From Alphaproteobacteria bacterium (GTDB taxonomy: Bacteria > Pseudomonadota > Alphaproteobacteria > Rhizobiales > GCA-2746425), in the NCBI GenBank assembly GCA_024743215.1, contig JANSWZ010000002.1, positions 372,001-436,000 on the forward strand: DNA of 64,000 nt, written 5' to 3'. The notes under the pieces were generated by a model. It worked only from the letters and a program-made list of their open reading frames with translations, made no database searches and was not told the origin of the DNA. Positions 1-64,000 of this stretch are shown piece after piece. The position numbers and the translations under genes were made by a program. Positions within the stretch are counted from its first letter, which is position 1. Every line of letters starts with the position of its first letter.

Positions 1-520
1 GCGCGCCGAACGGCTCGTCCAGCATCAGCAGTTCCGGCTCGTGGATCAATGCACGGCACAGGGAAGCGCGCTGCTGCATGCCTCCGGAAAGCTGCCATGG
101 ATATTTGCTGCCCTGACCTTCCAGCCCCACAGAGGCCAGTAACGCATCGACACGCTCACGATTGGCAGCCTTGTCTCGGCGGAAGGTGCGTCGGTGCGGC
201 TCGACCACTTCCAACGGCAGCATGATGTTGTCACGGGTCAAGCGCCAGGGCAGCATGACCGGATTTTGAAACGCCATGCCGGTAATGGATACAGGACCAT
301 GAACATCCTGGCCTGCGACTGTTACCTTGCCTGATGTCGGGAAGTTTAGCCCAGTCGCCAGTTTCATGAGCGAAGACTTGCCGCAGCCGGACGGGCCGAC
401 AACGGCCACAAAAGATCCCTTTTCGACCGAAAGGTTCAAGTCCTCAACGGCCAGAGTACCCTCTTCGTCTCCCTGCGGCTTATAGCGCAGAGAGACGTTT
501 TCAATTTCAACGAAGGACAT
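1..520 (-). CDS. ABC transporter ATP-binding protein, nitrate/sulfonate/taurine type (3' part cut by window edge)
   Basis: This is the cytoplasmic ATPase of an importer. The visible 173 residues begin MSFVEIENVS at an ATG ending at 520. They contain Walker A (GPSGCGKSS, about residues 41-49), a Q-loop (FQNP), the signature LSGGMQQR and Walker B (LLMLDEPFGA); the H-loop and C-terminus lie beyond the left edge. The gene starts 11 bases after the stop of the NMT1-type binding protein, so the two are one transcription unit and a permease probably follows to the left. The family is that of SsuB/TauB/ThiZ. The substrate cannot be read from the sequence. Confidence 0.93.
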   Translation of the reverse strand, partial: MSFVEIENVSLRYKPQGDEEGTLAVEDLNLSVEKGSFVAVVGPSGCGKSSLMKLATGLNFPTSGKVTVAGQDVHGPVSITGMAFQNPVMLPWRLTRDNIMLPLEVVEPHRRTFRRDKAANRERVDALLASVGLEGQGSKYPWQLSGGMQQRASLCRALIHEPELLMLDEPFGA

Positions 521-531
521 TTAAACCAATT

Positions 532-1536
532 CTATTCTACAGCGCGCATATCTGCAGCAGGCAGAAATGATGCATCAAAAATATCGTCGGCAGATGGCCT
601 GTTCTCGAAGTCGTAAGTTTCAGCAATCTGGTCCATTGATTTGGTCAAGCGGTCCATATCCACACCACCCAGGCCGTTTGCACGCACCTCATCGGTGATC
701 ATGTTCTGGCTGATCGCCATTTTCAAACGCTCCAGTTCAACGGCTTCACGGGCCACATCATTGTATTTCAGGACAGCTTTTACAGCCGTCTCAGGATCAG
801 CAAATGTGTCCTTGAACCCCATAATCGTGGCTTCGAGGAAGGCTTTGACTGCATCGGGATTTTCCGCTGCAAAGTCCGGATTGACGATGATGACATTGCC
901 GTAAAGGTCCAGACCATAATCAGACATCAGCATGACATTGATATCGTCTTCCGGCACTTGATTGGACTTCAGATTAATAAAGGAAGAAAAGGAAAAGCCG
1001 GTGATGGCATCTACACTGCCCTGCGCCAGCATTGGCTCGCGAACCGGGAAGCCGACATTTTCAATCGTCACCTTGCTGGCATCAATATCATTTGCGCTGA
1101 CAAAGGCTTTCCACTGTGCGTACGCACCATCGGGCGCGGGCGCACCCAGTGTTTTGCCTTCCAGATCTTTCGGAGACATGATTCCCAGCGATTTGCGGCC
1201 GATAATTGCAAAGGGCGGCGCATTGTAGATCATGAAGATCGCTTTGACCGGCAAATCAGGGTTCTGATCACGGAATTTGATCAGTGAATTGATGTCGGCA
1301 GAGCCAATCTGATAAGTTCCGGTTGCGACTTTTGGAATGGCATCCAGAGAGCCGGAGCCGGTGTCCATGGTAACTGACAGATCGGCATCCGTGTAATACC
1401 CTTGTTCCAAAGCATGCAGGAATGGCGCAGCGGGCCCCTCCCATTTCCAGTCATTTGCATATTTTATGGTGGTTTCGGCAAAGGCCGAACCTGTCATGAA
1501 TATAGTGGCAGCTGCCAGGGCCAACAGTCTCTTCAT
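532..1536 (-). CDS. ABC transporter substrate-binding protein, NMT1/THI5 (SsuA/TauA-like) family
   Basis: A periplasmic binding protein of 334 residues. It has a clear signal peptide (MKRLLALAAATIFMTGSAFA), then TTIKYANDWKWEGPAAPF, the usual first strand of NMT1/THI5 proteins. The phrase GTGSGSLDAIPKVATG and the later ITGFSFS match the family's ligand-binding lobes. Members bind sulfonates, nitrate, pyrimidine precursors of thiamine, riboflavin or aromatic compounds. It leads the ATPase gene by 11 bases. A Rieske oxygenase on the same strand lies directly upstream, which might mean the imported compound is oxidised by it; that is inference. Confidence 0.92.
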   Translation of the reverse strand: MKRLLALAAATIFMTGSAFAETTIKYANDWKWEGPAAPFLHALEQGYYTDADLSVTMDTGSGSLDAIPKVATGTYQIGSADINSLIKFRDQNPDLPVKAIFMIYNAPPFAIIGRKSLGIMSPKDLEGKTLGAPAPDGAYAQWKAFVSANDIDASKVTIENVGFPVREPMLAQGSVDAITGFSFSSFINLKSNQVPEDDINVMLMSDYGLDLYGNVIIVNPDFAAENPDAVKAFLEATIMGFKDTFADPETAVKAVLKYNDVAREAVELERLKMAISQNMITDEVRANGLGGVDMDRLTKSMDQIAETYDFENRPSADDIFDASFLPAADMRAVE

Positions 1537-1674
1537 ATGATCATTTCCCTTTTGTCGGTAACCCGCGCGACCAAAAATGCGCAGGGTTCTGGATTGTGGT
1601 CAAACCAAAGCATCTCCGATGCCCTGCTCAAAAGTTAGGCACCCCCTTATGGAACCTAATTTTTAAGCAAATGA

Positions 1675-2736
1675 TCACACCTCACCACCAATTTCAAGCT
1701 CTTCCAACCATTTCTGATAGGCAATTAGGGGTGCGTCACCGGGACGCAGGGGCATCTCGATCTGAGTCCAGAAGGGCGGTAAAAGCCAGGGACGCTGGCT
1801 TTCAATGATCGGTTTATCCTGCATGCGCACATGGGTGGAGAACTCCTGGTAAACTGCATCCCGGTCCGGATCGAGGTCGTAATCGCGCGCGAAAGTCCAG
1901 AAATTCCGGCAAGTCTTGTGATCAATTGGACAGGTTGCCAGCCATACCACATAACGCCCGGATGGCGTGTTTTTGCCAAGGCGAATGACATTGGGCATGT
2001 GAACTTCATTGCGGTATTCAACCGACACATCATCGCCGTCAGTGGCACCCGATGAAAGTGATGCGGGTTGGGTGATGTCGTAATTAACCCTCAGAACCGA
2101 GCCCTTGCGCGCAACCTCATGGTCCGGCGGCTCCGGCTTGTCGCGTTCCCCTAAAATCCCCTCATGCACCCAGGGAAAATGAGTGTCATCCAGCGTGCCC
2201 ATGATCATGCGTGTGGAAGCTGTTCTGGTAGGAATGTCTTCGTCGAGCGTCACAATTCGAAACTTTGGATCATCAAATTCAGGAAAGTCGGCCATGCCGA
2301 ATATCGGCTCTTCTGAAAGGCAAACCCAGATCAGCCCAAGCGCTTCCTTCACGCGAAACGACGGCACTGCAGCCGTTGCAGGAATCTTGCGCCCTTCGGG
2401 AAATTGCGGAATGCGCACACAGGCCCCGCCTTCACCATAAGCCCAGCCATGATAAGGGCACTGGATGGCCTGTTTACCGTCCACAACGGCAATTTCACCA
2501 AGGCTCAGTTGCGCCTGATAGTGACGGCACACATCCAGAACGGCCGTCAGCTTTCCATCAAGCCGCGCCAGAGCAATGGGCCTGTTGAGCAACCGCACCG
2601 CCAAAATCTCACCCGATTTCAAACCATCGCTGCGGGCAACCGGCTGCCAGAATCTGGACATACCGTCCAAAAAGGCCTTGATGGCCTTCGGGCTTGGCCC
2701 ATCCAACGGGTCGACGGTCTCGTTTGTTGGCGTCAT
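1675..2736 (-). CDS. Rieske [2Fe-2S] aromatic ring-hydroxylating/demethylating oxygenase, alpha subunit
   Basis: A 353-residue oxygenase component. The Rieske cluster ligands are present as CRH (about residues 69-71), then 17 residues, then CPYH. The mononuclear iron site is seen as DDTHFPWVH (His-x4-His), in the style of VanA/PobA/caffeine demethylase-type oxygenases. Such enzymes need a separate reductase, and none is encoded nearby. The neighbour downstream on the same strand is the NMT1-type importer, so uptake plus oxidation of one substrate is plausible. The ATG start has only a weak upstream GGAAAG. The N-terminal motif VDPLDGPSP recurs at 11.8 kb. Confidence 0.93.
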   Translation of the reverse strand: MTPTNETVDPLDGPSPKAIKAFLDGMSRFWQPVARSDGLKSGEILAVRLLNRPIALARLDGKLTAVLDVCRHYQAQLSLGEIAVVDGKQAIQCPYHGWAYGEGGACVRIPQFPEGRKIPATAAVPSFRVKEALGLIWVCLSEEPIFGMADFPEFDDPKFRIVTLDEDIPTRTASTRMIMGTLDDTHFPWVHEGILGERDKPEPPDHEVARKGSVLRVNYDITQPASLSSGATDGDDVSVEYRNEVHMPNVIRLGKNTPSGRYVVWLATCPIDHKTCRNFWTFARDYDLDPDRDAVYQEFSTHVRMQDKPIIESQRPWLLPPFWTQIEMPLRPGDAPLIAYQKWLEELEIGGEV

Positions 2737-2970
2737 AGGTTTGCTTTCCGGTGTTTCAGGACTGGACCGTGCGCGTTGATTCCAAGGCGCAATTACTCCC
2801 GGGCAAGCCCTTGTTCAACCGTCAACATAAGAGAAAGAGGAATGTCTCGTCCATCTTCGATACAAGCATCCCATATTACCAATTCAGGAAATCAAGCTTC
2901 TCAAGCAAAAGGAGCATGCGGCCGGAGGCATTTTGCTTGCAAGCCGAAGAAATTTCTTCATCAACATTTG

Positions 2971-2992
2971 GGGTCTGGATTTTCCTAGACCC
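2971..2992 (-). terminator. Weak hairpin overlapping the stop of the MalK-type gene
   Basis: GGGTCT (2971-2976) pairs with AGACCC (2987-2992), with further GG/CC pairing inside. It overlaps the TAG stop at 2985-2987 of the last gene of the amino-sugar operon. No T-run follows on the minus strand, so a terminator role is uncertain. Confidence 0.3.
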
Positions 2993-4037
2993 GCGCACCA
3001 CTGTCATCAAAATAGTGGATTTGAGAGGTGTCGACCTTCAGTCCAACACTTTGCCCATCCTTCAGATCAAGTTTCCCGTCGGCACGAATGTTCAGATTGC
3101 CGAGGCCCGGAACATCGACAAATACATTATTGTCGGCACCATGAAACTCATAAATCGCAACCTTGGCCCTTAGTTCAGAAGCTTCTGGATCACACAATGT
3201 GATGTCTTCTGGTCTTACTCCCAGAACCGTTGGCTTGCCCTGAACAGAACCAACTGTGATCTTTACATTTTTATTGAATTGCATTGCCTGCCCGTCATAG
3301 CTTCCGTTCGGCAAAAGGTTCATTTTGGGACTGCCGATGAACTGCGCCACGAAAGTGCTGTTTGGCCGGGCATACAATTCTTTTGGCGAACCAATCTGCA
3401 TCACCTGACCGTCTTTCAGGACCACAATCTTGTCAGCAAGGGTCATCGCTTCGATCTGATCATGAGTCACATAAATCATCGTTGACCCGAGTTGTTTATG
3501 TAATTTGGCTATCTCAATCCTGGTTTGCGTGCGCAATGCTGCATCCAGGTTGGACAGGGGTTCATCAAACAAAAACCCCTTTGGCTCGCGGACAATGGCA
3601 CGGCCGATCGCAACTCTCTGGCGTTGCCCACCAGACAAATCCTTGGGTTTTCGGTCGAGATAGGAAGTCAGCTTCAATGTCTCGGCGGCCTCTCGAACCT
3701 TGCGGTCAATTTCGGGCTTCGGCACGCGGGCCGTCCTGAGAGCAAAGGCAATATTCTCGTAGACGCTCATATGCGGATAGAGCGCATAAGACTGGAAAAC
3801 CATCGAAAGATTGCGGTCATATGGATCTAATTTTGTGACATCTTCTCCATCAATATGAATAGTTCCGTCATCTGTCTCTTCGAGGCCGGAAATCAACCGC
3901 AACAACGTAGATTTTCCGCAACCGGATGGGCCGACGAAAACAACGAATTCCCCTTCTTCTGCGATGAGGCTGACGTCTTTTATGACATCAGTCGTGCCGA
4001 AGCTCTTTTTTACGTTTTTCAGCTCAATAGTGCCCAC
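2985..4037 (-). CDS. ugpC: ABC sugar transporter ATP-binding protein, MalK/UgpC family
   Basis: The ATPase that powers the sugar importer of this operon. It carries Walker A (GPSGCGKST), signature LSGGQRQR, Walker B (GFLFDEPLSNLDA), the H-loop (VTHDQ) and a C-terminal regulatory TOBE/MOP part (GVRPEDITL). I chose a GTG start at 4037 (VGTIELKNVKKSFG) because a perfect GGAGG at 4043-4047 precedes it by 5 bases. The alternative ATG at 4049 includes that GGAGG in the coding part. The gene overlaps the end of nagA by 14 bases, so translation is likely coupled. One ATPase probably serves both permeases. The symbol is for the family only. Confidence 0.9.
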   Translation of the reverse strand: MGTIELKNVKKSFGTTDVIKDVSLIAEEGEFVVFVGPSGCGKSTLLRLISGLEETDDGTIHIDGEDVTKLDPYDRNLSMVFQSYALYPHMSVYENIAFALRTARVPKPEIDRKVREAAETLKLTSYLDRKPKDLSGGQRQRVAIGRAIVREPKGFLFDEPLSNLDAALRTQTRIEIAKLHKQLGSTMIYVTHDQIEAMTLADKIVVLKDGQVMQIGSPKELYARPNSTFVAQFIGSPKMNLLPNGSYDGQAMQFNKNVKITVGSVQGKPTVLGVRPEDITLCDPEASELRAKVAIYEFHGADNNVFVDVPGLGNLNIRADGKLDLKDGQSVGLKVDTSQIHYFDDSGARV

Positions 4038-5235
4038 CGAGACCTCCATATTTTTCCGTGAGGGGTGATGCAACAGACACCTCCTCTGTTTCGAAGAACA
4101 CGCCATCGACCATCACACCTTGCGCCGATAGTTCCTGGTCCAGCAGCGTAAAGCTTGCTCTGTAGCCGGGCTTGATCCTACCCAGTTCCGCCTGCAACCC
4201 AAGAGCCGCGGCAGGCGCCGAACTAGCCATTTTGATCGCATCAGAGATCGGCACACCAAGAATGTTGACGACGTATTGTACTGCCTGGTCAATGGCCAGA
4301 TGTGCGCCCGCCAATGTCCCATTTGCATCGACTAACTTGCCGTTTTGCAGCGTAATTCCATTTCCTGCCATATGAAATTCCTTGCTCCGACCGGCAAGAG
4401 TTTGCATCGCATCGGAAACAAGAAACAGTCGGTCCGGCCCCATCAAATCATAAGCCATCCTGGCATTGAGTGGGTGAACATGATGCCCATCAGCAATGAT
4501 CCCGGCAAACATGTCCGGATTGGTCATGGTAAATCCAGCAACGCCAGGTTCGCGAACCGTGATCTGAGACATCGCGTTGAAAAGATGCGTCGCACCGGAC
4601 AGCCCCTGGCGTTGAGCCTGCTGCATGTCTTGCGCCGTGGCATTGCTGTGTCCTGCAAACACAATCCAACCTGCATAAGACAATGCCTTGAGAGCCCCGC
4701 GCGATTGTCTTTCCGGTGCGAGCGTAATCAGCTTCACACCTGGCATCGGTCTCAGCAGTGCTGCAATGTCGTTGTCAGATATGGGGCGGATGCAATTTAA
4801 GGGGTGAATGCCGGGTTTGTCCGGACTGAGGAATGGTCCCTCAAGGTGGACACCCAATATTCCGGGCAATTTGGCCTCCAAAGCGGAGCGAACTACGTCC
4901 AATGCCTGGACAAAACATTGATCGGGTGCGGTCGTGAATGTTGGCAAAATGTAGGCCGTGCCACCTTGCCGCGCGGCGCGGCATATTGTTTCAAGAGAAT
5001 GAATTTGCGGGACATCATTGAACATGACATCTCCAGCGCCGTTGATCTGGATATCAATAAAACCAGGTGCAAGGACGGTTGCACGGAGCACTCCATCACC
5101 ATAATCAGCGTTTGGCTCGGCCTTCTCGACCTTGGCAATACGGCCATGTTGAATCTCTACAAGTCGGTCATCCAACACAGACGTGCTTTCACCATCGTAA
5201 AGACGCTCGGCAAAAATATGGCTTACATGCCCCAT
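4024..5235 (-). CDS. nagA: N-acetylglucosamine-6-phosphate deacetylase
   Basis: Converts GlcNAc-6-phosphate to glucosamine-6-phosphate and acetate in the cytoplasm, feeding NagB. The amidohydrolase fold is shown by HLEGPFLSPDKPGIHP, the metal-ligand regions GHSNAT and GATHLFNAMS, the substrate loop IADGHHVHP, and LVSDAM carrying the catalytic Asp. The length (403 residues) is slightly above the usual 380-390. The ATG at 5235 overlaps the TGA of nagB by one base, with GGAAAGG just upstream; a TTG one codon earlier is possible but unnecessary. It lies between nagB and the MalK-type gene in the amino-sugar operon. Confidence 0.96.
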   Translation of the reverse strand: MGHVSHIFAERLYDGESTSVLDDRLVEIQHGRIAKVEKAEPNADYGDGVLRATVLAPGFIDIQINGAGDVMFNDVPQIHSLETICRAARQGGTAYILPTFTTAPDQCFVQALDVVRSALEAKLPGILGVHLEGPFLSPDKPGIHPLNCIRPISDNDIAALLRPMPGVKLITLAPERQSRGALKALSYAGWIVFAGHSNATAQDMQQAQRQGLSGATHLFNAMSQITVREPGVAGFTMTNPDMFAGIIADGHHVHPLNARMAYDLMGPDRLFLVSDAMQTLAGRSKEFHMAGNGITLQNGKLVDANGTLAGAHLAIDQAVQYVVNILGVPISDAIKMASSAPAAALGLQAELGRIKPGYRASFTLLDQELSAQGVMVDGVFFETEEVSVASPLTEKYGGLGGHY

Positions 5236-6011
5236 CAAGATTCAACCTTTCCATTGGGATGAACCGCTTCGTAATAGTCTCGCAAGGTCAATTGGGATGC
5301 AGCCACCTCATCAAGATAGACTTCGGCATGGGGATGAAGCTGAAGAGCACTGGCAGGACATCTTGCCGATAAGGGTCCCTCGATCATCTCCAGGACCGCT
5401 TTGGATTTGTTGTCTCCGATCGCGATCAAGACAATCTCACGCGCGCACAATATTGTTCCAATTCCCATGGTAATCGACAGGCGTGGAACTTCCGCGATAT
5501 TCTTAAAATACCGGCTATTCGCCCGCACGGTTTCCGGGGCAAGTGTCTTGATTCTGACTGTCGAGGACAAACTGGATGTCGGCTCGTTAAAGCCAATATG
5601 TCCGTTTTCGCCGATCCCCAACAGCTGACAATCAATTCCGCCGCATTGCTTAATTGCCGCCTCGTAGCGCCTGGCCTCTTCATTGGGATTTACCGCATTT
5701 CCGAACGGTATACTGGTGTTTTCTGATTTGATGTCGGTGCGTCCGAAAAGATGTTTTTCCATAAAGTGATGGTAGGACATGGGGTGATCGGGCGAGAGAC
5801 CAACATACTCATCCAGATTGAAGGTCCGGATTCTGGAATAGCTGACTTTCTGTTGCTCATACTTTTGCACCATCGCGTCATAGACGGGCTCTACGGTTCC
5901 GCCCGTGGCAAGACCAAGGACGCAAGTTGGCTTCGCGATTACCTTTTCAACAATTCTGTTTGCAATGGCGGCAACTGCAGCTTCCGCTGAATCATGGATC
6001 AGGACTTTCAT
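5235..6011 (-). CDS. nagB: Glucosamine-6-phosphate deaminase
   Basis: Converts glucosamine-6-phosphate to fructose-6-phosphate and ammonia, the last step before glycolysis. Family motifs are complete: GLATGGTVEPVY (phosphate loop), FNLDEYVGL with the catalytic Asp, and GIGENGHIGFNEP with the catalytic Asn-Gly-His. The length of about 258 residues matches E. coli NagB (266). The ATG at 6011 is preceded by AAGGG; a GTG one codon upstream is also possible. The gene follows the MalG-type permease by only 3 bases and overlaps nagA, so it sits inside the operon. Confidence 0.97.
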   Translation of the reverse strand: MKVLIHDSAEAAVAAIANRIVEKVIAKPTCVLGLATGGTVEPVYDAMVQKYEQQKVSYSRIRTFNLDEYVGLSPDHPMSYHHFMEKHLFGRTDIKSENTSIPFGNAVNPNEEARRYEAAIKQCGGIDCQLLGIGENGHIGFNEPTSSLSSTVRIKTLAPETVRANSRYFKNIAEVPRLSITMGIGTILCAREIVLIAIGDNKSKAVLEMIEGPLSARCPASALQLHPHAEVYLDEVAASQLTLRDYYEAVHPNGKVES

Positions 6012-6014
6012 CAC

Positions 6015-6848
6015 TCAACCCTTCACAGCGCCGGCGGTCATTGATCGGCTGATGTGTTTGTACATCAGGATTCCGAGCACCACAGGGGGCAGTGAGGCAA
6101 CCACGATTACCGCCGCCGCCACACCCCATTGCACTCCGCCACCACCGGACGAAAAGAAAAAAGAGGCGCCGACCGTCATGGGCACAGCTTTTGTTGTGGT
6201 CAACATCAAGCCAAACAGGAATTCATTCCAGGCCGTGATAAAGCTGAAAATGAACACCGTCGCCAAAGCAGGCAGGCAAATGGGAAATACGATTTTAATC
6301 AGGATCGTGAAAATGCGCGCGCCATCCATGCGCGCAGCCTCATCCAATTCGTAAGGTACATCATTGATCGCATTGACAAGAAGCAGAAGTGCCAATGGCA
6401 GGTTTACAACAGCTAAAACAAGGCCCAGCCCCAGTGGAGTGTCAAGCAACCCAAGTGTTTGATACATCATGTAAAGAGGGATTGCGAAGATGATCAAAGG
6501 CATCGCACGCAGGTTCACGACAGTGGGAAAGATTACATTTGTGCCATACCCACGCCGCGCCACAGCATAAGAAAGCGGAAAGCACAGCATGATGGGCAGA
6601 ATTGAACCGATCAGCGAGGCCATCAGACTGTTCTGCAAATAGGCAAATATGTTCAATCGCTCAGTTACCTCAAGAATGACCGCAAAGTTTTGAAGCGTTG
6701 GCTCGCTTACAAAAAGGCCCGGAGAGCGGCTGATCTCGGCCGCTGACTTGAGGGAGGCGGAAATGGTCGAGATGACCGGAAAATTGATGATGAAGGCCAC
6801 AATGATGAACACGACCCAGCGAAAGATATTTGATTTCCGGTTTTTCAT
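6015..6848 (-). CDS. Carbohydrate ABC transporter permease (MalG/UgpE type)
   Basis: An inner-membrane permease of 277 residues with six predicted hydrophobic segments. The EAA loop that docks to the ATPase is seen as DEAARMDGARIFTILIKIVFPICLPAL. The C-terminal FSFITAWNEFLFGLML is typical of MalG partners. It overlaps the MalF-type permease by an ATGA (ATG at 6846-6848, stop of the upstream gene at 6845-6847). Together the two form the pore for the amino sugar bound by the protein at 7762-9084. Confidence 0.95.
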   Translation of the reverse strand: MKNRKSNIFRWVVFIIVAFIINFPVISTISASLKSAAEISRSPGLFVSEPTLQNFAVILEVTERLNIFAYLQNSLMASLIGSILPIMLCFPLSYAVARRGYGTNVIFPTVVNLRAMPLIIFAIPLYMMYQTLGLLDTPLGLGLVLAVVNLPLALLLLVNAINDVPYELDEAARMDGARIFTILIKIVFPICLPALATVFIFSFITAWNEFLFGLMLTTTKAVPMTVGASFFFSSGGGGVQWGVAAAVIVVASLPPVVLGILMYKHISRSMTAGAVKG

Positions 6849-7705
6849 GCCCGTTTCCTCCGAAGGAAGCGGCCTGCAAAGAACAAAATGACAAAGGCAA
6901 CACAGAACAGCACCACCGATGCAGCGAGCGCTTTTCCGATGTCTCCTGACCTGAAGAAAGACAAATAGATATAGATGGAGAGAGAGGTTGTTGACCCGCC
7001 GGCTCCAGAGCCGGTCAAGACGAATATATTGTCGAAGACTCTGAATCCGTCAATAAATCTGATGAAAAACCCGACTGCAATTGTGGGTGCCATTTGCGGC
7101 AACTCAATGTACCAGAACATGCGCCACGGGCGCGTTCCATCAACTGCAGCGGCCTCCCGCATGTCACTGGGAATTGCTTGATACGCCATATAAAACAGCA
7201 GAAATGCAAAGGGAGTCCACTGAAGGGTTTCAATTGTGAATACGGTCAGGAACACATTTTCTCGGCTCAGAAACGCCGGGCTCCAATTAAACCAAGTGTA
7301 TAGATAATGTGGCAATGACCCCACGAATTCATGAAGAACGAGGCGGTACATAAGCCCCATCATCACCGGAGCAATAATCATTGGCATGATCAAAACGGCG
7401 ATCATCCAGTTGTTGTTTCTGATGATTGGAGCCAGATAGACAGCCAGGATCAGGCCAAGAGCACATTCTGCAAATGCGGTTGTCACACCAAATTTCAGAG
7501 AAAACCAAGAAGCAGACCAAAACTCGGCGTCATTGAAAACCGTTACAAAATTCTGCCCACCGTTGAAACTGGGAGATCTGAGATTTTCAAATGAAACTTC
7601 GGAAAGACTGTAGATGATATCGATTATGGTCGGAAACCCGAGCATTGCCAGCAGGAACAGCACGACTGGCGCAGCTAAAATGCGGTTCTCTTGTCTCGTT
7701 GTCAT
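6845..7705 (-). CDS. Carbohydrate ABC transporter permease (MalF/UgpA type)
   Basis: Partner permease with several membrane segments beginning at about residue 10 (RILAAPVVLFLLAMLGFPT). The EAA loop is MREAAAVDGTRPWRMFWYIELPQMAPT. The ATG at 7705 is preceded by GGATGGAAAC; an in-frame GTG four codons upstream is the alternative. It ends in an ATGA overlap with the MalG-type permease. The 56-base gap to the binding-protein gene holds a strong hairpin. Confidence 0.94.
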   Translation of the reverse strand: MTTRQENRILAAPVVLFLLAMLGFPTIIDIIYSLSEVSFENLRSPSFNGGQNFVTVFNDAEFWSASWFSLKFGVTTAFAECALGLILAVYLAPIIRNNNWMIAVLIMPMIIAPVMMGLMYRLVLHEFVGSLPHYLYTWFNWSPAFLSRENVFLTVFTIETLQWTPFAFLLFYMAYQAIPSDMREAAAVDGTRPWRMFWYIELPQMAPTIAVGFFIRFIDGFRVFDNIFVLTGSGAGGSTTSLSIYIYLSFFRSGDIGKALAASVVLFCVAFVILFFAGRFLRRKRA

Positions 7706-7722
7706 GTTTCCATCCACTTAAC

Positions 7723-7754
7723 AAGCAGCCGGCCAAGGAGAAGGCCGACTGCTT
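7723..7754 (-). other. Intercistronic stem-loop after the sugar-binding protein gene
   Basis: AAGCAGCCGGCC (7723-7734) pairs with GGCCGACTGCTT (7743-7754), a 12-bp stem with one mismatch. It sits between the binding-protein stop and the next permease start. Such hairpins commonly protect the upstream message so that binding protein exceeds permease. There is no T-run, so a full terminator is unlikely. Confidence 0.6.
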
Positions 7755-7761
7755 CACAGGC

Positions 7762-9084
7762 TTACTTCAAGAGTTCAGCCATGCCATCTGAGGTGGCGGA
7801 CAGCGCCTCATCCAAAGACTTGCCTCCAGACAGGAACCCTGTGAATTCCTTGGCTTGAAGCTCGTAGACCGACAAAGCTTTTGCAGATGTGCCACCATTC
7901 ATGACAAACCCATAACTGGATGCATACTCTCCCAGCGGAACCAGGTCCGGGCGTTGCTCGGCAATCTCCGCCACAGCATCTGAGGTCAGGCCCGGCGCCC
8001 CACCATTCAACGCATAGGTCTGTGCAGCTTCCGCTGTTGATAACCAACGAACAAAGGCTTCTGCGCCTTCGGGGTTCTTACCGCTGGCATTCACACCAAT
8101 TCCCAGACCATGCACGTGTGTAAACCTGCCTTCAGGACCCGTCGGCGGGGCGATAGTCGATGTTACTTCGGCCGTTACGGGGGTTTTGTCGGGATCCTTC
8201 AGATCTGCAGCTGCGGCGTTCCACTGTACCATCGCGGCAACCTGACCGGCACCAAAAGCGGCATTTGCCTCTGCGTATTCATAGGAAAATGAATCGTTGG
8301 GGGTCGCGCCAGCGTCAACCAGGATCTTGAACAAGCCAAGAGCTTCCCGGTAGGCATCAGAGTCGACCGTGATATTGCCATCAGCATCCATCCAGTCCGC
8401 GCCGTATGACCGTGGCAGCGAGTGGAATACCATCATGTTGAACAACAGATTTTTGAGCTGCAACACGGTTCCATAACGTGTCGGGCTGTCCGGGTTAATC
8501 GATTTGGTGAAGTACAGCGCGTTCGCCGCAAAGTCTTGCCAGGTCCACGAATCAGGGTCCTTTGGTGACAGACGTGCTCCCAGATATTTCTCAGAAATGT
8601 CGCCATATTTTGCGTGCTGGCTTTCATCCACCAGAAGCGCTTCATTCAGGTCTGAACGATAATACAGAAAATGCAATGACAGGTCTGTTGGGACACCATA
8701 TTGCTTGCCCTCAAACTGCATTGTACTCAGCACGGACTCGCCAAACACATCTGCGGCATTGTCCGACAGGGTTACGGTCTTCATATAGGGCGCGTATCGA
8801 CCGATGGAGTAAGTTGCCAGCAAATTTGCATCAAACGCGTCGGTTCCCGCAGCCAGGTCAGCCTGAAGCTTGTCAAAGAAACCTTCTCGGCTGAAGAAGA
8901 TGAGTTTGACTTTGTTTTCTTCTGAGACTGCTGGATTGCTGTTATACAATTCTGCTGCTGCCGTAAGCGCAACTTCTTCAGGGCCACCAGGCCAGCCTAG
9001 AACAGTAACCTCGGCATTCGAGGCAGTAGCTGTGCACAGTGCCGCAGCGGCAACTGCACCCAATAAATATCTCTTCACTGTCAT
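7762..9084 (-). CDS. Extracellular sugar-binding protein of the amino-sugar ABC importer (family 1)
   Basis: A periplasmic solute-binding protein of 440 residues. A signal peptide (MTVKRYLLGAVAAAALCTATASNA) precedes EVTVLGWPGGPEEVALTAAAELY. Later parts show the family-1 layout: YGVPTDLSLHFLYYRSDL and AFGAGQVAAMVQWNAAAADL. The ATG at 9084 overlaps the TGA of the ROK kinase, with AAAGGAATATGCA upstream. Its genes are embedded with nanE, nagA and nagB, so an N-acetylhexosamine ligand is the simplest guess; the exact sugar is not shown by sequence. Confidence 0.93.
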   Translation of the reverse strand: MTVKRYLLGAVAAAALCTATASNAEVTVLGWPGGPEEVALTAAAELYNSNPAVSEENKVKLIFFSREGFFDKLQADLAAGTDAFDANLLATYSIGRYAPYMKTVTLSDNAADVFGESVLSTMQFEGKQYGVPTDLSLHFLYYRSDLNEALLVDESQHAKYGDISEKYLGARLSPKDPDSWTWQDFAANALYFTKSINPDSPTRYGTVLQLKNLLFNMMVFHSLPRSYGADWMDADGNITVDSDAYREALGLFKILVDAGATPNDSFSYEYAEANAAFGAGQVAAMVQWNAAAADLKDPDKTPVTAEVTSTIAPPTGPEGRFTHVHGLGIGVNASGKNPEGAEAFVRWLSTAEAAQTYALNGGAPGLTSDAVAEIAEQRPDLVPLGEYASSYGFVMNGGTSAKALSVYELQAKEFTGFLSGGKSLDEALSATSDGMAELLK

Positions 9085-9992
9085 TGCATATTCCTTTCTT
9101 GGTGTATGTGAGATTGCGCCGCAATTGCGGCTATGCCCACGATTCCCGCTTTTTCCCGAAGCACAGACGTGAGAATATCGATGTTGTGGTTTGGTATGAG
9201 TTCATTCAGGTGACGCTCGATCTCGGCGACAAACCCTTCTGCAAGTCCAATTCCCCCACCAATCACAATCATTGGGGGATCTATTACGAAGGAAATGTCC
9301 CTGCAGAGCTTCGCCACGCGTAGCGCTGAGGTAGAAACGATCCTCCGCGCCCACGCCTTGCCCTCTCGAGCATTTTCAAAGACTGACTTGGACGAGTGCT
9401 CAATGCCTGTCTCCGTCAAGGCCTGGTTGGCAATCCAACGGCCGGTGGCCAGGTCTTCAAATGGTTCGGCGCCACCATCTGATGCCGTCAGATTCTGGGA
9501 GACCAGGCCAAAATGCCCCGCCAGGCCCCGCTGCCCTTGCAGCAATTTTCCATTGCAAACAATCCCGCCTCCCAATCCTGTGGAAACAGTGAGGTAAACA
9601 AGATCTGACCCCTGCCCTGCGCCATATATATGCTCGCCCCATGCGGCAGATTGTGCATCATTCAGAACTTCAAAATGAGCGCCAATTCGGGACAATGAAG
9701 CCGCTATATCGAATGGCTTACCGACAGATAGGGTCGCCGGATTGACACTTTTCCAAACTCCGCTTTCCACCTGTCCCGAAACAGTAACGCCAACACAGTC
9801 GAATTCACCCCTCCACTGAATAGCCACTTCATGAAGAGCTGACATCCACTCGACCGGACCGGCATCGCGCAATGTTGGAAGAAGGCGGGAAGTCAAAACC
9901 TTGTTGCCACGCACCAGGGCTACCAGGATTTTAGTGCCGCCAATATCAGCTGCAAGAACCGGTATGTCCTGCAAAACGGCAGAAGGGGTCAT
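9081..9992 (-). CDS. ROK-family sugar kinase, probable N-acetylmannosamine/N-acetylglucosamine kinase
   Basis: Probably phosphorylates the imported N-acetylhexosamine with ATP so that NanE and NagA can act. The ROK phosphate loop LAADIGGTKILVA is at about residues 13-25, the catalytic Asp lies in LNDAQSAAWGE, and GLGGGIVCNGKLL and GHFG follow. The usual ROK zinc motif CxCGxxGC after the GH is absent: the stretch reads LVSQNLTASDGGAEPFEDLATG. NanK proteins of some bacteria also lack zinc, so activity need not be lost. It overlaps nanE (ATGA) and the binding protein (ATGA). Confidence 0.9.
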   Translation of the reverse strand: MTPSAVLQDIPVLAADIGGTKILVALVRGNKVLTSRLLPTLRDAGPVEWMSALHEVAIQWRGEFDCVGVTVSGQVESGVWKSVNPATLSVGKPFDIAASLSRIGAHFEVLNDAQSAAWGEHIYGAGQGSDLVYLTVSTGLGGGIVCNGKLLQGQRGLAGHFGLVSQNLTASDGGAEPFEDLATGRWIANQALTETGIEHSSKSVFENAREGKAWARRIVSTSALRVAKLCRDISFVIDPPMIVIGGGIGLAEGFVAEIERHLNELIPNHNIDILTSVLREKAGIVGIAAIAAQSHIHQERNMQ

Positions 9993-10660
9993 GACACTAT
10001 CCCATCGCGTGTAATGGCATCGCGGAACCAGCCGGTCACGACTTCTGTGCGCGTGATGGCTGAGCCGACAACAACAGAGTCAGCCCCGGCCAAAATGGCT
10101 GATGCTGCCGCGTCAGGCGTATTGTACCGCCCTTCTGCTATTACAAAACTGCCGAGTTTGGCCAATTCCGACACCAACTCCAGATCAGGCGATTCAGGCA
10201 CTTCCCCAGTCGTGTATCCGGACATTGTTGTGCCCAGGATATCAGCGCCCAGTTTTTGCGCATTGATCCCATCTCCCAGGCAGGAACAGTCTGCCATCGA
10301 CAGAATGCCGAGGGACCTTATGGTTTCTATCGCGGCAGCGACCGTCTCTGGACGCGGGCGGTCGGTGGCATCGACTGCCACAATATCTGCACCAGCAGAC
10401 ACCAGATCATTTATGTCTTGAATGAAGGGCGTTATGCGAACCGGGCTTTCGACCAGATCAACTTTCACTATTCCAATAATGGGGCAATCCACAACGGCGC
10501 GCACAGTTTGAACGTTGACGACACCTTCGATGCGAACACCTGCGGCACCGCCCAGAACAGCAGCCTGTGCCATAGCAGCAATAATGGATGGAGTGTCCAT
10601 GGGTCCGCCCACACAAGGCTGACATGAAACAATAAGTCGTTTGTTTAGTTTTTGCAGCAC
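9989..10660 (-). CDS. nanE: Putative N-acetylmannosamine-6-phosphate 2-epimerase
   Basis: Interconverts ManNAc-6-phosphate and GlcNAc-6-phosphate. The 223-residue TIM barrel has the family N-terminus LIVSCQPC, then GGAAGVRIEG, the catalytic-lysine strand GIVKVDL, a DATDRPRP phosphate region and IAEGRYNTPDAAASAILAGADSVVVGSAITR at the end. The start is GTG at 10660 with GGGGG eight bases upstream. It is the first structural gene after the operator/promoter. No nanA (sialic acid lyase) is in the window, so ManNAc itself may be the substrate of the pathway. Confidence 0.94.
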   Translation of the reverse strand: MLQKLNKRLIVSCQPCVGGPMDTPSIIAAMAQAAVLGGAAGVRIEGVVNVQTVRAVVDCPIIGIVKVDLVESPVRITPFIQDINDLVSAGADIVAVDATDRPRPETVAAAIETIRSLGILSMADCSCLGDGINAQKLGADILGTTMSGYTTGEVPESPDLELVSELAKLGSFVIAEGRYNTPDAAASAILAGADSVVVGSAITRTEVVTGWFRDAITRDGIVS

Positions 10661-10688
10661 AAACGTACCCCCACAATTCTCAAAGCGG

Positions 10689-10716
10689 AGAGTACCAGTT
10701 AGATACCAGATGTCAA
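10689..10716 (-). promoter_or_regulatory. Predicted promoter of the nanE-nagA operon
   Basis: On the minus strand a perfect TTGACA (10716-10711) is followed 16 bases later by TACTCT (10694-10689), which matches the -10 consensus at three positions. The predicted transcript would start near 10682, about 22 bases before the GTG of nanE. The operator dyad covers the spacer, so binding would block polymerase. Confidence 0.55.
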
Positions 10717-10723
10717 CTGGTAC
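10692..10723. promoter_or_regulatory. Inverted repeat, likely GntR operator
   Basis: GTACCAGTT (10692-10700) and AACTGGTAC (10715-10723) are perfect 9-base inverted arms 14 bases apart. A third TACCAG half-copy lies at 10704-10709. The site is 10 bases from the 3' end of the gntR gene and overlaps the nanE promoter. HutC-type GntR proteins bind similar (A)CTGGT/ACCAG(T) palindromes, so the regulator encoded next to it is the natural ligand. The regulator's effector is probably an amino-sugar phosphate. Confidence 0.65.
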
Positions 10724-10733
10724 TTAACAGTTT

Positions 10734-11489
10734 CTACCTTTGAAGGTCGGTGACGAAGTCAAAGACCTCAGCGTTGTAACAGGTCACCGTGAACTCAATC
10801 GGTTTTCCCAGGGCGGTGCCGCAACACCTTTCAACAATCAGTGCTGGCGCGCCCACTTCTGTCTCCAGCAACTCCGCCTCTTCTGCGCTCATGGTTTTCG
10901 CCGTAATTCGCTGAACCCCTCGCTCCGGCAATGCACCCAAAGCATCCAGCGTGGCATATAATGAAAGCCCGATTGCCTCTGGGGACTTAACGATAACGCT
11001 GGGCACAACAGCTGTTTCCAGTGCTATCGGGCGCTCATTACCAAGCCTTACCCGACGCAGCCTTACGACCGATTCTCCATCGGCCAGTTTGAGCATTTGG
11101 CGTTCCTGCTCCGTCGGATTTGTCGTTTCGGCACTCAACAACCTCATACCCGGTTCTATTCCCCGTGAGCGCATATCCTCTGAGAATCCAAGCAGGTTTG
11201 AGATCTGTTTCCCGACTTTTGCAGCAACGCTTGTCCTGGCTCCGTGGCGCCGAACCAACTGCCCATCAGACACGAGAGCATCAATGGCATGGCGGACAGT
11301 TATGCGAGAAATACCAAGTAATTCAGCCAGCTTGCGCTCACCTGGCAAACTTGCCCCGGGAAGCAGCACTTCATCGTCGATGGCAACCTTGAAAGCATTG
11401 GCAAGGTTTTCATATTTAATTTCGGAAACGGCACGAGCTTCAAACACAGACCTGAGATATTCAATGGTCTTGTTGTTGTTGATATTCAT
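10734..11489 (-). CDS. GntR-family (HutC subfamily) transcriptional regulator of the amino-sugar operon
   Basis: A 251-residue repressor candidate. The N-terminal winged helix is seen as LLPGASLPGERKLAELLGISRITVRHAIDALVSDGQLVRRHGARTSV cut here into its known order, at about residues 38-85. The C-terminal UTRA ligand domain contains EAELLETEVGAPALIVERCC. NagR/DasR of this family respond to glucosamine-6-phosphate or GlcNAc-6-phosphate. It is transcribed ahead of nanE on the same strand, and the inverted repeat at 10692-10723 is its probable operator. Confidence 0.9.
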   Translation of the reverse strand: MNINNNKTIEYLRSVFEARAVSEIKYENLANAFKVAIDDEVLLPGASLPGERKLAELLGISRITVRHAIDALVSDGQLVRRHGARTSVAAKVGKQISNLLGFSEDMRSRGIEPGMRLLSAETTNPTEQERQMLKLADGESVVRLRRVRLGNERPIALETAVVPSVIVKSPEAIGLSLYATLDALGALPERGVQRITAKTMSAEEAELLETEVGAPALIVERCCGTALGKPIEFTVTCYNAEVFDFVTDLQR

Positions 11490-11719
11490 GATGAGCTCTT
11501 TTGCTGTGCTTCAGTCAACCGGACCTAACACATTTGTGTGCCGCTTTGAGTTCTTATTTAAGCGATCATGTACCCGAAGTCCAAGACGCTGTTCCGATCC
11601 AGAAGCAAGCATTAGCGGGTGTTACGCGAGCGAGTATTCCAGTCCTTTCGCACTATTTTTCACACCTCAGCTAACGAGGCCATACCAGATCGTTACTTTT
11701 CTCCGCCAACCATTGAACA

Positions 11720-11827
11720 TCAAGGAAGTGGGCCATGGAGTTGTTTGGCGACCTCTTGCACCTTTGCCTGGAATCCAATCGGGCTGGGACCATCAAGTGG
11801 ATCAACCGGTCGCCTGTCACCCATCAT
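11720..11827 (-). pseudogene. Short reading frame echoing the N-terminus of the Rieske oxygenase
   Basis: A 35-residue frame starts MMGDRRPVDPLDGPSP. The run VDPLDGPSP is identical to residues 8-16 of the Rieske protein encoded at 1675-2736. After that the similarity fades (IGFQAKVQEVAKQL versus KAIKAFLDGMSRFW) and a stop follows. It may be the remnant of a second Rieske gene or a chance match. No other Rieske motif follows in any frame. Confidence 0.3.
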
Positions 11828-12127
11828 ACCGGCAGACTTGCGGCCACCGCCCTCACTCGAGGAAACGGGACGCCAGCTTCTATTGATTGTGGCGTGTTTT
11901 TTTGGGCAGGTGTGGAAAATAGCATTGCCGCGCTGAGGCCTTCTCGACACTTATGAATCTAGATACGAAGCAGATTCTCGAGAGGTCATCGAATCGTTAC
12001 GGCTCACCATGTCCGCAAATCAGGAATCCTGACTTTGGACTCTCCAAATTTTGTGACATATGCGCAACAATTGAAATTCAAAAAGAGGCACTATTGCTGG
12101 CATGTGCCAAATTGCCGCATATAATAA

Positions 12128-12163
12128 TTGACAGAATCTGGATCACGTTCACAATATCGTGAT
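12128..12163 (+). promoter_or_regulatory. Promoter candidate with dyad upstream of the triple-barrel gene
   Basis: TTGACA (12128-12133), 16 bases, then CACAAT (12150-12155). A perfect ATCACG/CGTGAT inverted repeat (12142-12147 and 12158-12163) surrounds the -10, so a repressor site is possible. The leader would be about 90 bases. A TATAAT at 12246-12251 is too close to the ATG at 12255 to serve it unless translation starts at the ATG at 12267. Confidence 0.4.
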
Positions 12164-12254
12164 TGATATATTCGGATGTGGAATTCAATGAACGGTGAAC
12201 TCGGGTAACCAGAAACCTGGGCACGTCATTCATGGATTGCAATGGTATAATTGA

Positions 12255-14297
12255 ATGGGTTGGCAAATGGCTTCCAGGTTAAATGTTCTAAAAGCGTCAA
12301 CAGCGATTGCCATGTTGTCAGCATATGGTTTGGTGGCTGTGAGCAGTGCCTCAGCAAACGATCACAATACAAATTGGGCCGGTGGCTCCTTCGGCTTTCA
12401 TGCAGGCTGGGGGCTTGGAAATTCAAGCACTCAAGAAGAAGGTGATCCTGACGATATTGCGAATGATACTCTGATTTCAGGTGGTCTGTTTGGGGCTCAG
12501 GCGGCATATGATTGGGCCTTTTCCAATGGATTGATTCTTGGTTTGGGGGCGTCATTTTCTGGGACCGATATCAACGGTACCGATGTTGACAAGGAATGCG
12601 CTCCGAATTGCGGTGGTTTTGACGAGACAAAGGTTGACGCCCTTGCCAGCGTGACAGGTCGAGTTGGCTGGGTCGGGAATGATCCTTCGATGATGTTTTA
12701 TGCGCGCGGTGGGTTGGCCTGGGGTCAGATTCATCATGGATGGATCACTGACACCTACGATGAATCCTATTCCAAATCCGCGGGACATTTTGGTTGGACA
12801 GTGGGTGCAGGTATTGAAAAATCTCTCTCAAACTGGCCGGGTGTTACGGCAAGCCTAGAGTATAATTACTACAATTTCGGCAGCGGACGGGAACTGGGCG
12901 TAGTGGATGGCAACGATATTGAGGGTGATCTTGACGTACACACAATCATGTTTGGCCTGAACCTGCGCCCCGGCATGAATGATGGTGATGTTCATGCAGC
13001 TTCAAATGGCGCATATGACTGGACAGGTGTCTCAATTGGTGTGCACGGCGGATGGGGCGCCGGTGCATCTGATAATTATTCCGACTACAGCGATCCTGAT
13101 TGGATTTCAAACGATACGAATTTGAGCGGTGGTCTGCTAGGGCTTCGGTTCGGTTATGACTGGGACATGATGAATAATTGGGTGGTCGGAGTTGGAGCAT
13201 CGATTTCAGGCACTGATATCAATGGTTTTGCTGAAGACAATTACGGTCCTAATGATCTGAGTGGGCTTGACGAAACAAAAGTAACCTCACTTCTCAGCGT
13301 AACAGGTCGTGTTGGCTGGAAAGGGAATAACCCCTCCACATTGTATTATGTCCGGGGTGGTTATGCTCAGGCGCGTGTGGACTATGGCTGGATTCCCTAC
13401 ACGTATGATTATTCCTACACGGGCTCCAATACGCATCATGGTTGGACAGTTGGCGTTGGTAAAGAGCAGGCGCTGCCATTCTGGCCAGGTGCAACGGGCT
13501 TTTTGGAATATAATTACTACAATTTTGGTGACTATCAGGGGATCTCAAACAATTCAGACTACAAAGTTGACGGTCAGCTAGATATTCACGCCGTCATGGT
13601 TGGTGTGAATTTCCGTCCCTGGCAGCAAACCCAGGGGGATGAGTCTGACAAGAATGAACAGTCCGAGCTCACCAATGCTTGGTGGGCAGGCCCATCTCTG
13701 GGTATTCATACTGCCTGGAGCATCGGCGAGACTGACTCGCGGTCTGACTGGGACAGCGACAGTGGAGTAGATACGGACATTGGCGGTGGCCAGATCGGTA
13801 TTCAGGCTGCATATGACTGGGCCATCGGGAATCATTGGGTTCTGGGGCTTGGCGCATCGGTTGCTGCAACAGATATTAATGGTTTTGGTGAAGACGGCGA
13901 CTGCGTAACCGGCTGTGGTGATCTGAGTGAAATCAAGATCGATGCACTGGCGAGTGTAACCGGACGTGTAGGGTGGAATGGTGGCGATGCGTCGACGCTG
14001 TATTACGCACGCGGCGGTATTGCCTGGGCACATGCCAATTATGATTGGCAGCCATCTTCTTACTATTACACTTATACCGGATCAGCATTGCATACCGGCT
14101 GGACAGTTGGTGCTGGTCTTGAAAAGAAAATACCGATGTTTGAAAATGCAACTGTATTTGCTGAATATAATTACTTTGATTTTGGAAGCTGGGAAGATAC
14201 AGACGTCACACCCGACGGTTATTACCTTGACGGAAAATTCAATTTTCACACAGCAAAGATCGGTATGAATTTCAAGTTCAACGGGCCGCAGCAATAG
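12255..14297 (+). CDS. Outer-membrane beta-barrel protein with three tandem porin-like (Omp25/31-type) domains
   Basis: A 680-residue secreted protein. A signal peptide ends near residue 34 (VSSASA). It is followed by three copies of one domain of about 204 residues: 38-241, 253-456 and 474-680, joined by short polar linkers of 11 and 17 residues. Each copy starts with W(A/T)G-S-G-H--W, contains SGTDING-like and SVTGRVGW motifs, a Y(A/V)RGG strand, GWTVG and LEYNYYNFG, and ends with a barrel-closing strand such as FHTAKIGMNFKF. A single copy resembles the 8-stranded Omp25/opacity-type porins of Rhizobiales. Three whole barrels in one chain are unusual. Alternative ATG at 12267. A hairpin terminator follows. 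Confidence 0.9.
   Translation: MGWQMASRLNVLKASTAIAMLSAYGLVAVSSASANDHNTNWAGGSFGFHAGWGLGNSSTQEEGDPDDIANDTLISGGLFGAQAAYDWAFSNGLILGLGASFSGTDINGTDVDKECAPNCGGFDETKVDALASVTGRVGWVGNDPSMMFYARGGLAWGQIHHGWITDTYDESYSKSAGHFGWTVGAGIEKSLSNWPGVTASLEYNYYNFGSGRELGVVDGNDIEGDLDVHTIMFGLNLRPGMNDGDVHAASNGAYDWTGVSIGVHGGWGAGASDNYSDYSDPDWISNDTNLSGGLLGLRFGYDWDMMNNWVVGVGASISGTDINGFAEDNYGPNDLSGLDETKVTSLLSVTGRVGWKGNNPSTLYYVRGGYAQARVDYGWIPYTYDYSYTGSNTHHGWTVGVGKEQALPFWPGATGFLEYNYYNFGDYQGISNNSDYKVDGQLDIHAVMVGVNFRPWQQTQGDESDKNEQSELTNAWWAGPSLGIHTAWSIGETDSRSDWDSDSGVDTDIGGGQIGIQAAYDWAIGNHWVLGLGASVAATDINGFGEDGDCVTGCGDLSEIKIDALASVTGRVGWNGGDASTLYYARGGIAWAHANYDWQPSSYYYTYTGSALHTGWTVGAGLEKKIPMFENATVFAEYNYFDFGSWEDTDVTPDGYYLDGKFNFHTAKIGMNFKFNGPQQ
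12366..12977 (+). repeat. Barrel repeat 1 of the triple-barrel protein
   Basis: Encodes residues 38-241. It includes a Cys pair (KECAPNCGG) in the extracellular-loop region after the SGTDING strand; repeat 2 lacks these cysteines and repeat 3 has DCVTGCGD in the same place. Confidence 0.85.
13011..13622 (+). repeat. Barrel repeat 2 of the triple-barrel protein
   Basis: Encodes residues 253-456 and aligns with repeats 1 and 3 along its whole length (for example SVTGRVGWKGN, YYVRGG, HHGWTVGVG, LEYNYYNFG, LDIHAVMVGVNFRP). The loop cysteines are missing here. Confidence 0.85.
13674..14294 (+). repeat. Barrel repeat 3 of the triple-barrel protein
   Basis: Encodes residues 474-680 and carries the C-terminal strand GMNFKF close to the end, as expected for recognition by the BAM complex. 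Loop cysteines DCVTGC are present. Confidence 0.85.
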
Positions 14298-14344
14298 ATA
14301 CGCTCAACTGGACAAGGTTGTTCAACTCCGAACTGGATTTTGAT

Positions 14345-14370
14345 ACGCTCACTCTGATAAGAGTGAGCGT
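14345..14370 (+). terminator. Hairpin terminator after the triple-barrel gene
   Basis: An 11-bp perfect stem: ACGCTCACTCT (14345-14355), loop GATA, AGAGTGAGCGT (14360-14370), followed by a short TTATCGTT tail. It lies 48 bases after the stop codon. Confidence 0.7.
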
Positions 14371-14429
14371 TTATCGTTCAATTGCGCCACTTGTCTTCTG
14401 GTGCAGACTCCAGTGTGAAAGTGGAAAAT

Positions 14430-16349
14430 ATGGTCCGGACGCCTGTCCAGGGAAATGGGCAAAATAGTGGCCCGCCACCTATCTTGAAGCGTGCTGTTGA
14501 AGCACATCAGATGGGACAATATCAAGCTGCCTCAAAACTGTTCAGAACATCATTGAAGCGGGAGGGCGAGTCGCCTGTTGCCCTGTTTCGGTATGGATTG
14601 CTGAAGTTTGAACAACAACAATATCCGGAAGCCGCCAGGCTTTTTCGCCGCGCGGCGCAGCGCGAACCAAATTCCGGCCCGCTATTTCATTATCTCGGAA
14701 TTTGCCTTGCCGCGATGGAGAAGAATGACGAAGCCATTTCTGCCTATGAATCGGCATTGCGTATTGCTCCCAATCAGGCAGAAACCCACAACAATCTGGG
14801 GCATGTATTGCAATGGTCCGGCCGACTTGAGGAAGCGCAAGCCAGTTACAAGTCTGCTCTTGCAATCAAACCGGACTATTTTGAAGCGCTCAATAATCTT
14901 GCAAATACTCTAAATCTACTTGGTAAGCCAGCAGAAGCGGTGCCCTTGTTTGAAGAGGCATTGATCCGGCAGCCAAGATTTGCGGAAGCAATGGTGAATT
15001 ACGGCAATGTGCTGATTCAACTAGGCCGATTTGACGAAGCCATTGTCCAATATAACAAAGCGCTTCAAATTGCGCCATCTGACAGAGATGCACTGGAATG
15101 CCTGGCGCGAACGTTGCAACTGATGGAACGTGGCGATCAGGCGGTGCCGTTGTGGGAAAAACTGGTTTCTCTTTTCCCAGGTCATGAGGCTTCGCTGATT
15201 GGACTGGGAACGACATTGCGAGAACTTGGTCGACTGGATGAAGCCGTGACCGCCTTTGAGAAAGCCGTTGAAGTTTCACCCAAAAATGTCTCCGGCTATT
15301 ACAATTTGGGCTTGTCCAGATCATTCAAGCGCGACGAACGGCTTTTCGCCGCGCTGCTGAAACTGGAAAGGGGGTTCCCCGGTTCCAACCCGCTTGAAGA
15401 GGTCGAATACCGCTTTACCACTGGCAGAGCCTTTGCGGGGATCAAGGATTATGATCGCTCGTTTCAGGAGTACGACGCTGCAAACCGGCTAAGGCGCTCG
15501 CAGCTGAATTATGACGAAGCTGAAATTTTAGAGCGCTTCACACGAATCCAGAGCGTGTTTAATGACGAGTTTATGAGTAGTCGCGGGCAACTCGGGTCAC
15601 CCTCTGAGCGCCCGGTTTTCATTTTGGGAATGCCGCGTTCGGGGACGACGCTTGCGGAACAAATCCTGTCAAGTCATCCAGCAGTCTTTGGAGCTGGAGA
15701 GCTTACAGGTATGGGCAATGCCATTTCATATATCGCGCAGAAAGTGGATGAGGGACGCTTTCCCGAGGATACTGCCCTGCTTGAAGACAAGGAATTCGCG
15801 CAACTGGGTTCAGACTACCTTTCGGTGCTGGAGAAGTTTTCACCCGCAAATGCCGAGCGGGTTATCGACAAGATGCCAAATAATTTCCTGACTGCTGGTT
15901 TGATTCATCTGATGTTGCCCAATGCCAGGATTGTGCATATGCGCCGCGATCTTCGCGATGTTGCTGTGTCAAATTACACCACAATGTTCAATACTGGTAT
16001 GGAGCACACATATGATTTGGCTGAGCTAGGCCGCTATCTTCGCTCCTATTCACATCATATGGACCATTGGCGCCAGGTTTTGCCACAGAACGCCATGCTT
16101 GAAATCCGATATGAAGATTTAATTACCGATTTGGAAACCCACGCAAGATCGCTTGTGGCTTATTGTGGATTGCCCTGGGACGATGCCTGTCTGAACTTTC
16201 ATGAAACCGAACGCTCTGTTCGGACAGCAAGTGTAACGCAGGTCCGACAACCCATCTACACAAGTTCAGCCGGGCGTTGGCGCGTGTATGAACAGCATCT
16301 CGGTCCGCTTTTGGATCAATTGGAAGGCATTATCCCATCGGAGGCTTGA
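14430..16349 (+). CDS. Tetratricopeptide-repeat protein with C-terminal sulfotransferase domain
   Basis: A 639-residue fusion, probably cytoplasmic. Residues from about 15 to 290 hold some eight TPR units (for example NLGHVLQWSGRLEEAQASYKSAL cut into the A/B helix pattern with NNLA, GNVL, GLG repeats). The rest is a sulfotransferase with the PAPS 5'-phosphosulfate loop GMPRSGTTLAEQILSSHP and the 3'-phosphate region MRRDLRDVAVS. TPR-sulfotransferases transfer sulfate from PAPS to unknown protein, lipid or glycan acceptors. The ATG at 14430 follows GTGGAAAAT; upstream TTG/GTG codons in frame (14382, 14412) are alternatives. It follows the triple-barrel gene on the same strand but after a terminator. 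Confidence 0.9.
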   Translation: MVRTPVQGNGQNSGPPPILKRAVEAHQMGQYQAASKLFRTSLKREGESPVALFRYGLLKFEQQQYPEAARLFRRAAQREPNSGPLFHYLGICLAAMEKNDEAISAYESALRIAPNQAETHNNLGHVLQWSGRLEEAQASYKSALAIKPDYFEALNNLANTLNLLGKPAEAVPLFEEALIRQPRFAEAMVNYGNVLIQLGRFDEAIVQYNKALQIAPSDRDALECLARTLQLMERGDQAVPLWEKLVSLFPGHEASLIGLGTTLRELGRLDEAVTAFEKAVEVSPKNVSGYYNLGLSRSFKRDERLFAALLKLERGFPGSNPLEEVEYRFTTGRAFAGIKDYDRSFQEYDAANRLRRSQLNYDEAEILERFTRIQSVFNDEFMSSRGQLGSPSERPVFILGMPRSGTTLAEQILSSHPAVFGAGELTGMGNAISYIAQKVDEGRFPEDTALLEDKEFAQLGSDYLSVLEKFSPANAERVIDKMPNNFLTAGLIHLMLPNARIVHMRRDLRDVAVSNYTTMFNTGMEHTYDLAELGRYLRSYSHHMDHWRQVLPQNAMLEIRYEDLITDLETHARSLVAYCGLPWDDACLNFHETERSVRTASVTQVRQPIYTSSAGRWRVYEQHLGPLLDQLEGIIPSEA

Positions 16350-16478
16350 ACAGACCCATTTGTTGCGGTCCAAAACGTTCACCTCTGAGACTGTTCAGAT
16401 CATCTGCCCAAAACCACCACAAATATGGCCACAAATCTCACAATGAGGATTTGCTCCGGAACAGCAGTTTTGATGTAT

Positions 16479-16502
16479 CACCTCCGTCTTGAGACGGAGG
16501 TG
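16479..16502. terminator. Bidirectional hairpin between convergent genes
   Basis: A perfect 10-bp stem CACCTCCGTC / GACGGAGGTG with loop TTGA, between the plus-strand sulfotransferase gene and the minus-strand glycosidase gene. There is no T-run on either side, so termination may be partly Rho-dependent. Confidence 0.55.
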
Positions 16503-16520
16503 TGGGCTGTGTTGGTCAAC

Positions 16521-18863
16521 TTATCTGGCGGCCGGGCTTATAATAATCGGTTCTTCGCCCGGTAATCTGGCCATGACAGAGACAGCATCCAGAATATAAC
16601 CGTCTGGAAGTATCGCAGCTTTCGAACCGAAATTGGCAATCAACACAGATCCATCTGCGAAGCGCGTTTCCTGCAGCAAGTAATTGTCGGACAGAAAGCG
16701 GAATTCCGTCATTGCCTGTGTCATCAGACGTTTATGCAATGGTGCAAATGCGACCATCTGGCTGGTGATCTCAGGCATATCGCGCGCCATGGTCTTGTGG
16801 CTCAAATGATAAAGCGGTGGCACCATGTAAAGCAGTTCAAACAGTTGATTCACCGATTGCTGCCCTTTTGGTTTCAGCGATCCAAAATGCCAATGGTGGG
16901 TCGTTACCACCGCATCATGAAGCGCGATCTGGAACAGAGGCAAGCGGAAGGCCGGATCATAAATGACACGCTCCATTAATGGCGGCACTTGTGTGGGCTC
17001 GAAGAACCTGTCTGGCGCTTCGATAGGCCAATAATTCCCTATGTAGTATTTGGGTGCGGGGTTTCTGCGCATGCGAGGGTCCATCCAATCAAAGACGGGC
17101 GTCGTGGTGCCGTGCGAAAAATCGAGTTTCGCAGCAAAGGCCGCCGTGCCTGTTTCTGAGCCAAGCACCAGGCCAAGACCCTGCGACGCAAAAGCCAATC
17201 GGCGCTTGGTCGCCTCATAAACACCTCTTCGGTCGGTTACACGGCCTTCAGTGTAATCCTCGAACACCAACCCCGTGCCATCCACATCAAGAAAGTAACT
17301 ATTCAACCCAGCGGTGGCTGAGACTGCTTTGATGCGGCTTTCGGCGTAGTTTTCGACTGCCACTGGATTGACGTACACGCCTTTGCCATGAAAGCCGGTG
17401 ACCGGTTTTCCAGTCTTGTCCTGATAGCGCCCGGCTTCAAAAATATCTGTTCCCATTTGTGCCGTTTGCCACGTAAATGTCTCAGTCTCTGCGTGCGCGC
17501 TTGCGTAGCTGTCATAGGTGCCAATCAGATATCCTTTCTCTATGGCCAGAGCCACGGCTTCGGGATGCCAGATTGCGTCCAGCCAATTTTCAACACCTAG
17601 CCAGGCGGTTTGAATGCCTGCTGCTGACAGACCTGCGATGACGCTTTTTGACATGCCTGAACCCCAGGTTTCCGCCAAGTTCAGACTGTCATTGAACTCT
17701 GTCGAGAGCGCTTTCCGCACAGCCAGCATGTAGCCGGGTCCAGCTTCGGGATCATGGCCACCGGGCAACGGATTTACGGGTATTCTCAGAACCGAATCTG
17801 GCAAGGCGGCATTGATGGCATGGATCAGAACGCCCCGGCTGTATTTGGAAACCCAACCGTCCGGCCCCTGGGCTTCCGTCACAGCCAAATCCACAGCGTC
17901 AAGTAAGTCATCTGGCATAGCTGACCAAAGTGAATGGGACAGTGTTCCCGGGTCTTTCCGGCGGTTGCCAAAAATCCGCACGAACCGGCGCCAGGATTTC
18001 ACATCTTCAGGCTTTAGCGGGCCCTTCTCCCAAAGATAGATATGCGGTGCGCCGGCGAGTTTGGCGACATCTGGACGCTCTGATATCTTTTCCCGAAGTG
18101 TCTTGAAACCACCCGTATTCTTCAGATGCTCTCTGTTTATCAACGCACCATCAATCCAATTTGCCGGTCCAAACTGGACGCTCACCTGATAGGGGCGGTC
18201 AAGGTTTAGACGCGTGAACTCGTGTTGGAAGCCAACCGACAACAAGCCCTTTGGAGTTGTATAGGTAACATTGGCGTCCCAAGGCGTTTTGAGCAGCCAC
18301 GTGGTCGAGTATTCCTGATTCTGCTCGGTAAAGAAGTTTTGGGTCTGATGCTCTGCTGCGGGTAGACCGTTCAGCACATTGTGAAGGAAGTTGCCCCAGT
18401 CTTCATCATCGGCGGGAACACGTCGCCCTTCTCCCAGGATAGGCAGCGCATATTGCACATCTGTCAGCGGCGCCGAAACGGGCCAATTCAGCTGACCAGA
18501 CCGCAACGACAGGAAGGACATCTCCAACGCATCTTTGGCAATAGCAGCCTTTACGCGAAACATGCCGTCTTCCGTGCTGGCGATCCAGTTTGCGTCAATG
18601 GCTGAGGCGACCAGATGGCTGGTCTCTGCGTTGAACGCCGGACCGGACAGAACGCGGGGATCATATCCTTCAGGTGCGCCAGACAAAGCTAACGTGTCAG
18701 TATCGATCCGAAACAGGATACCGTCTGCACCAAGGGTAAGCATCTCGGCATCTGCCGCGGTGACCAAAAGGCAAAACGCTGTGACGGTAAGGCTGAGATG
18801 TGACATGAACTGAACAATGACTGTCTTGATGTCGAATTTGATCTGCTTGGCTCTAATTTGCAT
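16521..18863 (-). CDS. Secreted glycoside hydrolase, probably GH129/GH101-related
   Basis: A protein of about 780 residues with a long-n-region signal peptide ending VTAADA near residue 39. The C-terminal half looks like a TIM-barrel glycosidase of the GH101/GH129 group: YFLDVDGTGLVFEDY carries a candidate acid residue, LVLGSETGTAAFAAKLDFSHG follows, and FRLPLFQIALHDAVVTTHHWHFG, then ELLYMVPPLYHLS, matches the usual end of that barrel. Known GH129 enzymes release alpha-linked GalNAc from mucin-type glycans. The assignment is by motif recall only. The ATG at 18863 is chosen for its AGGAG seven bases upstream. Its place near the amino-sugar operon fits glycan scavenging. Confidence 0.6.
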   Translation of the reverse strand: MQIRAKQIKFDIKTVIVQFMSHLSLTVTAFCLLVTAADAEMLTLGADGILFRIDTDTLALSGAPEGYDPRVLSGPAFNAETSHLVASAIDANWIASTEDGMFRVKAAIAKDALEMSFLSLRSGQLNWPVSAPLTDVQYALPILGEGRRVPADDEDWGNFLHNVLNGLPAAEHQTQNFFTEQNQEYSTTWLLKTPWDANVTYTTPKGLLSVGFQHEFTRLNLDRPYQVSVQFGPANWIDGALINREHLKNTGGFKTLREKISERPDVAKLAGAPHIYLWEKGPLKPEDVKSWRRFVRIFGNRRKDPGTLSHSLWSAMPDDLLDAVDLAVTEAQGPDGWVSKYSRGVLIHAINAALPDSVLRIPVNPLPGGHDPEAGPGYMLAVRKALSTEFNDSLNLAETWGSGMSKSVIAGLSAAGIQTAWLGVENWLDAIWHPEAVALAIEKGYLIGTYDSYASAHAETETFTWQTAQMGTDIFEAGRYQDKTGKPVTGFHGKGVYVNPVAVENYAESRIKAVSATAGLNSYFLDVDGTGLVFEDYTEGRVTDRRGVYEATKRRLAFASQGLGLVLGSETGTAAFAAKLDFSHGTTTPVFDWMDPRMRRNPAPKYYIGNYWPIEAPDRFFEPTQVPPLMERVIYDPAFRLPLFQIALHDAVVTTHHWHFGSLKPKGQQSVNQLFELLYMVPPLYHLSHKTMARDMPEITSQMVAFAPLHKRLMTQAMTEFRFLSDNYLLQETRFADGSVLIANFGSKAAILPDGYILDAVSVMARLPGEEPIIISPAAR

Positions 18864-19163
18864 AATTGCTCCTGCTGTTTCCTGGCGTGTTCGATGGTGA
18901 TTTGGTAAATCCAAGTCACTGCAAATGGCGAAGCGTTGCGCAAATCCACCCCTGTCAATTCATAGAAGGGTATCAACGGCATCTGTTTAGGTAGCCGCCA
19001 TGTGACGTGGCCATTTGCGGATTCATCTCGAGGTTTGCACCAACTTGTCGCCGGGCCGTAACGAGCCTTTTTTCAAGAATCGTCCGCTCCAATCGGGACG
19101 GACACGATATTGATCAACATCGTGCGCTGGATGCGGCCGCCAGGGATTGATCCCCGCTCGGAT
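18864..19163. other. 300-base intergenic region
   Basis: Lies between the alpha/beta hydrolase stop and the glycosidase start, both on the minus strand. It contains a small CGTCC/GGACG stem (19081-19085 with 19096-19100), which on the minus strand precedes a stretch ending in several As. I see no gene in it. Confidence 0.5.
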
Positions 19164-19919
19164 TCAGATCCTGCCGCGCAGAGCGTTGTTGATCACTCGG
19201 TGCAATTGGACCGGGTTGTCTACATGGAGGATATGTCCGCCACCGATCGGAATCAGCTCGGCTTGTGGAATGCGCTCAGCGAAAAGCCGTGCACCACGAT
19301 GGGTCGACCGGCTTTGTCGCCCGATGACGATCAGGGTCGGCACTTCAATCTGCTCAAGCAATGCACGACCATCATAGTGGGCTGCAGCCTCAATTGCCGC
19401 CGCGAGACTTGTGTTGGTGTGTTGTGCCATCTGAACACGCAGTTCTTCTCGCGTCTCAGGCAAATGGCCAAGTTGGGCCAACCAGCTTAACCAATGCATG
19501 GGCAACCATCTTACCATTGATCTGCTGATAAGTGCCAACATGCGACCACTGACTTTGTCGCGAACTGTTGGCACCGTTTCAATCAGCACCAATGCTGAGA
19601 TCCGGCCTTTCATCCTCATGGCGAGTTCGAGTGCAACCATGCCGCCAAGCGAATGACCGATCAAAATGGCACCATCGGGAACCTCTGGCGTTAGAGCTTC
19701 TGCAAAACGCTCCACTCGGGGTGGGCTAACAGGATTGGCTGCCCCGTGCCCGGGCAGATCAGGTGTCTGAGACAGCGGCAGCGTTTCCACCATTTTACGC
19801 CAGGTTGAACCAGACATGCCCGCTCCATGAATCCAAAAGCTGGGACGCGTTCGAAGCGGTGATTGCGGCTCGACATTCGGAAAATTTGAATGGGGCGATA
19901 CCCCGGATTGCATGGTCAT
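19164..19919 (-). CDS. Alpha/beta-fold hydrolase
   Basis: About 251 residues, cytoplasmic. The oxyanion region is HGAGMSGSTW, the nucleophile elbow GHSLGG, and the histidine is in GGGHILHVDNP. The acid usually found after strand 6 or 7 (here IGRQSRSTH) is not an Asp at the normal place, so either another acid serves or activity is altered. The ATG at 19919 follows AGGAG by 10 bases; an in-frame GTG at 19943 is less likely. It is divergent from the membrane AraC gene. The substrate is unknown. Confidence 0.87.
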   Translation of the reverse strand: MTMQSGVSPHSNFPNVEPQSPLRTRPSFWIHGAGMSGSTWRKMVETLPLSQTPDLPGHGAANPVSPPRVERFAEALTPEVPDGAILIGHSLGGMVALELAMRMKGRISALVLIETVPTVRDKVSGRMLALISRSMVRWLPMHWLSWLAQLGHLPETREELRVQMAQHTNTSLAAAIEAAAHYDGRALLEQIEVPTLIVIGRQSRSTHRGARLFAERIPQAELIPIGGGHILHVDNPVQLHRVINNALRGRI

Positions 19920-20169
19920 TTGTTGCCATCTCCTGCCAGACACAATTGTGCTTCAGCCTTCTGAGTGATTGCACTGCGCACCACATATCATTACAGAAAG
20001 CCCAACGGGCATCGTCCGAATGGGCATGGTATTTGTCCGCGCCTATCCGCTTGGACACAGGTGCGTTGAGGCGCATCTGATATGCTGTTATGGAGCACCG
20101 GTCTCTCAGCAACCCAACGGTGTGGAACGCCCGGAGATTGATTGAGAAAATTACGGTGACAGTTGCGGT

Positions 20170-21363
20170 ATGTTCGTTGATTCCGATTTGCTTTTCGCCG
20201 CAACGCAGTTTGCCTGGGTTGCCATAGCCTCCATTGCCGCTTTGCTGAGCTTTTCACTGAATGGAGAGCGCAGGGCGAGAAGAATGCTTGCCCTGTTCTT
20301 TATTGCAATGGTGCTAAGCGAAGTGGCTTCCGTTACCGAAATCGTGGTCGGGCAGATGCCGCAGCTTCTGAGAGATTTGCTGCGTATGATCAGTTTCGCA
20401 GTAACGTTTTTCATTGCGCCGCTGTTCCTGTTTCATATTCGGCTTATGATCCGCATCCACCATGTTACGCAATCCAGATGGGGCCTCTGGGGCCATTTGG
20501 CATTGCCCTGCCTGGCCGTGTTGGTGGGCCTGATTTTTCTGTTTTTGCCAGATCTGCAACGCGAAGAGATTTTTCGTGGCGCGCGATTTGACGAACTTCC
20601 CTTGCGGGTCCAAAGCGTCGCCATTGGGCTCGCGCTTCTGGAGTTCATGATCTACCTTCAATGGCTGATCTATGTTGCCTGGTTCTTTCATGAGCAGCGC
20701 CAACATCTCACACGGGTCAAGCAGTATTTTGCAAGTACAGAGGGGCTTGAAATGCGATGGCTGATCGTACTTGCCACAGCTCTGGGGGCCTATGCCCTGC
20801 TTTGTCTGGGCAATTTCCTTTTAGGCCTTTTTGGAAAAGTCAGCCCGATTGACCGCGCGTTGGATGGCTCGTTGATGCTGATTATTGTTATTGTGCTTGC
20901 GCTGTGGGGCCTGCGCCCTTCCATCGAGTTCAAGGAGGCATCGCAGACCCTTGCCAGATCGACAGAGGATAGGCCTTCCAAATATGAAAAAAGCGCCCTT
21001 GCACCTGATCACGCCAGCCGTATTGCCAAGAAGCTCATTGCAGCGATGCAAAAGGACCGCCTTTACCGAGATCCAAACCTGACATTGGGTTCCGTATCCA
21101 AACACATCGGGGTCACAACCAACTATGTTTCGCAGACGCTCAACGAGCATATGCAACAATCCTTTTTTGAATTCGTCAACAGTTGGCGGGTTGATGAAGC
21201 AATCCCATTGTTGGAACACAGTGATCAGACCGTTCTGGCCATCGCCTACGAAGTTGGTTTCAATTCCAGATCGTCATTCTACACAGCTTTCAAGAAGAAG
21301 ACTGATCTGACACCCTCTGCCTATAAAGCGAAACAAGCGACCGCACGCTCAGTTTCGCTTTAG
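20170..21363 (+). CDS. Membrane-anchored AraC-family transcriptional regulator
   Basis: 397 residues. The first 260 or so hold about seven hydrophobic segments (FAWVAIASIAALLSFSL, then several more up to LMLIIVIVLALWGL). The C-terminal 100 residues are an AraC DNA-binding domain with two helix-turn-helices: LGSVSKHIGVTTNYVSQTLNE and VLAIAYEVGFNSRSSFYTAFKKKT. Such proteins sense a signal in the membrane and bind DNA directly. The gene is divergent from the alpha/beta hydrolase and followed by a lipoprotein hydrolase on the same strand, both possible targets. Confidence 0.9.
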   Translation: MFVDSDLLFAATQFAWVAIASIAALLSFSLNGERRARRMLALFFIAMVLSEVASVTEIVVGQMPQLLRDLLRMISFAVTFFIAPLFLFHIRLMIRIHHVTQSRWGLWGHLALPCLAVLVGLIFLFLPDLQREEIFRGARFDELPLRVQSVAIGLALLEFMIYLQWLIYVAWFFHEQRQHLTRVKQYFASTEGLEMRWLIVLATALGAYALLCLGNFLLGLFGKVSPIDRALDGSLMLIIVIVLALWGLRPSIEFKEASQTLARSTEDRPSKYEKSALAPDHASRIAKKLIAAMQKDRLYRDPNLTLGSVSKHIGVTTNYVSQTLNEHMQQSFFEFVNSWRVDEAIPLLEHSDQTVLAIAYEVGFNSRSSFYTAFKKKTDLTPSAYKAKQATARSVSL

Positions 21364-21573
21364 GGGCCTGCCTCTTACCTTTGAACACGATTTATTCCAC
21401 CTTTGGCATATTCCGCGATGGCGGGTCAGCCAAAATCCTGCGGAGAGGAAGAACTGGCTATCTTTGCCGATAGGCAGAGGCGACGAAGCGGTGGATGGAA
21501 CTACTCTCGGGAGCAGTTTTCAACACCGAGAAGGAATTACCGCGTGCTTACCTCCCAAGTTCTTTGCCAGACA

Positions 21574-22476
21574 ATGTGGTCCGACCAGAAACGCAGGTCG
21601 GATCAGAAACCCTGGTTTGCAGTGTCGATGCTTATTGCCGTGTTTGTTTTGGGAGGGTGTGCCGCACGCGTCCCTTATGAATATGATAGCGCCGAACGGA
21701 TTGAGTTTCGTTACAGTCTACCGGGACAGTATGATGTGGTTCGCATCGAACTATCCGATAAAAACTCGCAAGCACAATATGCAGCATACCTGCCCACCGA
21801 AAGTAAGGGCCAGCACCCTCTTGTCATTTGGCAGAACGGCACTGGCGTCGATATCGAGACCTACGACGCAATTGCCCGCCATTTGGCTACTTGGGGAATC
21901 GTGGTTCTCGGCAGCTATGACAAGCAAATGGCATCCGGGCAATCAGCCATAGCTTCACTGCGTCATGTGGAACGATGGACAGCAGATCGGCGGCACCCCC
22001 TTTATCAGCGTATCGATCAAAGCCGTGTTGCAATGGCGGGATCATCGCAGGGCGCGGTTGGGGCGATCAATGCTCATACCAGATTTCGCAAAGGGCGCTC
22101 CATTCGCACCTTGGCAATCCATGGGACACCAACAGCGCAGGCAATCAAATTCTTCGGACTGGATTTCGACTATGATGCCAGCACCGTTTCGGTTCCGATT
22201 TTTATCATGACAGGTACAGAAGACGAGTTCATTTCACCAATTGCTTGGAATGAAGCAATCTTCGATAGTTTGAAAGGCTCTGCATTACGCGTCATGGGGG
22301 TTTCCACCGATGCCGATCATATCGAATTCGCCGATGACGCGGGACGCATGCGCGGGTACCTGACAGCCTGGCTCACGTTCCAGCTGTTGGGCGATGCTGT
22401 TGCCGCGAAAGCCTTTATCGGACCTGCAGAAATCACAACCAACCCGGATTGGACACCCGTGCGTATCAAAAACTGA
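21574..22476 (+). CDS. Lipoprotein alpha/beta hydrolase (chlorophyllase/dienelactone-hydrolase-like)
   Basis: About 300 residues. The N-terminus MWSDQKRRSDQKPWFAV leads into a hydrophobic stretch and lipobox VLGGC, so the protein is probably lipid-anchored in the envelope. The nucleophile is in GSSQGA (G-x-S-x-G), a candidate acid in TGTEDEF and the histidine in DADHIEF, so a complete triad is visible. The start at 21574 gives a normal lipoprotein signal; the frame is open back to 21403 but that would bury the signal. It follows the membrane AraC regulator by about 210 bases. The function is unknown. Confidence 0.75.
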   Translation: MWSDQKRRSDQKPWFAVSMLIAVFVLGGCAARVPYEYDSAERIEFRYSLPGQYDVVRIELSDKNSQAQYAAYLPTESKGQHPLVIWQNGTGVDIETYDAIARHLATWGIVVLGSYDKQMASGQSAIASLRHVERWTADRRHPLYQRIDQSRVAMAGSSQGAVGAINAHTRFRKGRSIRTLAIHGTPTAQAIKFFGLDFDYDASTVSVPIFIMTGTEDEFISPIAWNEAIFDSLKGSALRVMGVSTDADHIEFADDAGRMRGYLTAWLTFQLLGDAVAAKAFIGPAEITTNPDWTPVRIKN

Positions 22477-22839
22477 GCCCATCTTCGGCTCTCCTTCTAC
22501 GTCATGTTGATATTCGGCCTCTTCTTGATTCTCTTTGTCATGCGGATGCTGGAATAAAGGCAGATTCAATCTGTTGCCGGGCCTGGAGACCGACCAGAAA
22601 GCAAGCCACAATCATGCAAACAGGCAATGTTCGCGAGCCACATAATGCTGCCGAGGCACTGAAATCAAGCCTCGGCGGCGACCCAATGCGACGATCGATT
22701 GGGACGGTTCCAGACAGATGACTGTTTGTTTGGAAAAACAGAACATTCATTTGAGAAATGGTGCACCTGCTAGGAGAAAGTCCGAACAAGACCAAGGCCC
22801 GGGCTTCGATTTCAACTTAGTATAATTGGCTGAAACGCA

Positions 22840-22864
22840 AAGCGCCGCAAATTGGGCGGCGCTT
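22840..22864 (-). terminator. Hairpin, terminator-like on the minus strand
   Basis: AAGCGCCGC (22840-22848) and GCGGCGCTT (22856-22864) form a perfect 9-bp GC-rich stem with a 7-base loop. Read on the minus strand it is followed by TGCGTTTC, a poor T-run. It lies 30 bases beyond the end of the small frame at 22894-23109. Confidence 0.5.
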
Positions 22865-22893
22865 CGTCTGCACAAGATACAGCAGCTCCTAAT

Positions 22894-23109
22894 TTAGCTG
22901 GCATCAGATTCCGTGCTGTCTTTTGCCTTTTCGCCCTTAAGGCAAATTCGTACGCGGGTGCAAATTTCTGACTTGAGCCAATGTGTAACCCGAAGCACTG
23001 ATCTGCCGGTCCTGCGAAACAGTGCAAGCAGTGGGCTGTCGAAGATCAAATAGCGAGGGAAGCAAAGGGCTTTAGACAGGCCAACATAGATTAGAAAAAA
23101 TAGCCGCAC
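22894..23109 (-). CDS. Possible small protein of unknown function (71 residues)
   Basis: GTG-started frame reading MRLFFLIYVGLSKALCFPRYLIF, followed by a basic middle and an acidic Ser-rich end (KDSTESDAS). No family is recognised and no clear ribosome site precedes it. A hairpin lies just past its end, which is the only support for it being real. It could equally be chance. Confidence 0.25.
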   Translation of the reverse strand: MRLFFLIYVGLSKALCFPRYLIFDSPLLALFRRTGRSVLRVTHWLKSEICTRVRICLKGEKAKDSTESDAS

Positions 23110-23324
23110 ATGCCGGTAACTTGCTGGTAATCGATATGCTGCTGAAGCGTCAAGTTAGGGGTAACTATTTCAAACTGAAATTTCCTGGTGGCCAGTTCTT
23201 CCCATTCTGAAAGTTTTCCGGTGGTGACCATAAGCGCTGACGTTCCAATTGCAGCAACACTAGCCGCCCAGTCCCTTCCTGTTGCAGCAAACCCAGCCTT
23301 GCGTTTTTCTCGGATGAGCACCTT

Positions 23325-23708
23325 AGATTCCGGCGCAAGATCCGGGTTTTGACAATGATGACACGTTCTCCCGCTATGTGCCGGGAAATGGGTTATCCAA
23401 AGACCATTCGCGTCGATCAGGGCTCGGATTTTGTGTCCAGGGACATGGATCTGTGGGCCTATACAAACAGCGCCACACTGGACTTCTCACGTCCGGGCAA
23501 GCCGACGGACAATACGTTCAGTCATTCAACGGCCGGTACAGAGCGGAGTGTCTGAATGCCCAATGGTTCATGAGCCATGCAGATGCGGGTGAGGAGTTGG
23601 AGAATTGGCGTCAGGACTACAACGAGTACTGTTCACATGGTGCAATTGGCTACAAGGTCCCGATGGACCTCATGAAGTCAGAATGCGCATTCAGCCCGTC
23701 TGTGTGAT
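23325..23708 (+). pseudogene. IS3-family transposase (orfB C-terminal part), frameshifted remnant
   Basis: Pieces of an IS3-type integrase domain occur in successive frames: DTFSRYVP near 23364, RVDQGSDFVSRDMDLWAY and LDFSRPGKPTDN from 23418, then SFNGRYRAECLNAQWF from about 23522 to the end. The change between TDN and SFNGR is explained by a 4-base loss near 23518 relative to the usual NAFIESFNG. The 5' half and orfA are absent, so the element is dead. It marks old mobile DNA beside the amide operon. Confidence 0.85.
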
Positions 23709-23808
23709 CAAAATGCGGACAACCCAGCCCTGAATGGGAACACTTTGGGAGCGGAGCAGAGTTATAATGCCCTAAAATTAGGCATGCACATTTTTTTTGC
23801 AATTCGTC

Positions 23809-23836
23809 TTGACAATCCGGTTTCATTCGATAGGGT
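23809..23836 (+). promoter_or_regulatory. Predicted promoter of the amide operon
   Basis: TTGACA (23809-23814), a 16-base spacer and TAGGGT (23831-23836). The start of transcription would be near 23843, giving a leader of about 80 bases that contains the stems described next. An older T-rich hairpin region (23767-23798, ending in eight Ts) just upstream may close the IS remnant. Confidence 0.5.
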
Positions 23837-23846
23837 TTCATCAACA

Positions 23847-23874
23847 TCGGCACAATCCGAACGGCATTCACGCC
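23847..23874 (+). promoter_or_regulatory. Two small hexaloop stems in the amide-operon leader, possible AmiR binding site
   Basis: TCGG-CACAAT-CCGA (23847-23860) and GGC-ATTCAC-GCC (23863-23874) are consecutive stems with six-base loops. ANTAR proteins bind paired hexaloop stems whose second stem overlaps a terminator; here the last two bases of stem 2 are the first two of the terminator. The usual loop consensus (A at 1, G at 4) is met only for A1 of the second loop, so this is tentative. Confidence 0.35.
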
Positions 23875-23916
23875 TCGCGACTTCATCAATTCTTGGTGCA
23901 AGTTTCGAGGCTTTTT
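23873..23916 (+). terminator. Leader intrinsic terminator (attenuator) before amiC
   Basis: CCTCGCGACTT (23873-23883) pairs with AAGTTTCGAGG (23900-23910) at nine of eleven positions, and CATCA/TGGTG extend the stem inside. CTTTTT follows at 23911-23916. It lies between the promoter and the first gene of an operon that encodes an AmiR antiterminator. The 3' arm also holds the only GAGG near the start codon, so ribosome access may be masked too. Confidence 0.65.
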
Positions 23917-23919
23917 CTG

Positions 23920-25056
23920 TTGAGTCACATTTTGAAAAAGCACATCGAAATCGGAATTTTGTTCTCCCGGAGCGGCAGTTATGAGCTCATCTCCAACGCC
24001 TGTCGTGATGGTGTGCTTGCGGCGATAAGTGACGTCAACTCGGACCCTAATTCTTCTATTCACTTCGATGGTGTGGAGCGTGATCCTAAATCCAACATCG
24101 ATCAGTACGCGTCTTTTTGCGTAGATATTTTACGTAATAGTTCGGCGCGTCATATCATTGGCTGCATAACGTCCTGGAGCCGAAAAGAAGTGATCCCTGC
24201 TCTTGAAAAATTGGGCGGCATGCTTTGGTATCCAACACCCTATGAAGGGTTTGAGGCGAATGATCGCGTTGTTTACACCCACGCATGCCCGAACCAGCAA
24301 TTGGTTCCTATGCTGTCCTGGGTTGCTCCCAAATTTGGTTCAAACGGTTTTCTTTTAGGCTCTAACTACATTTGGGGCTGGGAGATGAATCGCGTCGCGC
24401 GTGATCTCATATCCGATGCTGGCGGACAGGTGCTGGGCGAGCGATACCTTCCGATTGGTGACACCGACGTCACCCGCATCATTGATGAAATTCAGACAAC
24501 ACGTCCGAATTTCATTTTGAACAATATGATTGGCGAAACCTCCTATGCCTTCTTCAAGGCCTATGCAGAGCTTGCTGAACGGGATTCCTATTTTACGCCA
24601 GAAAGATGCCCGATCTTATCTTGCAATCTCACAGAATGTGAGCTTGGCGCTTTGGGTGGGGTAGCGAATGGCCACTTAACGGTTGGGCCCTACTTTGACG
24701 ATGCTCTGGCTGGGACACAGAACGGCAAGTTTGCTCCGGTGAAATACCGCTCATCATTGGAGGCATCTGGTTACTCGTCAGTTATGATCCTTGCGCAAAC
24801 CCTGGAAAAAACCGGGTTTGATCACAATGTGGAAATTTCTTCGGCATTTAGAGATGAAATATTTGATACGCCCTTCGGCAAAATCCAGATTGACCCACAA
24901 ACACATCATACAACGCTACCTGTCATCATTGGCCAAATCGATGGCTTGAAGATCAAGGCACTTGAGACAAAACAAAACGTTGCGCCTGACCCCTATCTTT
25001 CACGTTATAGCCGGTCGGAGACATTTGGCAGGGCGCGGCTGAGGGTTGTGTCATGA
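23920..25056 (+). CDS. amiC: AmiC-like amide-sensing periplasmic-binding-fold protein
   Basis: About 378 residues with no signal peptide, so cytoplasmic. HIEIGILFSRSGSYELISNACRDG, WYPTPYEGFE and NYIWGWEMNR match AmiC, the ligand-sensing partner that holds AmiR inactive until an amide binds. The frame has no ATG near the N-terminus: TTG at 23920 (nine bases after CGAGG) or TTG at 23932 are the likely starts. The stop overlaps the amiR ATG (ATGA). In Pseudomonas aeruginosa AmiC and AmiR control an aliphatic amidase; here they head a transporter-plus-amidase operon. Confidence 0.88.
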   Translation: MSHILKKHIEIGILFSRSGSYELISNACRDGVLAAISDVNSDPNSSIHFDGVERDPKSNIDQYASFCVDILRNSSARHIIGCITSWSRKEVIPALEKLGGMLWYPTPYEGFEANDRVVYTHACPNQQLVPMLSWVAPKFGSNGFLLGSNYIWGWEMNRVARDLISDAGGQVLGERYLPIGDTDVTRIIDEIQTTRPNFILNNMIGETSYAFFKAYAELAERDSYFTPERCPILSCNLTECELGALGGVANGHLTVGPYFDDALAGTQNGKFAPVKYRSSLEASGYSSVMILAQTLEKTGFDHNVEISSAFRDEIFDTPFGKIQIDPQTHHTTLPVIIGQIDGLKIKALETKQNVAPDPYLSRYSRSETFGRARLRVVS

Positions 25057-25661
25057 GGCCTCCCTCTCGCATACCAAACTTAGGCGGCGCGCAAGTGGTT
25101 ATACTGCACCGCAAGCATGCCACAGGGTCCGCGATTGTGCGCCAATTGTCTGCGATTGGAGCAAAGGCAATCGAGTGCTGGCCGGAGCTGTCTGCTTCCG
25201 CGATGAGTGCAGACTTCATCATTTTTGATGCCGATCAGGGTTATGACGAGCAATTCCCATGGGAACGGGGGCATGCCCCCATGCCAATCGTTGCTCTTGT
25301 TGGAACTGAGGCACCAGGCAGAGTTGAATGGGTGCTGAACCAAAATGCCGATACGCACTTGCTGAAGCCTGTTGGCAATTCCGGTGTTTACAGTGCGCTT
25401 CTGATTGCCCGTGCAAAATTTGAACAAAGGATGCGCCTGCATGGAGAGATTGAAGATCTGAGATCTCGGGTCGGCGCGCGTCAGACCATTGTCAAAGCTG
25501 TCATCATTCTGTCCGCCAGAGGATTCAACGAGGATGACGCTTATGATCAGTTGAGAAATCTGGCGATGACGTGGCGCATGAGCATTGAAGATGCTGCTCG
25601 CCAAATTACCGGTCACAACAACAATGAGGATGATGGTAATGAGTTTACCGATATCGCCTGA
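25053..25661 (+). CDS. amiR: AmiR/NasT-family antiterminator with ANTAR domain
   Basis: 202 residues. A degenerate receiver-like N-terminal domain (QVVILHRKHATGSAIVRQL) lacks an obvious phosphorylation site. A coiled coil (about 115-140) leads to the ANTAR RNA-binding domain with ARGFNEDDAYDQLRNLAM and MSIEDAARQI. It would bind the nascent leader RNA and stop the terminator at 23873-23916 from forming. It overlaps amiC at its 5' end and the first permease gene at its 3' end, so all are co-translated. Confidence 0.92.
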   Translation: MRPPSRIPNLGGAQVVILHRKHATGSAIVRQLSAIGAKAIECWPELSASAMSADFIIFDADQGYDEQFPWERGHAPMPIVALVGTEAPGRVEWVLNQNADTHLLKPVGNSGVYSALLIARAKFEQRMRLHGEIEDLRSRVGARQTIVKAVIILSARGFNEDDAYDQLRNLAMTWRMSIEDAARQITGHNNNEDDGNEFTDIA

Positions 25662-26547
25662 CGTTGTTGCTGGTAACGCATCCAGCAATCCAGCCGTCAA
25701 AACAGTTTGGGCACAATTGCTTGCCCGGCCATTGGCGCTGATTGGCCTGTTCTTTGTCGCTGTTACGGTGTTGGGCGCTGTTTTCGCACCTTGGCTGACG
25801 GCTTTTGAGCCCAATGAGCAAATGTTCGATGGTTTGTCGATTGAAGGCGCGCCTATGCCACCGGGTGAAACGTTCTGGCTTGGAACAGATTTGCTGGGCC
25901 GGGACCTTCTGACACGTATCCTTTACGGAGCGCGCACTTCTTTGATCATTGGAATTGCCGCCAATGGGATTGCACTCATTATCGGCACGTTTGTTGGTGT
26001 TGTTGCAGGCTATTTTCGTGGATGGGTTGGTGCAGTTTTAATGCGCTTTACAGACTTGATGATGGCGTTTCCTGCTTTGCTGCTGGCTATTTGCCTGGCA
26101 GCTGTTTTCAGCCCGAGCCTCTGGATTGTAGCGATGGTCATTGCTCTGGTTTACTGGGTCCAAACCGCGCGCGTGATTTTTACTCAAACAAGCTCTCTTG
26201 CCGAGCGTGAGTTTATAGACGCGGAGCGCGCCCTTGGTGCCAGCACGAGCCGCATTCTGCTACGCCATATTCTACCTCATCTGGTGCCCACTATTATTGT
26301 CTGGGGAACGCTTGGCATATCAACAACTGTTCTTCTGGAAGCAACACTGAGTTTTCTGGGTGTTGGCGTCCAACCACCGACGGCCTCCTGGGGCAACATC
26401 ATATTTGAAAACCAAACGTATTTTCAGGCCGCGCCGTGGTTGGTGTTCTTTCCCGGTGTTGCAATTCTGGCGCTTGCCCTGGGGTTCAATCTTGTAGGTG
26501 ATGCGATGCGCGATATCCTTGATCCAACGCAGCGGGGGAGGGACTGA
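25639..26547 (+). CDS. ABC transporter permease, DppC type
   Basis: About 302 residues. N-terminal hydrophobic segment ALIGLFFVAVTVLGAVFAPWL, then the family's GTDLLGRDLLTRILYGARTSL, and the EAA loop DAERALGASTSRILLRHILPHLVPT. The start ATG at 25639 is 10 bases after GAGG; ATGs at 25630 and 25633 are alternatives. It overlaps the end of amiR by 23 bases and the next permease by one base (TGATG). It imports the substrate bound by the protein at 27511, presumably an amide or short peptide-like compound. Confidence 0.93.
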   Translation: MSLPISPDVVAGNASSNPAVKTVWAQLLARPLALIGLFFVAVTVLGAVFAPWLTAFEPNEQMFDGLSIEGAPMPPGETFWLGTDLLGRDLLTRILYGARTSLIIGIAANGIALIIGTFVGVVAGYFRGWVGAVLMRFTDLMMAFPALLLAICLAAVFSPSLWIVAMVIALVYWVQTARVIFTQTSSLAEREFIDAERALGASTSRILLRHILPHLVPTIIVWGTLGISTTVLLEATLSFLGVGVQPPTASWGNIIFENQTYFQAAPWLVFFPGVAILALALGFNLVGDAMRDILDPTQRGRD

Positions 26548-27467
26548 TGCCAGCCTACATCTTCCGCCGGTTGTTTCAAGCCGCCCTCATTCTCATTGGC
26601 GTGTCCTTTATTACATTTGCCTTGCTGTACCTCTTGCCGGCGGACCCGGTGAGGCAGATTGCAGGACGAAGTGCAACTGCGCAGACCGTCGAGAATATTC
26701 GTCAGCAACTCGGCCTTGATCAACCCTTTGTTGTTCAATACTGGCGCTATTTAACCTCCCTTCTACAAGGTGATTTGGGACGGTCCTATCTTCAGAAATC
26801 CGAAGTGACAGAGCTAATCGCTGCGCGCCTGCCTGCCAGCCTTTTGTTGATGGTAGCTGCCATTGGGTGCGAACTCGTCATTGGCCTGACTATGGGTATT
26901 GTGGCGGCATTGCGCAGGGGAAGCATCACTGATCAGTCGTTGATGGTGGTGTCTTTTGTTGGCGTTTCCGCACCACAGTTTGTTGTCGCTTTGTTGATGC
27001 TCTATTTCTTTTCGGTGCGCTTGAGCTGGTTTCCAATTGGAGGCTACGGCACATGGCAGCATCTTGTGCTTCCGGCCGTATCGCTCGGCATTATGGGTGC
27101 CGGCTGGTACTCGCGCATGATGCGCTCCTCTATGATTGATGTGCTGCGTCAGGATTTTATCCGCACAGCCCAAGCAAAGGGTCTTGCGGCCCGAAAAATT
27201 CTCATTGGTCACGCTCTTCCCAATGCAATCCTGCCCATAATTGCGATGATTGGTATCGATATTGGTCTGTTTATGGGCGGTATCGTCGTCATCGAAAGTG
27301 TCTTTGGCTGGCCGGGTATTGGTCAGCTTGCATGGCAGGCAATTCAACGTGTTGATATCCCGATTATCATGGGCGTCACGCTTGTCTCTGCTTGCGCAAT
27401 CGTTATCGGCAATTTGCTTGCCGATATGATTACTCCGTTCATCGATCCAAGGATCAAACTGCGATGA
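26547..27467 (+). CDS. ABC transporter permease, DppB type
   Basis: 306 residues with the DppB pattern: MPAYIFRRLFQAALILIGVSFITF at the start, ADPVRQIAG, LGLDQPFVVQYWRYL, the EAA loop RTAQAKGLAARKILIGHALPNAILP, and FGWPGIGQLAWQAI near the end. The ATG shares its A with the stop of the DppC-type gene. Order C-before-B is reversed from most dpp operons. Confidence 0.94.
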   Translation: MPAYIFRRLFQAALILIGVSFITFALLYLLPADPVRQIAGRSATAQTVENIRQQLGLDQPFVVQYWRYLTSLLQGDLGRSYLQKSEVTELIAARLPASLLLMVAAIGCELVIGLTMGIVAALRRGSITDQSLMVVSFVGVSAPQFVVALLMLYFFSVRLSWFPIGGYGTWQHLVLPAVSLGIMGAGWYSRMMRSSMIDVLRQDFIRTAQAKGLAARKILIGHALPNAILPIIAMIGIDIGLFMGGIVVIESVFGWPGIGQLAWQAIQRVDIPIIMGVTLVSACAIVIGNLLADMITPFIDPRIKLR

Positions 27468-27510
27468 ACAACTTCTTCCCAAGGCAACACCCTAACCACG
27501 GAGAATACGC

Positions 27511-29148
27511 ATGAAAAACTGTCTTTTAAATACAGTTGCCGCCTCGGCAATTGCGATCATGACTGCGGGAGCACCGGCAATAGCTGCTGAGATGCTGGAT
27601 CCCAATGCAAAACCCGGCGGCGATATCGTCGTAACCTACAAGGATGATGTGGCAACGTTAGACCCAGCTATTGGGTATGATTGGCAAAACTGGTCAATGA
27701 TCAAAAGTCTGTTTGACGGACTTATGGACTATGAACCGGGCACCACAAACCTGCGTCCTGGTCTGGCAGAAAGCTATGAAATTGCTGAAGATGGTCAGGC
27801 CTTTACGTTCAAGCTGCGGTCCGGTGTAAAATTCCACAACGGACGTGAAATGACGGCTGAGGATGTGAAGTACTCATTGGACCGGGTTACAAACCCTGCG
27901 ACACAAAGCCCTGGCGCTGGTTTCTTTGGTTCCATCAAAGGCTATGATCAAATGGCCGATGGATCCGCGACAGCGCTTGAAGGCGTCAGTGTCGTCGATC
28001 CGATGACCATCAAGATTGAGCTGTCTCGTCCTGATGCAACATTCCTTCACGTCATGGCATTGAATTTCGCCTCTATTGTCGCGAAAGAGGCTGTCATGGA
28101 AGCCGGCGATGATTTCGGTAAGTCACCGGTTGGAACGGGTGCATTCAAGCTGGAGGAGTGGACAATTGGCCAGAAATTGGTGTTCGCCAAGAATGCTGAT
28201 TATTGGCGCAAAGGTTTGCCTTATCTGGACACAATCACGTTTGAAGTTGGGCAGGAGCCAATTGTGGCCTTGCTGCGTCTCCAAAAAGGCGAAGTGGACA
28301 TTCCCGGAGATGGTATTCCACCAGCGAAATTCCAGGAAGTGATGGCTGATCCTGAGCAAAAAGCACGGGTTATTGAAGGCGGTCAACTTCACACTGGCTA
28401 CATCACGCTTAACGTCAAAATGCCACCATTTGACAATCTGGACGTGCGCAAGGCCGTAAACATGGCCATTAACAAAGAGCGCATTACACAGGTTATAAAT
28501 GGACGAGCGGTTCCGGCAACACAGCCACTGCCGCCAACCATGCCTGGTTACACAGATGGTTATGACGGATATCCGTTTGATCCTGATGGTGCTAAAGCAC
28601 TTCTGGCCAAAGCTGGGTTTCCTGATGGGTTTGAAACAGAACTTTTCGTCATGAATACTGATCCGAACCCGCGGATTGCACAGGCAATTCAACAGGACCT
28701 GGCTAATATCGGTATTAAAGCGGCAATCCAATCCCTCGCCAGCGCTAATGTTATCGCTGCCGGTGGTGAAGAAGATCAGGCACCGATGATTTGGTCCGGT
28801 GGTATGGCATGGATCGCGGATTTCCCGGATGCTTCCAACTTCTATGGTCCAATTCTTGGCTGCGATGGTGCAACCGTCGGGGGATGGAATTGGTCATGGT
28901 ATTGCAACGAAGAACTGGATGCCATGGCCACTAAAGCGGACAGTATAACCGAAGCTTCCATGGTGGATGATCGTCTCAAAATGTGGAGCGATATCTATAT
29001 GGCTGTTATGGAAGATGCACCCTGGGTGCCGGTTTTCAATGAGCAACGCTTTACAATGAAGTCCAAACGTATGGGCGGAGCTGATGCCCTTTACGTGGAT
29101 CCGGTTTCCATTCCGATCAACTATGATTATGCGTATGTGACTGAATAA
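27511..29148 (+). CDS. ABC transporter substrate-binding protein, family 5 (amide operon)
   Basis: 545 residues, periplasmic. Signal peptide ends APAIAA near residue 26. Family-5 features: PGGDIVVTYKDDVATLDPAIGYDWQ, FKLRSGVKFHNGREMTAEDVKYSLDRV, SPVGTGAFKLEEW and VRKAVNMAINKERI. GGAGA precedes the ATG by 9 bases. The stop shares its last base with the next ATG. Its operon contains an amidase and an amide sensor, so the ligand may be an amide rather than a peptide. Confidence 0.94.
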   Translation: MKNCLLNTVAASAIAIMTAGAPAIAAEMLDPNAKPGGDIVVTYKDDVATLDPAIGYDWQNWSMIKSLFDGLMDYEPGTTNLRPGLAESYEIAEDGQAFTFKLRSGVKFHNGREMTAEDVKYSLDRVTNPATQSPGAGFFGSIKGYDQMADGSATALEGVSVVDPMTIKIELSRPDATFLHVMALNFASIVAKEAVMEAGDDFGKSPVGTGAFKLEEWTIGQKLVFAKNADYWRKGLPYLDTITFEVGQEPIVALLRLQKGEVDIPGDGIPPAKFQEVMADPEQKARVIEGGQLHTGYITLNVKMPPFDNLDVRKAVNMAINKERITQVINGRAVPATQPLPPTMPGYTDGYDGYPFDPDGAKALLAKAGFPDGFETELFVMNTDPNPRIAQAIQQDLANIGIKAAIQSLASANVIAAGGEEDQAPMIWSGGMAWIADFPDASNFYGPILGCDGATVGGWNWSWYCNEELDAMATKADSITEASMVDDRLKMWSDIYMAVMEDAPWVPVFNEQRFTMKSKRMGGADALYVDPVSIPINYDYAYVTE

Positions 29149-30092
29149 TGTGTAAGAATTGCAATTACACAATTCATGGTGCACAGCACCACTTTGGCTG
29201 GGACAACTCGTTTGTCCCAGCTGAAACAGTGGAACCGGGTTCGACTATCCTGTTTCACTGTCATGATAGCTCTGCGGGCCAGCTAAGCCCGTCTAGCACC
29301 GTTGACGATGTCAAAACTCTGGACTTTGGTAAAATCAATCCTGTTTCGGGCCCGATTTACATAGAGGGTGCCGAACCTGGAGATGCTATCAAAGTTTCTA
29401 TCGACAGCTTTAAACCATCCGGATTTGGTTGGACTGCAAACATTCCTGGATTTGGATTGCTGGCAGATCAATTTACTGATCCGGCACTGACCATATGGAA
29501 CTACGATCCCGTTACTTTAGAGCCAGCTTTGTTTGGCGAGCATGGGCGTGTCCCACTTAAACCATTTGCAGGAACCATCGGTAACGCCCTAGCAGAAGAC
29601 GGCCTTCATTCAATTGTGCCACCCCGGCGCGTTGGGGGAAACCTGGATATTCGTGATTTGGCGGCAGGAACCACACTTTATCTTCCAGTGGAAGTTGCGG
29701 GCGCCTTGTTCTCGGTTGGCGATACGCACGCTGCGCAGGGCGATGGTGAGGTTTGTGGCACGGCCATTGAATCTCCTATGGATGTTGTTCTGACACTCGA
29801 TTTGGTGAAAGATGCAAACCTTGCAATGCCGCGTTTTACAACGCCGGGGCCGGTGACGAACCATCTTGATTCCAAAGGGTATGAAGTCACCACAGGTATC
29901 GGTTCAGATTTGATGGAGGGCGCAAAGGCTGCTGTTAGTCAAATGGTCGACTTGTTGTCTGCTCGCTATAATATGAACCCGGTTGACGCGTATATGCTCG
30001 TATCAACTTGCGGTGATCTGCGTATCAGCGAGATTGTTGATATGCCGAATTGGGTTGTATCATTCTATTTCCCCAGGTGTGTACTGGAATGA
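29148..30092 (+). CDS. Acetamidase/formamidase family protein
   Basis: 314 residues, cytoplasmic, hydrolysing small amides to ammonia and the acid. Family (FmdA_AmdA) motifs: TIHGAQHHFGWDNSFVPAETVEPG, GPIYIEGAEPGDAI, GRVPLKPFAGTIG, VGDTHAAQGDGEVCGTAIE and DAYMLVSTCGDLRISEIVD. The N-terminus MCKNCNY adds a CxxC before the usual start of the domain. It is translationally coupled to the binding protein before it and the ATPase after it (ATGA), and is the catabolic enzyme of this operon. Confidence 0.94.
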   Translation: MCKNCNYTIHGAQHHFGWDNSFVPAETVEPGSTILFHCHDSSAGQLSPSSTVDDVKTLDFGKINPVSGPIYIEGAEPGDAIKVSIDSFKPSGFGWTANIPGFGLLADQFTDPALTIWNYDPVTLEPALFGEHGRVPLKPFAGTIGNALAEDGLHSIVPPRRVGGNLDIRDLAAGTTLYLPVEVAGALFSVGDTHAAQGDGEVCGTAIESPMDVVLTLDLVKDANLAMPRFTTPGPVTNHLDSKGYEVTTGIGSDLMEGAKAAVSQMVDLLSARYNMNPVDAYMLVSTCGDLRISEIVDMPNWVVSFYFPRCVLE

Positions 30093-31930
30093 GTGAAGTC
30101 TCCGTTATGGATGCGTCTGTTGAGGTTTCAAAAGGCGCACCCAACGACATAAATGACCGAATTCTTGAACTCACAGAATTGGTGATCTCTGCAAGGTCAG
30201 GAACAGAGCTGGTTCCGCTTGTTGATGGTTTGTCGCTGTCCCTCAACCGCGGCGAAACGCTTTGTATTGCGGGCGAATCCGGTTCAGGAAAATCCATGAC
30301 CTCACTGGCGGTGATGGGCCTGTTACCAAAGCCGGCTGTCCGTATTACTGGAGGGGCCATCAATTTCGACGGACGTGATCTGACACAAGCTAGCGAACGC
30401 CACATGAGACATGTGCGCGGCAATCGAATTGCGATGATATTTCAAGAGCCGATGACCTCGCTGAACCCTGTTTTGACGATCGGTCGTCAGTTGATCGAGG
30501 CAATTCAGGCTCACAGTTCGTTGGGAAATCGAGAAGCAAGGCAGAAGGCGATTGAGGCGCTGAATTCAGTGCGTATTCCACAAGCTGAACAAAGGCTGAA
30601 ACAACACCCGCATGAACTCTCTGGCGGTATGCGCCAACGTGTTATGATTGCTATGGCTCTGGCCCTTGAGCCAGATATTCTGATCGCGGATGAACCTACC
30701 ACTGCGCTGGATGTCACAGTTCAGGGTGAAGTGCTGGAACTGCTGCGAGATTTACAAAAAACACACGGAACCAGCATTGTTCTCATAACTCACGATATGG
30801 GTGTCGTTGCTGAAATGGCAGACCGTGTTGTGATCATGCAAAAGGGCAGGCTTGTTGAGCAAGGTGACGTTGCAGATATTTTCGCAAGACCGTCTCATGA
30901 CTACACCAAGCAGTTGCTGGCGGCCGTTCCCCGATTGGGTGATGGTATGCGCAAAGCGGCGTTGCAGCCCACCAAGGTTGAGGAAAAAGAAGTACTGTTG
31001 GAAGTTGATGATCTGTGTGTTCAGTTCGATATCAAAGGTGGTTTTTTTGGCAAGACCACGCATCATGTGCATGCCGTTAACGGTGTTTCTTTTGAAATAA
31101 GAGACCGGGAAACATTTTCTTTAGTCGGTGAATCCGGTTGTGGGAAATCCACCATTGCAAAAGCTTTGACTGGCCTGGTTCCAAGCTCTGGCAGCGTGCA
31201 TTTGAAGCAGACAACGCGTGATGCTTCCGGCTTGGTTGCGGCTACAAAACATCGGGATATTCAAATGATATTCCAGGATCCGTACGCATCTCTCGACCCT
31301 AGAATGCGGGTGGGAGATTTGGTGAGTGAACCAATGCTGATCCACAAAATTGGAACAGCTGAAGAGCGCAAGGCCAGAACTGCGGAGTTGTTTGAACGGG
31401 TTGGTTTGCACACCAACCAGATGGAGAACTATCCCCATGAGTTTTCCGGTGGGCAGCGTCAGCGTATTTGTATCGCCCGCGCGCTGGCTCTCAGGCCCAA
31501 ACTCATTATCGCTGACGAAAGTGTCGCCGCGTTGGATGTTTCTGTACAGGCGCGCGTATTGGCATTGCTCAAAGAGCTGCAAGAGGAGTTTGGCATTGCC
31601 TATCTGTTTATCTCTCATGATATGGCAGTGGTAGAGAATATCTCGGACCGGGTTGCGGTCATGTACATGGGTCAGATTGTCGAGATGGGATCGCGCGAAC
31701 AAGTATTCTCCAACCCGCAACACCCTTACACGAAGAAACTGATTGCTGCTGTGCCCATTCCGGATCCGTCACAGCGTCGTCAGGAATTTTCAAGGCTGTC
31801 TGATGAGATCAAAAGCCCGGTCTATAAGGTCGGTCAGCTACCGCACCGGGTTCCACTTCTCAGCCTTGGAAACGGACATTTTGTATCCGGTGACGATTTT
31901 GATAGCGTTAGCCAACACGTCGCAGCCTGA
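30089..31930 (+). CDS. ABC transporter ATP-binding protein with two fused ATPase domains (DppD-DppF type)
   Basis: About 613 residues made of two nucleotide-binding domains. Domain 1 has GESGSGKSM, LSGGMRQR and DILIADEPTTALDV; domain 2 has GESGCGKST, FSGGQRQR and LIIADESVAALDV. In domain 2 the Walker B glutamate is followed by Ser instead of the usual Pro (DESV for DEPT), a mild variant. The fusion replaces the two separate subunits of Dpp/Opp systems. The ATG overlaps the amidase stop (ATGA). It closes the amide operon. Confidence 0.95.
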   Translation: MSEVSVMDASVEVSKGAPNDINDRILELTELVISARSGTELVPLVDGLSLSLNRGETLCIAGESGSGKSMTSLAVMGLLPKPAVRITGGAINFDGRDLTQASERHMRHVRGNRIAMIFQEPMTSLNPVLTIGRQLIEAIQAHSSLGNREARQKAIEALNSVRIPQAEQRLKQHPHELSGGMRQRVMIAMALALEPDILIADEPTTALDVTVQGEVLELLRDLQKTHGTSIVLITHDMGVVAEMADRVVIMQKGRLVEQGDVADIFARPSHDYTKQLLAAVPRLGDGMRKAALQPTKVEEKEVLLEVDDLCVQFDIKGGFFGKTTHHVHAVNGVSFEIRDRETFSLVGESGCGKSTIAKALTGLVPSSGSVHLKQTTRDASGLVAATKHRDIQMIFQDPYASLDPRMRVGDLVSEPMLIHKIGTAEERKARTAELFERVGLHTNQMENYPHEFSGGQRQRICIARALALRPKLIIADESVAALDVSVQARVLALLKELQEEFGIAYLFISHDMAVVENISDRVAVMYMGQIVEMGSREQVFSNPQHPYTKKLIAAVPIPDPSQRRQEFSRLSDEIKSPVYKVGQLPHRVPLLSLGNGHFVSGDDFDSVSQHVAA

Positions 31931-31989
31931 TCCAAGCGACAAAAGATGCTGCAGCATCAGTCATACGACAGGCCTGACTTGCCTTATCC

Positions 31990-32456
31990 GATTGGTCCAG
32001 GGTGAATGTTAGTTCATGATTGGCCATTGTTGTAATGGGATGATTGTTTCGGGTGCCGGAGGTCTGTATTCAAGGGTACTGTGGGGTCGTTTTGAGTTGT
32101 AGTGCTGACGCCTTTGCTCGATGATGATTTGAGCTTCCTTCAATGAATAGAAGATTTCGCCGTTGAGCAGTTCTTCCCTGAGACGAGCGTTGAAGCTTTC
32201 GATATAATTGTTTTCCCAGGGTGACCCTGGCTCGATATAAGCGGCCCTGGCCCTGACAGCGCCGATCCATTTCCTTACTGTTTCAGCGACGAACTCGGGG
32301 CCACTATCCGACCGGATGTAGCCGGGCACACTGCGCAGGATGAAGAGGTCTGTCAGCACATCAACCTGGCGCAGCTTGGTGATAACCCCATCGGGTTTAT
32401 GACGTTTGATAGCCACTTCTGGTCCTCCTTGTACTCAACAATAGGATGGACCAATC
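31990..32456. mobile_element. Internally deleted IS3-family element
   Basis: A 467-base unit bounded by perfect 10-base inverted ends, GATTGGTCCA (31990-31999) and TGGACCAATC (32447-32456). It encodes only a fused orfA-start/orfB-end reading frame. No direct target duplication is seen at its edges. It can no longer make a transposase, but could be moved in trans by a full relative. Confidence 0.75.
32009..32416 (-). pseudogene. Chimeric IS3 transposase remnant (orfA start joined to orfB end)
   Basis: 135 residues. Residues 1-21 (KRHKPDGVITKLRQVDVL) match the start of IS3 orfA, and the rest (YIRSDSGPEFVAE, SPWENNYIESFNARLREELL, RPHSTLEYRPPAPE) is the integrase end of orfB. The second Asp and the Glu of the DDE triad remain; the first Asp and the whole helix-turn-helix are gone. 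The join near 32353 is in frame, and both parent genes carry a similar VDVL/LTDL stretch there, so deletion between short similar sequences is likely. Confidence 0.85.
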
Positions 32457-32568
32457 AATTTGGCGCTGATCAACCCATTGCCGTATGCACTAAATCGAGG
32501 GTTTCGAACCGCGAAAACTACCTTACCATTCAAGGTGTTAGCAGACTTATCAGGCGATGAAAGTGGAG

Positions 32569-32645
32569 TGGTGCACCGGGAAGGATTCGAACCCTCGGCC
32601 CCCAGATTCGTAGTCTGGTGCTCTATCCAGCTGAGCTACCGGTGC
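32569..32645 (-). tRNA. tRNA-Arg (anticodon ACG)
   Basis: A full cloverleaf of 77 bases including an encoded CCA. The acceptor GCACCGG pairs with CCGGTGC, the D arm is GCTC-AGCTGGATA-GAGC, the anticodon stem CCAGA/TCTGG holds loop CTACGAA with anticodon ACG, and the T arm contains GGTTCGAATCC. Its 3' end faces the IS element and the accessory block to the left. Confidence 0.96.
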
Positions 32646-32746
32646 ATTGCAGGCCCAACGGGCGGCAAGGTGCGTATCCCTAATGCGATGGCGGGCAGAA
32701 TGCAAGCGGTATTTGGGGACAAAACTGAAGGAATTGCTGTGGGTGC

Positions 32747-34327
32747 TCAGGCGCGGTGGTTGCTGTCGGATTTGACCACGCGCAAGGTCGCCTGACCATT
32801 GGCTTCCGGGCTTGCAAGATCAGGCGTTTCGCTGAGAACAGGCAGGCGAATCGTGAAGCTTGCGCCTTGCCCAGTTTCATCCAGTGTGAGGCTGCCATTA
32901 TGGGCACGAACCAGTTCCGAGGCGATGGCCAGACCAAGGCCGGTGCCGCCTGGGCCTGATGAGGACTGGAAGGCTTTGAACAAAGTGCCGTGCAGTTCCG
33001 GCGGGATGCCCGGGCCGGTATCGGAAACGGTGATGCAATTGTGGCCTTCTTCGTGCCAGGACCTGATCGTCAGGCAGCTAATGACACTTTCGGCCATTTC
33101 CGCACCGTTGGATTGCATGGCCTGAAGGGCATTGCGGCTGAGATTCAGCAGCACGCGGAACAATTGGTCGGGATCAGCATCAATTGTCACATCATGCGGC
33201 ACCAGGTTTTCAAACCGGACTGTCTTTTCACTGTCGAGACCCAGCACTTCGCAGACCTCTATCACAAGAGCCTGTAACTGAACCACTCTGATAGTGGGCG
33301 GTGCTTCACGTGCCCGGCCGTAGGAAAGCGTTGACTGGCAATAGTCGATAGCGCGATCCAGCGCCCGCACGAGCTTGGGCGTAAAGCGTTGCACCACGGG
33401 ATCATCGATGGATTGAAGACGGTCAGAAAACAGCACGGCAGATGCCAGGATGTTGCGCAGATCATGATTGATCTTTGAAACAGCAAGACCAAGGTCCGCC
33501 AGCGTGCGTTGTTCACCCAGCATGGTCTGCAGATCGGTCTGCATGTCTGCCAATTGATTTTGCACAATGCCGAGTTCATCACTGCGTCTGGTGGTGTTGA
33601 TGACACGTGCCGGGTCTTCCGGATCTTCGGCGAAATGCACCATGTTCCGCGTTACCCGCCTGAAGGGGCGCACGAACAGCGCGCGCAGTGCCAGAAAGAC
33701 GAGTGAAGCTGTGATGATGGAGATCACCAGAGACAATTGCAGAATGTTGAAGGAATGAGCGAGCAATGCATCGTGTAGCTGATCTTCCTTCAGGACAACT
33801 TCGACTTCTGCCGGTTGGCCTTCTGCATCGTTCAAACCACGCACAAAACCTACCACACGTGTCGTTCTGTTCTGACCATTCAGCAATGATTGGACAGCCT
33901 CCATAATGGCGTTGGCCGGCTGCATGACCGAAGTGTTGAATTCCGACGTCACCATGGAAGGCATGTTGGACATGGCGATCAACTGGCGGCGGCCATCGCG
34001 CTGAACCGCAATGGTCTGTACACCCAATTCTTCCATGATCTCGCTTGCAGCGCTGTCGGACAACATGTCGAAATTGCCCGATTCCTCTGCAACCCGAAGA
34101 GCAATTGCAGCCCGCTCAAGGCGATCCACCAGCCATGTATTTCTGAAATTTGCCAGTGAAGGAACATAGATCAGCACTTCGCTGATCATGACAAAGACAA
34201 TTGTCAGCAACAGAAGCTTTGTCGACAGGCCACCCATTCTGCTTTTACGAGGCTGAACAGCGCGACGATTCTTGCTGCGCTTTCCGGGCTCAGCAGCACT
34301 GGAAGTGTTTTCAAGGCGGTTGGTCAT
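32747..34327 (-). CDS. HAMP-domain sensor histidine kinase
   Basis: 526 residues, inner membrane. A first membrane helix (about 35-60), a sensor loop of some 130 residues outside, a second helix (about 195-215), a HAMP region, then the kinase: phosphoacceptor SKINHDLRN, N-box NLSRNALQAM, G1 DTGPGIP and G2 GGTGLGLAIA. No response regulator is adjacent. In related Rhizobiales a kinase of this kind sits next to the cycM gene, as here. The signal is unknown. Confidence 0.94.
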   Translation of the reverse strand: MTNRLENTSSAAEPGKRSKNRRAVQPRKSRMGGLSTKLLLLTIVFVMISEVLIYVPSLANFRNTWLVDRLERAAIALRVAEESGNFDMLSDSAASEIMEELGVQTIAVQRDGRRQLIAMSNMPSMVTSEFNTSVMQPANAIMEAVQSLLNGQNRTTRVVGFVRGLNDAEGQPAEVEVVLKEDQLHDALLAHSFNILQLSLVISIITASLVFLALRALFVRPFRRVTRNMVHFAEDPEDPARVINTTRRSDELGIVQNQLADMQTDLQTMLGEQRTLADLGLAVSKINHDLRNILASAVLFSDRLQSIDDPVVQRFTPKLVRALDRAIDYCQSTLSYGRAREAPPTIRVVQLQALVIEVCEVLGLDSEKTVRFENLVPHDVTIDADPDQLFRVLLNLSRNALQAMQSNGAEMAESVISCLTIRSWHEEGHNCITVSDTGPGIPPELHGTLFKAFQSSSGPGGTGLGLAIASELVRAHNGSLTLDETGQGASFTIRLPVLSETPDLASPEANGQATLRVVKSDSNHRA

Positions 34328-34500
34328 TCAACTTGTCCAACAAAATCAGTGATCCGACAAAGGCAAGTCGATCACACATCTAAGCAGATTGTGGTGGCTT
34401 TATCCGTCGGCTGGCGGAAATTTGCAAATAAACCAACAGTGAACAGGCTGTGAAGCGATCATGGCCAGCCATTGCCAGCAGCTTGGAAGGCGCAACAAAA

Positions 34501-34525
34501 AACCTCCCGGAGTGTCCGGGAGGTT
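34501..34525 (-). terminator. Intrinsic terminator of the cytochrome c gene
   Basis: A perfect 10-bp stem AACCTCCCGG / CCGGGAGGTT with loop AGTGT, followed on the minus strand by TTTTG (six Ts in all with the stem end). It lies 44 bases beyond the cytochrome c stop. Confidence 0.85.
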
Positions 34526-34568
34526 CATCCGTATATCAGGCAAAGTGAACTTGCCTAAGCGCGGTCGC

Positions 34569-35336
34569 TTAATTTGCAGGTGTTTCGCTGCTCTCTTCTT
34601 CTGCCGGCGCGGTTTCTTCAGCTTCAGGGGCTGCTTCTTCCATCGTCTCTGTGCTGTCTGCCGCAGGCGCGTCCATGTTCGTTTCTGGCATCGCAGCTTC
34701 CGGGTCAGCGGCTTCCTCTGCAGCAGGCGCTTCTGTACCTGACGCATCTTCAGGTGCGGCTTCCTCTGCTGGCATTTCGGCAGCAGCAGGCTCCACAACC
34801 GGCAAGGCAGCCGGAGCGTTGGACAGCGAACGCAGATACGCGATCATATCCGCCCGCTCATCAGGCTTTTTCAAGCCAACAAAGCCCATGGATGTGCCCT
34901 TGAGATATTTCTTCGGGGCTGCCAGAAAGGCGTTGAGATTCTCATAGGCCCAAACATTTTCAGCACCATAGGCCTGCAGCGCAGACGAGTATTTGAACCC
35001 ATCCCTTGCAGCAGGCGTGGCATTGACGATGTTCCACAGATTCGGACCAACCTTGTTGGCGCCGCCTTCGTCGAAGGAGTGGCAGGCTGCGCATTTCTTG
35101 GCGACAGATTCACCTGAATCCGCTGTTGCACTAGCCAAAAGAACGGCAATAGGTTCTTCAGTTGGTGCAGCGGCCGTCTGTGTGGCAGAGCCGTCTTCGG
35201 GAACATCAACCACGTAACCAGGGGTTTCCATCTCTCCGCTGTGAAAAATGGTTTCTGCTACGATTCCCAGTCCCATCACCAGGAGCAGGGTACCCAGAAT
35301 AGCACCTGCGATCTTGTTAAACTCAAAGGAGTCCAT
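34569..35336 (-). CDS. cycM: Membrane-anchored cytochrome c family protein (CycM/c552-like)
   Basis: 255 residues. An uncleaved N-terminal helix (IAGAILGTLLLVMGLGIVAE) anchors a periplasmic haem domain with CAACH, and the axial methionine is in KGTSMGFVG. CycM-type cytochromes pass electrons from the bc1 complex to aa3 oxidase. After the haem domain comes a long tail of about 90 residues rich in Ala, Glu and Pro, much longer than in Bradyrhizobium CycM. The ATG at 35336 follows AGAGAGAAGCG; an earlier start at 35393 would add a basic stretch before the anchor. Confidence 0.92.
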   Translation of the reverse strand: MDSFEFNKIAGAILGTLLLVMGLGIVAETIFHSGEMETPGYVVDVPEDGSATQTAAAPTEEPIAVLLASATADSGESVAKKCAACHSFDEGGANKVGPNLWNIVNATPAARDGFKYSSALQAYGAENVWAYENLNAFLAAPKKYLKGTSMGFVGLKKPDERADMIAYLRSLSNAPAALPVVEPAAAEMPAEEAAPEDASGTEAPAAEEAADPEAAMPETNMDAPAADSTETMEEAAPEAEETAPAEEESSETPAN

Positions 35337-35450
35337 TCGCTTCTCTCTCTTGCAAGCCGGTGTTGCATTGTTTCGCCAGTGGCGATACGCCATCTTAGAT
35401 ATGATCGCAAACTAAAAACTTTCACCTCGTCATGCAACACGTATAAGCAT

Positions 35451-35499
35451 AGTTCTTTGTGACGAAGTGTCCTGAAATCAGGATATTTTACAAAGAACT
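35451..35499. promoter_or_regulatory. Nested inverted repeats between cycM and kdsB
   Basis: Outer arms AGTTCTTTGT (35451-35460) and ACAAAGAACT (35490-35499) are perfect 10-base complements. Inside lies a second perfect dyad, TCCTGA-AA-TCAGGA (35470-35483). The site is in the divergent promoter region 30 bases before the kdsB start. It could be an operator for two dimers or an RNA hairpin in the kdsB leader. Confidence 0.5.
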
Positions 35500-35529
35500 G
35501 CAAAAAACAGGGCAACAGAGATCAATTTC

Positions 35530-36264
35530 ATGGCTTCCCCAACGCCATTGGTGCTTATTCCATCCAGACTGGCTGCAACCAGACTCCCCGACAAACCGCT
35601 GGCAGTAATTGCCGGTGAGCCGATGATTGTTCATGTCTGGCGCAGAGCCATGGATGCAAATATCGGCGACGTGGTGGTGGCAACCGATTCTGAACGCGTG
35701 GCAGATGCCATTTCACATGTGGGTGGCAGAGCCGTCTTGACCCGGGCTGACCATCCTTCCGGGTCGGACCGGATATTTGAAGCGCTGCAAATCTGTGACC
35801 CGGAGCAGACCCATCAGATTATTGTCAATCTTCAGGGAGATCTGCCAACTCTGGACCCAGCTTCCATCAAAGCCTGTTTGATGCCGCTTGAAGACAATCA
35901 GGTGGACATTGCAACATTGGGCGCAGTTATTTCCGATGAGACTGAAAAGACCAATCCGAATATCGTAAAAATTATTGGCAGCCCGATAGCCGAAAAACGC
36001 TTGCGGGGCCTGTATTTTACAAGAGCAACGGCTCCTTATGGTGACGGGCCACTTTACCACCATATTGGCATCTATGCCTATCGGCGCTCGGCGCTGGAAC
36101 GCTTTGTATCCTTGCCGCCATCCGCTCTGGAAAGGCGTGAAAAGCTGGAACAATTGCGCGCAATTGAAGATGGTATGCGCATTGATGCCATGATTGTTGA
36201 CACAGTGCCGCTGGGGGTGGATACGCCTCATGATCTGGAGCTTGCCCGGCAGGCTTTATCTTAA
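35530..36264 (+). CDS. kdsB: 3-deoxy-manno-octulosonate cytidylyltransferase
   Basis: Activates Kdo with CTP for lipopolysaccharide core synthesis. 244 residues, the usual length. Motifs: [18 protein letters not shown] (nucleotide loop), [14 protein letters not shown]-type strand, [12 protein letters not shown] with metal-binding Asp, and [10 protein letters not shown]. The Kdo requirement means a Gram-negative outer membrane. It is divergent from cycM and leads pheA. Confidence 0.96.
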
Positions 36265-36278
36265 GGTGTGGACCCGTG

Positions 36279-36542
36279 ATGGGTGATGAAATAGCAGAAC
36301 AAATGGCAAAAAGGTGCAAGGAGATGCGCGCAGAGCGGGCTTTCTGCCCGGTCAAGTGCTTTGACGCTGCAGGTCGCAGCCATTTTTCTGTTCATCAAGG
36401 ATCGGGGCTGATTGCCCGCAACCCGCGTCGCAAAGACTTGAAAGTCTTCAGACTTCCTGCTTCTTTGCTCCTGATCTGCACACAAACCGATCCCGACTAT
36501 TTAGCTCCCATACAGGGTCCGCACCCTAAGGATGTAACATGA
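36279..36542 (+). CDS. Possible small protein between kdsB and pheA (87 residues)
   Basis: The frame begins MGDEIAEQMAKRCKEMRAERAF with AAGG 13 bases upstream, and its TGA overlaps the pheA ATG (ATGA), as coupled genes do. It fills the whole kdsB-pheA gap. Codon use is not clearly distinct from its neighbours. No family is recognised: a charged helix is followed by a Cys pair (CPVKCF) and a basic part. It may be a lineage-specific gene or untranslated spacer. Confidence 0.4.
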   Translation: MGDEIAEQMAKRCKEMRAERAFCPVKCFDAAGRSHFSVHQGSGLIARNPRRKDLKVFRLPASLLLICTQTDPDYLAPIQGPHPKDVT

Positions 36543-37468
36543 CCGCAGAGACCGCAGCGCTTCTGGCCAATACAATCAATCCCACCAAGGTGGTGTTTCA
36601 GGGAGAGCCCGGCGCCAATTCGCATATTGCCTGCAGCGAGGTGTTCCCGCATGCCGAAGCTGTAGCGATGGCAACATTTGAGGATTGTTTTGCAGCGCTT
36701 GAATCAGGCGACGCTGAACTTGGCATGATTCCCATCGAAAACTCGGTCGCCGGGCGGGTCGCAGATATTCATCATCTTCTGCCAATGTCCTCGCTCAGCA
36801 TCATTGGTGAGTATTTTCTGCCGATCCATCATCAATTGATGGGGTTGGCAGGAGCCGACACCAGTTCAATCACATCCGTGCAAAGCCATGTCATGGCCCT
36901 TGGTCAATGCCGCAAGATTATCCGCAAGCTCGACCTGTCACCGGTGATCGGGGCAGATACTGCAGGCTCCGCCCGACAGATTGCAGAACGGGGCGACCCG
37001 TCTGTTGCAGCCATTGCGTCAAATATGGCGGCAGAAATTTATGGGCTTGATGTTCTGGCCTCAGATATCGAAGACGAAGATCACAATACGACACGCTTCA
37101 TCATTCTGGCAAACCAGGCACTGCAGGCAAAGGCTGATAATGGGCCGGTGATGACCAGTTTTGTCTTTCGCGTGCGTAACGTGGCGGCAGCGCTTTACAA
37201 AGCGATGGGCGGCTTTGCAACCAATGGCGTGAATATGACCAAGCTGGAATCCTACCAGTTGGAAGGCACGTTCTTTGCCTCGCAGTTCTATGCGGAAATT
37301 GAGGGCCATCTGGATGATGCGCCAGTCCGGCTGGCTTTGGAAGAACTTGGCTTTTTCTGCGCGGAGTTAAAAATTCTGGGCGTTTACCCAGCCAGCCCCT
37401 TCCGCGCCAATATCAAAGAGCCGGAAGTGAATCGTGCGTTGCGCCCTGCTCAGCCGGAAACATCGTAA
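36539..37468 (+). CDS. pheA: Prephenate dehydratase
   Basis: Makes phenylpyruvate from prephenate for phenylalanine synthesis. 309 residues: the catalytic domain shows FQGEPGANSH, PIENSVAGRVADIHHLL and the TRF motif (HNTTRFIIL); a C-terminal ACT domain (from about 205) starts TSFVFRVRNVAAALYKAMGGFA and includes the LESYQLEG feedback site. AAGGATG precedes the ATG. Its last 19 bases overlap the 3' end of the convergent nudC gene. Confidence 0.96.
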   Translation: MTAETAALLANTINPTKVVFQGEPGANSHIACSEVFPHAEAVAMATFEDCFAALESGDAELGMIPIENSVAGRVADIHHLLPMSSLSIIGEYFLPIHHQLMGLAGADTSSITSVQSHVMALGQCRKIIRKLDLSPVIGADTAGSARQIAERGDPSVAAIASNMAAEIYGLDVLASDIEDEDHNTTRFIILANQALQAKADNGPVMTSFVFRVRNVAAALYKAMGGFATNGVNMTKLESYQLEGTFFASQFYAEIEGHLDDAPVRLALEELGFFCAELKILGVYPASPFRANIKEPEVNRALRPAQPETS

Positions 37469-38400
37469 AAGGTCTGGATCAATTGGTGTGCAATCGCCAT
37501 TGGCGGCGGCGTTTTCAATTCCTGCTCGCGTGTCAGCATTTGTCCAACCTCGTCACGACTGAACCAGCGGCAGTCTTCCAGTTCGGTTACGTCCATCGTT
37601 ATGTCGGTTGATGCAGCTTGGGCAAAGCAGCCGATCATCAAGGTATGGGGGAATGGCCATGGTTGGGTGGAATGGTAGCGCACCGCTGAGACCTGTATGC
37701 CCGCCTCCTCCAGGACCTCCCGCCGCACAGCGCCCTCCAGTGTCTCGCCCGGCTCAATGAAGCCGGCCAGACAGGAATACATGCCAGGCTGGAAATGCGG
37801 CTGACGCCCCATCAAGCAGCGATCGCCATCAATCACCAGCATAATGGAAACCGGATCGAGCCTCGGGAAATGCTCGCGTTCGCAGCTTGGACATTTGCGA
37901 CGGTACCCAGCCTGGATCATCTCACTCCTTTGCCCGCAATTGGTGCAGAATTGATTGTTTGCGTGCCAGCTCAGAAGCGACCAGCCATGACCAAGCGTCG
38001 CAACTTCTTCGGCCAACACGGCACCTGAGACAACCATGGAGCGTATATCCAAACTGGTGTAACCGGATGGCAATTCTTCAACAGGTACAATTGTGGCAGC
38101 CAGAACGGGTCCATTGTTCCGAACCCCAAGATAGATGCCACTTTCCGCATCATAACCAAGGTCAGACGCCTCTTGCAGGGTAAACAATGCATGTGCCCGA
38201 TTGCCCTCATATTTGAGAACTGGCTCGCCCTTATTGTAAAGATGCAGGCGCGCATTCGGGTTGTCCCAAGCCATTGCCAGATCATGCGCGCTCAGATGTT
38301 CGCTATTGCGCACCAGCCTGTTGGCGGAAAAAGCATTCCTCTCAGAGGCGTCATCAACGCCTGCATCCAGAAATGGGGTTTCCTTGAAAAATGAACTCAC
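37450..38400 (-). CDS. nudC: NAD(+) diphosphatase (NADH pyrophosphatase)
   Basis: Cleaves NADH (or NAD caps on RNA) to NMNH and AMP. 316 residues: an N-terminal domain, a zinc ribbon (CTNCGQRSE, then CPSCEREHFPR), a complete Nudix box (GFIEPGETLEGAVRREVLEEAGI in its known order) and the NADH-specific STQPWPFPHTLM. The start is GTG at 38400 with AAGGA upstream. The 3' end overlaps pheA tail to tail by 19 bases. The HIT gene lies just upstream on the same strand. Confidence 0.95.
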   Translation of the reverse strand: MSSFFKETPFLDAGVDDASERNAFSANRLVRNSEHLSAHDLAMAWDNPNARLHLYNKGEPVLKYEGNRAHALFTLQEASDLGYDAESGIYLGVRNNGPVLAATIVPVEELPSGYTSLDIRSMVVSGAVLAEEVATLGHGWSLLSWHANNQFCTNCGQRSEMIQAGYRRKCPSCEREHFPRLDPVSIMLVIDGDRCLMGRQPHFQPGMYSCLAGFIEPGETLEGAVRREVLEEAGIQVSAVRYHSTQPWPFPHTLMIGCFAQAASTDITMDVTELEDCRWFSRDEVGQMLTREQELKTPPPMAIAHQLIQTFYDVSG

Positions 38401-38410
38401 GCATCCGTCC

Positions 38411-38830
38411 TTAAAATTTTGATCTGAAATTGTTCACGACGGCTTTTGCGGCCATGTCTTCATAGGGCAGTGCCGTTCCGCTGCCCCAGACCGGACCTGG
38501 CCAGGCTGCGTCACCTGCATATCGGCCAATAACGTGAACATGCAACTGGCGCACCATGTTGCCCAGCGCGCCGATGTTGAGCTTGTCGCATTCTGTCAAT
38601 GCGCGCAGCTCTCGCGAGGCTTGATCAACTTCCTGCCAGAATGCGGATTTTTGCGCCTCATCCAGATCCACAATTTCGGTGGCCTCTTCCAGGCGCGGAA
38701 CCAGTATGAGCCATGGGAACCGGTTGTCATTCATCAACAACACATCGCAGAGCGACAATGACGCCACGAAATGCGTGTCAGCTTCCAGACGGGGATCAAG
38801 TTGGAATTCGGCGGGTGAGTGCAGTTTCAT
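38411..38830 (-). CDS. HIT-family (histidine triad) protein
   Basis: 139 residues, a small nucleotide hydrolase or transferase. The active site is QLHVHVIGR, where the first His of the usual HxHxH is Gln and the last two are kept; this variant is common in one proteobacterial HIT group. The flanking [10 protein letters not shown] and PGPVWGSG also fit. It is 10 bases upstream of nudC on the same strand and is probably co-transcribed. Confidence 0.92.
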
Positions 38831-38929
38831 GCCCCACGCCTAATCCGGTTTTCCGCCCATTGCAAGATCAACCTCTTGCCCCTATTGTCCGCCTCGATTT
38901 TCCAGACCCTTTTACATCTTGGAGCCAAA

Positions 38930-39778
38930 ATGACTGACCTTGTAGCCTTGGAAGCCATTATCGAAGCCGCTTTTGAAGATAGCGGCTCAATTGACATCCA
39001 CACCACCGGCGAAATTCGCGATGCTGTGGAGACTTCTCTGAACATGCTGGATCGGGGTGAAGCCCGTGTCGCCGAACGACAGGCTGATGGAGAATGGACC
39101 GTCAATCAATGGCTGAAAAAGGCGGTTCTGTTGTCCTTTAAACTGAACAGCATGAAAATCATTGAAGGTGGTCCGGGCGACTCCGTCTGGTGGGATAAAG
39201 TGCCCTCAAAGTTTGACGGCTGGGGTGCTCTGGATTTTGAAAGAGCCGGTTTCCGCGCCGTGCCCAATTGTACTGTGCGCAAATCAGCCTATATCGCCCC
39301 TGGCGTGGTATTGATGCCGTCTTTTGTAAATCTTGGTGCCTATGTGGATGAAGGCTCCATGGTCGATGGTTGGGCAACCGTCGGCTCCTGCGCCCAGATT
39401 GGTAAAAATGTGCATCTGTCCGGTGGTGTCGGCATTGGCGGCGTCCTGGAACCGCTTCAGGCCGGCCCAACCATCATTGAAGATAATTGCTTCATTGGTG
39501 CGCGGTCCGAAGTGGTGGAAGGCTGTATTGTTCGCGAAGGCTCGGTACTGGGCATGGGTGTCTATATCGGCAAATCAACCAAGATCGTAGACCGTGCCAC
39601 CGGCGAAATTCATATGGGCGAAGTGCCACCTTACTCGGTGGTTGTAGCCGGCGCGCTGCCAGGTAAAGCCATTCCCGGACAAAACTGGGGACCGAGTCTG
39701 TATTGTGCGGTCATTGTGAAAAAAGTAGATGCCCAGACGCGGTCGAAAACTTCGATTAACGATCTGCTGCGCGACTGA
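38930..39778 (+). CDS. dapD: 2,3,4,5-tetrahydropyridine-2,6-dicarboxylate N-succinyltransferase
   Basis: Succinylates tetrahydrodipicolinate in the lysine/diaminopimelate pathway. 282 residues: a helical N-terminal domain, then a left-handed beta-helix of hexapeptide repeats ([31 protein letters not shown] in its known order) and [16 protein letters not shown]-like CoA loop. The ATG at 38930 has GGAG six bases upstream. It shares its start region with the divergent HIT gene and ends at a strong terminator. Confidence 0.96.
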
Positions 39779-39794
39779 TTTTAACTTCAAAAAA

Positions 39795-39823
39795 TGGCCC
39801 GACGCGCAGTGCACGTCGGGCCA
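39795..39823. terminator. Strong hairpin terminator between dapD and asd
   Basis: A perfect 10-bp stem TGGCCCGACG / CGTCGGGCCA with a 9-base loop. On the minus strand it is followed by TTTTTTG, so it terminates asd, and from the other side it can serve dapD. Confidence 0.88.
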
Positions 39824-39847
39824 CATGATCATAAAACTCTTAGAAAA

Positions 39848-40879
39848 TCAGGCCGCGGACTGGGCTGTCAGCAGTCGGCGATTGACCAGCAATTCAGCAA
39901 TCTGAACTGTATTGAGCGCTGCACCCTTGCGCAGATTATCGGACACAACCCATAGATTGAGACCATTTTCGATGGTGCTGTCTTCGCGGATGCGTGAAAT
40001 GAACGTGGCGTCTTCACCAGCTGATTCATACGGTGTGACGTAACCACCATCTTCGCGCTTGTCGACCACCAGACAACCCGGTGCCTCACGCAATATCTCG
40101 CGTGCTTCATCGGCAGTAATCTCGTTTTCAAACTCGATATTGACGGCTTCTGCATGTCCCACAAAAACTGGGACGCGCACTGCGGTTGCCGTCAGTTTGA
40201 TGGATTTGTCGAGCATCTTCTTGGTCTCGGCAACCATCTTCCATTCTTCCTTGGTGGACCCATCGTCCAGAAACACATCAATGTGCGGAATCACATTGAA
40301 AGCAATTCGCTTTGTGAATTTGTTGGTCTCAAGCGGATCGGAAACGAATACGGCACGGGTCTGCGTAAACAATTCGTCTGCGCCCTCTTTGCCGGCACCC
40401 GACACAGATTGATAGGTTGAGACAACAACGCGCTTGATCTTCGCTTTGTCATGCAGCGGCTTCAGCGCCACAACCAGTTGAGCCGTCGAGCAGTTGGGAT
40501 TTGCAATGATGTTCTTTTTCGAAAAGCCGCTGATGGCATCAGGATTTACCTCTGGAACAATCAGGGGCACGTCCGGGTCATAACGCCAGGCTGACGAATT
40601 ATCGATGACAACACAGCCCTTGGCAGCAATTTTTGGTGCCATGGATTTCGATATGTCACCACCGGCAGACATGATTGCAATGTCGGTGCCGGCGAAATCA
40701 TAATTGTCGAGGGCCTGCACGCGCAGGGTCTTGTCGCCATAGGAGACTTCCGTTCCCTGACTGCGACGTGAGGCAAGCGCCACCACTTCGTCTGCAGGAA
40801 ACCCGCGCTCATCGAGAATTGACAAGACCTCACGGCCGACATTGCCGGTGGCCCCGACAACCGCTATTTTGTAACCCAT
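39848..40879 (-). CDS. asd: Aspartate-semialdehyde dehydrogenase
   Basis: Reduces aspartyl phosphate to the semialdehyde, the branch point for lysine, threonine and methionine. 343 residues: NADP loop VVGATGNVGREVL, active-site Cys in NPNCSTAQ, QSVSGAGKEG, and the base His in VGHAEAVNIEFE. The ATG at 40879 follows AAAGGATATGAA; upstream codons in frame to 40948 do not look native. It is convergent with dapD, which works two steps later in the same pathway. Confidence 0.96.
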   Translation of the reverse strand: MGYKIAVVGATGNVGREVLSILDERGFPADEVVALASRRSQGTEVSYGDKTLRVQALDNYDFAGTDIAIMSAGGDISKSMAPKIAAKGCVVIDNSSAWRYDPDVPLIVPEVNPDAISGFSKKNIIANPNCSTAQLVVALKPLHDKAKIKRVVVSTYQSVSGAGKEGADELFTQTRAVFVSDPLETNKFTKRIAFNVIPHIDVFLDDGSTKEEWKMVAETKKMLDKSIKLTATAVRVPVFVGHAEAVNIEFENEITADEAREILREAPGCLVVDKREDGGYVTPYESAGEDATFISRIREDSTIENGLNLWVVSDNLRKGAALNTVQIAELLVNRRLLTAQSAA

Positions 40880-41261
40880 TTCATATCCTTTCATCGCTCT
40901 CCCGCCTGCTCGGCCCAGACACGCATGACCGGGACTTTTCTCCCCCACAATACCGGCGGAAGAGAATGCGGCTTATGAGGGAAATCAGGTGGTTTTGACT
41001 GATGTGGTGGTCGTGAAGGTCGTCAGTGTGCTAACCCTCGCGCCATTGCGGCACGTGGTTGATTTAAGTTTCTGCACTGGCTTCAAACCGTTTGACATTT
41101 GACCTTATCGAAAGCTTGCTTTCTGCATTTGCGCGTTCTATGCGGGCAAACTGCAAAAGAGTCAATGGACGAGCATTTGCCATATTGCAATCATACTTCG
41201 CTGTCATCAAAGTGAGTTCTTGAGTCCTTTAAGAGATTCGCGGTAAATCCGCATCTCATCA
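40880..41261. other. 382-base divergent intergenic region
   Basis: Between asd (minus) and the secreted protein gene (plus). A TTGACA at 41091 has no good -10 partner. I see no RNA gene, repeat or frame worth calling. Confidence 0.5.
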
Positions 41262-42185
41262 GTGAAAGTTCGCCGTTCCATGATCGCCTATTCTGTCAGA
41301 TTTGCTGCCGCGCTGATTGTTGCATTCGGGGCCAGTCAGGTCTGTTTTGCAAACGATCCTGTAGCTGCAGATGAAGTGATCCGACAAGCACGCATCCTGG
41401 ACTTGCCAAATGGCGAAAGCCGGATGCATATGGAAACGAATTCAGCAGGCATCATTGCACTTGGTCCGGATTTATCACTGGCTCTGACCCGAAAGGGTGA
41501 CCGCGTTATTGCCTCTGTCCGGAACCGAAATTTGGTTCACGCTGACCAGTTGTTTGACCTAGATGTGAAAACCTTGCCCCATCGTACTGTTGAGGCGCGA
41601 CTGCTGGATGCGAATTTTGATGGTGTTCGAGATTTGCTGATAGAAACACAGATTGGCTATGGCGGCGTCAATGTGTTTTTCGATCTTTATCTGGGAACCG
41701 AAACGGGCTTTGAGCCACTGGCTGCCGGCCGGGACTTGTCCAATCCGGAAGTCGATCTGGAACAAAAGCAAATCTCAACCATGCAGCGAAGTGGTCCAAC
41801 CTGGTACCGAAGCGTCTATCTGATTTCAGATGACAGGCCTTATCACTTCATGACGACCACAGCTGCCGGTGACGGCATCGAATATGTGCGTTTTCTGACG
41901 AATGATGGAAAGCTTGATCAGGAAATGGTGACTGACGCGCTGGCGGAAGACCCGCGAGACTGGAAACCGCTTCGTATAGAATTGCCCGAAGGGGCGCCCT
42001 TCCCTCTGCGCGGCGAACCCGATGACGCCAGTGCAACCTCCGGCGCTTTGCCCGATGGCAGTACGATCTTTGTGCGCCGATTGAGTGAAGACCACAGATT
42101 TGTACTGGTCGAGCACTCAAAGGGCGAGATCAAGGGTTGGCTTAAAACCGAGTGGCTGCCCAAACCTGATAGCGCGCGCTTCTGA
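41262..42185 (+). CDS. Secreted protein of unknown function with C-terminal SH3-like region
   Basis: 307 residues with a signal peptide ending VCFA near residue 29. The middle (LLDANFDGVRDLLIETQIGYGGVNVFFDLYLG) has the look of an FG-GAP/XAC2610-like beta-propeller strand pair with an Asp-rich DxNxDGxxD calcium-binding-type loop. The end (IFVRRLSEDHRFVLVEHSKGEIKGWLKTEWL) resembles a bacterial SH3 domain. It is probably periplasmic. Start: GTG at 41262 or ATG at 41280; neither has a clear ribosome site. Function not known. Confidence 0.78.
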   Translation: MKVRRSMIAYSVRFAAALIVAFGASQVCFANDPVAADEVIRQARILDLPNGESRMHMETNSAGIIALGPDLSLALTRKGDRVIASVRNRNLVHADQLFDLDVKTLPHRTVEARLLDANFDGVRDLLIETQIGYGGVNVFFDLYLGTETGFEPLAAGRDLSNPEVDLEQKQISTMQRSGPTWYRSVYLISDDRPYHFMTTTAAGDGIEYVRFLTNDGKLDQEMVTDALAEDPRDWKPLRIELPEGAPFPLRGEPDDASATSGALPDGSTIFVRRLSEDHRFVLVEHSKGEIKGWLKTEWLPKPDSARF

Positions 42186-42349
42186 TTTATGCTTGTGAAC
42201 TCGGCACACGGTTGCCATTGAAACGACCGCAATTTGAGGTCGACCTGTTACTTATTGGTGACAGACATGTTTCACAAGGTTCGATATTCTAACTGGCTTT
42301 GCTGCAACTCACGGTAGCAGGATCGTTGAGCCAAATCCGGAATTTTAAA

Positions 42350-44260
42350 ATGATTACCGCCCTTTATGACTGGTTCGAAAAACGGATTGAGCCGTTTCCA
42401 TCCGAAGAGCCAACACGTCCGCCCAAAACGCTGATGGTGTTTCTGTGGCACTATTCAAAACCTGTGTTGCCAGTCCTGCTGGTGATGTCGACCATCACTG
42501 CGGCCGTCGCCATCATGGAAGTTCTGATGTTCGGGTTTTTGGGCTCCCTGGTCGACCGTTTGAACGCGTCGAGCCCGGAAACATTCTGGGCGGATAATGG
42601 TGTGTCGCTGTCGCTGATGGCCCTGATGATTGTTGTGGTGTTGCCATTAACTGTCTTTTTGGGCGGGCTGCTGATTCATCAATCATTGCTGGGCAATTTT
42701 CCGATGATCATTCGTTGGCAGGCACATCGCTATCTGCTGGGTCAATCCATGAGTTTTTATCAGGATGACTTTGCGGGCCGCATCGCCACAAAAGTCATGC
42801 AGACTTCGCTGGCAGTCCGCGAAGCCGTGATGAAGGTTCTGGATGTTCTGGTGTTCGTCACGGTCTATTTCATTGGGGCCGTTGTTCTGGTGGCTGTGGC
42901 AGATTGGCGTCTGGCAGTGCCTTTGCTGGTCTGGCTTGTGTGCTACGTATTTCTGTTGCGTCATTTCATTCCTCGCCTGCGTCGTATTGCTGAGCGGCAG
43001 GCCGATGCACGCTCGCTAATGACGGGCCAGATAGTCGACAGTTACACCAATATTCTTACGGTTAAACTGTTTTCCCATCGATCGCGGGAAGAAGACTATG
43101 CGCGTGAAGGTCTGGACGGATTTTTGCAAACCGTACACGAACAAATGCGGCAGGTGACAGGTCTGCAGGCCCTGCTCTATGTGATCAATTGTCTGCTGAT
43201 TTTCTCGACCAGTGCTACTGCGATCGGCTTATGGCTTGCTTCCGATGTATCCACCGGGGCCATTGCGGTGGCCATTGGGCTGGCCCTGAGACTCAATGGC
43301 ATGTCCCAATGGATCATGTGGGAATTGTCAGCCCTGTTTGAAAATATCGGCACCGTAGAAGATGGTATCACCACCTTATCCAATGACCGCGACATTACCG
43401 ACGCCTCGGCAGCGCCAACTCTGCCACGAGTCGATGGGGCAGTGTCGTTTGATCAGGTCGGATTTCACTATGGCAAGCTGGACGATCAGCAGGATGCCGC
43501 TGACAACGATGATCATGGTGAACCTGCCAAGGGTGTGCTGCATGACATTACGCTGGATATTGCACCGGGTGAGAAAATCGGTCTGGTGGGGCGCTCCGGT
43601 GCAGGTAAATCCACCTTGGTGAACCTGTTGCTGCGGCTCTATGATGTAGAAAGCGGGCGCATCACCATTGATGGCCACAATATAGCGGATGTCACCCAAA
43701 ACTCCCTGCGCGGTCAGATTTCCATGGTCACGCAGGATACCTCCCTGTTGCACCGCTCGGTGCGGGAAAATATTCTCTATGGTCGGCCCGATGCCAGTGA
43801 AGCGGACATGATTCAGGCAGCAACTCAGGCAGAGGCCATGGAGTTCATTGCCGACCTGATGGACCCCAAAGGTCGCACCGGTTTTGATGCCCATGTGGGC
43901 GAGCGCGGGGTCAAACTCTCCGGCGGTCAGCGCCAGCGTATAGCGATTGCACGGGTTCTGCTGAAGGATGCCCCAATCCTCATTCTGGATGAGGCAACAT
44001 CAGCGTTGGATTCAGAAGTTGAGGCCGCCATTCAGGAGCAATTGTTCAATCTGATGAAGGGCAAGACCGTGATTGCCATTGCTCACCGCCTGTCAACCAT
44101 TGCCACCATGGATCGTCTGGTCGTTATGGATGGCGGACACATTGCAGAGACCGGCACCCACGAAGCGTTGATTGCCAATGACGGACTTTATGCCAGCCTG
44201 TGGCAACGCCAGTCCGGTGGCTTTCTGGGCGGTGTCGATCAGACAGAGGCTGCCGAATAG
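42350..44260 (+). CDS. ABC exporter, fused membrane and ATPase domains (MsbA/multidrug type)
   Basis: 636 residues. The membrane domain has six helices (about 35-310), and the ATPase has an A-loop FHYG, Walker A GRSGAGKST, signature LSGGQRQR, Walker B ILILDEATSALDSE and H-loop IAHRLST. Between the A-loop and the strand before Walker A there is an extra Asp-rich stretch (about residues 375-393, DDQQDAADNDDHGEP) not usual in the family. The ATG at 42350 follows CCGGAATTTTAAA. The substrate may be a lipid or a drug; context gives no hint. Confidence 0.93.
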   Translation: MITALYDWFEKRIEPFPSEEPTRPPKTLMVFLWHYSKPVLPVLLVMSTITAAVAIMEVLMFGFLGSLVDRLNASSPETFWADNGVSLSLMALMIVVVLPLTVFLGGLLIHQSLLGNFPMIIRWQAHRYLLGQSMSFYQDDFAGRIATKVMQTSLAVREAVMKVLDVLVFVTVYFIGAVVLVAVADWRLAVPLLVWLVCYVFLLRHFIPRLRRIAERQADARSLMTGQIVDSYTNILTVKLFSHRSREEDYAREGLDGFLQTVHEQMRQVTGLQALLYVINCLLIFSTSATAIGLWLASDVSTGAIAVAIGLALRLNGMSQWIMWELSALFENIGTVEDGITTLSNDRDITDASAAPTLPRVDGAVSFDQVGFHYGKLDDQQDAADNDDHGEPAKGVLHDITLDIAPGEKIGLVGRSGAGKSTLVNLLLRLYDVESGRITIDGHNIADVTQNSLRGQISMVTQDTSLLHRSVRENILYGRPDASEADMIQAATQAEAMEFIADLMDPKGRTGFDAHVGERGVKLSGGQRQRIAIARVLLKDAPILILDEATSALDSEVEAAIQEQLFNLMKGKTVIAIAHRLSTIATMDRLVVMDGGHIAETGTHEALIANDGLYASLWQRQSGGFLGGVDQTEAAE

Positions 44261-44267
44261 TTGAGAT

Positions 44268-44300
44268 AAAGCAGGCCCCGACTTACGCGGGGCCTGCTTT
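44268..44300. terminator. Bidirectional terminator between the ABC exporter and the binding-protein gene
   Basis: A perfect 13-bp stem AAAGCAGGCCCCG / CGGGGCCTGCTTT with loop ACTTACG. It is placed between two convergent genes and ends in T-runs of three on both strands. Confidence 0.82.
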
Positions 44301-44329
44301 ACAAAACGCTGCTGCCTTAGACGCTGGTT

Positions 44330-45829
44330 TTATTCGGTGATTTTTGCGTCTTCCAGAATAACAAAACCGTCCGCACTCCATTGCAGGTCGCTGACAGATG
44401 TTGGTGCGACATAAAGGAAAATGCTTGGAATGATCGGCAGGATGAACCGGTCTTCACGGAAAATCCGGGCCACTTCCTTATAGGCTGCACGGCGCTCGTC
44501 AAGCACGGGCGTTGAACCACCGGCTTTGACAGCTTCCGTATAAGCTGCATTTTCATAGGACGTGATGTTGCCATCTGGACGGAACACAACTGTGGTCTCC
44601 AGAAGTGAGGACGGGTCTTTGCCAGCTCGGCCAAAGGCGTGGGAGGCTATCTCATAGTCCCGTTTGTCGACATAGGTCGATCGGTAGCCAACAGCATCTG
44701 CATTTTCAATGCTCAGATTAATGCCAATCTTGGCAAGATCTGCCTGCAGGATTTCTGAAATCGTTGTGTATTGTGTGCGGATTTCAGAAGACGTCAGGAT
44801 CTTTATTTCCAGCGGGAGATCAACCCCTGCGCCTTCCAGAACCGTCTTTGCCTTGTCCAGATCATATTCGCAATTGTCATATTCTTCGAAATAGGCCAGC
44901 GAGTTGGAAGAATATGGCAGGCACCAGGTCTTGCCCTGAGGACCAAACAGCAGATTGGCAATACGTTTCCTGTCCAGTGAAAGATCAATCGCCTCACGAA
45001 CGGCCTTGTTCTGCAAGGCAGGTGTTTTCAGATTGAGCGAGAGATCATAACCGACACCGGATGGTGTTGTGCCTGTTACGAAATCACCGTCACGGCTGAA
45101 TGGAGCCACATCCACCCAGCCAAGTTCAGTCATGAGATCCAAATCGCCACTTTTCAGCGACAGAATGCCAGCCTGCTGGTTTGGAGCAACAACGATCTCA
45201 AAACCGTCCAGGTTCGGCGCGCCATTCCAGTAGCCGTCGTTTTTCTCAAACGCCGTTACAGTGCCGGGACTGTGGGACGTAACCTTGAAAGGCCCGGTGC
45301 CAACAGCCGTTTGGCTGAAGTCTGAAGCGCTTTCAGAATCAATGATGTAGAACAATTCCAGAAGATCGAAAACGCCCGGAAAAGCTGTCTCGAAATTCAT
45401 GACAACGGTCAGATCATCCGGTGTTTCCAGTGAGACAATGCGTTTTGCAAAACCGGAGATCAAAGCTCCGTTATCCGGATTTGTGACGTAGTCCATGCTG
45501 TATTTCACATCAGCTGATGTAAAAGCGCGGCCTGAATGGAAGGTCACGCCACTGCGCAATTTCATGGTCAGCGTTTTGCCGTCCTCTGAAAACTCCCAGC
45601 TTTCCGACAAGCGTGGTTGCGGCGTCAGGTCGTCATCATAGCGTGTCAGACTGTCGAAGACATTATTGACCAATGGCCCGTAGGCCGGCGCCAATGTGTA
45701 GGGGTTGAGATTTGGCAGTGTCGCAGTTTGGCCAAAACGCAGAATGTTGTCTGCAAAAGCCGTCGAAGACATCAGCGAGAATGCTGTCACAGCAATCCCG
45801 GCGATGAGTTTGGTTTTGAAAGTCATCAT
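44330..45829 (-). CDS. ABC transporter substrate-binding protein, family 5 (sulfatase locus)
   Basis: About 499 residues, periplasmic. The signal peptide ends STAFA near residue 26. Family-5 motifs: LRFGQTATLPNLNPYTLAPAYGPL, MKLRSGVTFHSGRAFTSADVKYSMDYV, TAVGTGPFKVTSH and VREAIDLSLDRKRIANLLFG. GGGAGG lies five bases before the ATG at 45829. It is the last gene of the importer operon, 26 bases after the double-ATPase gene. With a sulfatase at the operon head, the ligand may be a sulfated or desulfated compound. Confidence 0.93.
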   Translation of the reverse strand: MMTFKTKLIAGIAVTAFSLMSSTAFADNILRFGQTATLPNLNPYTLAPAYGPLVNNVFDSLTRYDDDLTPQPRLSESWEFSEDGKTLTMKLRSGVTFHSGRAFTSADVKYSMDYVTNPDNGALISGFAKRIVSLETPDDLTVVMNFETAFPGVFDLLELFYIIDSESASDFSQTAVGTGPFKVTSHSPGTVTAFEKNDGYWNGAPNLDGFEIVVAPNQQAGILSLKSGDLDLMTELGWVDVAPFSRDGDFVTGTTPSGVGYDLSLNLKTPALQNKAVREAIDLSLDRKRIANLLFGPQGKTWCLPYSSNSLAYFEEYDNCEYDLDKAKTVLEGAGVDLPLEIKILTSSEIRTQYTTISEILQADLAKIGINLSIENADAVGYRSTYVDKRDYEIASHAFGRAGKDPSSLLETTVVFRPDGNITSYENAAYTEAVKAGGSTPVLDERRAAYKEVARIFREDRFILPIIPSIFLYVAPTSVSDLQWSADGFVILEDAKITE

Positions 45830-45855
45830 ACTTTCCTCCCGTTTGTTGTGAACCG

Positions 45856-47931
45856 TCACAACTGTTTGCTTTCCTGTGGTTGAAGCTCTGCCGTCTGCAA
45901 AGTTGACAGGGCGTCAAGACTGGTCAGATCATCTCCAAAATGGCAGGCGACCTGATGCCCGCGCCCTGAAACCGTCTGTAACTCCGGACGTTTCTGTGCG
46001 CAGATTTCTGTGGCAAGCGGGCACCGCAATCGGAACCCACAGCCGGATGGAATGTTTGCCGGATCAGGCGGCGAACCGCTGACGACAAATTTGTCTTTAT
46101 GTCTCTGGTCTGGATGCGCAGCTGGCGTTGAGGCCAGCAATGCACGGGTGTAGGGGTGGCGCGGTGTTTCAAACAGCTCGTCGCCCTCGCCTATCTCGAC
46201 AATTCTGCCAAGATACATAATTGCAACGCGGTCTGAGACATGGCGCAGCACACCCAGATCATGGGCTATGAAAATATAGCCTGCAGACCGGGCAGCACGC
46301 AGCTCATCCAGTAAATTGACAATCTGTGCCTGAACCGACACGTCCAATGCTGAGGTCGGTTCATCCAGAATGATGACATCGGGGTTGAGCGCCAATGCGC
46401 GGGCAATGCCCACCCGTTGACGCTGACCGCCGGACAATTCATTCGGATATCGGTCGAGATAGTGCTCAGCCAAACCAACTGCGTCCATCAACTCGGCTGT
46501 GCGTTCTGAAATGCTGGCCTTGTCGAAACCGGCGATGCCCATCGGTTCGGCAATAATCCGACGGATCGTCATGCGGCGATCCAGCGACGACGTGGGATCC
46601 TGAAACACCATCTGAATTTCACGCCGGGCAGTTCTGAGCGCACGCCCTTTCAGCGAGGATATTTCCCGGTTATTGACCAGGATCTTGCCACTCGTCGGCG
46701 GCACAAGCCCCATTGCCAGACGGGCCAGGGTGGATTTTCCGCAACCGGATTCACCGGCGATTCCAAGCGTTTCTCCGCGTTTGAGCGTGAGCGACACTTC
46801 GTTCAGAGCTTTGACTGGCCCATAGGCCTTGCTGACCTTCTGAAGGTTCAGGACCACCTCGCCGGCGGTCTCTGCCTGTTGTGCAATGGTTGCTTTTTTC
46901 AGGTCCTGCGTGTCTTCGGCCGACATGACTTCTTCGACAAAATGGCAGGCAGCGGTTCGGCCAGGTGCCACTTCTTTCAGAACCGGCCGTTGCGTGCGGC
47001 AAATACTACGGTCAATGCTGCTGTCTCCGGCAAACTCACAGCGTGGGTGGAATGGGCAACCTGGTACTGCATCAGCAGATTGTGGCGGCAAGCCGGGGAT
47101 GGCATCCAGACGTCGTTTGCTATCTTCAGTCGCTGTTGGCCGGCTGCGCAGCAAAGCGCGGGTGTAAGGGTGAGCTGGCTCATTGAAGAGATCAGCGACC
47201 GGTGTTTCTTCAACTATGCGCCCGGCATACATGACCATAACCCGGTCAACGAGTTCTGCGACCAGCCCCAGATCATGAGTGATGACAATGGAAGCGACAT
47301 TTCGCTTGCGGCTCAGCTCCCTCAGCACACTGACGATCTGCGCCTGCACGGTGACATCCAGGGCCGTTGTCGGTTCATCAGCGACCAGAACCGATGGTTC
47401 ACCCGACAAGGCCATGGCGATCACTGCGCGCTGACGCATACCGCCAGAAAATTCGTGCGGATATTGAGTGGTCCGAAGTGGTGGATTGGGAATGCCCACC
47501 TCTTCCAGCATTTTGATCGCCAACACGTCCAAATCTGTCTGACTGACGCTCTTGTCGTGCACCGCAACCGGTTCCTGTACCTGACGACCAATCCGCATGG
47601 ATGGGTTGAGCGATGTCATCGGGTTCTGAAAGACCATGCTGATTTCAGCGCCGCGCAATTCCGCCATACGACTTTCCGGCGCAGATTTGATCTCTTCGCC
47701 ATTCATTCGAATATGATCGGCTTCAATGCGTGCGGAGTTGGGCAACAGCCCCATGGCGGCCAGCATGGTGACAGATTTGCCTGAGCCGGATTCTCCAACA
47801 ACACCCACCTGTTCACCGGGCTTGATGTCGAAACTGACACCATCCACGACCTGGCGCACGCCAGAGCTTGTCCGAAAAGCGATCTTCAGATTTTTGACAG
47901 ACAGGCTGGATTGCTGACTGGAACCGGTCAC
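45856..47931 (-). CDS. ABC transporter ATP-binding protein with two fused ATPase domains (sulfatase locus)
   Basis: 691 residues. Domain 1: GESGSGKSV, FSGGMRQR, VLVADEPTTALDV, then the Cys-containing Opp/Dpp C-terminal motif PGCPFHPRCEFA. Domain 2: GESGCGKST, LSGGQRQR, VIILDEPTSALDV, ending SGCGFRLRCPLATEIC. Such cysteine motifs bind an iron-sulfur cluster in some Dpp-type ATPases. The GTG start overlaps the stop of the DppC-type gene (GTGA). It is a separate lineage from the double ATPase at 30089, which lacks these Cys motifs. Confidence 0.95.
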   Translation of the reverse strand: MTGSSQQSSLSVKNLKIAFRTSSGVRQVVDGVSFDIKPGEQVGVVGESGSGKSVTMLAAMGLLPNSARIEADHIRMNGEEIKSAPESRMAELRGAEISMVFQNPMTSLNPSMRIGRQVQEPVAVHDKSVSQTDLDVLAIKMLEEVGIPNPPLRTTQYPHEFSGGMRQRAVIAMALSGEPSVLVADEPTTALDVTVQAQIVSVLRELSRKRNVASIVITHDLGLVAELVDRVMVMYAGRIVEETPVADLFNEPAHPYTRALLRSRPTATEDSKRRLDAIPGLPPQSADAVPGCPFHPRCEFAGDSSIDRSICRTQRPVLKEVAPGRTAACHFVEEVMSAEDTQDLKKATIAQQAETAGEVVLNLQKVSKAYGPVKALNEVSLTLKRGETLGIAGESGCGKSTLARLAMGLVPPTSGKILVNNREISSLKGRALRTARREIQMVFQDPTSSLDRRMTIRRIIAEPMGIAGFDKASISERTAELMDAVGLAEHYLDRYPNELSGGQRQRVGIARALALNPDVIILDEPTSALDVSVQAQIVNLLDELRAARSAGYIFIAHDLGVLRHVSDRVAIMYLGRIVEIGEGDELFETPRHPYTRALLASTPAAHPDQRHKDKFVVSGSPPDPANIPSGCGFRLRCPLATEICAQKRPELQTVSGRGHQVACHFGDDLTSLDALSTLQTAELQPQESKQL

Positions 47932-48773
47932 TCGCCGCCTCCCAGATTCTGATGCTGGGGATCGACGCGATCGCGCATGGCATCTGCCAGCAAATTTACG
48001 CCGACCAGCACAACCGTCAATGCAAGCCCCGGGAAAATGGCATAGGCGGGAATGAAGTCGATAAAGCGCAGCGAGTCAGCCAGCATTTGTCCCCAACTCG
48101 GGGTTGGTGGCTGCACGCCCAAACCCAGAAAGGACAGACCGGCTTCAAGCAGAATGGCAATGCCAACCGAAAGACTGGCCTGCACGGCCAAGGGTCCGGC
48201 AGCATTGGGCAGGATATGACGCAAAATGATGGAGGCCTTGCTGGCTCCCATGGATTCTGCCGCTTCAATATATTCAAGCCGCGCCTCTGAAATGGCGAGT
48301 GCACGCGCCAAACGGGCAAAGAGCGGGCTTTGCGCAATCGCAATGGCAATGGCGACCTGAACAAAGCCAGGGCCAAGCACAGCGACAATTGCAGCACCTA
48401 ACAGGATAGCGGGGAAAGCGCTGATGGCATCGCTGAGCCGCATCATGGTGGAATCTACCCAACCGCCCATATAGCCAGCCGTGATGCCCATGAAGATGCC
48501 AAGCGCTGCGCCAAGGATAACAGCCAGCGCCCCGGCGAACAAAGAGACCCGAGCGCCATAGATGGTACGGCTGAGAATATCCCGGCCCAGAAAATCTGTC
48601 CCGAACCAGTGGGTCAGACTCATGCCCTGAAGTTCCGAACCGGAAATTTGTGCATTTGGCTCATATGGCGCAATGAGAGGGGCAAAGACCGCCACAAATA
48701 CCATTGCAAGCAGCAGCAGAACGCCGACGCGTCCTCCGCGATGGTGCCACAGATAGAGTGATGTTTCCTTCAT
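47928..48773 (-). CDS. ABC transporter permease, DppC type (sulfatase locus)
   Basis: 281 residues: N-terminal helix VLLLLAMVFVAVFAPLI, then GTDFLGRDILSRTIYGARVS, EAA loop EAAESMGASKASIILRHILPNAAGPL and GLGVQPPTPSWGQML at the end. The ATG at 48773 overlaps the stop of the DppB-type gene (ATGA). It pairs with the next gene to form the pore. Confidence 0.94.
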   Translation of the reverse strand: MKETSLYLWHHRGGRVGVLLLLAMVFVAVFAPLIAPYEPNAQISGSELQGMSLTHWFGTDFLGRDILSRTIYGARVSLFAGALAVILGAALGIFMGITAGYMGGWVDSTMMRLSDAISAFPAILLGAAIVAVLGPGFVQVAIAIAIAQSPLFARLARALAISEARLEYIEAAESMGASKASIILRHILPNAAGPLAVQASLSVGIAILLEAGLSFLGLGVQPPTPSWGQMLADSLRFIDFIPAYAIFPGLALTVVLVGVNLLADAMRDRVDPQHQNLGGGE

Positions 48774-49729
48774 ACAGCACCTCCAGTGGAAGCGCGGATG
48801 CGGGGATTGAACCATCCATAGGACAGATCGATCAGCAGATTGATCGCCATATAGATGATCACGAAATACATCAGTGTGCCCTGAACCAGAACAATGTCCC
48901 GGCTTCTAATGGCCTCAATGGTCAAACGACCAAGGCCGGGCCAGTTGAAGACGGATTCAATCAGCACTGCGCCGCCAAGCATTTGACCGAAGCGCAGCCC
49001 CAGCACGGTCAACACCGGTATTGCGGCATTGCGACTTATGTGGAGCCGCATCAAGCGACTTGCCTGAACACCCTTGGCACGAGCGACCGTCACATAATCA
49101 CGGCTCAATTCGTCCAGCACACTGGCGCGGACCAGACGGGCGATCATGGCAATGGAGTCCAATGCCAGCGCGATGGCGGGCAGCAACAGATATTGCATTG
49201 CTTTAATGGGATCATCACTGAAGAGCTTGCGGCCACCGGAGGGCAACCAGCCAAGCCAGACCGCAAAAACAATGATGCCGACAATCCCGAACCAGAAATT
49301 CGGTATGGAGAGGATAAATGAATTGGCCGTTGTAATCAGCGTATCCACCCAGCTGCCCTGACGCAGGGCCGCAATGACACCGACCAGAATGCCAAAGACT
49401 GAAGCGATAATGATGGCAGCGATAGCCAGTTCCAAAGTGGCCGGCAGCCTGCGAGCGATCAGTTCTGTTACAGGTCGTCCAATATAGGGAGAGGTCCCAA
49501 GATCGCCCTGTAGCGCTGCAAACGCCCAGCGGAAATACTGAACGGGCAGCGGATCATCCAAACCCAGCTTGGCCCGCAATGCTGCGACCACCGCTGGCTC
49601 AGGGTCAGGACCCGCAAGCACAGTGACCACATCACCTGGCACCAGATGCATCAGCAGGAACACAACAACCGAAACGATGACCACCACGATGAAGGCCTGA
49701 ACCACACGGCCGAAGACGTATTTCAACAT
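48770..49729 (-). CDS. ABC transporter permease, DppB type (sulfatase locus)
   Basis: 319 residues: MLKYVFGRVVQAFIVVVIVSV, then GDVVTVLAGPDPEPAVVAALRAKLGLDDPLPVQYFRWAFAAL cut in the family's order, EAA loop TVARAKGVQASRLMRLHISRNAAIPVL and FNWPGLGRLTIEAI. The ATG at 49729 has a GGGG upstream. A sulfatase gene ends 118 bases upstream on the same strand, so one transcript from the LysR intergenic region is possible. Confidence 0.94.
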   Translation of the reverse strand: MLKYVFGRVVQAFIVVVIVSVVVFLLMHLVPGDVVTVLAGPDPEPAVVAALRAKLGLDDPLPVQYFRWAFAALQGDLGTSPYIGRPVTELIARRLPATLELAIAAIIIASVFGILVGVIAALRQGSWVDTLITTANSFILSIPNFWFGIVGIIVFAVWLGWLPSGGRKLFSDDPIKAMQYLLLPAIALALDSIAMIARLVRASVLDELSRDYVTVARAKGVQASRLMRLHISRNAAIPVLTVLGLRFGQMLGGAVLIESVFNWPGLGRLTIEAIRSRDIVLVQGTLMYFVIIYMAINLLIDLSYGWFNPRIRASTGGAV

Positions 49730-49847
49730 CGCGGCCCCGCTTTGGCGCACGCAGCCCAACGATCCGAAAACCGCTGAGATACCCCATCGGCTTCTGGAGA
49801 AAAATAATGCCCCGAAATGCTGCTTTCCTTGCGGTTATGCATCATAA

Positions 49848-51335
49848 TTACCAATTGGAGACTCGCGGCTGAGACCGGTCTTCCGTGTGATCCATGACAT
49901 TGAGAAGCTGATCTTTCAGACGCTCTCGCACTGTGCTGTGGTCAGGGTCGTGATACAGGTTCACAAGCTCCTGTGGATCAACATTCAAGTCATACAATTC
50001 CCCATCCATGAGGCGGTCGGTGGCTGGCGCGCCATGCCATATGACCAACTTGTGGTTCTCATGGCGCAGCATGGTGGTGTGAACGGGAGGGCGGGCCTCA
50101 TGGCCGGAATCGCGGTATTCACAGAGCGCCCAGTTGCGCCAGCCTGACGCATTCCCCTGGGCAAGGGGTATAAGGGATGCACCTTGAGCGGTGTTAAATC
50201 CAGCGACGCCTGCAACGTCGATATAGGTTGCTGTCAGGTCGATCCATTGCACCAGTTCCTTGACACGGGCCCCAGCGGGGATCTGCCCCGGCCAGCGCAT
50301 GATCAGCGGCACGCGGGTGCAGCTGTCATACATCATCGGCCCCTTGAGCATGATGTCATGATCGCCCAGCATCTCACCGTGATCGCTGGTAAAGATGACC
50401 AAAGTATCCTCGGCCTGACCGGACGCTTCAAGAGCATCAAGAATCCGGCCAACTTCATGATCCACCAAGGCAATCATGGCTGCATAGGCGGCCCGGACTT
50501 CCTTGATCTCATCTGCTGAGTAATCCTGAAAACCCGGAGCCGCGCCACCATAGGATGCTTTTGAATAGGCAGCCTGAACGTCCGGCTTGCTGGCCAATTC
50601 GCCATCTGCATGTATCGGTGGCGGAATGTCATCTGCATTGATCAGATCCCGAAACTCCGGCGGCGCGCCAAATGGATGATGTGGGTCAAAAAAATTGGCG
50701 ATCAGGAAGAATGGCTGATCGTCTTCACGTCTGTCATCCTGCAGAAAATTGATCGCGGTTTCAGATACCCATCGGCTGAAATGCGCCTCGGAAGGCACCG
50801 TGTTCATGGGCGTTGCGCCACGAGATTTGTTGCCTGATTCCGCCGTGGACGGATCACCCTCAACCGGAAAAATCTCTTTGTAAGTGTCGGGGAACTGGCG
50901 TTTCAACCAACTGAGATAGGCGTTTTGCGGAGACCGGTGGATCGGGTCATGAGCCCATTCAAACATCCGATAGCCATCATCATAACGCGGCTCAGTCTGC
51001 CAGCCTTCGCAGGCTGACAAATGCTGCTTGCCGATCATGCCGCAATCATACCCGACATCTGCAAGTGAGCGCGTGAACATCTTGCGGTGTGCGGGCAGGG
51101 AAACACCATTCGCCCACAAACCGTGATTGCGGGCATACATGCCGGTGAACAACGAGGCGCGCGACGGGCTGCAAATGGGGTTTTGCACATAGCATTGCTC
51201 AAACAGGGTTCCCTGCTCGGCCAGCCTGTCAAGGTTCGGCGTGTGGGCATGGGCAGCGCCCCAGCACTTCAGTGTGTCGAAGCGTTGCTGATCTGTACAC
51301 AACATCAGAATATTCGGCTGACTCTTGGTCGGCAC
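49848..51335 (-). CDS. Sulfatase (type I, formylglycine-dependent)
   Basis: 495 residues. The formylglycine site C-S-P-S-R is at residues 55-59, metal-binding Asps are in LCTDQQR and FTSDHGEMLGDH, and ANFFDPHHPF supplies further site residues. Cys here must be oxidised by a formylglycine-generating enzyme encoded elsewhere. No signal peptide is seen, so it acts in the cytoplasm on imported sulfate esters, fitting the importer operon that follows. The GTG start at 51335 has GGGAGGG six bases upstream. Closest types are choline- and aryl-sulfatases; the substrate is not known. Confidence 0.93.
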   Translation of the reverse strand: MPTKSQPNILMLCTDQQRFDTLKCWGAAHAHTPNLDRLAEQGTLFEQCYVQNPICSPSRASLFTGMYARNHGLWANGVSLPAHRKMFTRSLADVGYDCGMIGKQHLSACEGWQTEPRYDDGYRMFEWAHDPIHRSPQNAYLSWLKRQFPDTYKEIFPVEGDPSTAESGNKSRGATPMNTVPSEAHFSRWVSETAINFLQDDRREDDQPFFLIANFFDPHHPFGAPPEFRDLINADDIPPPIHADGELASKPDVQAAYSKASYGGAAPGFQDYSADEIKEVRAAYAAMIALVDHEVGRILDALEASGQAEDTLVIFTSDHGEMLGDHDIMLKGPMMYDSCTRVPLIMRWPGQIPAGARVKELVQWIDLTATYIDVAGVAGFNTAQGASLIPLAQGNASGWRNWALCEYRDSGHEARPPVHTTMLRHENHKLVIWHGAPATDRLMDGELYDLNVDPQELVNLYHDPDHSTVRERLKDQLLNVMDHTEDRSQPRVSNW

Positions 51336-51403
51336 TCGGCACCCTCCCGTGCGTGCTGCTGCTCTTTATGGCAGCCATACAAACAGGGTAAACGCAGGCA
51401 CGG

Positions 51404-51460
51404 GATAAATTCAAATAATGAAATTTATTATATCAATACGTTTTGGTTATGATAAATTCA
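51404..51460. promoter_or_regulatory. AT-rich repeated sites, likely LysR binding region
   Basis: GATAAATTCA occurs twice in direct orientation (51404-51413 and 51451-51460). Between them TGAAATTTAT (51419-51428) is a near inverse of the first copy. The region separates the divergent sulfatase and LysR genes, where LysR regulators normally bind one recognition and one activation site. Confidence 0.5.
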
Positions 51461-51490
51461 TTCGGGAACATGTTCTGGGGAGGAACTCCT

Positions 51491-52396
51491 ATGAATTTGA
51501 ACCAGTTGAGGTTCTTTCTGTCCATCGCGGAAACCGGCTCTGTTACCCGCTCAGCCGAGTTACTGCATCTCAGCCAACCGGCGTTGACGCGCGGCATCAG
51601 GCAGTTGGAGGAAGAGCTTGGGGTATCCCTGTTTCAGCGGTTGCCTCGGGCCATGCGTCTGACCCGTTTTGGCACCAGCTTTCTTCGTCATGCCCAATCG
51701 GTGTTTGTGCAATTGGAAAATGCGCAGGCAGAACTGCAACATTTGAGCCAGCGGACAGAGGATGAAATTGTAATCGGCTCAGGCCCGACCTGGACCATGG
51801 GGGGCCTGGCTGAAATTGTCGGATCGGTGCTGCGCACCTATCCCAATATTTCGATCAAGGTTCGAACCGGCTACGACCAACAACTCGCGGATATGCTGCG
51901 CAGCGGTGAAGTTGATTTTGCGCTGACCGATATTTCCCGCGACCCGGATAAGGATGATCTCAGTCAGGAACCGCTGATCCATTGCCAATATGTGGTTGCC
52001 TGTCGCAATGACCATCCATTGGCGGGTGAGAAAAATGTATCCCTTGAACGCCTGCTCGCCTTCCCCTGGGCTATGCCGGATCGGGCGCTGAGCGCTTATG
52101 ATCGACTGGCGGGTCTGTTTCGCGCCGAGAGCCTGCCGGTGCCTTTGCCGCTTTTGCAATCAACGTCTTTCAACTTCATCCTGCGGCTGCTTGAAACATC
52201 TGACGCCCTGTCATTTGTGGTCGAATCATCATTGCAAACCCCTTACCAAAACCCAATTGTTGCGGTGGATATGGAAGTCCCGCTTCCCACGCGGCATGCC
52301 GGCATTGTAATGCGGCCAGACAGCTGGATCAGCCCGGCGACAGAAGCGTTGATTGATCAGTTGCGCACCCACTGTAAACAGAACCCCATTCAGTAA
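51491..52396 (+). CDS. LysR-family transcriptional regulator of the sulfatase locus
   Basis: 301 residues. The N-terminal helix-turn-helix reads MNLNQLRFFLSIAETGSVTRSAELLHLSQPALTRGIRQLEEELG in its known order, followed by the two-lobed effector domain. GGAGG lies nine bases before the ATG at 51491. It is divergent from one sulfatase (and the importer) and 110 bases ahead of a second sulfatase, so it probably controls both. Confidence 0.94.
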   Translation: MNLNQLRFFLSIAETGSVTRSAELLHLSQPALTRGIRQLEEELGVSLFQRLPRAMRLTRFGTSFLRHAQSVFVQLENAQAELQHLSQRTEDEIVIGSGPTWTMGGLAEIVGSVLRTYPNISIKVRTGYDQQLADMLRSGEVDFALTDISRDPDKDDLSQEPLIHCQYVVACRNDHPLAGEKNVSLERLLAFPWAMPDRALSAYDRLAGLFRAESLPVPLPLLQSTSFNFILRLLETSDALSFVVESSLQTPYQNPIVAVDMEVPLPTRHAGIVMRPDSWISPATEALIDQLRTHCKQNPIQ

Positions 52397-52506
52397 GCCC
52401 GGCGGGATCGATACTCTGGCTGCATGGCAACGAACGTTATTATTATTGGTGATGATAGCGCATGGCACGATAGAGAGACGGGACGCGGGTTTTTATTGGA
52501 GGCAAC

Positions 52507-53958
52507 ATGGCGAAACAACCAAATATTGTTTTCATTCTAACCGATCAGCAACGGCTCGATACCATAGCAGCCAATGGTTTTGAGCATATGGACACGCCCA
52601 ATCTGGACCGGTTGGTTCAGCGCGGTGCCGTCTTTGAAAACATGTATGTCTCGGCGCCATCCTGCTCGCCGTCACGAGCCGCTCTTTTCAGTGGCACTTA
52701 CCCGCACACAAATGGCGTTTTTCGTAATGAAGAACCGTGGAGCTATTGTTGGGTGGAAGAGCTTGCAAAGGTCGGATATCGCTGTGTCAATGTGGGCAAA
52801 ATGCACACCAATCCGGTTGAAGGCGCGTTCGGGTTTCATGAAAGGCATGTTGTTGAAAACAAGGATCGTGACCACCCCAATTTGCCGTTTTACCTGGATA
52901 ATTGGGACAAGGCGCTGCAGGCGCGCAAAGTGCAAAAGCCCTCTCGCGTGTCCTATCGCAAACGGCCGGACTATAATGAAAGTCTGGGAGCCTTTGTCTG
53001 GGAACTGGATGAAGATCTGCACTCCGATGTGTTCGTAGGTAAGACCGCCTGCTGGTGGCTTGACCGGTATAGTGGTGACGAGCCGTTCTTTCTTCAGATT
53101 GGATTTCCGGGGCCACATCCGCCCTATGACCCAACACAGGACTATCTGGACAGATATCTTGATCGGGACTTGCCGGAGGCCATTCTGGATTATGATCTGG
53201 CCAGCCAGCCAGCGCCGCTGAGAGCCATACGCCAGAATCAATTGGACAATGACCGCGATGCGATTGTGCATCAGGAGGCACCCACCCAGGATCAATTGCA
53301 CCGGCAGCGGGCTTGCTACTATGCCAATGTGTCCATGATCGATGCGCAGATTGGCGAAATTATCGATGCATTGGACAGGCGCGGCGTGCTGGACGATACG
53401 GTCATTATCTTCACCTCGGACCATGGCGACTGCCTGAATGATCACGGCCATTCGCAGAAGTGGACCATGTATGAGCAAAGTGTCCAAGTCCCGGCGATCC
53501 TGTGCTGGCCGGGGAACGTTGAAAAGGCCAGCCGCCACGCCGATTTGGTGTCTTTGATGGATTTCGGCCCGACAATTCTTGAAATTGCTGGCGCCGATAT
53601 ACCGCGATGGATGGAAGCCCAATCTCTGGGTGATCTGTTGTTTGGAAACCCCAAGGCCGACCGCGATTGTGTGTTTTCTGAACATGCCAATGACCGGGTT
53701 GTCATGGACACGAATTTTATGACCATGGTTCGCAATGGCCCGTGGAAACTGGTTCACTTTGTTGACAGTGATGAAGGTCAATTGTTCAATCTGGACAATG
53801 ATCCGGAAGAGCGTGTCAATCTGTGGAACAGCCCTGCCCATGCTGACACCTGCCGCGAGTTGATTGATAAAATCCTGACATGGCGCATAGAAAGCGCCCG
53901 CAAGACACAGGGCTTTGTTCAAATGCTCGCAAATCGCCAAAGGGAAGCGCGCTCTTAA
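52507..53958 (+). CDS. Sulfatase (type I, formylglycine-dependent), second copy
   Basis: 483 residues, no signal peptide. The formylglycine site C-S-P-S-R is at residues 53-57, with ILTDQQR and FTSDHGDCLNDHGH for metal binding and FPGPHPPYDP near the substrate site. It shares the family but not close identity with the sulfatase at 49848. GGAGG precedes the ATG by six bases. It follows the LysR gene and probably acts on a related sulfate ester. Confidence 0.93.
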   Translation: MAKQPNIVFILTDQQRLDTIAANGFEHMDTPNLDRLVQRGAVFENMYVSAPSCSPSRAALFSGTYPHTNGVFRNEEPWSYCWVEELAKVGYRCVNVGKMHTNPVEGAFGFHERHVVENKDRDHPNLPFYLDNWDKALQARKVQKPSRVSYRKRPDYNESLGAFVWELDEDLHSDVFVGKTACWWLDRYSGDEPFFLQIGFPGPHPPYDPTQDYLDRYLDRDLPEAILDYDLASQPAPLRAIRQNQLDNDRDAIVHQEAPTQDQLHRQRACYYANVSMIDAQIGEIIDALDRRGVLDDTVIIFTSDHGDCLNDHGHSQKWTMYEQSVQVPAILCWPGNVEKASRHADLVSLMDFGPTILEIAGADIPRWMEAQSLGDLLFGNPKADRDCVFSEHANDRVVMDTNFMTMVRNGPWKLVHFVDSDEGQLFNLDNDPEERVNLWNSPAHADTCRELIDKILTWRIESARKTQGFVQMLANRQREARS

Positions 53959-54053
53959 CTCAGGTCAGAATGCAGCGATGCAAATGCTGGCGTTTGAATC
54001 CTTAGCCTGATAAAAGGCCAGCGCATTGGCAGAAAAGCAAAAGAGTTCGCCTT

Positions 54054-54647
54054 ATGAGCAACCGCATTGGCAGCCGGTCCAGACAAACCAGTGAAACAGA
54101 CATCGAAGTGTCTGTCACGGTGGATGGAACCGGGCAGTATGACATTGAAACCGGCGTCGGATTTTTCGATCATATGCTGGAGCAATTGGCACGTCACAGT
54201 GGCATGGATTTCGAAATCCGGGCCAATGGCGATCTGCATATTGATGACCACCACACGGTAGAAGATGTTGGCATTGCGCTTGGTATGGCGCTGAATGATG
54301 CGCTGGGCGACCGAGCCGGGATTACCCGCTATGGATCGGCCGATCTGCCCATGGATGAAGCCATGTCACGGGCAGCGATCGATGTGTCCGGCAGACCGTT
54401 TCTGGTTTGGAACCTTGCCTTCAATGCTGCAAAAATCGGCAATTTCGATACCGAACTGGTGCGCGAGTTTTTCCAGGCATTTGCCATGAATGGACGGCTG
54501 ACGCTGCATGTTGAGGGTGTCTATGGTGAGAATAATCACCATATTGCGGAAAGCGCCTTCAAGGCGGTCGCACGAGCCTTGCGGGTTGCGATTGCCATGG
54601 ATAGCCGTGAAAGCGGCAAGATACCTTCCACCAAAGGCACCCTTTAA
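54054..54647 (+). CDS. hisB: Imidazoleglycerol-phosphate dehydratase
   Basis: Histidine step 6. 197 residues, single-domain type without the phosphatase found in enterics. Mn-ligand motifs [26 protein letters not shown] and [13 protein letters not shown] are complete. First gene of the hisB-DUF2628-hisH-hisA-hisF-hisE-coaA run. Confidence 0.97.
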
Positions 54648-54658
54648 AGAGGTTCCGG

Positions 54659-55126
54659 ATGCAGTCCTATACTGTTCACACACCGCCTTCGCCATCGCAG
54701 GACGAGCGCTTGTCAAAAGCTGTGTTCGTGCGCGACGGGTTTCATCTGGTGGCGCTGATTGCGCCGCCGCTCTGGCTGCTTTGGTACCGCCAATGGCTGG
54801 GCTTGGTGCTGTATATTGCGGCGCTGATCTTGCTGGATTTTGCGACTGAAATTGCTTCTTTTTGGACCCTTTCCATTGTCAATTTTCTATTTGGTCTTGG
54901 CATTGCGCTGGAGGCCAGCACATTACGACGCTGGCGGCTGAACGCTAAAGGGTGGCAGCTGGCAGGTGTCGTGTCGGCGCATGATCTTGAGGATGCGGAG
55001 GAGCGGTTTTTTGCCAGTCATGCCGAACAGCGTAAAACGGCGCACACACCCGTGCGCGTGACTTCAGGCATTCCCTCTATTCGCGCAAAATCCGCAACAC
55101 CCAATATAATCGGATATCAGTCATGA
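54659..55126 (+). CDS. DUF2628 membrane protein
   Basis: 155 residues. A short N-terminal part is followed by hydrophobic segments ([47 protein letters not shown]) and a polar tail. It is the DUF2628 protein that stands between hisB and hisH in many Rhizobiales. The role is unknown. Its stop overlaps the hisH start (ATGA). Confidence 0.9.
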
Positions 55127-55827
55127 GCCAATCGATGCGAGTCGCGATTATTGACTACGGGTCCGGCAATTTGCGCTCTGCGGAAAAATCCTTCCAGCGG
55201 GCGGCGCGAGAACGCGACATTGCCGCCGATATTGTGGTGACGGATGATCCCGACTTTGTTGCAAAGGCTGACCGGATCGTGTTGCCCGGGGTTGGTGCAT
55301 TTGCCGATTGCCGCGCTGGCTTGTTTGCGATTGATGGTCTGGTGGACGCTTTGCGCGACAGTGTGGAACAGCGCTCAGTGCCGTTTTTCGGCATTTGTGT
55401 TGGCATGCAGTTGATGGCCAGCCGTGGCCTGGAAAAGGAAGTCTGTGATGGGCTGGGGTGGATTGCGGGAGATGTGGTTCCCATCAAGCCCAGTGATCCG
55501 GAGCTGAAAATTCCGCAAATGGGATGGAACACGCTTCTTGAGCAACGCGCACATCCGGTCTGTGACGGCATTCAATTGGGCCCAGACGGCCTCAACGCCT
55601 ATTTTGTCCATTCCTATCATATGGTGCCAGACAATCCGGATCATATTGTTGCCTTGACGGACCATGGTGGTCCGGTCACGGCCATTGTGGCGCGTGACAA
55701 TCTGATCGGCACACAATTTCACCCGGAAAAAAGCCAGCAGCTTGGCCTGTCGCTGATTGGCAATTTCCTGAACTGGTGGCCAGCGAAAAGCCGGGCACAA
55801 ATCGATGCTGTGGCTGCCACGGCCTGA
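55123..55827 (+). CDS. hisH: Imidazole glycerol phosphate synthase subunit (glutamine amidotransferase)
   Basis: Supplies ammonia from glutamine to HisF. 234 residues: [11 protein letters not shown], the nucleophile Cys in [13 protein letters not shown], and the His-Glu pair in [17 protein letters not shown] is also typical. Coupled to the DUF2628 gene by ATGA. Confidence 0.97.
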
Positions 55828-55859
55828 CATGATTGCTTTGAGAGAAACGAATTGAACCG

Positions 55860-56591
55860 ATGATCCTTTTTCCAGCCATTGATTTGAAAGACGGCCAGTG
55901 TGTGCGCCTGAAACTGGGTGACATGAATCAGGCGACCGTCTTCAATGACAGTCCCGGCGCTCAGGCCAAAGCCTTTGAAGAACAGGGTTTTGAATGGTTG
56001 CATGTGGTTGATCTGGATGGTGCCTTTGCCGGTGAAAGCCGCAATGGCGCAGCTGTTGATGCGATTTTGGCCGCCACAAATAATCCGGTGCAGTTGGGAG
56101 GCGGCATTCGCACTCTCGATCACATTGAAGCCTGGCTTTCAAAAGGCCTTGCCCGGGTCATTTTGGGCACAATTGCTGTGCGGGACCCTGCTCTTGTGCG
56201 GCAGGCCTGTGCTGAATTTCCGGGAAAAATTGCCGTTGGCATAGATGCCCGCTCCGGCCATGTGGCCGTGGAAGGCTGGGCCGAAACATCTGATCTGACG
56301 GTTCTGGATATGGCCAAGCGGTTTGAAGATGCAGGCGTTGCAGCCATCATCTACACCGATATTGACCGGGATGGCGTTCTGGCTGGCATCAACTGGGACA
56401 GCACATTGGAGCTTGCCAATCATGTGTCCATTCCGGTGATTGCATCAGGTGGTCTTGCCTCCATGGATGACATTCAACGAATGACGCAAGGCGACGCGCA
56501 GATTCTGGAAGGTGCCATTTCCGGACGGGCCCTCTATGACGGCCGGATCGATCCGGGCGAAGCTCTGACCCTGTTGAAGAAAGCTGCTTGA
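55860..56591 (+). CDS. hisA: ProFAR isomerase (HisA)
   Basis: Isomerises ProFAR to PRFAR. 243 residues, a half-barrel duplication: [12 protein letters not shown] with the first catalytic Asp, [27 protein letters not shown] with the second catalytic Asp, and [13 protein letters not shown]. Stop and hisF start share one base (TGATG). Confidence 0.97.
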
Positions 56592-57364
56592 TGCTGAAAA
56601 TCCGTGTCATTCCATGCCTTGATGTCAAAGAAGGCCGCGTCGTCAAAGGCGTCAATTTTGTCGACCTGATTGATGCCGGTGACCCGGTTCAAGCCGCTAT
56701 CGCCTATGATGCTGCCGGTGCCGACGAGTTGTGTTTTCTGGATATCACAGCCAGCCATGAAGACCGTGGCATTTTGCTGGATGTCGTGCGCGAGACAGCG
56801 GAGCATTGCTTCATGCCGCTGACCGTTGGCGGCGGCGTCAGGGAAGTTGCTGATATTCGCAGCCTGCTGCTGGCCGGTGCCGACAAGGTGTCGATCAATA
56901 CAGCTGCGGTGAAAAACCCGGACTTTGTGCGCGAGGCGGCAGACAAATTTGGCAATCAATGCATTGTCGTCGCCATTGATGCAAAACGCGTTTCTGAACC
57001 TGATGAGCCAGAACGGTTTGAGATTTTTACCCATGGCGGGCGCGAGGCAACCGGCATTGATGCTGTCGCTTTTGCCAAACAGGTAGTTGCCCTGGGGGCC
57101 GGGGAAATTCTTCTGACCAGTATGGATCGGGATGGCACCAAGATCGGTTACAATCTGCCGCTCACCAAAGCCATTGCCGACGCTGTTCATGTGCCGGTGA
57201 TTGCCTCCGGCGGAGTTGGCAATCTGGATCACCTTGTGGAAGGTGTAACCGGCGGCCATGCAAGCGCCGTTCTCGCAGCTTCAATTTTTCACTTTGGCAC
57301 CTATACGATTGCTGAAGCCAAGGCGCATATGGCCAAAGCCGGCCTGCCGATGCGGCTTGTCTAA
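56591..57364 (+). CDS. hisF: Imidazole glycerol phosphate synthase subunit (cyclase)
   Basis: Closes the imidazole ring, releasing AICAR. 257 residues: [15 protein letters not shown] with catalytic Asp, [20 protein letters not shown] with the other Asp, [14 protein letters not shown] and [13 protein letters not shown]. The ATG at 56591 overlaps hisA by one base; a TTG one codon upstream is not needed. Confidence 0.97.
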
Positions 57365-57378
57365 CAACGGATATTGTT

Positions 57379-57705
57379 ATGAGTACATTTTCTCTGAACG
57401 ATCTGGAAGCCATTGTCGAGCAACGCAGTTCTGCGGGCGCGGAGACATCCTATACGGCGCGCCTGCTTGAAAAGGGCCCTTTGAAATGCGCCGAAAAATT
57501 TGGCGAAGAGGCTGTTGAACTGGCGTTGGCAACCGCGGCGCAAGAGCAGGAAGACGTGGCGAATGAAGCTGCTGATGTATTGTATCATCTGATGGTTTTG
57601 CTGCGCGCACGCAGCGTTGGCCTGGACCAGGTGATGGAGATTCTTAACCAGCGTACTGCACAATCCGGTCTTGCGGAAAAAGCCGCACGCAGTGCGCCTG
57701 AATAA
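57379..57705 (+). CDS. hisE: Phosphoribosyl-ATP diphosphatase
   Basis: Histidine step 2. 108 residues: [28 protein letters not shown] and [17 protein letters not shown] carry the Mg-binding acidic residues of the MazG-like fold. Separate from hisI, as in other Alphaproteobacteria. Confidence 0.96.
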
Positions 57706-57715
57706 GAAGCCTGAT

Positions 57716-58690
57716 ATGAGCTTGCCAAAACCATCTGACAGCAGCCTGCATGAAGGCTCCCTTTCGCCCTATCGCATCTATGATGTGGAGCATTGGTCAA
57801 AACTGCGCGCCGATACGCCGATGACGCTGTCGATCAATGAAATCCGCAGACTGCAAAGTCTGAACGACCCGATATCAGTCGAGGAGGTTGAGCGGGTCTA
57901 TCTGCCCCTTGCCCGTCTGCTGTTCCACTATGTAAAGGCAACACAAAGCCTGTTTCAGGCGACCGCCCAGTTTCTCGATATGAAAGACAGCAAAGTGCCG
58001 TTTATCATCGGGTTGGCCGGGTCCGTCTCGGCAGGCAAATCCACCACAGCCCGTGTCTTGCAGGCTCTGCTGTCACGCTGGCCCTCCATGCCCAAGGTGG
58101 ATCTGATTACCACAGACGGTTTTTTGTATCCCAACGCTGTGTTGAAAGCTGAGGGTTTGATGGAGCGCAAAGGCTTTCCGGAAAGCTACGATGTCACCGC
58201 ATTGCTGCGCTTCCTGACTGATATCAAGGCCGGAAAGCAATTTGCCACCGCACCGCTCTATTCGCACCTGATTTACGATGTGGTACCAAACGAAACAGTC
58301 ACGATTTCCAATCCGGATATTCTGATCCTGGAAGGATTGAACGTGTTGCAGGTCCGTGACCTGCCACCGGGTGGCGACAGTGTTCCCTTCGTGTCGGACT
58401 TTTTTGATTTTTCAATTTATCTGGATGCAGACGAGGTCTTTGTTCAGCAATGGTACCGTGAGCGGTTTTTGCGCCTGCGGGAAACCGCATTCCGCGATCC
58501 GAAAAGTTTCTTCAGGACCTTTGCCGAATTGACGGAAGAGGAAGCGGTGGCCACTGCCGATGATATCTGGGCACGGATCAACCGGCCCAATCTGCTGGAG
58601 AACATTTTGCCGACACGGCAACGCGCTGACCTGATACTGCGCAAGGGCGGAGATCACAAAATTGATCAGGTGGCATTGCGCCGACTATAA
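57716..58690 (+). CDS. coaA: Pantothenate kinase, type I
   Basis: First step of coenzyme A synthesis. 324 residues: phosphate loop [12 protein letters not shown], then [22 protein letters not shown] and [10 protein letters not shown]. The ATG at 57716 follows AAGAAG; a longer frame to 57671 runs into hisE. It ends the operon, as in many Rhizobiales. Confidence 0.96.
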
Positions 58691-58693
58691 GCT

Positions 58694-59692
58694 CTAAACC
58701 ATGCTTGGCAGAATACGGTCCGGCACGGCATGGCCATCCAACAGTGATTTGATGTTCACAATCACCTTGTCGCCCATATCAATGCGCCCTTCGATGGTCG
58801 CGGATCCCATATGTGGCAACAGCACGACCTTGTTGGATTGTGCCAGTTTCAGCAATTTGGGATTGATGGCCGGCTCATGTTCAAACACATCCAGACCGGC
58901 CCCTGCCAACTGACCCTCTTCCAGCATTTTCAGCAGCGCATTTTCATCAATGATCTCGCCGCGCGCCGTGTTCACCACATAGGCTTCAGGCCGCATCAAT
59001 TGCAGCCGCCGGGCTGACAGGAGATGATAGGTGCCGGGCGTATGTGGGCAATTGACCGAAATGATATCCATCCGCGCCAGCATCTGATCGAGACTGTCCC
59101 AATAGGTTGCCTCAAGATCATCTTCAATTTCGGCAGGCAAAGGTCTGCGATTGTGGTAGTGAATTGCCAGACCAAATGCCTTGGCGCGGCGCGCTACCGC
59201 CTGTCCAATACGGCCCATGCCGACAATACCAAGGCGCTTTCCGGAAATACGACGCCCGGTCATCCATGTGGGTGACCAACCAGACCAATGCGCCCCATCT
59301 GGAAGTATCGCAGCGCCTTCGGCCAACCTGCGTGGTACGGCAAGAATCAGCGCCATAGTCATGTCTGCGGTGTCTTCGGTAAGCACATTTGGTGTGTTGG
59401 TAATAACAATTCCCTTGTCATGGGCAGCACCCACATCAATGTTATCCACACCATTTCCGAAGTTGGCAATCAGCTTCAATTGTGGCCCGGCCTGATTGAT
59501 GATGGCGGCATCGATCCGATCGGTAACCGTGGGAACAAGCACGTCCGCTGTCTTCACTGCATCCACCAATTCCGCCTGTGTCATGGCGTGATCGTCCAAA
59601 TTGAGCTTGGCATTGAACAGCTCGCGCATGCGCGTTTCCACCTGTTCCGGCAGTTTCCGCGTTACCACAACCAGAGTTTTTGATCTCGGCAT
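58694..59692 (-). CDS. D-2-hydroxyacid dehydrogenase, glyoxylate/hydroxypyruvate reductase type
   Basis: 332 residues. NAD loop GIVGMGRIGQAVARRAKAFG, catalytic Arg in VNTARGEIIDE, Glu in LDVFEHEP and His in LPHMGSAT. Closest in style to GyaR glyoxylate reductases. Its ends abut coaA (convergent, 3 bases apart) and it is divergent from the SH3 protein. Confidence 0.93.
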   Translation of the reverse strand: MPRSKTLVVVTRKLPEQVETRMRELFNAKLNLDDHAMTQAELVDAVKTADVLVPTVTDRIDAAIINQAGPQLKLIANFGNGVDNIDVGAAHDKGIVITNTPNVLTEDTADMTMALILAVPRRLAEGAAILPDGAHWSGWSPTWMTGRRISGKRLGIVGMGRIGQAVARRAKAFGLAIHYHNRRPLPAEIEDDLEATYWDSLDQMLARMDIISVNCPHTPGTYHLLSARRLQLMRPEAYVVNTARGEIIDENALLKMLEEGQLAGAGLDVFEHEPAINPKLLKLAQSNKVVLLPHMGSATIEGRIDMGDKVIVNIKSLLDGHAVPDRILPSMV

Positions 59693-59922
59693 TTAGCGCT
59701 AGCCCCTTCTCTTTGAGAGCTCTTTAACCATATCTGTTCAAAACATGTATATGGTATCAACAGATATCGCCCGATCCGGACAAGGCTCATTTTTGCAGAC
59801 CCTAACAGATAGAACTGCAAACACAATTTGAATGACTTTGTATAATGTGTCAGGAGAGCAGATGCCAAGCCTCCTATTGCGTGGACGGCGAGTTTGCAAC
59901 GTAGGGTGCGCTGATAAGGTGT

Positions 59923-60567
59923 ATGAGTGCGCAGGACATGAGTTTTAAAGTGATGCAATTTGGGTCGGCAGTGCGAAAGCAGTACCGAAGGATACGCCTT
60001 GGCAAGGTTTTATCCATCGCCTGCCTGAGCTTGCTCGCGTTTACATTTTCGATGTTTGGTCCGGGCCCTGGCCCTGCCTTTGCTCAATCAGCCGATGAGC
60101 GTGGTATTCGTGTCGGGACATCTGGTCTGCCCCTGCCCCGCTTTGTCAGCCTGAAGTCCAATCAGGTGAATGTGCGCGTTGGACCTGGACGGGATTACGA
60201 CATCGCCTGGATTTTCGTCAAAGGCGGCTTGCCAGTTGAAGTTTTTCAGGAATCCGACAATTGGCGGCGCATTCGTGATGCGGCCGGAAATTCCGGTTGG
60301 GTGTTCCACAGCCTTCTGTCGGGACGCAGAACCGCACTGGTTACCCCATGGACCAGTGATGCCGAACCGCTTCCGCTCTATCGGGAGCGCAGTGTTGGGG
60401 CAAAACTCAATGCAAGACTGGAAACCGGCCTGCTGGTGAATATTGAAGAATGCGATGGCGAATGGTGCCGTGCATTCCTGAGAGACGCGGAAGACAAGAG
60501 CTATCGCGGGTTTGTCCAGCAGAACAAATTGTGGGGTGTCTACCCCAATGAAGAATTCGAGGACTAG
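59923..60567 (+). CDS. Secreted SH3-domain protein
   Basis: 214 residues. A basic N-terminus and hydrophobic helix ending PAFAQS near residue 55 form the export signal. Two SH3-like repeats follow: SNQVNVRVGPGRDYDIAWIF...GWVFHSLLSGRR and a second ending GFVQQNKLWGVYP. Proteins of this family probably bind cell-wall glycans. A second ATG at 59938 preceded by AGGAC is possible. It resembles the end of the protein at 41262 only in general fold. Confidence 0.9.
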   Translation: MSAQDMSFKVMQFGSAVRKQYRRIRLGKVLSIACLSLLAFTFSMFGPGPGPAFAQSADERGIRVGTSGLPLPRFVSLKSNQVNVRVGPGRDYDIAWIFVKGGLPVEVFQESDNWRRIRDAAGNSGWVFHSLLSGRRTALVTPWTSDAEPLPLYRERSVGAKLNARLETGLLVNIEECDGEWCRAFLRDAEDKSYRGFVQQNKLWGVYPNEEFED

Positions 60568-60596
60568 CCGCACCGCAATGGTGACGTTTAATTTCC

Positions 60597-61529
60597 TTAG
60601 CTTCTCACCAGGAAATCCTCGATCAATTCAAGCGAAGAATTGCCTTCCATCGGCCCCCGTTTTGTGACAGAAAGCGCGCCTGCTGCATTGGCGTATTCTC
60701 CAGCGGTTTCCATGGAATAGCCCTGTATCAGAAGCGCCAGAAACGTTCCGCAAAAACAATCACCCGCTCCAGTTGGGTCCACTTCCGATACATGATGAGG
60801 TGCAATGGCAAATTCGCTTTTTCCGTCCAGGATCAATGCGCCTTTTGATCCGCGCTTCAAGGCAATGATATCGGCGCCGCCTGACTTCAAACGATCGATC
60901 GCAGCCTCTTCTGTCATACCAGGATAGAGGTGGGTCAGATCATCTGTGCTTGGCAAAAGGTAAGTACATTTGCTGATGATGTCATCCAGGGCTACACGCA
61001 CTTCAGTGTCGCGCATCAACTCGGGACGAATATTGGGATCGCAGCTCACTTTTCCGCCTGCGGCAATCGTCTGGTCAAAAACCTTTAACACCATGTTTCG
61101 CAGGTTCGGATTTCCAAGAGATGAGGCTGAGATGTGGAACAGCGTATCGTGCAATTGCAAACCGTCCGCAGGAACCTGGAAAGAGTCCGCTGCCGTGCCT
61201 GCCAAATGGAAAATGAACACTCTTTGGCCATCGTTGAAATAGGAGACGAAGGCAACGCCGGTCGGACGTTCGGGATCGACAAAAATATGTTCCACCCCCA
61301 CACCATCATCTTTGAGACGTTGGAGTAGCGCTTTTCCGAAGCCATCCGCCCCAACGCCGCCCAAAATTGAGGTCTGTGCACCCAGGCGAGCAGCCTGATC
61401 TATGAAAATGGCTGGTGCGCCACTTGGAAAAGGACCTGAGTATTTGGAAATCTGCTCCAATGCACAATCTTTTGTGTGCGATACGAACTCAACGAGCAGT
61501 TCACCAACGGTGATGATGTTTGTGGGCAT
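60597..61529 (-). CDS. PfkB-family carbohydrate kinase (tagatose/2-keto-3-deoxygluconate kinase type)
   Basis: 310 residues. Substrate region GPFPSGAPAIFIDQAARLGAQTSILGGVGADGFG, and the ATP/catalytic signature DPTGAGDCFCGTF with the base Asp. Agrobacterium TagK and related kinases have this layout. It lies 25 bases downstream of the LysR gene on the same strand, so the pair is probably one operon. The substrate is uncertain. Confidence 0.88.
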   Translation of the reverse strand: MPTNIITVGELLVEFVSHTKDCALEQISKYSGPFPSGAPAIFIDQAARLGAQTSILGGVGADGFGKALLQRLKDDGVGVEHIFVDPERPTGVAFVSYFNDGQRVFIFHLAGTAADSFQVPADGLQLHDTLFHISASSLGNPNLRNMVLKVFDQTIAAGGKVSCDPNIRPELMRDTEVRVALDDIISKCTYLLPSTDDLTHLYPGMTEEAAIDRLKSGGADIIALKRGSKGALILDGKSEFAIAPHHVSEVDPTGAGDCFCGTFLALLIQGYSMETAGEYANAAGALSVTKRGPMEGNSSLELIEDFLVRS

Positions 61530-61553
61530 TTCGATTTACCAAAGCTCCTGAAG

Positions 61554-62411
61554 CTAACTGACCTTGAACTGTTGTAGCCAGAAATCTGTCAGCTTGCGAA
61601 TGGCAAGATTGGTGTCATTTGCCCCATTGTAAATTCTCATATGATGGTTGGGTAGTTTCGGCAGTTTTTTGGCCTGAGCCAGCTTTGGCCGTCTTCCATT
61701 GAGAATTTCATTCGTGCGCACTGCCACGCCCAGACCGGCTTCTGCGGCGGCGGCCACGCAGGCAAGGCTGGGGCTTGTCAAAGTCACTTCCCAGGGAATG
61801 CCAGCCTGCCCCAACGCATTCAATGCCGCTGTGCGGAAGCTGCAAGGTCCTTCCACCAGAACCAGAGGAAGCGGACGCTTGCTTGAAATATCCGATCCTG
61901 CTTTTTCCAGCCAGATCATCTGCGGCGAGTTGATTTCAATTTCGGTCGCATCGGTGTCCTGCTTGTAGGCAATCACCTGATCCAGTTCGCCCCGCTTCAA
62001 CCCTTCCACAAGCACCGGGCTGCGATCGACCAGCACTTGAATACGGATATTGGGAAACTGCTCGGAGAACTCGGATAGAGCGGTTGGAAAGAAGCTTTCC
62101 GCGATGTCCTGGACAACGCCCATTCTGACAAGGCCGGAAATCTGACTGCTGCGCGTGATCTTCAGGACAGCATCGTTTTGCGTAAGAATTGCGCGGGCGT
62201 GCTCCAGCACCTCCCGGCCCGTAGATGTGAGAACCTGATTGCGACCTTCCTTCTTGAAGAGTGCGGTCCCAATCTGACTTTCCAGTCGGTTCATCTGCAA
62301 GCTGATGGCCGGAGATGTTCGCCCCGCCCGCTCAGCAGCCTTTGAAAAATTCCCAAGCTCCACCACCGCCACGAAGGAGCGCAGGCAGTCCATGTTGAGG
62401 TTTGTCATCAT
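61554..62411 (-). CDS. LysR-family transcriptional regulator
   Basis: 285 residues. Helix-turn-helix LRSFVAVVELGNFSKAAERAGRTSPAISLQMNRLESQIG in its known order, then an effector domain (VRMGVVQDIAESFFPTAL onwards). The gene is divergent from the TctC-type gene, whose expression it may control, and is upstream of the PfkB kinase. Confidence 0.92.
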   Translation of the reverse strand: MMTNLNMDCLRSFVAVVELGNFSKAAERAGRTSPAISLQMNRLESQIGTALFKKEGRNQVLTSTGREVLEHARAILTQNDAVLKITRSSQISGLVRMGVVQDIAESFFPTALSEFSEQFPNIRIQVLVDRSPVLVEGLKRGELDQVIAYKQDTDATEIEINSPQMIWLEKAGSDISSKRPLPLVLVEGPCSFRTAALNALGQAGIPWEVTLTSPSLACVAAAAEAGLGVAVRTNEILNGRRPKLAQAKKLPKLPNHHMRIYNGANDTNLAIRKLTDFWLQQFKVS

Positions 62412-62639
62412 AGTTTAATTTTATTAGCGTTTTCGGTAAAATATGTAAACTTTATTTATATGTTGGGGTGTGTACATTTTCGCTATCGACGTGCCCTTCC
62501 GCCAGAAGAGCTTCTTGTTTTACCTGTTCTGAAAAATTGCACGCGCGGTCGTCGCGGTTTCAGACATGAGTATTGGCCGGAAGTTTCCCTCGGAAAGGGC
62601 CGCGTTCAGAAAAGACTAATTTGAATGGGAGGAACAGAA

Positions 62640-63734
62640 ATGAACCTGAAAAAAATGGGCCTGAAAACACAACAATGTCTGGCCGCAATTGCCATGTCCG
62701 CAGTTGTTTATATCGCTCCTGCGGTTGCCGATGACTTCTACGACGGCAAAACACTGGATGTCATCGTCAATTATGACGCCGGTGGAAACACTGACATTAC
62801 AGCCCGCACTTTGATGCAGTTCATGCAGAAGCACATCCCCGGCGAACCGCGTATCGTGGTGAAAAACCGGGCCGGTGCCGGTGGCATTGTCGGCACAAAT
62901 TACTTTGGCCAGGCAGTCAGGAATGATGGTCTTACCGTTGGAGTGTTCTCCGTTGCACTGATGCCGGAAATGATGGGCAATGACGCGCTCACTGTCTCTC
63001 ATGGTGACTTTGTGTTTATCGGCGGAATTCCGGAAGACACAATCTTCCACCTGCGCAAAGGCGTTGGCGTGGAAAAGGCGACCGATATTTTTGAGCTTGA
63101 TGCACCAATCAAAACTGCGGGCCATGGCCCCGTAAACATGAAAGATCTCATTTTGCGTGCTGCTATGGATCTGCTGGAGGTCGATTATCAGCACGTCACG
63201 GGCTTTCAGTCATCCGGTAAAATTCGAGGAGCCATCCTGAAGAGTGATGTGGACATGTCCGCCGATTCCATGACCGGCTACGCATCGCGCGTGAAACCCA
63301 ATCTGGTGGATGAAGGTCATTCCATTCCTCTGTTCTCCCTTGGCACTCCGACCGAAGACGGTCATTTGGCGGCATCGCCCGGTACACTTGATGGCGTTCC
63401 AACTTTTGATGAATTCTATGAAGCCAAATTTGGCAAGAAGCCGTCGGGTCCGACCTATGATGTGTTGCGGACGGTGGCTCAGGTTCGTTCAACATCCCTG
63501 CGGGCCGTATTCCTGCCCAAAGGCTCCCCGCAAGAAGCTGTCGATACTCTGCGCGCCGCTTTCCAGGCGACAACCGAAGATCCTGAATATCGTGCCGAGT
63601 TCATGAAGATCAGTGGCTTCGATCTGGTGGCCTTGCCGGGTGAGGAAGCTGAAGTGCGTCTGGCAACACTGCTGAATACCGATCAGAAAATCATCGATAT
63701 TCTCAAATCTTATGCCGCTGAAGGTGCCAGGTAA
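62640..63734 (+). CDS. Tripartite tricarboxylate transporter substrate-binding protein (TctC family)
   Basis: 364 residues, periplasmic, signal peptide ending PAVA near residue 30. Family motifs: VIVNYDAGGNTDITARTL, VKNRAGAGGIVGTNYF and FLPKGSPQEAVDTLRAAF. GGAGG precedes the ATG by 6 bases. Longer than most TctC proteins (about 320). The partner permease begins 166 bases downstream after a hairpin. Confidence 0.92.
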   Translation: MNLKKMGLKTQQCLAAIAMSAVVYIAPAVADDFYDGKTLDVIVNYDAGGNTDITARTLMQFMQKHIPGEPRIVVKNRAGAGGIVGTNYFGQAVRNDGLTVGVFSVALMPEMMGNDALTVSHGDFVFIGGIPEDTIFHLRKGVGVEKATDIFELDAPIKTAGHGPVNMKDLILRAAMDLLEVDYQHVTGFQSSGKIRGAILKSDVDMSADSMTGYASRVKPNLVDEGHSIPLFSLGTPTEDGHLAASPGTLDGVPTFDEFYEAKFGKKPSGPTYDVLRTVAQVRSTSLRAVFLPKGSPQEAVDTLRAAFQATTEDPEYRAEFMKISGFDLVALPGEEAEVRLATLLNTDQKIIDILKSYAAEGAR

Positions 63735-63773
63735 CAGACCGGTCTGATTTTTCCTTTGAGGATATGAAACACT

Positions 63774-63799
63774 GACGGGCGGCGCACGCTGCCCGTCAT
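63774..63799 (+). other. Hairpin between the TctC- and TctA-type genes
   Basis: TGACGGGC (63774-63781) and GCCCGTCA (63792-63799) form a perfect 8-bp stem, extended inside by G-T and GC pairs. It probably reduces read-through so that binding protein exceeds permease. Confidence 0.55.
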
Positions 63800-63900
63800 C
63801 GACTTTATCAGGCATTGTGCGCGCCCAATGCGATACAAGCACAGCGCATAGACACTGTTTCCAAACCCTAAGGGATCTGCCTGTCTGGCAGCACATGTGA

Positions 63901-64000
63901 ATGTATTTTGAAAGTGCCCTTGCCGGACTAGCCATGGTGGCAGTCTGGCCCGCCATTGGTTATCTGGGTCTGGGAATTGTTCTGGGCATGTTTTTCGGGG
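63901..64000 (+). CDS. Tripartite tricarboxylate transporter permease, TctA family (5' end only)
   Basis: The 33 visible residues read MYFESALAGLAMVAVWPAIG and then LGLGIVLGMFFG, the amphipathic start and first helix of TctA permeases. No ribosome site is clear (upstream GCACATGTGA). The gene is cut by the right edge. The small TctB subunit is not encoded between TctC and here; it may follow or be fused. Confidence 0.65.
   Translation, partial: MYFESALAGLAMVAVWPAIGYLGLGIVLGMFFG

Follow-up and report, generated by a model that had tools for sequence, protein, structure and literature searches.

The locus analyzed here raises the question of what purpose is served by an outer-membrane protein that repeats a complete barrel three times in one chain, and whether the gene that follows it, coding for a sulfotransferase with tetratricopeptide repeats (TPRs), belongs to the same function. 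The window, i.e., the whole stretch of DNA under analysis, comprises 64,000 nucleotides, and its relatives point to the Hyphomicrobiales as the probable order of origin. The 680-aa open reading frame proposed in an earlier sequence-only reading is present with an ATG start, and a second in-frame ATG at 12267 suits the signal peptide equally well. The features of the gene pair are as follows:

12255..14297, + strand: triple-barrel outer-membrane protein gene, 680 aa, ATG at 12255
12255..12356, + strand: signal peptide, residues 1-34 (...SSASA/ND), assigned by eye
12366..12977, + strand: barrel copy 1, residues 38-241, with Cys115 and Cys119
12978..13010, + strand: linker 1, residues 242-252, 11 aa, periplasmic by topology
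13011..13622, + strand: barrel copy 2, residues 253-456, cysteine-free
13623..13673, + strand: linker 2, residues 457-473, 17 aa, acidic
13674..14294, + strand: barrel copy 3, residues 474-680, with Cys550 and Cys554
14345..14370, + strand: hairpin between the two genes, 11 bp with 6 GC pairs and a weak T tail
14382..16349, + strand: TPR-sulfotransferase gene, 655 aa from TTG
15612..16184, + strand: Sulfotransfer_3 domain, residues 411-601 (Pfam), with protein-tyrosine sulfotransferases as best PDB matches

Architecture and predicted fold of the triple-barrel protein

Full-length pairwise alignment confirmed the three tandem copies at residues 38-241, 253-456 and 474-680, with 102/203, 96/203 and 93/202 identical residues (50, 47, and 46%). 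Local alignment scores between copies were 506-552 as compared to a maximum of 74 for shuffled sequences (500 shuffles per pair), and a home-made barrel profile matched residues 34-239, 252-455 and 469-675. With at least two complete barrel domains in one chain, the window protein is a multibarrel protein. Dating of the duplication at the DNA level, as suggested earlier, was carried out at four-fold sites of residues common to the copy pairs: agreement was 24/57, 12/52 and 14/48, which is near chance, so the duplication is old but undatable from the DNA. The Pfam model OMP_b-brl (PF13505) matched copy 1 with 45.4 bits, above its cut-off of 28.7, and was not listed (E ≤ 1) for copy 2, copy 3 or the whole chain; the Autotransporter model touched copy 3 and the whole chain, both below cut-off. 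No match of the window protein to an Omp25/Omp31 family model was found in Pfam or NCBIfam, which leaves the earlier label 'Omp25/31-type' unsupported, nor to the PDB by sequence search.

Copy 1 models as an OmpA-type eight-stranded barrel that folds alone in prediction (pLDDT 79.4, pTM 0.76; the input alignment combined copy 1 with the other two copies and with two single-barrel relatives from Bradyrhizobium sp. OK095, L045, and a Phreatobacter MAG, L046). The model aligned with OmpA at Z 17.3 and an rmsd of 2.7 Å over 168 residues (VIA-align), and Foldseek and VIA-align grouped it with OmpA, OmpW, OprG and NspA (Z 16-17). Copy 1 is thus predicted to share the eight-stranded barrel of the OmpA transmembrane domain, OmpW, NspA and the OMP_b-brl family, with 8-15% identity to the OmpA, OmpW, OprG and NspA structures, from which the window protein differs by its three copies per chain. 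Prediction of the full chain gave 8+8+8 strands, but at a pLDDT of 49 and compatible with other closures, and this model was left out of the fold search.

The earlier claim of three whole barrels therefore held as the better reading, with eight predicted strands in each copy and copy 1 folding alone, although closure in the full-chain model is ambiguous; we consider three separate barrels in one chain highly probable. A single 24-stranded barrel, or one with strands in common between copies, is very unlikely: the full-chain model cannot decide between one barrel and three, and the terminal aromatic of the last strand, which is the outer-membrane barrel assembly signal, is found in copy 3 only (IGMNFKF; copies 1 and 2 terminate in Arg-Pro, ...LRP and ...FRP), leaving the full signal to the last copy, but copy 1 by itself reaches Z 17 to OmpA, linkers of 11 and 17 residues set complete eight-strand units apart, and single-barrel relatives exist. 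The even strand number would place both ends of each unit, and hence both linkers, in the periplasm. By topology, the loop between strands 3 and 4 that bears the cysteines of copy 1 (115/119) is extracellular; the cysteines of copy 3 (550/554) occupy the corresponding loop, and copy 2 has none. This cysteine pattern and the acidic character of the linkers (2 acidic and 0 basic residues in linker 1, 5 acidic and 1 basic in linker 2) were as previously noted, but they indicate no function.

Multibarrel proteins in related genomes

Chains with several such barrels had been called rarely described, which was partly right: multibarrel outer-membrane proteins are already a described class (Solan et al. 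2021, PNAS, doi 10.1073/pnas.2104059118, cited in PMC11494523). The window protein is like the members of this class in carrying several complete barrels per chain. A search for further chains with two or more barrels found seven multibarrel genes in four of the five genomes of the window's genus, namely five triples (two in G000, the window gene and C17, and one each in G001, G002 and G003) and two doubles (one each in G001 and G003). Beyond the genus, G040 has a triple, and doubles occur in G031, G462, G356 (two) and G067, these five double-barrel genes being spread over four further families; a 352-aa protein whose second copy is only partial (L204) was not counted. Since the PF13505 survey of 61 genomes used best rows only, multibarrels are recorded as occurrences and not as a rate per genome, and the twelve regions opened were chosen by long frames or best scores and not randomly. 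The possibility that triple copies are common in the family, which the earlier reading had named as a refuting condition, was partly borne out: multibarrels are recurrent but not universal. They reportedly consist of several complete, mostly 8-stranded barrels per chain and arise by lineage-specific amplification, and we know of no sulfotransferase partner mentioned in the 2021 study.

None of the other four genomes of the genus contained a close match to the window protein, and a match covering all three copies was also absent from 396 other genomes of the order (E ≤ 1e-18, at most three candidates per genome scored); the matches across the order were double or single barrels with 32-43% identity. 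In the domain tree, the three window copies cluster together (100/99), apart from the triples of G002 and G003 and also apart from those of G000-C17, G001 and G040; in this last set, each position of the C17 triple pairs with the like position of the G001 triple. This separation of three sets of triples points to at least three triplications, with the placement of the G040 copies less certain. Two side observations concern domain arrangement: G356 carries two adjacent double-barrel genes (L194, 6462-7922 and 8168-9508) beside a single-barrel gene, and a 1071-aa protein (L197, 4023-7238) has one C-terminal barrel domain (residues 833-1064). Taken alone, the triple barrel is ordinary, one more case of a known class.

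The TPR-sulfotransferase and its pairing with surface-protein genes

The earlier reading was silent on the most informative feature of the locus, a gene starting 84 bp downstream of the triple-barrel gene (an in-frame ATG at 14430 is its 17th codon). Its product matches 26 Pfam families, mostly TPR models, and Sulfotransfer_3 with 152.9 bits; with both parts present, it is a member of the TPR-containing sulfotransferase family. The best PDB matches of the catalytic domain were seven protein-tyrosine sulfotransferase sequences (E 4e-11, then 4e-7 to 3e-6), followed at lower rank by polyketide-pathway sulfotransferases, and the enzyme beside C17 likewise matched protein-tyrosine sulfotransferases. 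Over about 200 residues, including the PAPS loop and the K-x-P motif, the window enzyme aligns with TPST1 (PDB 5wri), TPST2 (3ap1) and 8w5z, its PRSGTT, the Glu at +21 and DKMP falling on the corresponding positions; it differs from these by a long TPR region and, judged by eye, by having no signal peptide. The Glu 21 residues after the PAPS-loop Arg, at the same spacing as in the aligned tyrosine sulfotransferases, was present in 103/103 relatives with a recognised loop (the loop pattern missed 13 of 116), and 30 of these 103 gave no match to a K-x-P-x-x-F/Y/L pattern. PAPS loop, Glu base and Lys, which we take to be the catalytic residues of protein-tyrosine sulfotransferases, are thus all aligned in the window enzyme, which looks competent. 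A separate observation concerns the divergently placed sulfotransferases of G002 and G003 (L055, L058, L059): their sequences are diverged, the PAPS loop reading SRSGK instead of PRSGT, and they occupy a long branch of their own.

A TPR-sulfotransferase gene lies next to each of the six triple-barrel genes found, in the same direction in the window, C17, G001 and G040 and divergently in G002 and G003; the G040 triple was found via its sulfotransferase, the other five independently of it. Among the seven double-barrel genes, one does so (G003, divergent), and no sulfotransferase lay in the stretch fetched around the five of other families and one of the genus. PF13469 matches were sampled in 150 genomes of the order and 153 of the class, and 60 and 40 neighbourhoods, respectively, were fetched: the order set consists of 60 regions at stronger matches outside the genus, the class set of 40 regions holding 45 of the 50 matches outside the window's genome. 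Genes were called with a codon model, and a neighbour was marked as a barrel by a signal peptide plus an aromatic C-end or by the barrel profile. The adjacency criterion was devised for this analysis, and training of the profile drew in part on partners from the genus and the order, which favours those two sets. By Pfam, TPRs are present in 60 of 61 order-set enzymes and in at least 43 of 46 class-set enzymes.

In other orders, 12/79 directly adjacent genes were barrel-marked as compared to 3/326 at ranks 2-6 (p = 4e-7; 10/91 vs. 2/328, p = 7e-6, with a narrower first criterion). Pfam identified the 12 partners as two OMP_b-brl proteins, three Porin_4 proteins and seven TonB-dependent receptors, of which a single genome (G290) supplies three; this check covers the adjacent hits. 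Within the order but outside the genus, the counts were 13/117 adjacent and 15/443 further away (p = 0.0017), and in the genus, the set that prompted the question, 7/18 and 5/74 (p = 0.0016). Partners confirmed by Pfam in the order set were Porin_4 proteins flanking one enzyme on both sides, OMP_b-brl at four loci (one of them a triple), an autotransporter and three DcaP-like barrels; a Porin_2 gene at L109 lies 993 bp away on the opposite strand, and L113 is a sub-threshold barrel match. The candidate at L115, one of the 13 order hits, was rejected as it is a sodium/calcium exchanger according to Pfam. With the false positive and the distant opposite-strand gene removed, the order signal weakened to p = 0.009, and collapsing four related loci brought it to p = 0.076. 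Twenty shorter family members without any TPR match, used as a control, showed no excess (1/40 vs. 4/137), and the comparison of loci with a barrel partner gave 22/100 with TPRs vs. 1/20 without (p = 0.064). A co-directional adjacent barrel is absent at most loci, namely 50/60 in the order and 28/40 in other orders. When the partnered label (29 rows, including distant and sub-threshold cases) is mapped onto a tree of 115 sulfotransferase domains, it requires 17 changes as compared to a shuffled mean of 25.9, at least six of them forced by well-supported branches, which indicates that the pairing was gained or lost many times.

Annotated plasmids were consulted as well, as a set with no control and with incomplete gene tables. 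A search with the sulfotransferase domain gave 47 records (40 listed), and one region was opened per genus for 17 of the 19 listed genera (Lelliottia and Enterobacter were left out), of which 16 were annotated and usable. An outer-membrane barrel was directly adjacent in 4/16: an autotransporter in Pacificitalea (divergent) and in Thalassospira, a porin in Cereibacter and a TonB receptor in Pseudoalteromonas. Barrel genes at a distance of two or three genes were seen in Kluyvera (autotransporters to either side), Asticcacaulis and Azospirillum (an autotransporter). The Comamonas plasmid carries an adjacent gene for a giant cadherin-domain adhesin together with type I secretion genes, and that of Sulfitobacter type I secretion genes and a calcium-binding protein. 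No adjacent surface-protein gene was found in 6/16 regions (Methylovirgula, Komagataeibacter, Sphingobium, Roseibium, Hirschia and Sphingomonas); in Komagataeibacter a TonB receptor lies four genes off.

Some individual arrangements are recorded here in their own right. On the Asticcacaulis plasmid (L213), genes for a TonB receptor, a sulfotransferase, an Asp/Asn beta-hydroxylase and a TPR-sulfotransferase run in one direction, so that a single receptor is followed by two kinds of enzyme that may modify peptides. On that of Paroceanicella (L214), a TPR-type sulfotransferase (by similarity) is divergent from flagellin inside a flagellar cluster. A cassette of a DcaP-like barrel followed by a TPR-sulfotransferase recurs at L110, L113 (weak barrel), L122 and L124, with a lipoprotein-like gene next in the first three, the one at L113 with a trypsin-like peptidase domain. 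Genes of the IalB family lie directly downstream of TPR-sulfotransferases at L080 (5981-6559) and L097 (7536-8057). In Bradyrhizobium sp. OK095, the single-barrel relative (5890-6687, +) is convergent with a TPR protein (6689-9010, -) similar by eye to O-GlcNAc/SPINDLY-type transferases, which makes it a further case of a TPR enzyme next to a barrel.

In open-access PMC, none of the papers listed for sulfotransferases with TPRs, TonB receptors, porins or tyrosine sulfation concerned TPR-sulfotransferases beside outer-membrane proteins. The new part of the locus is the paired sulfotransferase, which is worth following.

What the enzyme may act on

Starting from the three copies, the predicted fold of copy 1, the enzyme class assigned by sequence and the repeated pairing with surface-protein genes, we propose that a triplicated surface barrel is modified before export by the sulfotransferase encoded next to it, an overall explanation to which we assign a probability of about 0.5. 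An OmpA-fold barrel would have been triplicated within the lineage, giving three barrels and twelve surface loops per chain. The downstream gene product would be a soluble cytoplasmic TPR protein whose TPR part binds the unfolded barrel precursor and whose protein-tyrosine-sulfotransferase-like domain transfers sulfate from PAPS onto its side chains; subsequent export by Sec and insertion by BAM would display the sulfate on the surface loops. Since the shared pattern is a soluble TPR-sulfotransferase encoded next to an exported surface protein, modification of the client before export is the simplest reading. For the separate steps, the odds that the enzyme acts on the neighbouring protein are roughly even, sulfation of the barrel protein itself is possible but clearly less probable, and the timing before export is more tentative still. 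The hairpin between the two genes counts against the proposal; such sites are no commoner in the scan than in shuffled sequence (5 found, 5.5 expected).

By analogy, the arrangement may follow the principle of HMW1C and the autotransporter heptosyltransferases, in which a soluble modifying enzyme stands beside a surface protein and acts before export. HMW1C-type enzymes are encoded beside the adhesins that they glycosylate. The window enzyme differs in being a sulfotransferase and not a glycosyltransferase, and no glycosyltransferase model was found among the 25 listed of its 26 Pfam families.

The strongest alternative, possible but less probable than the main proposal, is that the sulfotransferase modifies a surface glycan, a lipid or a small molecule, and that its proximity to barrels reflects common surface-remodelling clusters. 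The Sulfotransfer_3 Pfam family includes small-molecule and glycan enzymes, in keeping with the polyketide-pathway sulfotransferases seen at lower rank, and a glycosyltransferase gene directly follows the enzyme in two plasmid loci. The window neighbourhood also fits: the pair is flanked upstream by an amino-sugar catabolism locus (2988-11489, -) with model matches to GlcNAc-6-P deacetylase (nagA), glucosamine-6-P deaminase (nagB) and ManNAc-6-P epimerase (nanE-like), below cut-off to ManNAc kinase (nanK-like) and a GntR regulator, and with a sugar-type ABC transporter ATPase, and downstream by a GH129 glycosidase gene (16521-18914, -). The GH129 gene had no match at E ≤ 1e-20 in the other four genomes of the genus, one of which has the NanE-like neighbour. 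Tyrosines in acidic context (at least three acidic neighbours) occur at 0.66 per 100 aa in partner barrels (shuffled 0.55) and at 0.87 in unpartnered ones (shuffled 0.77); this lack of enrichment counts against protein-tyrosine sulfation, and a tyrosine-sulfation signature was dropped as a candidate feature of the partners. Besides Tyr, the target may be Ser/Thr, another residue or a glycan. A protein client is favoured by the partners themselves, which are unrelated barrel families together with autotransporters, a giant adhesin and flagellin, and by the best structural relatives of the enzyme, which act on protein tyrosine. It is improbable that the window holds an ordinary lineage-specific multibarrel protein with the sulfotransferase gene as a chance or selfish neighbour: multibarrels do arise repeatedly, six double-barrel genes have no sulfotransferase in the fetched stretch, and the window protein lacks close matches in its genus, but the association of all six triples, from at least three triplications, with a TPR-sulfotransferase gene and the recurrence of adjacency in other orders speak against it.

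Extending the proposal of modification before export beyond this locus, we suggest, with considerable reserve, that TPR-sulfotransferases could form a widespread, undescribed system of Pseudomonadota that sulfates exported surface proteins before export, each enzyme beside its own client. Clients would be TonB receptors, porins, autotransporters, multibarrels and perhaps adhesins and flagellin, with the triple barrels as a class in which the modified loops are multiplied. To our knowledge, protein sulfation is scarcely known in bacteria, and enzyme-client pairs across unrelated families of surface proteins make it testable. If true, this would give a function to a large enzyme family annotated only as 'tetratricopeptide repeat-containing sulfotransferase', and the charge of surface receptors in many environmental bacteria would be set by a modification that at present goes unmeasured. 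The frequent location of such enzymes beside surface-protein genes suggests that bacteria may sulfate their own surface proteins.
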